A stretch of DNA of 23,215 bases from a virus. The notes below the pieces were generated by a model that made no database searches, was not told the DNA's origin, and saw only the letters and a program-made list of their open reading frames with translations. The stretch's first letter is position 1. Every line of letters starts with the position of its first letter. The stretch is taken from IMG/VR virus record IMGVR_UViG_3300006917_000160, positions 1 through 23,215 of that record. One strand, given 5' to 3'. Of the stretch, positions 1 through 23,215 are shown one piece after another. The position numbers and the translations under genes were made by a program.

Positions 1-510
1 GAACTCGATCGGCCCCGAGGCAGATAGCACCGGCTCCTTCGGTATCCCCACGTAGTTGTTGAAGAACGCGACCGAGCGGCAGCGCCCCAATAGCATCTTG
101 ACCAACTCGGGCTGCACGCTGGTGGCCAGCAGGAAATCGACCGGCGGCACGGTGGCCCACTCGTGCAGCATCTCCGGCGTCTGGTCCACCGTGAACCCGT
201 GCGTGACCTTGTAGCCCTGCTCGTGGAGCCAAACCACAGCCGAGTTGCAGCCCCACACTTGGTCACCTTCTGCGGTACGGGCCGCGTGCTCGCGGAGGCT
301 CGGACCCGCCCCGCAGATCACCAAACTCTGACCCGCCGCCTCGTTCTCGCGCACGACGGGAAGGCCATGCTCCTTCCGTATCGCCGCGTTCGCCCGGATG
401 TACTCCTCGAAATGCTGACCGACCGGGTTCTGGAGGTTGATGTGGTGCTCGACCTTCGGTGAGGCCTTTCGTGCCAACCGCTCGAGCCGCCTGCGCTCTG
501 CCCGCTTCAC
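1..510 (-). CDS. Maf/DUF115-family protein (putative nonulosonic acid transferase), 3' end outside window
   Basis: This is the first 170 residues of a protein that continues past the left edge. It starts at GTG 510, where GTGA overlaps the TGA stop of the minor head gene, and no ATG is available nearby. A basic N-terminus is followed by a helical stretch (NPVGQHFEEYIRAN, residues 28-41) and then CGAGPSL at 66-72. That glycine loop and its surroundings match the DUF115/Maf family (6-hydroxymethylpterin diphosphokinase MptE-like fold). Maf proteins in Campylobacter, Helicobacter and Aeromonas transfer pseudaminic or legionaminic acid to flagellin. DUF115 proteins also occur in phages with no known role. 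Placement directly after head genes, together with a Pse-like pathway upstream, makes glycosylation of a virion protein the leading inference. Family assignment is fairly sure; the transferase activity is inferred. Confidence 0.72.
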   Translation of the reverse strand, partial: MKRAERRRLERLARKASPKVEHHINLQNPVGQHFEEYIRANAAIRKEHGLPVVRENEAAGQSLVICGAGPSLREHAARTAEGDQVWGCNSAVVWLHEQGYKVTHGFTVDQTPEMLHEWATVPPVDFLLATSVQPELVKMLLGRCRSVAFFNNYVGIPKEPVLSASGPIEF

Positions 511-1448
511 GCCGCCACCGCTGCGCGCTTGATCGTGATACGCTCGATGCACCGGCAGTTGTAGTCGTGCTGGCCGGGGATCATGTCGCCGTTCGAGTAG
601 CGCGAGTCGAACGGGACCATCTGCCCGTCCATCGCCCGGTGTTCAGGCCGCACCCGATCGTCTTTGACCGTGACCCAGGTCTTGTAGATCGTGTCCCGAT
701 CGACGGAGCCCTGGGCAATCGCTTCTTCCCAGGACGCACGGTGTCCCGCACGCTGCGCGTCGAGTGCCGCAGACCGGGCGTGCGTGCTCGCGTTGAACGC
801 CTCCATCCTCCGGCGGTACGCGGCCGTCATGTTGTCGATCTGCTCGGTGGACAAGGGACCGCCCCGCATGAGCACCTTGTCGTAGCGCCGGTCGCGGAGC
901 TTGCGGGTCAGCGCCTCCGCGTCTCCGCTCTCGAGCAGCTTGCGGAAGTTGCGGATCGCGGCCTCTTGGTTCGGTGCGAGCCCGATCACGTCGCGCAGGG
1001 TCCTCGCCGTCACTACCGGGTTGACGCCCTGCTCGATCCCGGCGATGACGTGCTGCTTGACCGTCGCCCTCAACTCCTCCTTGATGCCCTGGATGACCCG
1101 GGTATCCAACCTCTGGGCCTCCTCCACGATCTTCGGGTTCAGGATATTGAACGCCTGAGACTTGATCGGTGACGGAAGCAACGACGCCGCGGCCGACGCG
1201 GTATCGAGGACCGCTCGGTCGATCAAGGTGCGGAACGGGGCGAACGCGGGGTCAAGCGAGCGGTCGGACAGCAGCTCGTTAATCAACTGATCCACGTAGC
1301 CGCGGTCGATCGCCCGTGCCAACTCCGACGGGGTCAGGTTGTTGCGGATCGCGTCGTATGCGGCCAGCAGCCGACGGGCCGCGTCGGGCTCGAGATCCGC
1401 CGCCCGCCGCCGGATCCGCTCGTACAGCCTACGCTCCGTCTGCGTCAT
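507..1448 (-). CDS. Phage minor head protein (Mu gpF / SPP1 gp7-like)
   Basis: This 313-residue protein carries the C-terminal signature of the phage Mu F / SPP1 gp7 head morphogenesis domain. The signature is a Trp-containing strand followed by DDRVRPEHRAMDG (residues 263-275), and it ends in PGQHDYNCRC (291-300). The family sits near the portal, takes part in head assembly or DNA injection, and normally follows the portal gene, as here. The frame is open up to 1538, but the ATG at 1448 gives the natural family N-terminus and a 20-base overlap with the preceding 70-codon gene. The longer start would overlap it by more than 100 bases. GGGTGAGG lies immediately upstream of the ATG. The final codons GCG GCG TGA overlap the GTG of the Maf-like gene. 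Confidence 0.88.
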   Translation of the reverse strand: MTQTERRLYERIRRRAADLEPDAARRLLAAYDAIRNNLTPSELARAIDRGYVDQLINELLSDRSLDPAFAPFRTLIDRAVLDTASAAASLLPSPIKSQAFNILNPKIVEEAQRLDTRVIQGIKEELRATVKQHVIAGIEQGVNPVVTARTLRDVIGLAPNQEAAIRNFRKLLESGDAEALTRKLRDRRYDKVLMRGGPLSTEQIDNMTAAYRRRMEAFNASTHARSAALDAQRAGHRASWEEAIAQGSVDRDTIYKTWVTVKDDRVRPEHRAMDGQMVPFDSRYSNGDMIPGQHDYNCRCIERITIKRAAVAA

Positions 1449-1641
1449 CCTCACCCACTCGCACGACGATGATCTCGGTATAACCGGTCGGATGCGCTCG
1501 GTTGTACTTGTCCACCAAGTCGAGATCCACCTGAACACCCATAAGGGACAACGACCGCACGATCAGATTCGACTCGAACACACGCACGGTCAGCGCGTGC
1601 TCGAGCTCGACCCGGTCCATCCGTGCGAAGTCCTTGGTCAT
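1429..1641 (-). CDS. Small hypothetical protein between portal and minor head genes
   Basis: This is a 70-residue protein with no recognised domain. It starts at ATG 1641, which overlaps the portal stop as ATGA, and ends 20 bases inside the minor head gene. It is mostly helix/strand with a hydrophobic centre (NLIVRSLSLMGVQVDLDLVDKY without signal or membrane character) and an acidic C-terminus. The tight coupling to portal and head genes suggests a structural or assembly role, which is inference only. Confidence 0.7.
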   Translation of the reverse strand: MTKDFARMDRVELEHALTVRVFESNLIVRSLSLMGVQVDLDLVDKYNRAHPTGYTEIIVVRVGEDDADGA

Positions 1642-3164
1642 GCCGCGTTCATCGTCGGGTCGTTCCGCTGGACCGCCGCGATCTCGGCAGCCTGCGCGGC
1701 CTTCATCTCACGGTCGGCCATCCACTCGGCCAACAGGACCTCCACGTCCTCGTCCTCGGGGATCCGGCCGCCTTCCTTGAGCGCCTTGAGGACCGCACGC
1801 TCAGGGAATCCCGCGTTGACCAGCGTCGCGTAAGCCGTCATCACGTCCGCGCCCATCAGCAGGTCGTCATAGTTGCGGTTGATCGTGATGGACCCGCCCG
1901 ACGGCTGACGGAGATACTGGGCGTGGAAGTACATGGCCCGCTCGACCCCGTCCTGTAGACCCCTGGCCGTGACCGACAACGACGAATCGCTGGTGGCCTT
2001 GTCGAGCCGCTTGGCCTCGGCCGTCTCTGCGGACCGCTTCTGCGGTGCGAGCATCGCCAGCCCAAGCGCGCCCATCTCGCTTTTCAGGTTCTCGAGCGCG
2101 TTCTGGCAGTCGGATAGCGCATTCCCGCTGTGAGACACATACTCGGCCTTGGCCGACGGGTCGCGGGACACCAACGCGGTGTTCGCTCCGATCGTCAACG
2201 CGCCCTTCGGGTTGCCCTGGTCGTCGCGCTCGACCTCGTGGCCGGCGAGGTGCAGGAACCCGACGCACGTCTTGTACCGCGAGAACGCCTCGTCAGAGGC
2301 TTGCTGGTAGTGCGCGACGTTCAGGTACGCGAGATCGAGCAGCGGCGGATCGGAGTCGAGGATGCCACGGCGTCCCGAAGTCGTGATCTCGGCCAACGGG
2401 ATCTCGTTCTGGTTCCCGTAGATCCCCGCGTCCACCACCTGCACCCGGTTGTCCGACGTGACCTCGAGCAGCCGGTACCCGACAATCCCCATCTCCCGGT
2501 AGAGCACGCGGTAGCGGATCTGCTCGACCTCACCGAACTCACCGTCGGGCACGTAGTGGCACTCGCGGAGCACCACCTGAGTCAGCACGGTTCTCCCGTT
2601 CTCGACCGCGGTGCGCCACGAGAGGATGTTCTGCTTGAGGATCGGTACCCAGTACGGGCGGATCACCCACTCGTCGGCGGCTGACTGGGTGCCCCCTGTC
2701 GCGGGGAACTCCACGAGGATGCACGTATGGCCGTCGATCAGCGCGTCGATCATCCGGTCCCGCAGGAACACGTCGCCGTGCGTGCCCGCGTTGTCGATGT
2801 TCTCCCATTGCTCGAGGAACGGTGCGGGCACGTCCTTGCCCAAGATCGGGTCCTCGGAGAACACCAAGCCGGTCAGCCCCTCCACGGTGCGGCGGTAGGC
2901 GTTGAAGAACACGCTACGCTGTAGCCGCTCGTTGTAGGCTTCCAAGTCCTCGCCTGGGGCCTGGGGCAGATACCGCGTGCCCGCGCCCTTCACCGACTCG
3001 TTGCCGCCCCAGAGATCGCGGCACCGTTCGACGCCCGGACCCTGGCGCTTGGCCGCACGGCTCGGGGTCGAAGGCAGGTCCTTCTCGGTCTTTGGGAGAG
3101 CTGCGAGCGCCTGACCCTCGGGCCGGAGCGGACCCGCACCCGGGACGTTACCGTATTCGGCCAT
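1638..3164 (-). CDS. Phage portal protein (DUF4055 family)
   Basis: This 508-residue protein matches the DUF4055 family, which acts as the portal in many siphoviruses: a dodecameric ring at the head vertex through which DNA is packaged and ejected. Family hallmarks include the segment GEDLEAYNERLQRSVFFN followed by a helix ending in GLVFSEDP (about residues 71-106). A central part reads IPLAEITTSGRR and DLAYLNVAHYQ, and a C-terminal helical region follows QKRSAETAEAKRLD. The start at ATG 3164 lies four bases after the terminase stop. The gene is followed by ATGA coupling to the 70-codon gene. The order TerS-TerL-portal-minor head is standard, which supports the call. Confidence 0.92.
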   Translation of the reverse strand: MAEYGNVPGAGPLRPEGQALAALPKTEKDLPSTPSRAAKRQGPGVERCRDLWGGNESVKGAGTRYLPQAPGEDLEAYNERLQRSVFFNAYRRTVEGLTGLVFSEDPILGKDVPAPFLEQWENIDNAGTHGDVFLRDRMIDALIDGHTCILVEFPATGGTQSAADEWVIRPYWVPILKQNILSWRTAVENGRTVLTQVVLRECHYVPDGEFGEVEQIRYRVLYREMGIVGYRLLEVTSDNRVQVVDAGIYGNQNEIPLAEITTSGRRGILDSDPPLLDLAYLNVAHYQQASDEAFSRYKTCVGFLHLAGHEVERDDQGNPKGALTIGANTALVSRDPSAKAEYVSHSGNALSDCQNALENLKSEMGALGLAMLAPQKRSAETAEAKRLDKATSDSSLSVTARGLQDGVERAMYFHAQYLRQPSGGSITINRNYDDLLMGADVMTAYATLVNAGFPERAVLKALKEGGRIPEDEDVEVLLAEWMADREMKAAQAAEIAAVQRNDPTMNAA

Positions 3165-3168
3165 CGTG

Positions 3169-4527
3169 TTAGATCCTCATCTTGAGCAGGACGGGTGCGT
3201 TGTCCGTGAGCGGGAACCGATATTCGACGTAGTAGCCGAGCGCGTCCGAGATGTGGGTCAGCATCGGGTCGGCCTTCTTGTCCAACTCGCCCGATCCGCC
3301 CTTGAGGGTCCGCACGCCATCCAAGTCGCGGACGACGTGTTCAGCGGTCACCGGATCGACCATCAACCGGATCGTACCGTCCATAGAACAGGCTCGTGAG
3401 TTCACGGCATTGACGCGAGCGCGTTCTGCTGGGTTTTCGCTCTTGACATGGCAGACCAACCGGGTGCCGAACCCCCGCATCCCCGATTGTGGGTCGCCGT
3501 TGCGTAGGATCCGCTCGACCAGCTCCCAGTCGGAGCCCTCGACCTTCGCCGTCCCTCTGGACCCTCCGGTCGCGTCGCCGTAGACCTCCACGCGCCCCTC
3601 GTGCTTCCCCCAGTCCTGCAAGATCCGCCGGCAGACCGCGGGCGTGTTGCTATTGCTCGGGATCCAGACTTCACCGATCACCGCCGTACCGATCGGCTCA
3701 CCCGGCAGCGGTAGCGGCAACTCCTGGGCAATCGCCGCGACCCCCGGTGCCACGTTGTAGTCCAGGCAGACGATCAGCGGTTGGCGCGGGTTGTAGCGGT
3801 CCCTGAGTCGTGCCTTGTTCGCGTCCGTGAACGAGTAGTAAGCGCGCCCCTCGAAGTTGACGAAGCTGGCCTCGTACTCCTGCTGGTAGGTCAGCGGGTC
3901 TAGGTCCCGCTTCGCCGCCTCGATCTCCTCCTCGGGCAACACCTCTGCGGACCGCCAGGTGAACGCGCCCCACTCGCTGTCCGCGCCCTTCTCGAGCATC
4001 TCAGCGCGAGCCCGCTCATACGTCTCGTAGTAGTGGTTGCGACCCTCGGGTACGCCGATCAGATCGCACCAGCCCTTACGATCGGACAGCGCGGGACGGA
4101 CGTTCTCGCCCCACGCCTTGGGCTTCATGTTCGCGTACTCATCGAGCACCCCACCGTCCCACGGCGAGCCCTCGATACGCTCCGGCTTATCGAGGCCGAG
4201 CACCCAGATCTCCGCGAGCGGCAGACGGATCACTAACTCGGTTTCGGACGGCTTCCCGCGCCACCACGGCTTGGTCAGCTTCTTCAGGTCCTCCCAGTAG
4301 ATCCGCTTGGCCTGGTCGCGGGTCGGTGCCGCAGCGAAGAAGCGGGCGGTGTCGCTGTGCGTCACGCCGTGCAGCGCCAACGCACGCTTGACCAGCTTCC
4401 GCTTCGCACGCTCCGTCTTGCCCGACCTTCGGCCCGCAGGCACGACGTTGAACCGATGGGGCGACCGGACGTAGCCCATCTGCTGCTCGACCTTCCGCAG
4501 CGGATACCAGCGCGCGGGCAGGCTCAT
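3169..4527 (-). CDS. terL: Terminase large subunit
   Basis: This 452-residue packaging motor has both catalytic halves. The N-terminal ATPase has a Walker A, AGRRSGKT (residues 31-38), and a Walker B, GVLDE (126-130). The C-terminal RNase H-like nuclease has three candidate metal-binding aspartates: LDYN (D256), YGDATG (D318) and HISDALGYY (D428). It drives ATP-dependent translocation of DNA into the procapsid and cuts the concatemer. The start at ATG 4527 overlaps the TerS stop as ATGA. Length and layout are normal for the family with no sign of damage. The packaging mode (cos or pac) cannot be read from the protein alone. Confidence 0.95.
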   Translation of the reverse strand: MSLPARWYPLRKVEQQMGYVRSPHRFNVVPAGRRSGKTERAKRKLVKRALALHGVTHSDTARFFAAAPTRDQAKRIYWEDLKKLTKPWWRGKPSETELVIRLPLAEIWVLGLDKPERIEGSPWDGGVLDEYANMKPKAWGENVRPALSDRKGWCDLIGVPEGRNHYYETYERARAEMLEKGADSEWGAFTWRSAEVLPEEEIEAAKRDLDPLTYQQEYEASFVNFEGRAYYSFTDANKARLRDRYNPRQPLIVCLDYNVAPGVAAIAQELPLPLPGEPIGTAVIGEVWIPSNSNTPAVCRRILQDWGKHEGRVEVYGDATGGSRGTAKVEGSDWELVERILRNGDPQSGMRGFGTRLVCHVKSENPAERARVNAVNSRACSMDGTIRLMVDPVTAEHVVRDLDGVRTLKGGSGELDKKADPMLTHISDALGYYVEYRFPLTDNAPVLLKMRI

Positions 4528-4919
4528 TCACCATCCGCCCCGTCCATCTCGCGCACAGCCTCGAGGAGTCGCTTGGCCTCGGCGGTCGCGTCGAGCTCGT
4601 CGCCGTCCGGCTTGTCCCGCCACCCCATCCGGTTCTTCATCCACCAGATGATCGAGGTCGGATCGGGCGGGAAGTACTTGTCTTGCTTCCTGAACCCGAT
4701 GCAGCGCCGGTAGAGCGCGTTCATCACCTTGAGATCCGCGGCCCGCTTGCCCTCGCGGGTCGCCCTGGCGAACTCCGGGTACTCGTTCCGCCAGTTGATG
4801 ACGGTGTTCCGCACGACTCCAAAGAAGTCGGCCAAGTCCTCGTCCGTCGCCCCCAACAGGCACAGCTTGCGCGCCTGTTTGGCGAACTCGGGCTGGTACT
4901 TGGTTTCCCCTATGGGCAT
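4524..4919 (-). CDS. terS: Terminase small subunit
   Basis: This 131-residue protein should recognise the packaging site and present it to TerL. Residues 14-45 form a helix-turn-helix (CLLGATDEDLADFFGV then TVINWRNEYPEF), typical of small terminase subunits. The segment YFPPDPTSIIWWMKNR, followed by MGWRDK, is a hallmark of one large TerS family. The start at ATG 4919 has CGGAG five bases upstream. This is the first gene after a 75-base non-coding gap, so it may begin the packaging/head transcription unit, although read-through from the sugar cassette is also possible. Confidence 0.9.
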   Translation of the reverse strand: MPIGETKYQPEFAKQARKLCLLGATDEDLADFFGVVRNTVINWRNEYPEFARATREGKRAADLKVMNALYRRCIGFRKQDKYFPPDPTSIIWWMKNRMGWRDKPDGDELDATAEAKRLLEAVREMDGADGE

Positions 4920-4994
4920 CGTACTCCGTGCTGCGGTTCACTTTGCGCCACAAAGACTATAAGACGAGTGTCGTTATCGTTCCACGCCGGGAGT
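4920..4994 (-). promoter_or_regulatory. Intergenic leader before terminase genes, possible weak promoter
   Basis: This 75-base gap is one of the few in the left half and is less GC-rich than its surroundings. On the minus strand it contains TATAGT with TGGAAC 17 bases upstream, a weak sigma70-like pair. A small hairpin follows (CTTTG, loop TGGCG, CAAAG), and then the CGGAG ribosome site of terS. It could be a late promoter or just a leader. The -35 match is poor, so confidence is low. Confidence 0.3.
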
Positions 4995-6026
4995 CTAACC
5001 CAGGTCCTCGATCGCCAAGCGCAGGGCTTCCGCGTTCCGCTCCGCGCTCCGCAGATCGTTCGTCTGTAACTGGAGCAGGCGGGGCTGTAGATCCTCGGCT
5101 ACGGGGCACCCACCGATCGGTGCGAGGTGCCGGAACGCTGGCTCGTGGTAGGTCAGCCGCCACGCCGCATAGGGCCGCTCGCCCCCGTGCTCCACCACCC
5201 GGTCCGCCAGCGCGATCGCACGTTCTGGTGTGTCCACCGCCACCGCATATGCCCAGTAGTCGTGGGTCCACCCGGTCGGGACGTACTGCGGGGTCAGCCA
5301 CTCGCAACTGGCAACCACTTGCCGGTAGAGATCGGCGCACTCCAGTCGCGCCCGCTTCCACACGTCAACCCACAGCGCGCCGGTCAGGTGCTCGCGCTCC
5401 AGCACGGCCGCCACACCTTCGCGGGCCACGATGTCACTCATCCGGTAGTTCCAGCCAAGCGTGTGATGTCGCTCGTAGGTCGGGCTCTTGAGGACCGCCG
5501 GGTCGATCCGCGGTTGGTCGGCTCGCATCCTGTACCCGAGGCTCGAGAAGGACCGGGCTTCTTGGGCCGCGCCTTCGTCGTCGGTCACCAAGACGCCCCC
5601 CTCGCCCAGCGGGAGGATTTTTGAAGCCTGCAAGCTATACGACGTGAATAGCGCGTTACCGTGGGGCCTGAGCGTCTGTGCGGCATCGTCCACCGTGACA
5701 CCAGCCCGGTCTGCTGGGGCGTCTGGGTAGTGGATCCCGTACAGGGACACAGGCACATACGCCGCTGCCCGTTCCTTGGGCGGGCGCATTAGCCATGTCG
5801 CGGGGTCAACATCTTGGAACACCGGCCGACCGCCCGCGTGGAGCACCGCTATGGTGGTCGCAGCCATAGTCAGGGGCGGGACCGCAACATCTGCCACGTC
5901 CACGCCGATAACAGCCAGCGCCGTGTGGATCGTCGCCGTCCCGTTGCAGAGAGCGATTCCGTATCGTGCTCCCACGTAGTCCGCGAAGGCTCGTTCGAAC
6001 TGGGCTACAGCGGCTCCGTTCTTCAC
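4995..6026 (-). CDS. DegT/DnrJ/EryC1/StrS-family sugar aminotransferase (PseC-like)
   Basis: This 343-residue PLP enzyme should transfer an amino group from glutamate to C4 of a UDP-4-keto-6-deoxy sugar. It has the family N-terminus (FERAFADYVGARYG), the DDAAQ motif for the PLP pyridine ring (D114) and the Schiff-base lysine in SLQASKILPLGEGG (K136). Key residues look intact. I chose the GTG at 6026: GTGA overlaps the stop of the cytidylyltransferase and AAGAGGT lies eight bases upstream. A GTG at 6044 is also possible. With a PseB-like dehydratase and NeuB-like synthase in the same operon, the likely role is the PseC step, giving UDP-4-amino-4,6-dideoxy-L-AltNAc. Other 4-aminosugar products are possible. 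Confidence 0.85.
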   Translation of the reverse strand: MKNGAAVAQFERAFADYVGARYGIALCNGTATIHTALAVIGVDVADVAVPPLTMAATTIAVLHAGGRPVFQDVDPATWLMRPPKERAAAYVPVSLYGIHYPDAPADRAGVTVDDAAQTLRPHGNALFTSYSLQASKILPLGEGGVLVTDDEGAAQEARSFSSLGYRMRADQPRIDPAVLKSPTYERHHTLGWNYRMSDIVAREGVAAVLEREHLTGALWVDVWKRARLECADLYRQVVASCEWLTPQYVPTGWTHDYWAYAVAVDTPERAIALADRVVEHGGERPYAAWRLTYHEPAFRHLAPIGGCPVAEDLQPRLLQLQTNDLRSAERNAEALRLAIEDLG

Positions 6027-6598
6027 GCCCCGTACCTCTTGCACGCGGCCTCATAGTCAGCCTGAGTGTCGATCGTCCAGACCTCCCCGACGGGGGGGCG
6101 AGGCGGTGGGGTAGGGAAGATCGCGTGGGTGATGTGCTCGCGGTGCGGTGAGTCGAACGGGGTGCTGGCCTGGGCCGCGTCCAGCATCGCCAGCGTGAAG
6201 GCTTCCGCGCCCTGCTCGACGGGTAGGCGCTCCCCGTCCACCACCCGCATCACCGCAACGAGATCCTTGAACGGATCGTCGGGGGTCCACCGCACGATCA
6301 CAGAGTCAGGGTGCCAGCGATAGAGGTGCGCGCACTCCCAGAACCGGCCGAGTACGTCGGTTTCCGGTCCACGGTAGGCGAACACCTTGGCACCGATCCT
6401 CCGCAGCTCGTCACCGAGCAGACCATCCGAGTCTTTCGCTGGGATGGCAACGACCACGTTGTCCGCGAACCCGAGCCGCGCCCTCCGCACCGCCCACTTG
6501 ATGAGCGTATCATCCCCGAGTTTGAGCAGCATCTTCCCAGCGAGTCGCGTGCTGTTGTACCTCGCCTGGATGATGCACAGCGGCTCGATCAGTCCCAT
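6023..6598 (-). CDS. SpsF/NeuA-like cytidylyltransferase (PseF-like)
   Basis: This 191-residue protein has the nucleotidyltransferase N-terminus IIQARYNSTRLAGKML (residues 9-24), very close to the family pattern IIQARxxSTRLPGKxL. The metal/sugar-site region reads VRWTPDDPF (102-110) and the C-terminal segment WTIDTQADYEAA is also typical of SpsF/PseF. It should activate a nonulosonic acid with CTP to the CMP-sugar. The ATG at 6598 is preferred: GGGGGA lies about seven bases upstream and it places IIQAR near the N-terminus, as in relatives. ATG 6613 is the alternative. The gene overlaps the previous one by ten bases and the aminotransferase by four. At 191 residues it is shorter than full-length PseF/NeuA (about 230), so fine specificity is uncertain. 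Confidence 0.82.
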   Translation of the reverse strand: MGLIEPLCIIQARYNSTRLAGKMLLKLGDDTLIKWAVRRARLGFADNVVVAIPAKDSDGLLGDELRRIGAKVFAYRGPETDVLGRFWECAHLYRWHPDSVIVRWTPDDPFKDLVAVMRVVDGERLPVEQGAEAFTLAMLDAAQASTPFDSPHREHITHAIFPTPPPRPPVGEVWTIDTQADYEAACKRYGA

Positions 6599-6930
6599 AC
6601 CGGGATCCCCCATCGCTCGGTCAAGTGAAGGTGCCGGTGGATCTCGAGGCCCCTCCCGTTGTCACCGACGTACACCCGCTGTCCCAGGTCATCGAGATCA
6701 GCCGTCCAGATGTACCGCTTCCAGATCGGGTTGCGCGGGCCGTTCACGTAGAGCCAGGCGAGCGCGGCGGCATGGGGCAGGAAGCCAGCATCCGCAGGGT
6801 CCGCGTTCACCGTGTCAGTCGGGGCTCGGAGCATGGGCCGCACCGTCCGAGTGTAGAACGCATGACCCTCGAACCAGTCCTGCTTGTAGAAGAAGTCTGG
6901 GTGCGCCTCGCGGATGCCCTTGAGGTTCAT
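6589..6930 (-). CDS. Hypothetical protein in sugar cassette
   Basis: This 113-residue protein has no family I recognise. It starts at ATG 6930, which overlaps the stop of the preceding 58-codon gene as ATGA. The longer open frame to 7290 only shadows other genes. It is rich in aromatic residues and histidine (FFYKQDWFEGHAFYTR near the start, GRGLEIHRHLHLTERWGIP near the end) and looks like a compact soluble domain. It lies directly before the cytidylyltransferase, so a link to the sugar pathway is possible. It is too short to be a PseG- or PseH-type enzyme of normal size. Confidence 0.72.
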   Translation of the reverse strand: MNLKGIREAHPDFFYKQDWFEGHAFYTRTVRPMLRAPTDTVNADPADAGFLPHAAALAWLYVNGPRNPIWKRYIWTADLDDLGQRVYVGDNGRGLEIHRHLHLTERWGIPVWD

Positions 6931-7103
6931 AGGGCTTCGTCCGCGCTTGTCGTCCCGTCCTTGGCGATACTCACCACCGTGCGGAACGGCTGTCCAGGCT
7001 CGTCTACGTGCTCCAGCTTCTCGAGGCGCCAGCCGGACCGCACCAACTTCTCGACGTGCCGCTCCACCTCGCGGATGCTGTGCTGGCGGTCCTTCGAGTT
7101 CAA
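6927..7103 (-). CDS. Small hypothetical protein with TTG start
   Basis: This 58-residue protein starts at TTG 7103. TTGA overlaps the stop of the DUF218 gene and GGGAGGGG lies four bases upstream, so this start is well supported. There is no ATG in this part of the frame. The sequence is a charged helix (EVERHVEKLVRSGWRLEKLEH) followed by a strand-like end and resembles small phage proteins with a 'GWxLxxLxHV' pattern, but I cannot name a family. It is coupled to both neighbours by four-base overlaps. Confidence 0.65.
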   Translation of the reverse strand: MNSKDRQHSIREVERHVEKLVRSGWRLEKLEHVDEPGQPFRTVVSIAKDGTTSADEAL

Positions 7104-7675
7104 CGCCCCTCCCAGAACCGGAGGTAGTCGATCCCCTCGCTGTACGAGGCTGTGTGCCCCTTCTCGCCATACAGCAGGATCTTGTCCCCCTCGATCTCGA
7201 GCAACTCGGCCCGCGTCTCCTGCATCCCGAGCGGTGCCGCGAACCACGCACCCGCGGCGGGAGCGGGGACAAGCCGGATCGTGTGCTCACAGCCCTGTTC
7301 CTTCAGAGCCTGAAGGAACGTCAGGAACGCGCGCGGGAGGTGATAGGACGACGCGACCAGCGCGAGACTGAGCCACCCCTTCTTGACCGCCATGTCCACC
7401 ACGTTGACGGCCTGCTCCCGGGTGTTCATGCTCGCCACGTCAACGGTCGCGTGTTCGATCCCGAGCATCTGAGCCGCGTGCTCCGCACCGATCCAGCGGT
7501 CCGGCTCGTGCCTGCCACCCGACAGCACGATGTGGGGTGGGCGGGTATGCTGTGCCAGCCACCGGGCCGCACCGAGCCGCGGAAGCGCGTCCTCCCCGCA
7601 CAGCACGACCATCGCCTCCGCGTCGTGCATCGGGCTCGACAGCACAGCGAGCGTGAACGTCAGAGCCTCGTTCAT
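7100..7675 (-). CDS. DUF218 (YdcF/SanA/ElyC-like) family protein
   Basis: This 191-residue protein carries the DUF218 signatures in order: VVLCGEDALPRLGAARWL (residues 23-40), the strand and turn IVLSGG (49-54), MNTREQAVN (83-91) and ASSYHLPRAFLTF (108-120). DUF218 proteins have a Rossmann-like fold and are linked to envelope and polysaccharide metabolism (ElyC, SanA), but their reaction is unclear. Unlike SanA/ElyC this one has no membrane anchor, so it should be cytosolic. The start at ATG 7675 overlaps the zinc-ribbon gene as ATGA. Inside this cassette it could act on a nucleotide sugar or a lipid-linked intermediate, which is speculation. Confidence 0.82.
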   Translation of the reverse strand: MNEALTFTLAVLSSPMHDAEAMVVLCGEDALPRLGAARWLAQHTRPPHIVLSGGRHEPDRWIGAEHAAQMLGIEHATVDVASMNTREQAVNVVDMAVKKGWLSLALVASSYHLPRAFLTFLQALKEQGCEHTIRLVPAPAAGAWFAAPLGMQETRAELLEIEGDKILLYGEKGHTASYSEGIDYLRFWEGR

Positions 7676-7869
7676 GTGCCCTTCCGGTAGGTGAACGTGA
7701 CGTTGTAGAACGCCCCACAGCCTGGGCATTGCACGTTCTTCCAGACCCGTCCGTTGCGGGTGTACTGGTCGCCTTCGGCCTCCGTGGTGTCCACCTCCAC
7801 CTCCTCGCACTCGGGGCAGGGGAACACGAGATAGCCGAACCGCTCGAGGACCCGCCCGCCGATGCTCAC
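7672..7869 (-). CDS. Small zinc-ribbon protein
   Basis: This 65-residue protein has two Cys pairs, CPEC (C18, C21) and CPGC (C48, C51), spaced as in zinc ribbons. It starts at GTG 7869, where GTGA overlaps the synthase stop. The longer open frame upstream is only a shadow of the synthase. It may bind nucleic acid or serve as a structural or rubredoxin-like domain. Nothing ties it to sugar chemistry except its place between the synthase and the DUF218 gene. Confidence 0.7.
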   Translation of the reverse strand: MSIGGRVLERFGYLVFPCPECEEVEVDTTEAEGDQYTRNGRVWKNVQCPGCGAFYNVTFTYRKGT

Positions 7870-8612
7870 AGCATCGCCTCGAGCTTGCGGATCTCGCGCA
7901 CCATCGTCCCGAACTGGGTCGCGGTCAGGCTGATGTTCGCCTCCAACTCCGACGGCTCCTCGTCCAACTGGATATGGCACTCGATGACATGGACGCCATC
8001 TCCAGCCGCAACCGCGTAGACAGGGACCAACGGGTCGATCCCGTGATACGAGAAGCCGTCGCAGCCCGCACACTCGGTTAGGCTGACCTGCTTCTGCGGG
8101 TAGCCTTCGGGGCAATACAGCACCAACCCGTCACCCGGTTGCCATTGCGCCTTCCGCCGACTCACCACCACCGGCTTACCCGTCGCCAGCACCGCGGTGC
8201 GTAAAGCGTCGTTCTGGTTGTCGAGCGCCGCGATCTTGTACGTCGGGCAGCCCAACGACTCCATGAGCGCCAACGAGTCGGGACCGAACACCGAGGCGAA
8301 CCACGGCATCCCGATCTCTTTGCAGAAGTCCACAAGTTGCGGGAACCAATGGAACGGGGTCTGCGCCTTCTCGTAGAGCTGTCGCATCGTCCATCCCTGC
8401 TCACCCCATTGGGACGGGGCGGGCCCGTCACCCCTCAGAGCCACGAGCTCGTCGGGCGTGTAGCATTGGAACTTGATGATGTCCGCACCCGCTTCCTTCG
8501 CAGCCGCGATCAGTCGGATCGCCTTGGTCGGGCTCCCGTTGTGCGCGTTGGAGATTTCGGCCACCACCCGCACGGGATGGCTATAGCCTACCTCGAGGCC
8601 GGCGATCTTCAC
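7866..8612 (-). CDS. NeuB/PseI-family nonulosonic acid synthase, lacking the SAF domain
   Basis: This 248-residue TIM-barrel enzyme should condense PEP with a hexose derivative to give a nine-carbon nonulosonic acid. Family motifs appear in order: VVAEISNAHNGS (residues 16-27), IIKFQCYTPDEL (45-56), YKIAALDNQND (125-135), a GKPVVVS strand (145-151), LYCPEGYP (165-172) and VHVIECHI (207-214). It starts at GTG 8612 by GTGA overlap with the membrane-protein stop. Full NeuB/PseI proteins are about 340 residues and end in an antifreeze-like SAF domain that helps close the active site of the partner subunit. This one stops right after the barrel. It may be active without it, or need a partner. Sialic, legionaminic or pseudaminic specificity cannot be read directly; the PseB-like neighbour favours the last. 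Confidence 0.85.
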   Translation of the reverse strand: MKIAGLEVGYSHPVRVVAEISNAHNGSPTKAIRLIAAAKEAGADIIKFQCYTPDELVALRGDGPAPSQWGEQGWTMRQLYEKAQTPFHWFPQLVDFCKEIGMPWFASVFGPDSLALMESLGCPTYKIAALDNQNDALRTAVLATGKPVVVSRRKAQWQPGDGLVLYCPEGYPQKQVSLTECAGCDGFSYHGIDPLVPVYAVAAGDGVHVIECHIQLDEEPSELEANISLTATQFGTMVREIRKLEAML

Positions 8613-8818
8613 TTCGCTACCCACTTGCCGAGCGAAGTGAGAACCCCCGACACCCACGCCAGCGCGAGGTACCAATGCGCGACCGTCCAATCCTGCTTCC
8701 ACCAGGCCATAAACGCCCGCCACTCAACCAGCACGAGGCCAAGGGCCGTGACATTCAACACCAGCGCGACCAAGATCAGCACGAGCCCGAACCATTCCGC
8801 GTTAGTGGCGTCTTTCAC
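8609..8818 (-). CDS. Small two-helix membrane protein
   Basis: This 69-residue protein has two predicted membrane helices (about residues 9-32 and 46-65) joined by a short polar turn (WKQDWT). It starts at GTG 8818 with GTGA overlap to the dehydratase stop and ends with GTGA overlap to the synthase. The size and topology fit a holin, but also a small accessory membrane protein. No endolysin is nearby to support a lysis role, and its position between two sugar enzymes makes a role in that operon equally plausible. Confidence 0.68.
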   Translation of the reverse strand: MKDATNAEWFGLVLILVALVLNVTALGLVLVEWRAFMAWWKQDWTVAHWYLALAWVSGVLTSLGKWVAK

Positions 8819-9804
8819 CCGACCATCCTCCTCAGCGCCTCTACTGGCAACTGGTTGCTAGTTGTGTCGGATCGGTACTCGAACCCGTCGGCTACGGTGG
8901 GATAGGGCGGGGGGGCAACGTCGCCCCAGGTCCTGCGGTACGGCTCGATGACGTAGTGGGTGCCCGCGTCGTAGGTCCTGCGGGCCTCCTCGGAGCTCAC
9001 CAACGTCTCGTGCAGTTTTTCGTCACCAAGCCCGGTATACGTCACCGTCGCCCCCGGTGCGATTGCCTCCGCGAGCGTGACCGTCGTCGCGGCCCCGACC
9101 TTCGGGACGAACACCTCGCCGCCCCGCATCTGCTCGAGCGCCAAGACCACCAGCTCCACCGCGTCCTCGATCCGCATCCAGAACCGGGAGCAAGACGCAT
9201 CGGTGACCGTGATCGGGAGCCCCGCCGCTACCTGCGCCCGCCACTTCGGGACCACCGAGCCCGTCGAGCCGATCACGTTCCCGTACCGCGTAGCCGAGAA
9301 CCGCGTGACCGAGCCCGCGGCGTAGGTGTTCATGCCCAACCACAGCCGCTCGGCAAACAGCTTCGAGGCCCCATACGTCGTGCCCGGTGCAGCCGCCTTG
9401 TCCGTCGAAAGGAACACCGCCTTCTCGACCCCCGTCTCGATGCACGCCCGCGCCACGTTCTCGGTGCCGTCCACGTTGGTGCGGTGGGCCTCGCCTGGCT
9501 GCTCGTCGCACGCATCCACCCGCTTCAGCGCCGCCGCGTGGATCACGTAGTCCACGCCCTTACAAGCGTCGTAGACCCGCTGATAGTCCCGCACGTCCCC
9601 GATGAAGAACCGCATCCTGGGATCTCGGAACTCCGCGGCCATCTGGGCCTGCTTGCTCTCCGACCTCGAGAACACACAGACCCTTGAGGCTCCAGCCCCC
9701 AAGGCATGGGTCACGAACGCATGACCGAACGTGCCCGTACCACCCGTGCAGAGGATCGACTTGCCGGCGAGGGTACTGGCAAGTACTTGCGGGTTGCTGG
9801 TCAT
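8815..9804 (-). CDS. UDP-GlcNAc 4,6-dehydratase, PseB/FlaA1-like (SDR family)
   Basis: This 329-residue short-chain dehydrogenase/reductase is the likely first step of the cassette: UDP-GlcNAc to a UDP-4-keto-6-deoxy sugar. It has the NAD(P) loop TGGTGTFG (residues 20-27), HAAALKRVDACDEQP (89-103) and the STDK motif (133-136), followed by YGASK (144-148). The T-D-K plus Y eight residues later matches the PseB/FlaA1 active-site arrangement. Further PseB-like segments are ATRYGNVIGS (171-180), SRFWMRIEDAVELV (206-219) and GEVFVPK (229-235). The start at ATG 9804 has a G-run (AGGGGG) four bases upstream. It begins right after an intrinsic terminator, so its expression may depend on read-through or antitermination. 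The related 5-epimerase-free dehydratases (CapD-type) are the main alternative. Confidence 0.87.
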   Translation of the reverse strand: MTSNPQVLASTLAGKSILCTGGTGTFGHAFVTHALGAGASRVCVFSRSESKQAQMAAEFRDPRMRFFIGDVRDYQRVYDACKGVDYVIHAAALKRVDACDEQPGEAHRTNVDGTENVARACIETGVEKAVFLSTDKAAAPGTTYGASKLFAERLWLGMNTYAAGSVTRFSATRYGNVIGSTGSVVPKWRAQVAAGLPITVTDASCSRFWMRIEDAVELVVLALEQMRGGEVFVPKVGAATTVTLAEAIAPGATVTYTGLGDEKLHETLVSSEEARRTYDAGTHYVIEPYRRTWGDVAPPPYPTVADGFEYRSDTTSNQLPVEALRRMVG

Positions 9805-9819
9805 GGACCCCCTGAAAGC

Positions 9820-9852
9820 AAAAAGGGCCGCCCCTCCGAAGAAGGGTGGCCC
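9820..9852 (-). terminator. Intrinsic terminator between the small-gene block and the sugar cassette
   Basis: On the minus strand the sequence folds as a nine-pair GC-rich stem (GGGCCACCC with GGGCGGCCC, one G-T pair) around a ten-base loop and is followed by TTTTT (9824-9820). It lies only 16 bases before the ATG of the PseB-like gene. It should end transcripts from the right, unless it is bypassed by antitermination. Confidence 0.82.
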
Positions 9853-9906
9853 GGTTCCTACATGGCCTTATCCGCCGCCATTACCCCTGCGGCTCTGGGT
9901 CAATAT

Positions 9907-10131
9907 CTATGCAGCCGATTGTACCTTGTCCACCACGGGCCTCCGTATCTGGTAGAGCTGTCCGCAGGTACACCACTTCACGATTGCGTCGGGGTCGGCA
10001 TCTTTTCGGTGCCCAATGGCTTTGACTTCCATTCTCGAGTCCGCGACGTAGATCACCCTTCCACAGCATTGCCCAGGGTACCGAGCTCGGTGCGCGACCG
10101 CGGTGCAGGTCACGTAGGCGACGTGGGTCAT
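9907..10131 (-). CDS. Hypothetical Cys-rich small protein
   Basis: This 74-residue protein is not a recognised family. It has two cysteine pairs, CC (22-23) and CTC (54-56), which could bind a metal, within a mostly strand-like sequence. The start at ATG 10131 has GGCGGA just upstream and overlaps the stop of a 14-codon gene as ATGA. The frame is open further to 10236 but that part shadows other genes. It is the last gene before the intrinsic terminator at 9820-9852. Confidence 0.62.
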   Translation of the reverse strand: MTHVAYVTCTAVAHRARYPGQCCGRVIYVADSRMEVKAIGHRKDADPDAIVKWCTCGQLYQIRRPVVDKVQSAA

Positions 10132-10172
10132 TGATCCGCCACCAGCGCATCTAGCTCTCTGCCGGGTTCCAT
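10128..10172 (-). CDS. Micro-ORF (14 residues, MEPGRELDALVADQ)
   Basis: This is a tiny frame with a strong ribosome site (AGAGGAGGAG, then five bases to ATG 10172). It begins two bases after the stop of the preceding gene and ends as ATGA over the next start. Both ends follow the junction rules used by the clear genes here. It may make a peptide, or simply keep ribosomes moving between neighbours. Confidence 0.45.
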   Translation of the reverse strand: MEPGRELDALVADQ

Positions 10173-10174
10173 GC

Positions 10175-10369
10175 TTACTCCTCCTCTGGCTGCTGTGGGG
10201 TGAATAGAACGTGGTGCATGACGCGCTTCCAATCACTCCATGCCTCCACCTCGCGCTGCTTTTGCACCAATCGCCAGAACCAGGGCCTACGGTAGATGTG
10301 CGAGGAGGAGTCGAGATGCCCCCAGATGTAGGCTTCCCGGATCCGCTGATTGATCTCCTCTGGAGTCAT
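10175..10369 (-). CDS. Hypothetical protein, 64 residues
   Basis: The start at ATG 10369 overlaps the previous stop as ATGA. The protein is helical and tryptophan-rich (YRRPWFWRLVQKQREVEAWSDW at about residues 26-47) with an acidic tail, PQQPEEE. The tail codons form part of the strong ribosome site for the following micro-ORF. No family is recognised. Confidence 0.65.
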   Translation of the reverse strand: MTPEEINQRIREAYIWGHLDSSSHIYRRPWFWRLVQKQREVEAWSDWKRVMHHVLFTPQQPEEE

Positions 10370-10791
10370 AGCTCCCCCTGCCCGGCAGCCTGGGCGCGGA
10401 GGCGGGCGATCTCTGCGGCCTGCTCCTCAATGAGAGCCCAGATCATGTCACAATCTCCGTCAGCCCACTCGTAGCTTCCGGGATTTTCTCTGTAGCAATC
10501 CCGAACATCCCTCCGCAGCCGTACTATCGCCACCTCACACCGCTTCATGATCCCCTCCAGATCCAGCTTCACCGGCTCCGTGGGCGCGGCAGCATCCTCA
10601 CCGTAAAGGGCGTCGCGGAGGACGGCTTCGGCAAACGCAATTACTTGATCCGCATTGTACAGATCGCTCTCAACACTAGACGATCCTTGTGATTCAGGTA
10701 GAGACGAAATCCGGTCAAGGATTGCTCTCGCAGCTTGCGCCAGAGGACGTAGATCCACCAACGCCCGGGCCTTCTCGCGGATGTCGGTCAT
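10366..10791 (-). CDS. Hypothetical helical protein, 141 residues
   Basis: The start at ATG 10791 overlaps the stop of the preceding gene as ATGA; the frame upstream to 10899 is shadow. The protein begins MTDIREKARALVDLRPLAQAA and is almost all helix. It has a central EPVKLDLEGIMKRCEVAI segment and a C-terminal EEQAAEIARLRAQAA coiled-coil-like helix. This looks like the many small helical phage accessory proteins, and I cannot assign a function. Confidence 0.68.
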   Translation of the reverse strand: MTDIREKARALVDLRPLAQAARAILDRISSLPESQGSSSVESDLYNADQVIAFAEAVLRDALYGEDAAAPTEPVKLDLEGIMKRCEVAIVRLRRDVRDCYRENPGSYEWADGDCDMIWALIEEQAAEIARLRAQAAGQGEL

Positions 10792-10997
10792 GGCTGGATC
10801 CCGGTAGCGCGGATTGCCGCCATCAGATCCGCCGCCGATACGGTGTAGCTCGGTCCTCCTCCGGGTGGCTGGATCACCACAGCCTCGCGCCGATTCCAAT
10901 GCGAGCGAAGTACGATCGTGGGATTGCCAAGCCCAACGTGCTCGACCCCACCCACCTCGTAGACCGTCACTTTGGACTCTGTTGCGATGCGAGTCAT
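10788..10997 (-). CDS. Hypothetical protein, 69 residues
   Basis: This is a strand-rich small protein of unknown family. It starts at ATG 10997, directly after the repeated GGGAGGGAGGG ribosome site (copy 1 of the DTGREG junction repeat), and overlaps the stop of a 14-codon gene. It ends as ATGA over the 141-residue gene. Confidence 0.65.
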   Translation of the reverse strand: MTRIATESKVTVYEVGGVEHVGLGNPTIVLRSHWNRREAVVIQPPGGGPSYTVSAADLMAAIRATGIQP

Positions 10998-11038
10998 CCC
11001 TCCCTCCCTGTGTCCGGTGACGATGCGCGACGACTCAT
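10994..11038 (-). CDS. Micro-ORF (14 residues, MSRRASSPDTGREG)
   Basis: GTGAGG lies five bases before ATG 11038, and the stop overlaps the next start as ATGA. Its last six residues, DTGREG, are encoded by the repeated junction sequence also present at 11917-11937 and 12340-12361. It may be a coupling peptide rather than a functional protein. Confidence 0.4.
   Translation of the reverse strand: MSRRASSPDTGREG
10995..11020 (-). repeat. Junction repeat, copy 1 (DTGREG-coding, ribosome site)
   Basis: On the minus strand this reads CCGGACACAGGGAGGGAGG just before an ATG start. Copies 2 and 3 are at 11917-11937 and 12340-12361. Each copy encodes DTGRE(G/A) at the end of one frame and gives a purine-rich ribosome site to the next. 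Confidence 0.7.
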
Positions 11039-11076
11039 CCGAACCTCACCGCCTCGCCTGTCACATCCCCTCCTCG

Positions 11077-11418
11077 TCAAAGTTTGCTGTGGGTCAAGGC
11101 TGCACAGGCGGCGCGAGCATGAATGCGGAGGCTCTCTACGACCGTGCGCGACATATCGCCATTGGGGTAGTCGTCGAGGACCTGCTCGATCAGCCAAAGC
11201 CTCCGCAATGCCTCCGCCGCATCCAACTCACCGCGACTGGTACGCTGGAGAGCAGTGCGGATGTCGCCTTCAAGGAATAAAATCAGCCGCGCAACCCACG
11301 TCCTCGGATAGTCGGCCCTGGCGAATGCGTCCGTCACGAATCCATCGAGCCGTGCGAGTAGCGCCACCTGATTCGCAGCGTCGTCTGGCTCGTGACAGAC
11401 ACCTTCAGTCCAGTCCAT
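11077..11418 (-). CDS. Hypothetical helical protein, 113 residues
   Basis: The start at ATG 11418 shares one base with the preceding stop (TAATG). It is predicted mostly helical, with ANQVALLARLDGFVTDAF and DAAEALRRLWLIEQVL as main helices. No family is recognised. It is followed by a 38-base gap containing a GAGGAGGGG-ATG-TGA start-stop and then the 14-codon micro-ORF. Confidence 0.65.
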   Translation of the reverse strand: MDWTEGVCHEPDDAANQVALLARLDGFVTDAFARADYPRTWVARLILFLEGDIRTALQRTSRGELDAAEALRRLWLIEQVLDDYPNGDMSRTVVESLRIHARAACAALTHSKL

Positions 11419-11660
11419 TAGGCACCCCCATCGTTATTACTTCCAAAGACCATGGAGCCCGGCACGATGCCGTCCACGTAATCAGCCACGCGGTCCTTCG
11501 CCCTGCCGAGCAGAATCACCGCATCGGTCAGACGCGGATCGGCCCCGGCTTCCTCGACTGCCTCAATCGCGGCGTGGATAGCGCGTTCCGCAGGCGTCCA
11601 CAGGTCCATACGGACCCGGCGCGGCGGCTCTCCAAAGTCCGGCGTGGTGTTCATATTCAT
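11418..11660 (-). CDS. Hypothetical protein, 80 residues
   Basis: ATG 11660 overlaps the preceding stop as ATGA. A second ATG at 11654 lies six bases after AAGGA and may be the real start (78 residues). The central helix TPAERAIHAAIEAVEEAG resembles helices in several proteins of this block. No family is recognised. Confidence 0.65.
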   Translation of the reverse strand: MNMNTTPDFGEPPRRVRMDLWTPAERAIHAAIEAVEEAGADPRLTDAVILLGRAKDRVADYVDGIVPGSMVFGSNNDGGA

Positions 11661-11842
11661 TCCTTCTCTCCACTCTGGGATGTGGGTGGGTGGATTAGGA
11701 GGGTCATCGGATCTGCGCTCCCAACGCGATCACAGCGATCCATCGCGGCCACTAGATCAGCGAGCACCCTTCGCCACTCGCCATCTCCCACACTCGCGTC
11801 CTTCACCACCGACGCCTGCGTCTCGCGGATGTCGGGGGTCAC
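11657..11842 (-). CDS. Hypothetical protein, 61 residues, GTG start
   Basis: The GTG at 11842 forms a GTGA overlap with the stop of a 26-codon gene, the same coupling used across the window. A longer reading from ATG 11902 would overlap that gene almost completely. The N-terminus, TPDIRETQASVV, resembles MTDIREKARALV of the gene at 10366-10791, suggesting a distant paralogue. It is helical with a charged C-terminus. Function is unknown. Confidence 0.55.
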   Translation of the reverse strand: MTPDIRETQASVVKDASVGDGEWRRVLADLVAAMDRCDRVGSADPMTLLIHPPTSQSGEKE

Positions 11843-11919
11843 AGGAAAACCGTCCGACTGACCCATTCCCATCCAGCCGAAGAAGTGATCCGGTGCTCCC
11901 AAAGCTCGATCGTTCTCAT
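11839..11919 (-). CDS. Small ORF, 26 residues
   Basis: It starts at ATG 11919, which overlaps the preceding stop as ATGA and sits right after the GGGAGGGAGG of junction repeat copy 2. It ends as GTGA over the 61-residue gene. The peptide (MRTIELWEHRITSSAGWEWV then SRTVFL) looks amphipathic, with three tryptophans in total. Both junctions support translation. Confidence 0.5.
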   Translation of the reverse strand: MRTIELWEHRITSSAGWEWVSRTVFL

Positions 11920-12335
11920 CCCTCCCTCCCTGTGTCCAACCACTTCATGCGCTGAACCATGTGCATGGCCAGCGTCATGTATTCTTCGACTTGTTTTGCG
12001 CTCGGAGGATCGTCGTTGTAGTCGCTGATCCCTTTCAGCGTGTCGCACCCGGAGCACGACCCGTAGTAGTTATGGAGCCAGATGTACTCCTCGGGGCCGG
12101 GTTGATAGCTGTCCAGTCCAATCAAAAAGATCAACGTGCCCTGGTAGTCCCCGTCGTCGATCACATGAATGCGCTTGGCGTCAAGCTTGTAGACGCCTCC
12201 TAGCACTCCCTCTGTGAGCACCACTTCGACCAGAAGCCTCACGACCACCTCGTAGCTCTCCGGGTGCTTGGCGGTAAACCGCTCCCGCAGCACATCCTTT
12301 CTGGCGTCCCATTGACGTACGATCTCTGCGATCAT
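11916..12335 (-). CDS. Phage hypothetical protein with GSCSGCD motif
   Basis: This 139-residue protein has a pattern I have seen in phage proteins of unknown function: YIWLHNYYGSCSGCDTLKGI (about residues 83-102), followed by a helix with HMVQRMKWL. The Cys pair with the preceding aromatic stretch may bind a metal. The start at ATG 12335 overlaps the previous stop (ATGA). The last residues, DTGREG, are encoded by junction repeat copy 2, which also supplies the ribosome site of the next frame. Confidence 0.72.
   Translation of the reverse strand: MIAEIVRQWDARKDVLRERFTAKHPESYEVVVRLLVEVVLTEGVLGGVYKLDAKRIHVIDDGDYQGTLIFLIGLDSYQPGPEEYIWLHNYYGSCSGCDTLKGISDYNDDPPSAKQVEEYMTLAMHMVQRMKWLDTGREG
11917..11937 (-). 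repeat. Junction repeat, copy 2
   Basis: This is identical to copy 1 over the 21 bases GGACACAGGGAGGGAGGGATG (minus strand, given here in part). It ends in the ATG of the 26-codon gene and encodes the DTGREG tail of the 139-residue protein. Confidence 0.7.
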
Positions 12336-12580
12336 TCCGCCTCCCTCCCTGTGTCCGGTGATTCGGCGTCAAGCTTCGTTTGCTTGATGGCCTGCTCAAT
12401 GCAAGTGACCGGCCCGAGAACGGACGGCATCGCCCAATCACCGTCTGGCTCGCCTTCGCAGTCGTTCTTGTGCCAGACCTGCACAACGATTTCGCTCCGC
12501 CCTTCCTTCCAGGCCCGGACATACAGGCCCCCGTCGCCCCAGGGGCGATCGACCAGATAGCGGATCCGCTTGCCGCCCAT
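12332..12580 (-). CDS. Hypothetical protein, 82 residues
   Basis: The start at ATG 12580 has GGAG eight bases upstream. A GTG at 12586, overlapping the preceding stop, is the alternative. The protein is strand-rich: GGLYVRAWKEGRSEIVVQVW (residues 17-36), followed by an acidic CEGEPDGDW. It resembles small single-domain phage proteins of unknown role. Its tail, DTGREAE, comes from junction repeat copy 3. Confidence 0.65.
   Translation of the reverse strand: MGGKRIRYLVDRPWGDGGLYVRAWKEGRSEIVVQVWHKNDCEGEPDGDWAMPSVLGPVTCIEQAIKQTKLDAESPDTGREAE
12340..12361 (-). repeat. Junction repeat, copy 3
   Basis: On the minus strand it reads TCACCGGACACAGGGAGGGA with GG following, then GCGGAATG. It matches copy 1 over 22 bases including the CACCGG part. 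It is slightly displaced from the start codon compared with copies 1 and 2. Confidence 0.68.
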
Positions 12581-12582
12581 CG

Positions 12583-13233
12583 TCACTTCTCCTCTAGTGT
12601 GGCGCGACGATCCTCGGTGGCGATGCGGCGGTCGGAGCCTAAAAGGCGCCACGAATCATCCGGCTCCAACTCCCACCGCTTGTACATCGCCAGTTCATCC
12701 TTCTCCTTCCTCCTCTCCCCCTGCCGCCTCTGGGTGGTGCGGCGGTCCACCGTCTCCTCTGCTGGGCGCTCGGAGGGAGAATCTGCGGCTTCGTAGGTCG
12801 CGGCGAAGATGTCAGGCCGCACTGGGTAGAAATGAATGCCGTCCGGCTCCGGCAGGATCCAATCACCGTGCTGGACATGAGCACGCTGACCGTGAATCGT
12901 GGTGACGTAACCCCAACTCATGTCGCGCGGCGTGACCCCCTCTGGATCGTCCCGCCAGAGCGTCATTCCACGCACAGGCTTCGTCGCCTCACCGTTGGCG
13001 AGGAACTGCACCGCCTCGATCACCACCGGCTTCTTGCGAAAGCGCCTCTCACCCCCTGCCCCCTCGGTGGATGCGTGCTCCCCGCCTCCAGCGGTCTCGG
13101 GTGCGGGCGTCAAGTGCCGGCGCAAGATCATCTCTAGCGCCTCAACTCGGCGCGGAAAGGTGGCGTTTGCCATTACCTCTGCTTCGGCAGCTAACCTCCG
13201 AGCGCAGTCCCGCACGGTTTCACTGTTCGGCAT
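12583..13233 (-). CDS. Phage protein with RKKPVVIEAVQF / GDWILPEPDGIHFYPVRPDIFAATYE domain
   Basis: This 216-residue protein contains a domain common in phages and prophages: RFRKKPVVIEAVQF (residues 64-77), then GDWIL (123-127) and HFYPVRPDIFAATYE (134-148). Its function is unknown. The N-terminal 45 residues are helical. The C-terminal 65 residues are highly charged (DRRTTQRRQGERRKEKDE) and may be an added tail. The start at ATG 13233 follows GGGGA at good spacing and leaves 17 bases after the previous stop. The longer frame to 13290 would overlap that gene. Confidence 0.75.
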   Translation of the reverse strand: MPNSETVRDCARRLAAEAEVMANATFPRRVEALEMILRRHLTPAPETAGGGEHASTEGAGGERRFRKKPVVIEAVQFLANGEATKPVRGMTLWRDDPEGVTPRDMSWGYVTTIHGQRAHVQHGDWILPEPDGIHFYPVRPDIFAATYEAADSPSERPAEETVDRRTTQRRQGERRKEKDELAMYKRWELEPDDSWRLLGSDRRIATEDRRATLEEK

Positions 13234-13250
13234 CAACGCATCCCCGCCGC

Positions 13251-13667
13251 TCACGGCTTGGGCTCCAGCAACTCGCGGGGCTGGATGCACCCACGAAATG
13301 CCATCGCTGCCGTATCAAAGCACACAGACGGCCCGACTCCTTCCTCGGTGATGGACCATGAGTACTCCATCTGAACAGCGACCAGCCGAAACTCCGTTTC
13401 GTAATCGCATCCGTTTGCAGCCGTCCATGCCATCAGGGCCATCGCAGATTCGTAAGACAACACCCCCTGTTCGATAGCCGGCGCAAACGTACAGTCCCGA
13501 AGCGCAGGAACGCCGTTGCCTTTAGTCTTGGGGAACTCAAGTCGCGTCCACGTCGGCCCGATGTGGTTCCCATCGACAATTCCCCCGGCCGGCGGCACCC
13601 GAACTTCCACAAAGTACCCACCAATCTGCCCGTGTCTGGTCGCCCAAATCTTGTTGGTGTACTTCAT
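13251..13667 (-). CDS. Hypothetical protein, 138 residues
   Basis: The start at ATG 13667 is preceded by GGAGGG and overlaps the previous stop as ATGA. The open frame to 13952 is shadow. The protein is strand-rich and soluble, with segments IGGYFVEVRVPPAGG and FRLVAVQMEYSWSI. I do not recognise the family. Confidence 0.68.
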   Translation of the reverse strand: MKYTNKIWATRHGQIGGYFVEVRVPPAGGIVDGNHIGPTWTRLEFPKTKGNGVPALRDCTFAPAIEQGVLSYESAMALMAWTAANGCDYETEFRLVAVQMEYSWSITEEGVGPSVCFDTAAMAFRGCIQPRELLEPKP

Positions 13668-14011
13668 CGTCCCTCCATCGCATCCGCGATGCAGCGCAAA
13701 AGGTATCCAGGGGTGTAGCGGGGGCTGTCTGGGCCCGAGGGCCGCAGGCTGATCGGCGGGCTCAAGGCCGGCGAGTCGAACCATTCCGCGAGCGCCTTCA
13801 GCGAGGCCGGCGTCGGCGTAGCATGGGCCCGCACGATCGCGGCTCCCCGATGCGAGTCCCAATTCTGCGGGCGCACGTATTCCCCGCAGGAGCACTTGAT
13901 GCACGGCCCTCCATTGCGGCCCCCGGGACCATCGTAGTGGACAAGAAAGCACCGCACCTTGGTATCCGTGTGAACCGCCTCCGCAGGTGTGACTGGTGCG
14001 TTGGTGCTCAT
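13664..14011 (-). CDS. Hypothetical protein with possible Zn site, 115 residues
   Basis: The start at ATG 14011 overlaps the previous stop (ATGA). CIKCSCG at residues 37-43, followed by WDSH, could form a metal-binding site. The C-terminus, YTPGYLLRCIADAMEGR, is helical. No family is recognised. Confidence 0.65.
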   Translation of the reverse strand: MSTNAPVTPAEAVHTDTKVRCFLVHYDGPGGRNGGPCIKCSCGEYVRPQNWDSHRGAAIVRAHATPTPASLKALAEWFDSPALSPPISLRPSGPDSPRYTPGYLLRCIADAMEGR

Positions 14012-14343
14012 GCTCCGGGCTCCGGTGGGGTGGGGAGAGGCATCCAATGGGTGGGCGCTCCGGTGTCTGTCATCCATCGCGGGCGGCTGACCGATTCGCA
14101 GAAGTAGCCGCAAGAAACAAGGGCGCCATCGGTAAGAAGAATCTCCGTCCCATCCTTCGGCGCCGTCTCGATCGGCTGCCAGCCCTGCCCCTCCTGCTGC
14201 TGGAGCGCGGCGCGGATGATGGCGATGTCCCGGCAGAACTGATGCTGACAGGTACGTTCGTCGGCTCCGTGCTCGACCCCCCGCGTCCGACCATAGTAGT
14301 CATCACAGATCCGATTCAGCGCCTCCACAGCTTCCTTGTTCAT
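14008..14343 (-). CDS. DUF551-like phage protein
   Basis: This 111-residue protein ends in a DUF551-like domain: WQPIETAPKDGTEILL (residues 55-70), then THWMPLPTPP (98-107). This is the usual opening and closing pattern of that phage family, whose role is unknown. The N-terminal half is helical with two cysteines. The start at ATG 14343 overlaps the previous stop as ATGA. Confidence 0.78.
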   Translation of the reverse strand: MNKEAVEALNRICDDYYGRTRGVEHGADERTCQHQFCRDIAIIRAALQQQEGQGWQPIETAPKDGTEILLTDGALVSCGYFCESVSRPRWMTDTGAPTHWMPLPTPPEPGA

Positions 14344-14891
14344 GCGTTGGGCTCCTGAGCAAGAGCAAAGAGCTGATCCGCAAGCCTGCGAATCTCTGCC
14401 TCGACGTAGCCACGGGTCCGATACTGCTCCCACGAGCCACGAGCGAATACCGGATTCTTCTTCTCCAAGATCGCGTTATACGGCGAATAGTCCCCGCTGT
14501 GGGCGCAGTCAAAGCCGAACCACCAGACGTGCTCCGGGCGACCCGGAAGCGCGACGTGGCAAATCCCCTTCGCCGGGTCCTCGCTTTCGGCGCAGGCAGC
14601 GGAGAACGTCAGCCCGCCGTGAACGTCGATGTCGTCCACAGGTCCCGGCGTATAGACTTCGCCATCCCATGAGCCGCTGTAGTCTTTCCCGTGGCACGGG
14701 TGGTCAGGACCCACCCCGACGTATCCGCAGAGGTGCCCGGAATGCGGCTGCCGAACAATCAGGCAGTCCAGCCCTGTCGCCTCGTCCACCCATTGCACCT
14801 TGTCGGGCTCGGCCTGCCACGGTCCCGGCCCCCACTCCGACTTGTCGATGTCTGCTCTGGTCCACTCCTGAACAGCGATGTTCTTGCTCAT
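14340..14891 (-). CDS. Conserved phage protein (WGPGPW...CGYVGV...VHGGLTFS type)
   Basis: This 183-residue protein belongs to a group often seen in phages and never given a function. The tell-tale segments are WGPGPWQAEPDKVQWVDEAT (about 20-39), GLDCLIVR, CGYVGVGPDHPCHGK, DIDVHGGLTFSAAC and VWWFGFDCAHSGDYSP, in that order. The start at ATG 14891 overlaps the preceding stop (ATGA). Conserved His, Cys and Trp residues suggest a metal-bound or enzymatic domain, but nothing more specific can be said. Confidence 0.8.
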   Translation of the reverse strand: MSKNIAVQEWTRADIDKSEWGPGPWQAEPDKVQWVDEATGLDCLIVRQPHSGHLCGYVGVGPDHPCHGKDYSGSWDGEVYTPGPVDDIDVHGGLTFSAACAESEDPAKGICHVALPGRPEHVWWFGFDCAHSGDYSPYNAILEKKNPVFARGSWEQYRTRGYVEAEIRRLADQLFALAQEPNA

Positions 14892-15340
14892 GCGTTCCCT
14901 CCCTCCTCGTTGGTCAGCCTCTCCGTAATCGGAGGAAGCAATCCGATGCTCTTGACCCACTCGACGTTGAGCCCCGCGTCTATCGCCTTCTGGATGTCGG
15001 TGGGCCACTCAGCGCCGTTCGGGAAAGTGCGCCTGAACAGAGCGACTTGATCACCACACGCTCCCTTGAGATGACCAACCCGGACGGTGACGGGAACCGG
15101 GACGGATCGCTCCAAGCCATCGCCGTAGCCAAAGCCGAAGCCGTAGCCGTCGCCGAAGCCATCGCCGGAGCCATAGCCATCGCCGGAGCCATAGCCATCG
15201 CCGAAGCCGGAGCCGGAGCCGGAGCTGTCGCCGTAGCCATCGCCGGAGCTGTCGCCATCGCCGTAGCCAAAGCCGTCGCCGAAGCCATCGCCGGAGCCGG
15301 ACAGCATCAGCGCCCAGCCCGGCACCCTACCGTAGATCAT
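14888..15340 (-). CDS. Gly/Asp/Ser/Tyr repeat protein with phage C-terminal domain
   Basis: This 150-residue protein starts at ATG 15340 (ATGA overlap; an ATG at 15346 is the alternative). Residues 14-75 are an imperfect repeat of G-D/S-G-Y/F, such as GDGYGSGDGYGSGDGFGDGY. Residues 90-133 form a folded domain, HLKGACGDQVALFRRTF... DAGLNVEWVKSIGL, that recurs in phage proteins next to similar repeats. The repeat may form a stacked strand structure or a disordered linker. Its DNA is a period-6 tract (see 15111-15303), so its length could vary between relatives. The role is unknown. Confidence 0.78.
   Translation of the reverse strand: MIYGRVPGWALMLSGSGDGFGDGFGYGDGDSSGDGYGDSSGSGSGFGDGYGSGDGYGSGDGFGDGYGFGFGYGDGLERSVPVPVTVRVGHLKGACGDQVALFRRTFPNGAEWPTDIQKAIDAGLNVEWVKSIGLLPPITERLTNEEGGNA
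15111..15303. repeat. Period-6 tandem repeat tract
   Basis: About 190 bases are built from imperfect six-base units such as GCCATC, GCCGGA, GCCATA and GCCGAA (plus strand). It encodes the Gly-rich part of the protein at 14888-15340. Unit identity is high enough for slippage or unequal recombination. Confidence 0.85.
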
Positions 15341-15627
15341 CCCCACACGTCAGACTCCCACCGCTCGACCGCCGCATCCGTCGCCGTGACCACGCTCGTG
15401 ATGTCCCGCAACTCGATGTCGGCGGGAGGCCCCACGCGGCATCCTTTGGTCGGGCCGTGCGCAGCGAGGCCCATGAACCCTTTCACGTCAGCCGACCAGT
15501 ACACGCAGTTGCGGCCCCTTCGCAGCACGATCGTGGGACCGTCCGTCTTGGTCGCGTAGCCGAAGAACACCCCACGATGAGCCGTGGTCACCAACACCGC
15601 CCGCTCCTTCTGCTTCCTTGTCGCCAT
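15337..15627 (-). CDS. DUF6948-like phage protein
   Basis: This 96-residue protein matches a small phage family through VLVTTAHRGVFFGYA (residues 11-25), RNCVYWSADVKGFMGLA (39-55) and ADIELRDITSVV (69-80). Its function is unknown. It starts at ATG 15627, with CGGAGAC immediately upstream, seven bases after the preceding stop. Confidence 0.8.
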   Translation of the reverse strand: MATRKQKERAVLVTTAHRGVFFGYATKTDGPTIVLRRGRNCVYWSADVKGFMGLAAHGPTKGCRVGPPADIELRDITSVVTATDAAVERWESDVWG

Positions 15628-15634
15628 GTCTCCG

Positions 15635-15745
15635 TCACTCCTCTGTGTGTGAATGTGAACCCGTCAGCCTCTCCACCGTGCGGTAGATGTCGGATTCAGC
15701 GCACTCCGCGATGATCTGGCGGATCTGCTCACGGGTGGGGGTCAT
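15635..15745 (-). CDS. Small protein, 36 residues
   Basis: The start at ATG 15745 overlaps the stop of the membrane-protein gene as ATGA. It is a single amphipathic helix (REQIRQIIAECAESDIYRTV) with a polar tail ending SHSHTEE. No family is recognised. The size and overlap fit the other small genes here. Confidence 0.6.
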   Translation of the reverse strand: MTPTREQIRQIIAECAESDIYRTVERLTGSHSHTEE

Positions 15746-16029
15746 CGCCCCTCCTTGAACCGCTCGAGCGCAGCGCGCTGGTCGCGGGCTATGGACTCGG
15801 TGCAGGCGATGAACGCCGCGACCTCGGCCGGTGTGCGGAATTGGTCGATCGTGAACCACGCTCCGTCGAAGCCCGACTCTTGCAGCTCCAACCGGCCGCG
15901 CACCTGCACGACGCGGTGGCGGGTCGGACTCTGGCTCGGCTCCTCGCGCCGCTTCTCCTGCTCGCGCTGTGCGTAGCCCAGGAGGATGCCGAGGATGAAC
16001 GCGGTGAGGGGGACGAGGACGGCGCTCAA
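15742..16029 (-). CDS. Single-pass membrane protein, TTG start
   Basis: This 95-residue protein starts at TTG 16029: TTGA overlaps the methyltransferase stop and GGGGGTG lies a few bases upstream. Residues 3-19 form a membrane helix (AVLVPLTAFILGILLGY) followed by a basic QREQEKRREE segment. This suggests the N-terminus is anchored with the rest in the cytoplasm. The soluble part contains GRLELQESGFDGAWFTIDQF. It is not long enough for a typical spanin and there are no lysis neighbours, so the role is unknown. Confidence 0.65.
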   Translation of the reverse strand: MSAVLVPLTAFILGILLGYAQREQEKRREEPSQSPTRHRVVQVRGRLELQESGFDGAWFTIDQFRTPAEVAAFIACTESIARDQRAALERFKEGR

Positions 16030-16784
16030 GCGGCACCCCCGAAGTCGAGGACGCCCTGACTCAGCCGATTGGCCGCGATCTCGCAGTACCGCTCCTCGAT
16101 CTCGATGCCGATCGCCCGACGGCCGAGATTCTTCGCGGCTACGAGGGTGGTCCCGCTGCCCATAAAGGGGTCGAGGACGAGGTCGCCGGGAAGCGTGGTC
16201 CACTCCACGAAATCGGTAGCGAGGTCACGCGGCTTCTCGTTGGGGTGCAGGCGGTCACGGACGGGCTGGGCGCGGCGGATGTTTGACTCCGCTCGATCCG
16301 GATTGACCCATGCCAGTTTCCCCCCCGAGCGGTGCGCCACCATGACCATCTCGTGGTCGCGGCGGAATCTCCATCCGAGGCCAGGACCGCGCCCGGTCTT
16401 GTCCCATATCACAGAGTGGAAAAACGCGAGCCCGTCCCGATCCATGCGCTCCGCGAGCCACGCGAACGTCGGGCGTGGTCCGCCGCCGCAGCAGCAGCAG
16501 CAGCAGCAGCAGTCGCGACGAAGTAGCGGGACAACCATACGCAAAGCCGCGTCAACCACCTCCCGCATTTCCTCCGGCGTATCGTTCGCTATTGGAACCA
16601 CGGGCCGCTGCCGCGCCCCGCCTACCCCCACACGAGCGCTCTGGAGGTCCCCGTCCATGTTCGCGTGACCGTATGGTGGATCGGTCCACAGGAGAGTCAC
16701 AGACTCTGGCACTAACATCGGAAGCGCGTCCCGACAGTCTCCGTGATAGATCGTCACCCCGTCCGCTTCGTAGTAAGGCGTCAT
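16026..16784 (-). CDS. DNA (cytosine-N4/adenine-N6) methyltransferase, beta-type motif order
   Basis: This 252-residue methyltransferase has catalytic motif IV, TDPPYGH (34-40), ahead of the SAM-binding motif, DPFMGSGTT (205-213). That is the order of beta-class amino-methyltransferases. HPNEKP (180-185) before the SAM motif is also typical. A run of eight cysteines (92-99) followed by GGGPRPTFAW is encoded by a CAG/CTG repeat; shorter Cys/Gly runs at this place are known in phage relatives. No restriction enzyme is adjacent, so it is probably an orphan enzyme that protects phage DNA from host restriction. ATG 16784 overlaps a 16-codon frame (ATGA). Confidence 0.9.
   Translation of the reverse strand: MTPYYEADGVTIYHGDCRDALPMLVPESVTLLWTDPPYGHANMDGDLQSARVGVGGARQRPVVPIANDTPEEMREVVDAALRMVVPLLRRDCCCCCCCCGGGPRPTFAWLAERMDRDGLAFFHSVIWDKTGRGPGLGWRFRRDHEMVMVAHRSGGKLAWVNPDRAESNIRRAQPVRDRLHPNEKPRDLATDFVEWTTLPGDLVLDPFMGSGTTLVAAKNLGRRAIGIEIEERYCEIAANRLSQGVLDFGGAA
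16488..16512. repeat. Trinucleotide repeat (GCA)8, coding for poly-Cys
   Basis: Eight perfect GCA units plus G (plus strand) are read as TGC codons on the minus strand within the methyltransferase. Perfect repetition of one of the two Cys codons points to recent slippage. Confidence 0.95.
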
Positions 16785-16831
16785 CGCACCGGCTCCAGCG
16801 CCGCCACGGGCGCGTCCAACTCAGACTTCAT
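16781..16831 (-). CDS. Micro-ORF (16 residues, MKSELDAPVAALEPVR)
   Basis: This fills the gap between the replication protein and the methyltransferase. It ends as ATGA over the methyltransferase start. It can begin at ATG 16831 or at GTG 16837, where GTGA overlaps the replication-protein stop, with GGGAGGAG upstream. Reality depends on the coupling pattern only. Confidence 0.35.
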   Translation of the reverse strand: MKSELDAPVAALEPVR

Positions 16832-16833
16832 GT

Positions 16834-17640
16834 TCACGCTGCGGCTCCTCCCTTTGGCATGACTTTGCTGAGTAACGAGCCGATCGACTCAGGATCACCC
16901 CCACGAATGGCTTCCCTGACCATACGAAGCCCTTCGCGTGCTTCCTGGGGGGTAGCGATGGGTAACGAGTCGTCGGGCTTCCACGGGGCCTGCTTGACGA
17001 TCGGCTTCGGCTTGGCGGTCGGGGTCGCACGGCGCAGCCAGTTCCTGAACGCCGCGTCCCAGTCCTTCTTGACCTCGCCCTTCGCCAACGCCCAGTCGCG
17101 CATCTTCACCAGCTCGGCATCCAGATCGACGTTCCGCTCCACCGCAATCGCCCGGTGTGTGTCGTTCGGGGTCCAGTCGTTCGGAAACGCCGTTCCTCGC
17201 GCGCTAGGTGTTTTCTTTTTCTTTTTGTCCACGTCAACGTCAACGTCTCTGTCGCGTGACGGGTTACGGCCTGTTACGCCGTAACCGGGCGTAACCGGCG
17301 TAACACGAGTGCGGTGCTTCCTCATGCGCTCGGCCGCGGTACGGTCTGGCTTCTGGTATTCGTCCCACTTGGGGATCGACCAGATCCCATCTTCGATCAC
17401 CAGGGCACCGTGAGCCGTCGCGGCATCGAGCAGCACAACCAACGCATCGGTAGGCACTCTCCAGCGCCGTGCGAGCACCCCGAGATCGGGAGCCCGCATC
17501 GCTCCACCGACCCCAGACCGCTTCATCAGACAAAGCACCCGGGGCCAGCAGCCGGCGGCGGTGCCGTCGATCGCGTCGAGCCATGGCGAGTCCTCCCAAT
17601 CGGCATCCAACCGTATCCATCTACGGGGGGCGTCAGGCAC
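16834..17640 (-). CDS. Replication initiation protein (phage O / DnaT-like)
   Basis: This 268-residue protein has two parts. Residues 1-95 look like a winged-helix initiator N-domain (WIRLDADWEDSPWL, later GIWSIPKWDEYQ). Residues 150-204 match the C-terminal domain of phage replication proteins and DnaT-like helicase loaders (FPNDWTPNDTHRAIA, then KKDWDAAFRNWLRRA). Between them lies a low-complexity linker (DVDVDVDKKKKK) whose DNA holds iteron-like repeats and an A-rich tract, as in the lambda O gene. It probably melts the phage origin and loads the host DnaB helicase. GTG 17640, with a G-run about eight bases upstream, is the best start. It is the first gene beyond the attP region. Confidence 0.82.
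   Translation of the reverse strand: MPDAPRRWIRLDADWEDSPWLDAIDGTAAGCWPRVLCLMKRSGVGGAMRAPDLGVLARRWRVPTDALVVLLDAATAHGALVIEDGIWSIPKWDEYQKPDRTAAERMRKHRTRVTPVTPGYGVTGRNPSRDRDVDVDVDKKKKKTPSARGTAFPNDWTPNDTHRAIAVERNVDLDAELVKMRDWALAKGEVKKDWDAAFRNWLRRATPTAKPKPIVKQAPWKPDDSLPIATPQEAREGLRMVREAIRGGDPESIGSLLSKVMPKGGAAA
17205..17306. other. Candidate replication origin inside the initiator gene
   Basis: On the minus strand, GTTACGCCG, GTTACGCCC and GTTACGGC follow one another at 9-10 base spacing (17304-17277). Two inverted GTAAC units follow (to about 17262), then a GACGTT repeat, then an A-rich purine run of about 18 bases (17228-17210). Iterons beside an A-rich tract inside the initiator gene is the layout of the lambdoid origin. 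Confidence 0.5.
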
Positions 17641-17660
17641 TCAGGCACCCCCCCAAAAGA

Positions 17661-17680
17661 GCGGGACGATTGGCGGGACA
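17661..17680 (+). repeat. Inverted 20-mer, left copy (candidate integrase arm site)
   Basis: This reads GCGGGACGATTGGCGGGACA. Its reverse complement recurs at 18014-18033 with one mismatch. The unit itself contains two GCGGGAC boxes 12 bases apart, as expected for paired arm-type sites. It lies 74 bases from the attP core. Confidence 0.55.
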
Positions 17681-17754
17681 GTTGGGCACAAACGGGACCG
17701 TAACACGGCCCCGAAAACCAAGCGTTCCTGCCGACAGACGCATGAACCTAAGTC

Positions 17755-17796
17755 CTCTTAATCAGTAGGTTCTCGGTTCGATTCCGAGGCGGCGTA
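17755..17796 (+). other. attP: attP core: 3' half of a tRNA-Lys(CTT) gene
   Basis: From the anticodon loop CTCTTAA (anticodon CTT at 17757-17759) to base 73, the sequence is that of a bacterial tRNA. The 3' anticodon stem is TCAGT, the variable loop AGGTT, the T arm CTCGG-TTCGATT-CCGAG, the acceptor strand GCGGCGT and the discriminator A. The 5' side does not pair (AAGTC against TCAGT) and no 5' half is present, so it is not a tRNA gene. It is the phage copy that would restore a host tRNA-Lys after integration. No CCA follows. Confidence 0.85.
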
Positions 17797-17879
17797 TTCT
17801 TTTGCCTTGCAACAACTTGCGGAATTACGGCGGACCCAAAAATCGGGCGTGTCGTGCCAGTTCGCGGGGCAGTAGCAGG

Positions 17880-17959
17880 AAAAAGAAACCCGCCGTAGCT
17901 ATGGTCGGTGCGCTCCCCCGGGACAGCCCGGAAGTCCGACTCGCCGCTAGGCGGGTTCC
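17880..17959 (-). terminator. Probable intrinsic terminator downstream of integrase
   Basis: On the minus strand, AACCCGCCTAGC (17958-17947) can pair with GCTACGGCGGGTT (17900-17888) with one bulged C. The T-rich run TTCTTTTTCC follows. A second hairpin, CCGGGCTGTCCCGG, sits in the loop. The loop is long, so this could also be a structured part of attP. Confidence 0.5.
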
Positions 17960-18009
17960 TTAGCATTCGATGGGTTCCAGGCTGTCTTAGTGGAGAGCGC
18001 ATAGGGAAG

Positions 18010-19095
18010 CTACTGTCCCGCCAACCGTCCCGCAAGCATCTTCGCCAAATCGAGCTTGGGATCCCGTTCGTCCTGCACGTAAACCCGGTCGAGAGTGTCA
18101 CCACGGGTACCGGACTGCTTATCTCGGCCGGCGTGGCCCTTCGCCATCGTCGCGTACAACCGCTTGAAGCCGTGCCAGCTCCGGTGCGCCTTGTGGGGCA
18201 CTCCAGCGGCTTTCTCAGCCTCGCGGATCCAGTCCTGCGCCTCCTCCATCGTCGGGACGGTGTATCGCTTCCTGGCCCGCCTGGACAGAGCTAGCGCGGT
18301 GCCGGAAATCACAGCCTCCCCGGTGTTCCTCGCCTTGTCCGTCTCGCCAGGGAAGTGAAGCACGCCATAGTCCTCGAGATCGGTGAACCACCCCGGCTGT
18401 TCGGGGAGAGTGCGGATCGCTGTCAATCTCCGGCCGGTCAGGCACGCAACCCACCCGATCCATCCGGCTCGCCAATCCACCGCCTCGAGAGCTGGCAACA
18501 GCTTGCGAGCTTCCTCGACCGTGTACGGCCGGCTGGTGCTCTTGGGCTTCGTGACATCGACCGCTGACAGGTTATGCCGCGGCTCGATCCACTTGAGCTT
18601 CCGTTCCGCGTAGTAGAAGGCGTCCACGATGTAACGGAGAACCTTGCCCCTGGTGTTCGGTTTCGCCGCGTAGGCTTCGCGTGCGATCCGTTCTACCGTT
18701 CCAGCCGTGACACCCACAAGAGCGATAGCACCCAACTTCGCTTCCCAGAAGCCGCGGTAACGATCTTGGTCGCGTCGGTATGCTTCGGACCAGTCCGCGG
18801 CCTTGTCCATGTGGAGCCGGACGAAAAGCTCGGGTAAAGTCCGACTAGTCGGGATCCCCAAGCGTTCCGCCACGTTCTGGTTTCCGTGCCGCTCCTGCGC
18901 CGCAGCCATGATCTTCGCAGCCTCAATCGCAACCGCTCGATCGGTGACGGGTTCGCCGGTCGCTTTACGTAGCGACTGACGATGCCTACCCGTCGAGTCC
19001 CACCACTCTACGAAGATGTTGGTGGCGTCGGGCCGCTCAAACACCGTGACGCGGTTGACGCCCTTCTTGCCTGCCGAATACCGCCATCCGGGCAT
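18010..19095 (-). CDS. int: Tyrosine-type site-specific integrase
   Basis: This 361-residue protein has the typical three-part layout: a strand-rich N-terminal arm-binding domain (VTVFERPDATNIFVEWWDSTGRHRQSL), a helical core-binding domain and a C-terminal catalytic domain. Numbered from the GTG at 19104 the catalytic parts are TGRRLTAIRTL (Arg I at 226), HRSWHGFKRLYATM (box II) and TLDRVYVQ with the likely nucleophile Y342. In box II the usual HxxRR reads HGFKR, a Lys where Arg II is expected. I prefer ATG 19095, which has GGAG seven bases upstream. The gene ends next to attP, as in most tRNA-targeting prophages, and overlaps the 85-codon gene upstream by 88 bases. Confidence 0.86.
   Translation of the reverse strand: MPGWRYSAGKKGVNRVTVFERPDATNIFVEWWDSTGRHRQSLRKATGEPVTDRAVAIEAAKIMAAAQERHGNQNVAERLGIPTSRTLPELFVRLHMDKAADWSEAYRRDQDRYRGFWEAKLGAIALVGVTAGTVERIAREAYAAKPNTRGKVLRYIVDAFYYAERKLKWIEPRHNLSAVDVTKPKSTSRPYTVEEARKLLPALEAVDWRAGWIGWVACLTGRRLTAIRTLPEQPGWFTDLEDYGVLHFPGETDKARNTGEAVISGTALALSRRARKRYTVPTMEEAQDWIREAEKAAGVPHKAHRSWHGFKRLYATMAKGHAGRDKQSGTRGDTLDRVYVQDERDPKLDLAKMLAGRLAGQ
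18014..18033 (-). repeat. Inverted 20-mer, right copy (candidate integrase arm site)
   Basis: This is the reverse complement of 17661-17680 with 19 of 20 bases matching. It overlaps the last codons of integrase and encodes the AGRLAGQ tail. It lies 217 bases from the attP core on the integrase side. Confidence 0.55.
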
Positions 19096-19265
19096 TGCTT
19101 CCACTCCAGATTCCGGGTCACCAGTCGTTCCCAGAACCTACGGTCAGCATCGTCCACCCCGCCAATCGTCCCGCGCCCCGCCCGAATCTCGCCTACCGTG
19201 ACCTCCCCGATCCCAGGGACGTAGGCCACCACATGATCCCCGAGGCTCGCCACGAGCTCGTTCAT
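19008..19265 (-). CDS. Hypothetical protein overlapping integrase start (possible Xis-like position)
   Basis: This 85-residue frame starts at ATG 19265, overlapping the previous stop as ATGA. Its first 65 residues look protein-like (GDHVVAYVPGIGEVTVGEIRAG, then RRFWERLVTRNLEW), but the last 29 codons overlap integrase. Genes here are often excisionases, and the size fits, but I see no clear winged-helix signature. It may be real with the overlap, or a decayed gene. Confidence 0.5.
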   Translation of the reverse strand: MNELVASLGDHVVAYVPGIGEVTVGEIRAGRGTIGGVDDADRRFWERLVTRNLEWKQCPDGGIRQARRASTASRCLSGPTPPTSS

Positions 19266-19573
19266 GCGGCCTTCCTTTTCTTGCGGTTCGACCAGACGTG
19301 TACTTCAGGTTCCGGCTTCCTGACCTTGAGGTAAGCCTTGAGCCTTTTGGCCTGGCGCCTCCTGGACGCCTTCATCTCGGCCATGTACTGCTCGTGGGTC
19401 AGAGCGTAGGGTGATACGGGCGACTGGGCGGGCGGTATCTTCTTGCGAACCAGCGGGGCCAGCGCCTCCTTGATCTCGCGGCGGCGGGCCTTCTCCGCGA
19501 TCGAACGACAGACGTTACAGCCGTCACCGAGAACGTAAGTGTGCCCCGCAGGGCAGACGTTGGTTCGCTTCAA
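19262..19573 (-). CDS. Basic protein with Cys pair, TTG start
   Basis: This 103-residue protein starts at TTG 19573 (TTGA overlap with the HTH gene; GGAGGCCGC upstream is the ribosome site). CPAGHTYVLGDGCNVCRS (residues 7-24) looks like a small zinc-binding unit, as in HNH-like or numod-type phage proteins. The rest is strongly basic, with long helices (EKARRREIKEAL, ASRRRQAKRLKAYLK). It probably binds nucleic acid. No nuclease motif is visible. Confidence 0.66.
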   Translation of the reverse strand: MKRTNVCPAGHTYVLGDGCNVCRSIAEKARRREIKEALAPLVRKKIPPAQSPVSPYALTHEQYMAEMKASRRRQAKRLKAYLKVRKPEPEVHVWSNRKKRKAA

Positions 19574-20148
19574 GCGGCCTCCGTAGACTTCTGGATCACC
19601 CGGAAAATCGACGGTTCGCTGATGTTGAGTCGGGCTGCGATCGAGGCGGTCGCGTTTCCAGCTCGCCAGAGGCTGATGATCGTGTCGATCGTCTCCGGCT
19701 TAAAGCGGGTGCGGTGGATCTTGAGCGCCCGGACTGATTCTTCCACCCAGATCGCGTACTGGACGGTGGTCAGCGCGCAGAGCTGGTGGAACCTGCGGTG
19801 ATCCGGTCCGGTCGCTTCCTCGATCACGTCCCACGCAGTCTTGCCCGCGTACTCGCCGCCCGTGTTGACCTTGAACTGAAGCAGCTCACGGATCTTGCCC
19901 GCTGCCTCTTGCACGATCGCCCACTCGGCTTCGGTAGGCTTGATCTTGCTAATCAGCCGGTCAAGTTGTTGGGTCGGCGTCTCGTTCTCCTCGTCCGCGT
20001 TGGACTCGGCGCGCCCCTCCGTGGTCCTACAGGTCCGGCACCAGTCCGCGGGATGCTTGCGTTTCGCGTTGCGGCCCCACCGCGTGTGCGGCTCGGGGAA
20101 CTCCTCGAGGCTCTGAGCGCGCTTACACTTCCGGCAGACCTGCTTCAT
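19570..20148 (-). CDS. Zinc-ribbon plus helix-turn-helix DNA-binding protein
   Basis: This 192-residue protein has a treble-clef-like N-terminus (CRKC at 5-8 and CRTC at 37-40) and a C-terminal helix-turn-helix (ISLWRAGNATASIAARLNIS, then EPSIFRVIQ) like those of resolvases and small terminase subunits. The middle is acidic and helical. It is most likely a transcriptional regulator or DNA-binding accessory protein of the early region. The start at ATG 20148 follows GGAGGCCGC and overlaps the RusA stop (ATGA). The open frame to 20556 is a shadow of RusA. Confidence 0.72.
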   Translation of the reverse strand: MKQVCRKCKRAQSLEEFPEPHTRWGRNAKRKHPADWCRTCRTTEGRAESNADEENETPTQQLDRLISKIKPTEAEWAIVQEAAGKIRELLQFKVNTGGEYAGKTAWDVIEEATGPDHRRFHQLCALTTVQYAIWVEESVRALKIHRTRFKPETIDTIISLWRAGNATASIAARLNISEPSIFRVIQKSTEAA

Positions 20149-20546
20149 GCGGCCTCCAGCGTCACCACCAGTTTCACTTCTCTGACCGTCGGAACCTTGA
20201 TCTGGTCTACGGCCGCAAGTGTCATGTGGGTGGGGTCGTCGTCCACGAAGTAGCCGCAGAGGTCCGCGACCCCGTGACGCCAAAGCATCTTGCCGGTCTG
20301 TTTCTGCTTGAGCGCGTCGAGCACGTCCTTGAGCGATCCCCGCAGGTTGTCCTCGTCGCGTAGATGACGCGCGAGATAGAACGTCGCAGCCACGACGACG
20401 CGGGCGGGAGGCTCGAGCGTCGGGCGTTGCTGTTGGATCGCGGCTGACCAGACGCTGGTGCGGTAGTCGTCCTTCTGGCGTTGGCGCAGCCACGGGTTCC
20501 TCGCCCAACGGTTCGGAGACAATGGCACGGGTAGGATCAGACGCAC
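20145..20546 (-). CDS. rusA: RusA-family Holliday junction resolvase
   Basis: This 133-residue protein has the RusA pattern: an N-terminal strand with LPVPLSPNRW (residues 5-14), VVVAATFYLAR (50-60), then RDEDNLRGSLKDVLDALK (63-80) and GYFVDDDP (98-105). The aspartates D64/D66, D74 and D102-D104 are candidates for the catalytic metal site. It should cut four-way junctions or branched replication intermediates before packaging. It starts at GTG 20546 with GGTGAGG upstream, overlapping the zinc-ribbon micro-protein by ten bases. Confidence 0.87.
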   Translation of the reverse strand: MRLILPVPLSPNRWARNPWLRQRQKDDYRTSVWSAAIQQQRPTLEPPARVVVAATFYLARHLRDEDNLRGSLKDVLDALKQKQTGKMLWRHGVADLCGYFVDDDPTHMTLAAVDQIKVPTVREVKLVVTLEAA

Positions 20547-20623
20547 GGGACCTCACCGAAGCACCAGGGGCAGAACGTCACGTTGGTTTCGACCTCGCGG
20601 TGACAATGGGGGCAGACCTTCAC
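20537..20623 (-). CDS. 28-residue zinc-ribbon micro-protein
   Basis: GTG 20623 overlaps the previous stop (GTGA) and the frame ends inside the RusA start. The peptide holds CPHC (4-7) and CPWC (18-21), separated by ten residues, which is a complete zinc-ribbon knuckle pair with FGEVPC as tail. The Cys pattern makes chance unlikely. It may act on its own or be a trimmed-down member of a larger zinc-ribbon family. Confidence 0.62.
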   Translation of the reverse strand: MKVCPHCHREVETNVTFCPWCFGEVPCV

Positions 20624-20751
20624 AGCAACCCACTTTCCCGCAACTGTGCGGGCTCGTCCTCGATCTCTCTCGGCTCGGTCGCGTGCCAGACGATCAGCGC
20701 GAATGCCGAGGGCACCACGCCGATCACGAATCCCACAAGGAACATCGTCAC
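20620..20751 (-). CDS. Small single-pass membrane protein, 43 residues
   Basis: GTG 20751 overlaps the stop of the ParB-like gene as GTGA, with GGAGG four to five bases upstream; ATG 20745 is an alternative start. Residues 3-22 form one membrane helix (MFLVGFVIGVVPSAFALIVW) followed by an acidic tail (TEPREIEDEPAQLRE). Small membrane proteins in early phage operons often target host functions. No family is recognised. Confidence 0.62.
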   Translation of the reverse strand: MTMFLVGFVIGVVPSAFALIVWHATEPREIEDEPAQLRESGLL

Positions 20752-21569
20752 GCTGCCTCCGCGTCCTGCCCGAGCCTGCCCGACCGGAGGCCGTGGTCGT
20801 AACAGTTGGTGATTACCCGCTTGACGTTGGCAGCGACGCTACCTCTGAACATCTCGACGGCCTGCCGAGCCGCTCCGATCAGGCGCGCTGGCGTGTACCT
20901 CTGAGCCAACATCTTCTCGAGGCGCTTTTGGTCAAACTGTCCGTTGTGCTCTGCATAGAACTCAGCGAAGCCCAAGAGAACGTTGCCGGATGTAGCCTCG
21001 TTACTCAGGCCCCACGTTGACCGAATTGTGGTGAGACACCAGTTAAGGGTACTCCCACCATGCTTACGGAAGATCTGGTGGCAACGCTGAATTGCGGAAA
21101 TGCCACCATCGGCGGCAGCGGCCGTGACACGAAAGCCATTCTTGCGGATAATCTCCTCGACACCACAGGCGACCGGATCTCCTGCTGTTACTGCCACCTG
21201 ATGGTCGGAGATGGGGGTAGGCTGCGTGCGCCCACCGTTGATGCCTCTCCAGATCTCCGCAGCACGCTTTGCAGACATAGCCGAGACGACCTTACAGGGA
21301 ACCGGAGTGTCGGCACCGAAAAGGCTTTCCAACCAGGTTTTACGATGAAGTCCGTCCACTACATGGTAGACGCCATGCTCGTTTGGGCCGGCGACCACTA
21401 GGTCGGTGAGCTTGTCGGGATCAAATCCAGCCTTGTCGAGCTTGGCGATGTTCGCCGCCATCGTTTCGCGTTGGGCCTCCGGCCACACCACACGAAGCTT
21501 GGAAAGAGGAATCCACTCGCGGCGAACGGAATCATCGAAAGGTCCGAGGGGTGTACGGGAAGTTTTCAT
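20748..21569 (-). CDS. ParB/Srx-fold protein (DUF6551-like)
   Basis: This 273-residue protein has a ParB/sulfiredoxin-type N-domain. EWIPLSKLRVVW (residues 18-29) is followed by YHVVDGLHRKTWLES (68-82), where the GxHR stands in for the GxRR loop of ParB. It resembles phage proteins annotated as DUF6551. The C-terminal half is helical, with an HTH-like SAIQRCHQIFRKH. It may bind nucleotide and DNA; a true partition role is unlikely without ParA. The start at ATG 21569 overlaps the previous stop (ATGA). Confidence 0.76.
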   Translation of the reverse strand: MKTSRTPLGPFDDSVRREWIPLSKLRVVWPEAQRETMAANIAKLDKAGFDPDKLTDLVVAGPNEHGVYHVVDGLHRKTWLESLFGADTPVPCKVVSAMSAKRAAEIWRGINGGRTQPTPISDHQVAVTAGDPVACGVEEIIRKNGFRVTAAAADGGISAIQRCHQIFRKHGGSTLNWCLTTIRSTWGLSNEATSGNVLLGFAEFYAEHNGQFDQKRLEKMLAQRYTPARLIGAARQAVEMFRGSVAANVKRVITNCYDHGLRSGRLGQDAEAA

Positions 21570-22426
21570 CGCGCAGCCTCCATGATCTTGTTGTGGAACA
21601 CACGAATCGCGCGGCGTGCGCGATCCATTTCATTGCCCAACTCCTGCGCCTGCTCCTTAGACAACTGCGGAACGTCGACCAACGGCGCGCTGAAACACGC
21701 CTCAGTAATGGCACCAAAGGCGCGGAAAAAATTGTCTTTCTGTTTATCGGGTGAAACCGCCGGACCAGGCCGTTTCTTCCCGGTCGTTGTGCTTCGCCGT
21801 TTGACTGGAACCAGGTTGATGTGTTGAGCGATACTGTTAAATGCGCTCAACACCTTTCCCGTCGTGTCCATGTGAGCGCGTGCTGCAGCCGCCCCCTCAA
21901 CCCCATTCTCAGCAGCCAACACCACAGCTCGGGCGCGTTGGTATGTCATGCCGCTCATACCGACCGCATCGCCGATCTCGTCGCGGACCTGTCGGAAGTG
22001 GGGCTTCTCGGAAGTGCTTGCAGATAAGTTATCTTCAAGCTCCCTGGCCTCACCCCCGCGACGCTGGCCTTCCGCCTTCCGCTCCCTCGCGCGCTCCTTC
22101 ACGAATGGCTCCAGCGCACGACCAAGCGACACCTTCTCGCTCGGTGTCATCTCTTTGCGGCAGGTGTTTTCGTCGCGCTCTGCCGTCAGAAGTGCCCTGG
22201 CATCGCTGAGGTTCGTCACGACCGTCGCCGGGATTTCGGTCCACCCGATCATCCGACAAGCCTCCAGCCGGCGCTGACCAGCGATAAGCCGGCGGTCTTG
22301 GCCTATGACGATCGGGTGGAGAAGGCCGACCATCACGATCGAAGTGGCCAGGTCGTGCAGATCTCCGAGTACGGTCCTATGGCGTCCTTCGACTCGCACA
22401 TCGGCAATCGAGACCATTTCGGTCAT
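21566..22426 (-). CDS. ParB/RepB/Spo0J-like nuclease-domain protein
   Basis: This 286-residue protein has a classical ParB N-domain: MVGLLHPIVIGQDRRLIAGQ (residues 32-51), then RRLEACRMIGWTEIPATVV, and ENTCRKEMTPSEKVSLGRAL as the ParB box II-like segment. The C-terminal part has an HTH-like QVRDEIGDAVGMSGMTYQRA and a helical end. Phage ParB-like proteins act in DNA binding, gene regulation or as CTPase/nucleases. ATG 22426 overlaps the previous stop (ATGA) and has GAGGAGAAGCGC upstream. Confidence 0.83.
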   Translation of the reverse strand: MTEMVSIADVRVEGRHRTVLGDLHDLATSIVMVGLLHPIVIGQDRRLIAGQRRLEACRMIGWTEIPATVVTNLSDARALLTAERDENTCRKEMTPSEKVSLGRALEPFVKERARERKAEGQRRGGEARELEDNLSASTSEKPHFRQVRDEIGDAVGMSGMTYQRARAVVLAAENGVEGAAAARAHMDTTGKVLSAFNSIAQHINLVPVKRRSTTTGKKRPGPAVSPDKQKDNFFRAFGAITEACFSAPLVDVPQLSKEQAQELGNEMDRARRAIRVFHNKIMEAAR

Positions 22427-22734
22427 GCGCTTCTCCTCGCTTCGATGACCGTTTCCAAGTGACCCTTGTCCACCGACTGAACGATTGTGTGCATCGGCGT
22501 GCCGGTGAGCTTCGCCGGCACCTCGCGGCCCTCCTTCTCGACCTCCTCGATCAGCGTGCGAAGGCGAGACGCCCACCCGTTGCAGCACCCACCGAGTCCG
22601 TTGATCGCACGCGCCGACGCGCCCAACTCCTCGACCATCTCCCTCACGTTCTCCATCGCTTCCGCGATTGCCTCGAGATCGTCCCGCACCCCGTCGGCAA
22701 GAGCCTCGACCAGCTCCCCGGTTCTTCCCGTCAT
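22423..22734 (-). CDS. Helical hypothetical protein, 103 residues
   Basis: ATG 22734 overlaps the HNH stop (ATGA). Residues 7-45 form a long acidic helix with coiled-coil character (ELVEALADGVRDDLEAIAEA, then MENVREMVEELG), and a second helix spans about 55-71. NGLGGCCNGWASRLR holds a Cys pair. No family is recognised. Location suggests a role with the DNA-metabolism genes. Confidence 0.66.
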   Translation of the reverse strand: MTGRTGELVEALADGVRDDLEAIAEAMENVREMVEELGASARAINGLGGCCNGWASRLRTLIEEVEKEGREVPAKLTGTPMHTIVQSVDKGHLETVIEARRSA

Positions 22735-23105
22735 GCCAGCCCCCCGTATGTGTCGTCGTAGCTCTTGGTCATCTTCTCGGCCTCGGCTTGCAGATCGACC
22801 CGAAGCCGCTTCTGGAACGTCTCGATCCCCGCCTGGTGCTGGAGCCGGTGGTGGGTCGTGCAGAGCCCCACGACGTTGTTCCTTGCTCCTCCACCCGCGC
22901 CCCGCGATTTGACGTGCGCGATCTCGGTCGGCCCCCAACAGCCGGCTAACTCGCGGTCCCCGATCAGCCAGCCGATCAGACACCCACAGTTGCGGACGTA
23001 GGCTTGGAAGTGCTCGTCACCGAACTGTTCGGCGTGCAGCTTCCGAGCGCGGCGTGCGTTGCGCTTCTTGAGCCCGGTGCGACGGGCAAGCGCGGTGCGC
23101 TTCAT
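22731..23105 (-). CDS. HNH endonuclease-like protein
   Basis: This 124-residue protein has a basic N-terminus (KKRNARRARK) and an HNH core: GPTEIAHVKSRGAGGGARNN (about 58-77), then LCTTHHRLQH (81-90). Four cysteines (C40, C42, C56, C82) may hold a structural zinc. The H64, N76/N77 and H85/H90 pattern fits the HNH fold seen in phage proteins near SSB and recombination genes (DUF968-like). It is probably a nuclease for recombination or DNA processing. ATG 23105 shares one base with the previous stop (TGATG). Confidence 0.8.
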   Translation of the reverse strand: MKRTALARRTGLKKRNARRARKLHAEQFGDEHFQAYVRNCGCLIGWLIGDRELAGCWGPTEIAHVKSRGAGGGARNNVVGLCTTHHRLQHQAGIETFQKRLRVDLQAEAEKMTKSYDDTYGGLA

Positions 23106-23215
23106 CAGAACGGCAGGTTGTCGTCGGGATCGGACAGCGGTACCGGCTGCTTGGCCTTCTCGAGCGCGGCCCGCAGGGTCTGCTTATCGTCCGCGCTCAG
23201 GCGATTCATGTTCTC
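23105..23215 (-). CDS. Partial protein with SSB-like acidic tail
   Basis: Only the last 36 codons are in the window. They end in DPDDNLPF, like the D-D-x-x-P-F tip that single-stranded DNA-binding proteins use to contact partner proteins. The preceding residues are a charged helix (LSADDKQTLRAALEKAKQ). It may be SSB, or another recombination protein with such a tail. An internal ATG at 23209 could give a 34-residue frame, but the frame is open to the edge. Confidence 0.55.
   Translation of the reverse strand, partial: ENMNRLSADDKQTLRAALEKAKQPVPLSDPDDNLPF

Follow-up and report, generated by a model that had tools for sequence, protein, structure and literature searches.

The 23,215 bp window analysed here (IMGVR_UViG_3300006917_000160, positions 1 to 23,215, from an uncultivated bacterial virus) includes a set of sugar biosynthesis genes just before the terminase genes, and the question is which activated sugar they would produce and what that sugar would be attached to. 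A preliminary description had proposed synthesis of a pseudaminic-like acid and glycosylation of either the virion or the host surface. The best reading is that of a flagellin-type system redirected at the virion, with cytosolic O-glycosylation of a head protein by a pseudaminic-type acid. It is likely that the head operon contains a phage-borne nonulosonic acid (NulO) glycosylation system, in which a Maf-like protein transfers the sugar to a head protein of the virion.

Organization of the gene cluster

Predicted genes are listed below in the direction of transcription.

8815..9804, minus strand: PseB-type UDP-GlcNAc 4,6-dehydratase, core gene 1 (329 aa; Polysacc_synt_2, TIGR03589)
8609..8818, minus strand: small hydrophobic ORF, probably membrane (TM) (69 aa; no Pfam family)
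7866..8612, minus strand: compact NeuB/PseI-type nonulosonate synthase, core gene 2 (248 aa, GTG start at 8612; PF03102)
7672..7869, minus strand: zinc-ribbon ORF (65 aa)
7100..7675, minus strand: soluble DUF218/YdcF-like protein, core gene 3 (191 aa; PF02698)
6927..7102, minus strand: small ORF F (58 aa, TTG start)
6589..6930, minus strand: protein G, core gene 4 (113 aa; conserved family, no domain match)
6023..6598, minus strand: SpsF/PseF-type cytidylyltransferase (CT), core gene 5 (191 aa; PF02348)
4995..6026, minus strand: DegT-type PLP aminotransferase, core gene 6 (343 aa, short N-terminus; PF01041)
4524..4919, minus strand: terminase small subunit candidate (TerS), by its position before TerL
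3169..4527, minus strand: terminase large subunit (TerL), with 79 relatives in viral contigs
1638..3164, minus strand: portal protein, of a lineage that tracks the cassette (relative in contig L005)
507..1538, minus strand: MuF-type head morphogenesis protein (PF04233, 2.5e-14; phrog_3517, 2.6e-53), the true start probably being downstream of 1538
1..510, minus strand: Maf-like (MptE/sialyltransferase-fold) protein, N-terminal 170 aa, cut by the window edge (PF01973, phage Maf-like profile)

The four enzyme families previously assigned to 9804-4995 on the minus strand (PseB-, NeuB/PseI-, SpsF- and DegT-type) were all recovered above the Pfam curated cut-offs. Their catalytic motifs, including the TDK and Tyr of the PseB-type enzyme and the PLP lysine of the DegT-type enzyme, are intact as described and do not vary across alignments of 10 to 13 phage proteins. 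Overlaps of 4-10 bases link the frames, but only when the five ORFs interleaved among the enzymes (TM, zinc-ribbon, DUF218, F and G) are counted, and the four enzyme genes are not adjacent. Two of the five, DUF218 and G, are conserved; no counterpart of the TM or zinc-ribbon ORF was found in related cassettes, and ORF F is not conserved in them. The cassette does stand just before the terminase, with ∼75 bp between the DegT stop (4995) and the start of TerS (4919). The system reaches past 4995-9804, to the Maf-like gene at 510-1.

The sugar biosynthesis enzymes

The dehydratase matches Polysacc_synt_2 in Pfam with 271.6 bits (9e-81), and its best family model is PseB TIGR03589, at 335.7 bits and below the cut-off of 407.75. 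Catalytic residues T134-D135-K136 and Y144..K148 are intact, and the top PDB match of the family profile is 2gn4, a UDP-GlcNAc C6 dehydratase (4e-110). The aminotransferase matches PF01041 with 136.1 bits (2e-39), and its PLP lysine, K136, is invariant among the aligned phage proteins. Its scores against LegC (106.5 bits) and PseC (100.8 bits) are about equal and both far below cut-off; a perosamine synthetase, the top PDB match of the aminotransferase family, leaves the substrate undecided. The cytidylyltransferase matches CTP_transf_3 (PF02348) with 56.7 bits (4e-15), and its family profile finds 6oew, a cytidylyltransferase, as top PDB match (2.5e-22), but the protein is generic, Kdo and NulO types being matched alike. 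In related contigs, DegT is split in two frames in L016 and the cytidylyltransferase frame is short in L011.

The synthase matches NeuB (PF03102) with 116.3 bits against a cut-off of 22.1 (2e-33), the match omitting ∼50 model positions in mid-barrel. The chain ends after the barrel, and a Pfam scan found no SAF domain (PF08666) in it, whereas a bacterial relative carries one. A synthase this short is unusual but not unique, since PDB entry 6ncs is a synthase chain of 290 residues. Residues K47, S151, H190, E211 and H213 are intact and invariant across the aligned phage proteins; by motif comparison with NeuB/PseI, we take K47, S151, H190 and H213 to be the PEP- and metal-binding residues. The PseI model scores 132 bits and the NeuB model 98. 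Both models find all 11 family members (best E 6e-50 for PseI, 9e-33 for NeuB), and the closest solved relative is the pseudaminic acid synthase 8h2c (PseI; 8e-46). The phage synthases form a phage-only clade (tree support 100/99). When GTDB genomes were scanned once with an alignment of the synthases, the matches were cellular synthases only, at ≤33% identity, with no prophage and no host. Isolated phages yielded only distant relatives, in 2 records for the synthase and 6 for the aminotransferase.

The model comparison that had been suggested thus leans to the pseudaminic type for two of the enzymes, with PseB the best dehydratase model and PseI ahead of NeuB, but does not separate PseC from LegC, and the cytidylyltransferase is generic. 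A pseudaminic-type sugar is favoured, although no equivalog cut-off is reached. It is somewhat unlikely that the product is instead a different activated 2-keto-3-deoxy acid or an amino-sugar acid of an unusual kind (legionaminic-type, non-acetylated or 8-carbon), as the equal LegC and PseC scores, the generic cytidylyltransferase, the absence of PseH and PseG (below) and the unusual UDP-linked route to CMP-legionaminic acid in Bacillus subtilis (PMC7439481) might suggest; the synthase and dehydratase both lean the other way. Such a product would change the sugar only and would be compatible with the architecture proposed here.

Steps without an assigned gene

The enzymes had been described as catalyzing consecutive steps of CMP-pseudaminic acid synthesis, and this part of the description fails. 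Neither the PseG UDP-sugar hydrolase nor the PseH N-acetyltransferase was found in any of 12 phage records (the window and 11 related), which may be fragments but cover the cassettes themselves. The free hexosamine needed by the synthase is thus not accounted for, and the pathway would be shortened, completed by the host, or served by the DUF218 protein or protein G. The DUF218/YdcF-like protein (PF02698, 8e-14; 52.1 bits against a cut-off of 27.6) is conserved in 12 aligned cassettes. The protein G family also has 12 members. No Pfam, NCBIfam or PHROG match was found with a longer frame (6589-7290) containing G, and no PDB sequence relative was found for the protein; its model (pLDDT 86) gave no Foldseek match under E 2 and VIA-align Z of ≤2.3. 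Protein G thus appears to belong to no known family or fold, though the lack of a match does not establish that the fold is new. Neither DUF218 nor G turned up next to NeuB in any of 80 bacterial loci, so that the roles of the two get no hint from bacterial gene neighbourhoods. To our knowledge, no activity has so far been assigned to DUF218 proteins such as YdcF, ElyC and SanA.

Conservation and linkage to the head genes

The core order PseB-NeuB-DUF218-G-CT-DegT is shared by about a dozen other phage contigs, divergent as they are; across these cassettes the synthase, dehydratase and aminotransferase are 48-68% identical. This conservation excludes a chance origin of the cassette. It also largely refutes the view that the cassette is a passenger or a decaying bacterial sugar cluster in a metagenomic phage contig; the compact synthase, the short DegT N-terminus and the missing steps would fit that view, but the phage-only synthase clade, the GTDB relatives at just 33% identity and dN/dS values of 0.27-0.33 (DUF218, CT and DegT; L011 versus L012) make it very improbable.

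The six-gene core always adjoins one portal/MuF/capsid lineage. Portals of the cassette phages are 46-63% identical, whereas their terminases fall into at least four groups with 14-41% identity between groups, and the terminase has been swapped no fewer than three times. Close relatives by portal (≥50% identity) carry the six-gene core in 11/11 cases with at least 5.2 kb of upstream sequence (window included) and the Maf-like gene in 13/13 cases with at least 3 kb of downstream sequence. Likewise, contigs with a Maf-like gene that reach at least 7.4 kb upstream of it have the cassette in 10/10 cases. Neither the six-gene core nor the Maf-like gene was found with portals of ≤45% identity. This linkage reflects one head-module lineage and not many independent events. 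The open-licence literature yielded no previous description of phage head operons that combine a NulO cassette with a Maf-like gene; one phage paper considered (PMC6292376) was not relevant.

The Maf-like protein

The Maf-like (MptE-like) gene sits between the MuF and capsid genes, and some phages have two copies around the capsid gene. The fragment in the window matches PF01973 at 2e-4 and the phage Maf-like profile at 1.9e-62, and PF01973 is over the cut-off in the proteins of L006, L014 and L017. A search of the Maf-like alignment against PDB by sequence gave a chance match only, and the assignment needed the fold. The protein modelled was the second L020 copy (mean pLDDT 73, moderate confidence), and its top PDB match is the flagellin nonulosonyl-transferase Maf 5mu5 (Foldseek E 5.5e-9; VIA Z 16.6 over 224 residues), followed by MptE (Z 13.1) and then GT29/GT42 sialyltransferases (Z 8-9.5). 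The N-terminal Maf_flag10_N domain (PF20157) was not found in 6 phage Maf-like proteins, hence the name Maf-like and not Maf. The phage profile also matches a Pontibacterium Maf (PF20157 + PF01973) encoded beside NeuB and a cytidylyltransferase. Maf moves CMP-NulO onto flagellin in the cytoplasm (PMC4065374), and its PF01973 domain resembles Cst-II (PMC11339370). Transfer of a CMP-NulO to Ser/Thr is, from the modelled fold, the candidate activity of the phage protein.

The PF01973 fold includes MptE/HPPK, and genetic linkage could be plain co-inheritance, so the protein might have nothing to do with the cassette, being a small-molecule pyrophosphokinase or a structural part of the head, while host transferases would receive the CMP-sugar. 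This seems quite improbable, as Maf ranks first by a clear margin and over more residues, and, in contigs of sufficient length, the gene was seen in cassette phages alone.

The CMP-sugar could also serve to alter the host surface (LPS, capsule or flagellin) during infection, for instance as a barrier to superinfection or a disguise for the cell, rather than the virion. The usual role of NulO cassettes is to supply surface glycans or flagellin, flagellin being the substrate of Maf, and phage genes modifying host NulOs are known (PMC12053666). However, neither a GT2-type glycosyltransferase nor a Wzx-type flippase was found in 8 records, which favours the virion, and the cassette follows the portal lineage while the Maf-like gene keeps its place beside the capsid gene. 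A host-surface role is therefore considered unlikely. The earlier proposal of a NulO cassette in the head operon that serves glycosylation is well supported and gains from a protein of Maf/sialyltransferase fold in the same head cluster, and of the two targets that it left side by side, context favours the virion.

Proposed pathway

In the favoured virion-directed pathway, the PseB-type enzyme would convert UDP-GlcNAc to a 4-keto-6-deoxy sugar, which the DegT-type enzyme would aminate at C4. UDP removal and possibly acylation of the amine may fall to the DUF218 protein, protein G or host enzymes. Next, the hexosamine and PEP would be condensed by the compact PseI-like synthase into a nine-carbon acid, and the SpsF-like enzyme would form the CMP-sugar. 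The single-domain Maf-like protein is predicted to place the sugar on Ser/Thr of a head protein in the cytosol, before or during assembly, the acceptor most likely being the major capsid protein.

A broader proposal is made tentatively: that tailed phages possess a self-contained capsid NulO glycosylation with a minimal single-domain Maf-type transferase, and with DUF218 and family G replacing PseG/PseH. If so, phages would have redirected the machinery that sugar-coats flagellin to their own particles, and virions would receive a sialic-acid-like negative coat made from scratch. The gene set is small and testable (six synthesis genes, one transferase and one acceptor), and it offers a compact synthase that lacks SAF, a pair of candidate new enzymes (DUF218 and G) for the steps lacking genes, and a biochemical handle on the DUF218 proteins.

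Comparison with known systems

The arrangement resembles Maf-dependent flagellin O-glycosylation with Pse or Leg (Aeromonas caviae, Campylobacter, Clostridium) in combining NulO enzymes with a cytosolic transferase containing a PF01973 domain, encoded near its presumed protein target. It differs in its location in a phage head operon, in a transferase consisting of the central domain only, in a presumed acceptor that is a head protein, in the compact synthase without SAF, and in lacking PseG and PseH.

Mycobacteriophages with virion glycosylation use ordinary glycosyltransferases, and we know of no de novo NulO pathway in them; this natural phage capsid glycosylation is what Freeman et al. are said to have reported in 2023 (as cited in PMC12691614).

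Phage contigs L235-L237 differ in their cassette, which by eye includes a methyltransferase-like ORF, a NeuA-like cytidylyltransferase, a class III-type aminotransferase and a sugar isomerase, and in which only NeuB and CT matched the six-gene core and nothing matched the Maf-like protein. Like the cassette phages, they have a NeuB gene and a cytidylyltransferase gene directly after or near the portal gene. Acinetobacter phage EpaA/EpaB (PMC12053666) and O-acetyltransferases (PMC6586298) are likewise products of phage genes acting on nonulosonic acids, but they alter host capsule sugars, with no synthesis from UDP-GlcNAc and no head linkage. The CMP-legionaminic acid pathway of the B. subtilis sps genes (PMC7439481) includes the SpsD acetyltransferase and SpsG and belongs to sporulation, with no phage-head linkage, but it shares SpsE/SpsF-type enzymes with the phage cassette and, like the system proposed here, supplies a NulO for the surface of a particle, the spore crust.

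Arrangement of the nonulosonic acid genes

The window, an IMG/VR virus record of 23,215 bp, carries its late genes on the minus strand, and the nonulosonic acid (NulO) cassette is immediately followed by the terminase and head genes.

Late genes in order of transcription
9804-8815, minus: PseB-type dehydratase
minus: hydrophobic ORF, 69 aa
GTG start at 8612, minus: NeuB/PseI-type synthase, 248 aa
minus: zinc-ribbon ORF
minus: DUF218/YdcF-like protein
minus: small ORF F
minus: protein G, 113 aa
minus: SpsF-type cytidylyltransferase
ending at 4995, minus: DegT aminotransferase
minus: TerS, TerL, portal and MuF, in that order
cut by the window edge, minus: MptE-like protein

Overlaps of a few bases chain successive frames from PseB through DegT. 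The four- to ten-base overlaps attributed to the four enzymes in the preliminary description hold once the five ORFs lying between them are included, but not for the enzymes alone. An independent contig agrees with the window over 4,511 bp apart from one mismatch, so the DegT-TerS-TerL-portal layout is not an assembly accident. Elsewhere in the window, a DNA methylase ORF (16026-16784) includes a pure (GCA)8 repeat (16488-16512) that encodes a cysteine run and is a possible phase-variable tract, and a 30-bp/6-bp tandem repeat (15115-15299) encodes a Gly/Asp-rich protein (ORF 14888-15346).

A conserved six-gene core

Viral contigs were scanned with the synthase, aminotransferase and DUF218 protein, and all proteins were then mapped. 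The order PseB, synthase, DUF218, G, cytidylyltransferase, DegT is fixed in the related uncultivated viral contigs L003, L005, L006, L007, L011, L014, L017, L020, L025 and L128. The core is truncated in L012, L013, L015, L016 and L112, and L227 extends the L112-type core to all six genes. Conservation among related cassettes does not extend to the hydrophobic, zinc-ribbon and F ORFs. Between the cytidylyltransferase and DegT genes, L003 (14216-14797) and L128 (3294-3776) carry a sulfotransferase-like gene, and L003 (12835-13782) and L025 (11537-12457) share an ORF (about 300 aa) that could not be placed in a family with confidence; both insertions are possibly sugar-decorating. In L112, a Mom-family DNA modification protein (PF25680, 2e-51; 4999-5901) lies between cassette and terminase. 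Two more remote phage contigs, L004 and L009, have PseB- and NeuB-like genes close together, with a cytidylyltransferase also in L009.

Predicted enzymes and sugar type

Judged from conserved residues, the cassette enzymes are intact. Across 10 to 13 aligned phage proteins, PseB keeps its T-D-K and Y..K residues and DegT its PLP lysine, and the synthase keeps the positions that match, by motif, those at which NeuB/PseI bind PEP and metal. Between L011 and L012, dN/dS is 0.27-0.33 for the cytidylyltransferase, DUF218 and DegT genes, with too few changes in the synthase and G for an estimate. DegT is split into two frames in L016 (1-1242) and the cytidylyltransferase frame is short in L011 (8483-8992), reflecting either sequencing error or decay.

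The phage synthases form one clade (100/99 support) separate from the cellular synthases in the tree, and are 234-264 aa long, compared with 332-930 aa for the bacterial ones recovered. The synthase and dehydratase sequences lean towards the pseudaminic type; the aminotransferase and cytidylyltransferase are uninformative as to sugar type. Neither the PseG hydrolase nor the PseH N-acetyltransferase was found in any of the 12 records searched. As DUF218 and G are the only other invariant cassette genes, the absent hydrolysis or acylation may most naturally be looked for in them, or alternatively in host enzymes. The model of protein G is confident (pLDDT 86.3) but gave no significant match in the PDB.

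A Maf-like protein in the head module

The MptE-like protein belongs to PF01973. A model of the second L020 copy, built from an 11-member alignment (mean pLDDT 73.4, pTM 0.79), most closely matches, among PDB entries, the Maf glycosyltransferase 5mu5 (Foldseek 5.5e-9; VIA-align Z 16.6 across 224 residues); MptE/HPPK comes next (Z 13.1), and then mammalian and Campylobacter sialyltransferases (Z about 8-9.5). The Maf PF01973 domain is itself similar to the sialyltransferase Cst-II (PMC11339370). The phage profile also matches (E 6e-4) a bacterial Maf from Pontibacterium whose gene neighbours those for NeuB and a cytidylyltransferase. Because the N-terminal domain of Maf is missing from the phage proteins, they are called Maf-like rather than Maf. 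Two Maf-like genes occur in each of L020, L116, L120, L118 and L123, in several of them flanking the major capsid gene, as in L020 (12640-13620 and 16444-17451), L116 and L120.

Linkage to the head genes

The core adjoins the portal, MuF, MptE-like and capsid genes. The terminase beside it varies, with TerLs falling into at least 4 groups (14-41% identity between groups); portals of cassette phages are 46-63% identical. In L020 the terminase is upstream of the cassette and the portal directly follows DegT. The core is present in each of the 10 Maf-like contigs whose upstream sequence reaches 7.4 kb or more. A portal-alignment search gave close portals, at 50% identity or more. Counting the window, 11 of them have 5.2 kb or more of upstream sequence, and all 11 are accompanied by the core; 13 have 3 kb or more downstream, and all 13 are accompanied by the MptE-like gene. 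Neither the core nor this gene was found with portals at or below 45% identity; L230, at the identity boundary, is too short for judging either. Where a TerL relative is not accompanied by the cassette, the MptE-like gene is missing too. The linkage is within one head-module lineage with several terminase changes, not many independent gains.

Interpretation and comparison with known systems

In the cytoplasm, Maf proteins glycosylate flagellin with CMP-activated nonulosonic acids (PMC4065374). The best-supported reading of the cassette is cytosolic glycosylation, in which a pseudaminic-type nonulosonic acid would be put onto a head protein. Modification of the host surface is less likely because a search of 8 records yielded neither a GT2 glycosyltransferase nor a Wzx-type flippase, though these phage fragments are incomplete.

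The enzyme families of the cassette are already known. A search of open-licence literature found no phage head operon in which a de novo NulO cassette that has a compact synthase and lacks PseG and PseH is coupled to a single-domain Maf-like protein. A different NeuB/cytidylyltransferase cassette, probably placed there independently, immediately follows the portal gene or lies close to it in separate phage contigs (L235:8070-9951, L236:6264-8090 and L237:11621-16818), and is composed of NeuB, a methyltransferase-like ORF, a NeuA-like cytidylyltransferase, a class III-type aminotransferase, a sugar-isomerase-like protein and an SDR, suggesting that NulO genes entered head operons more than once.
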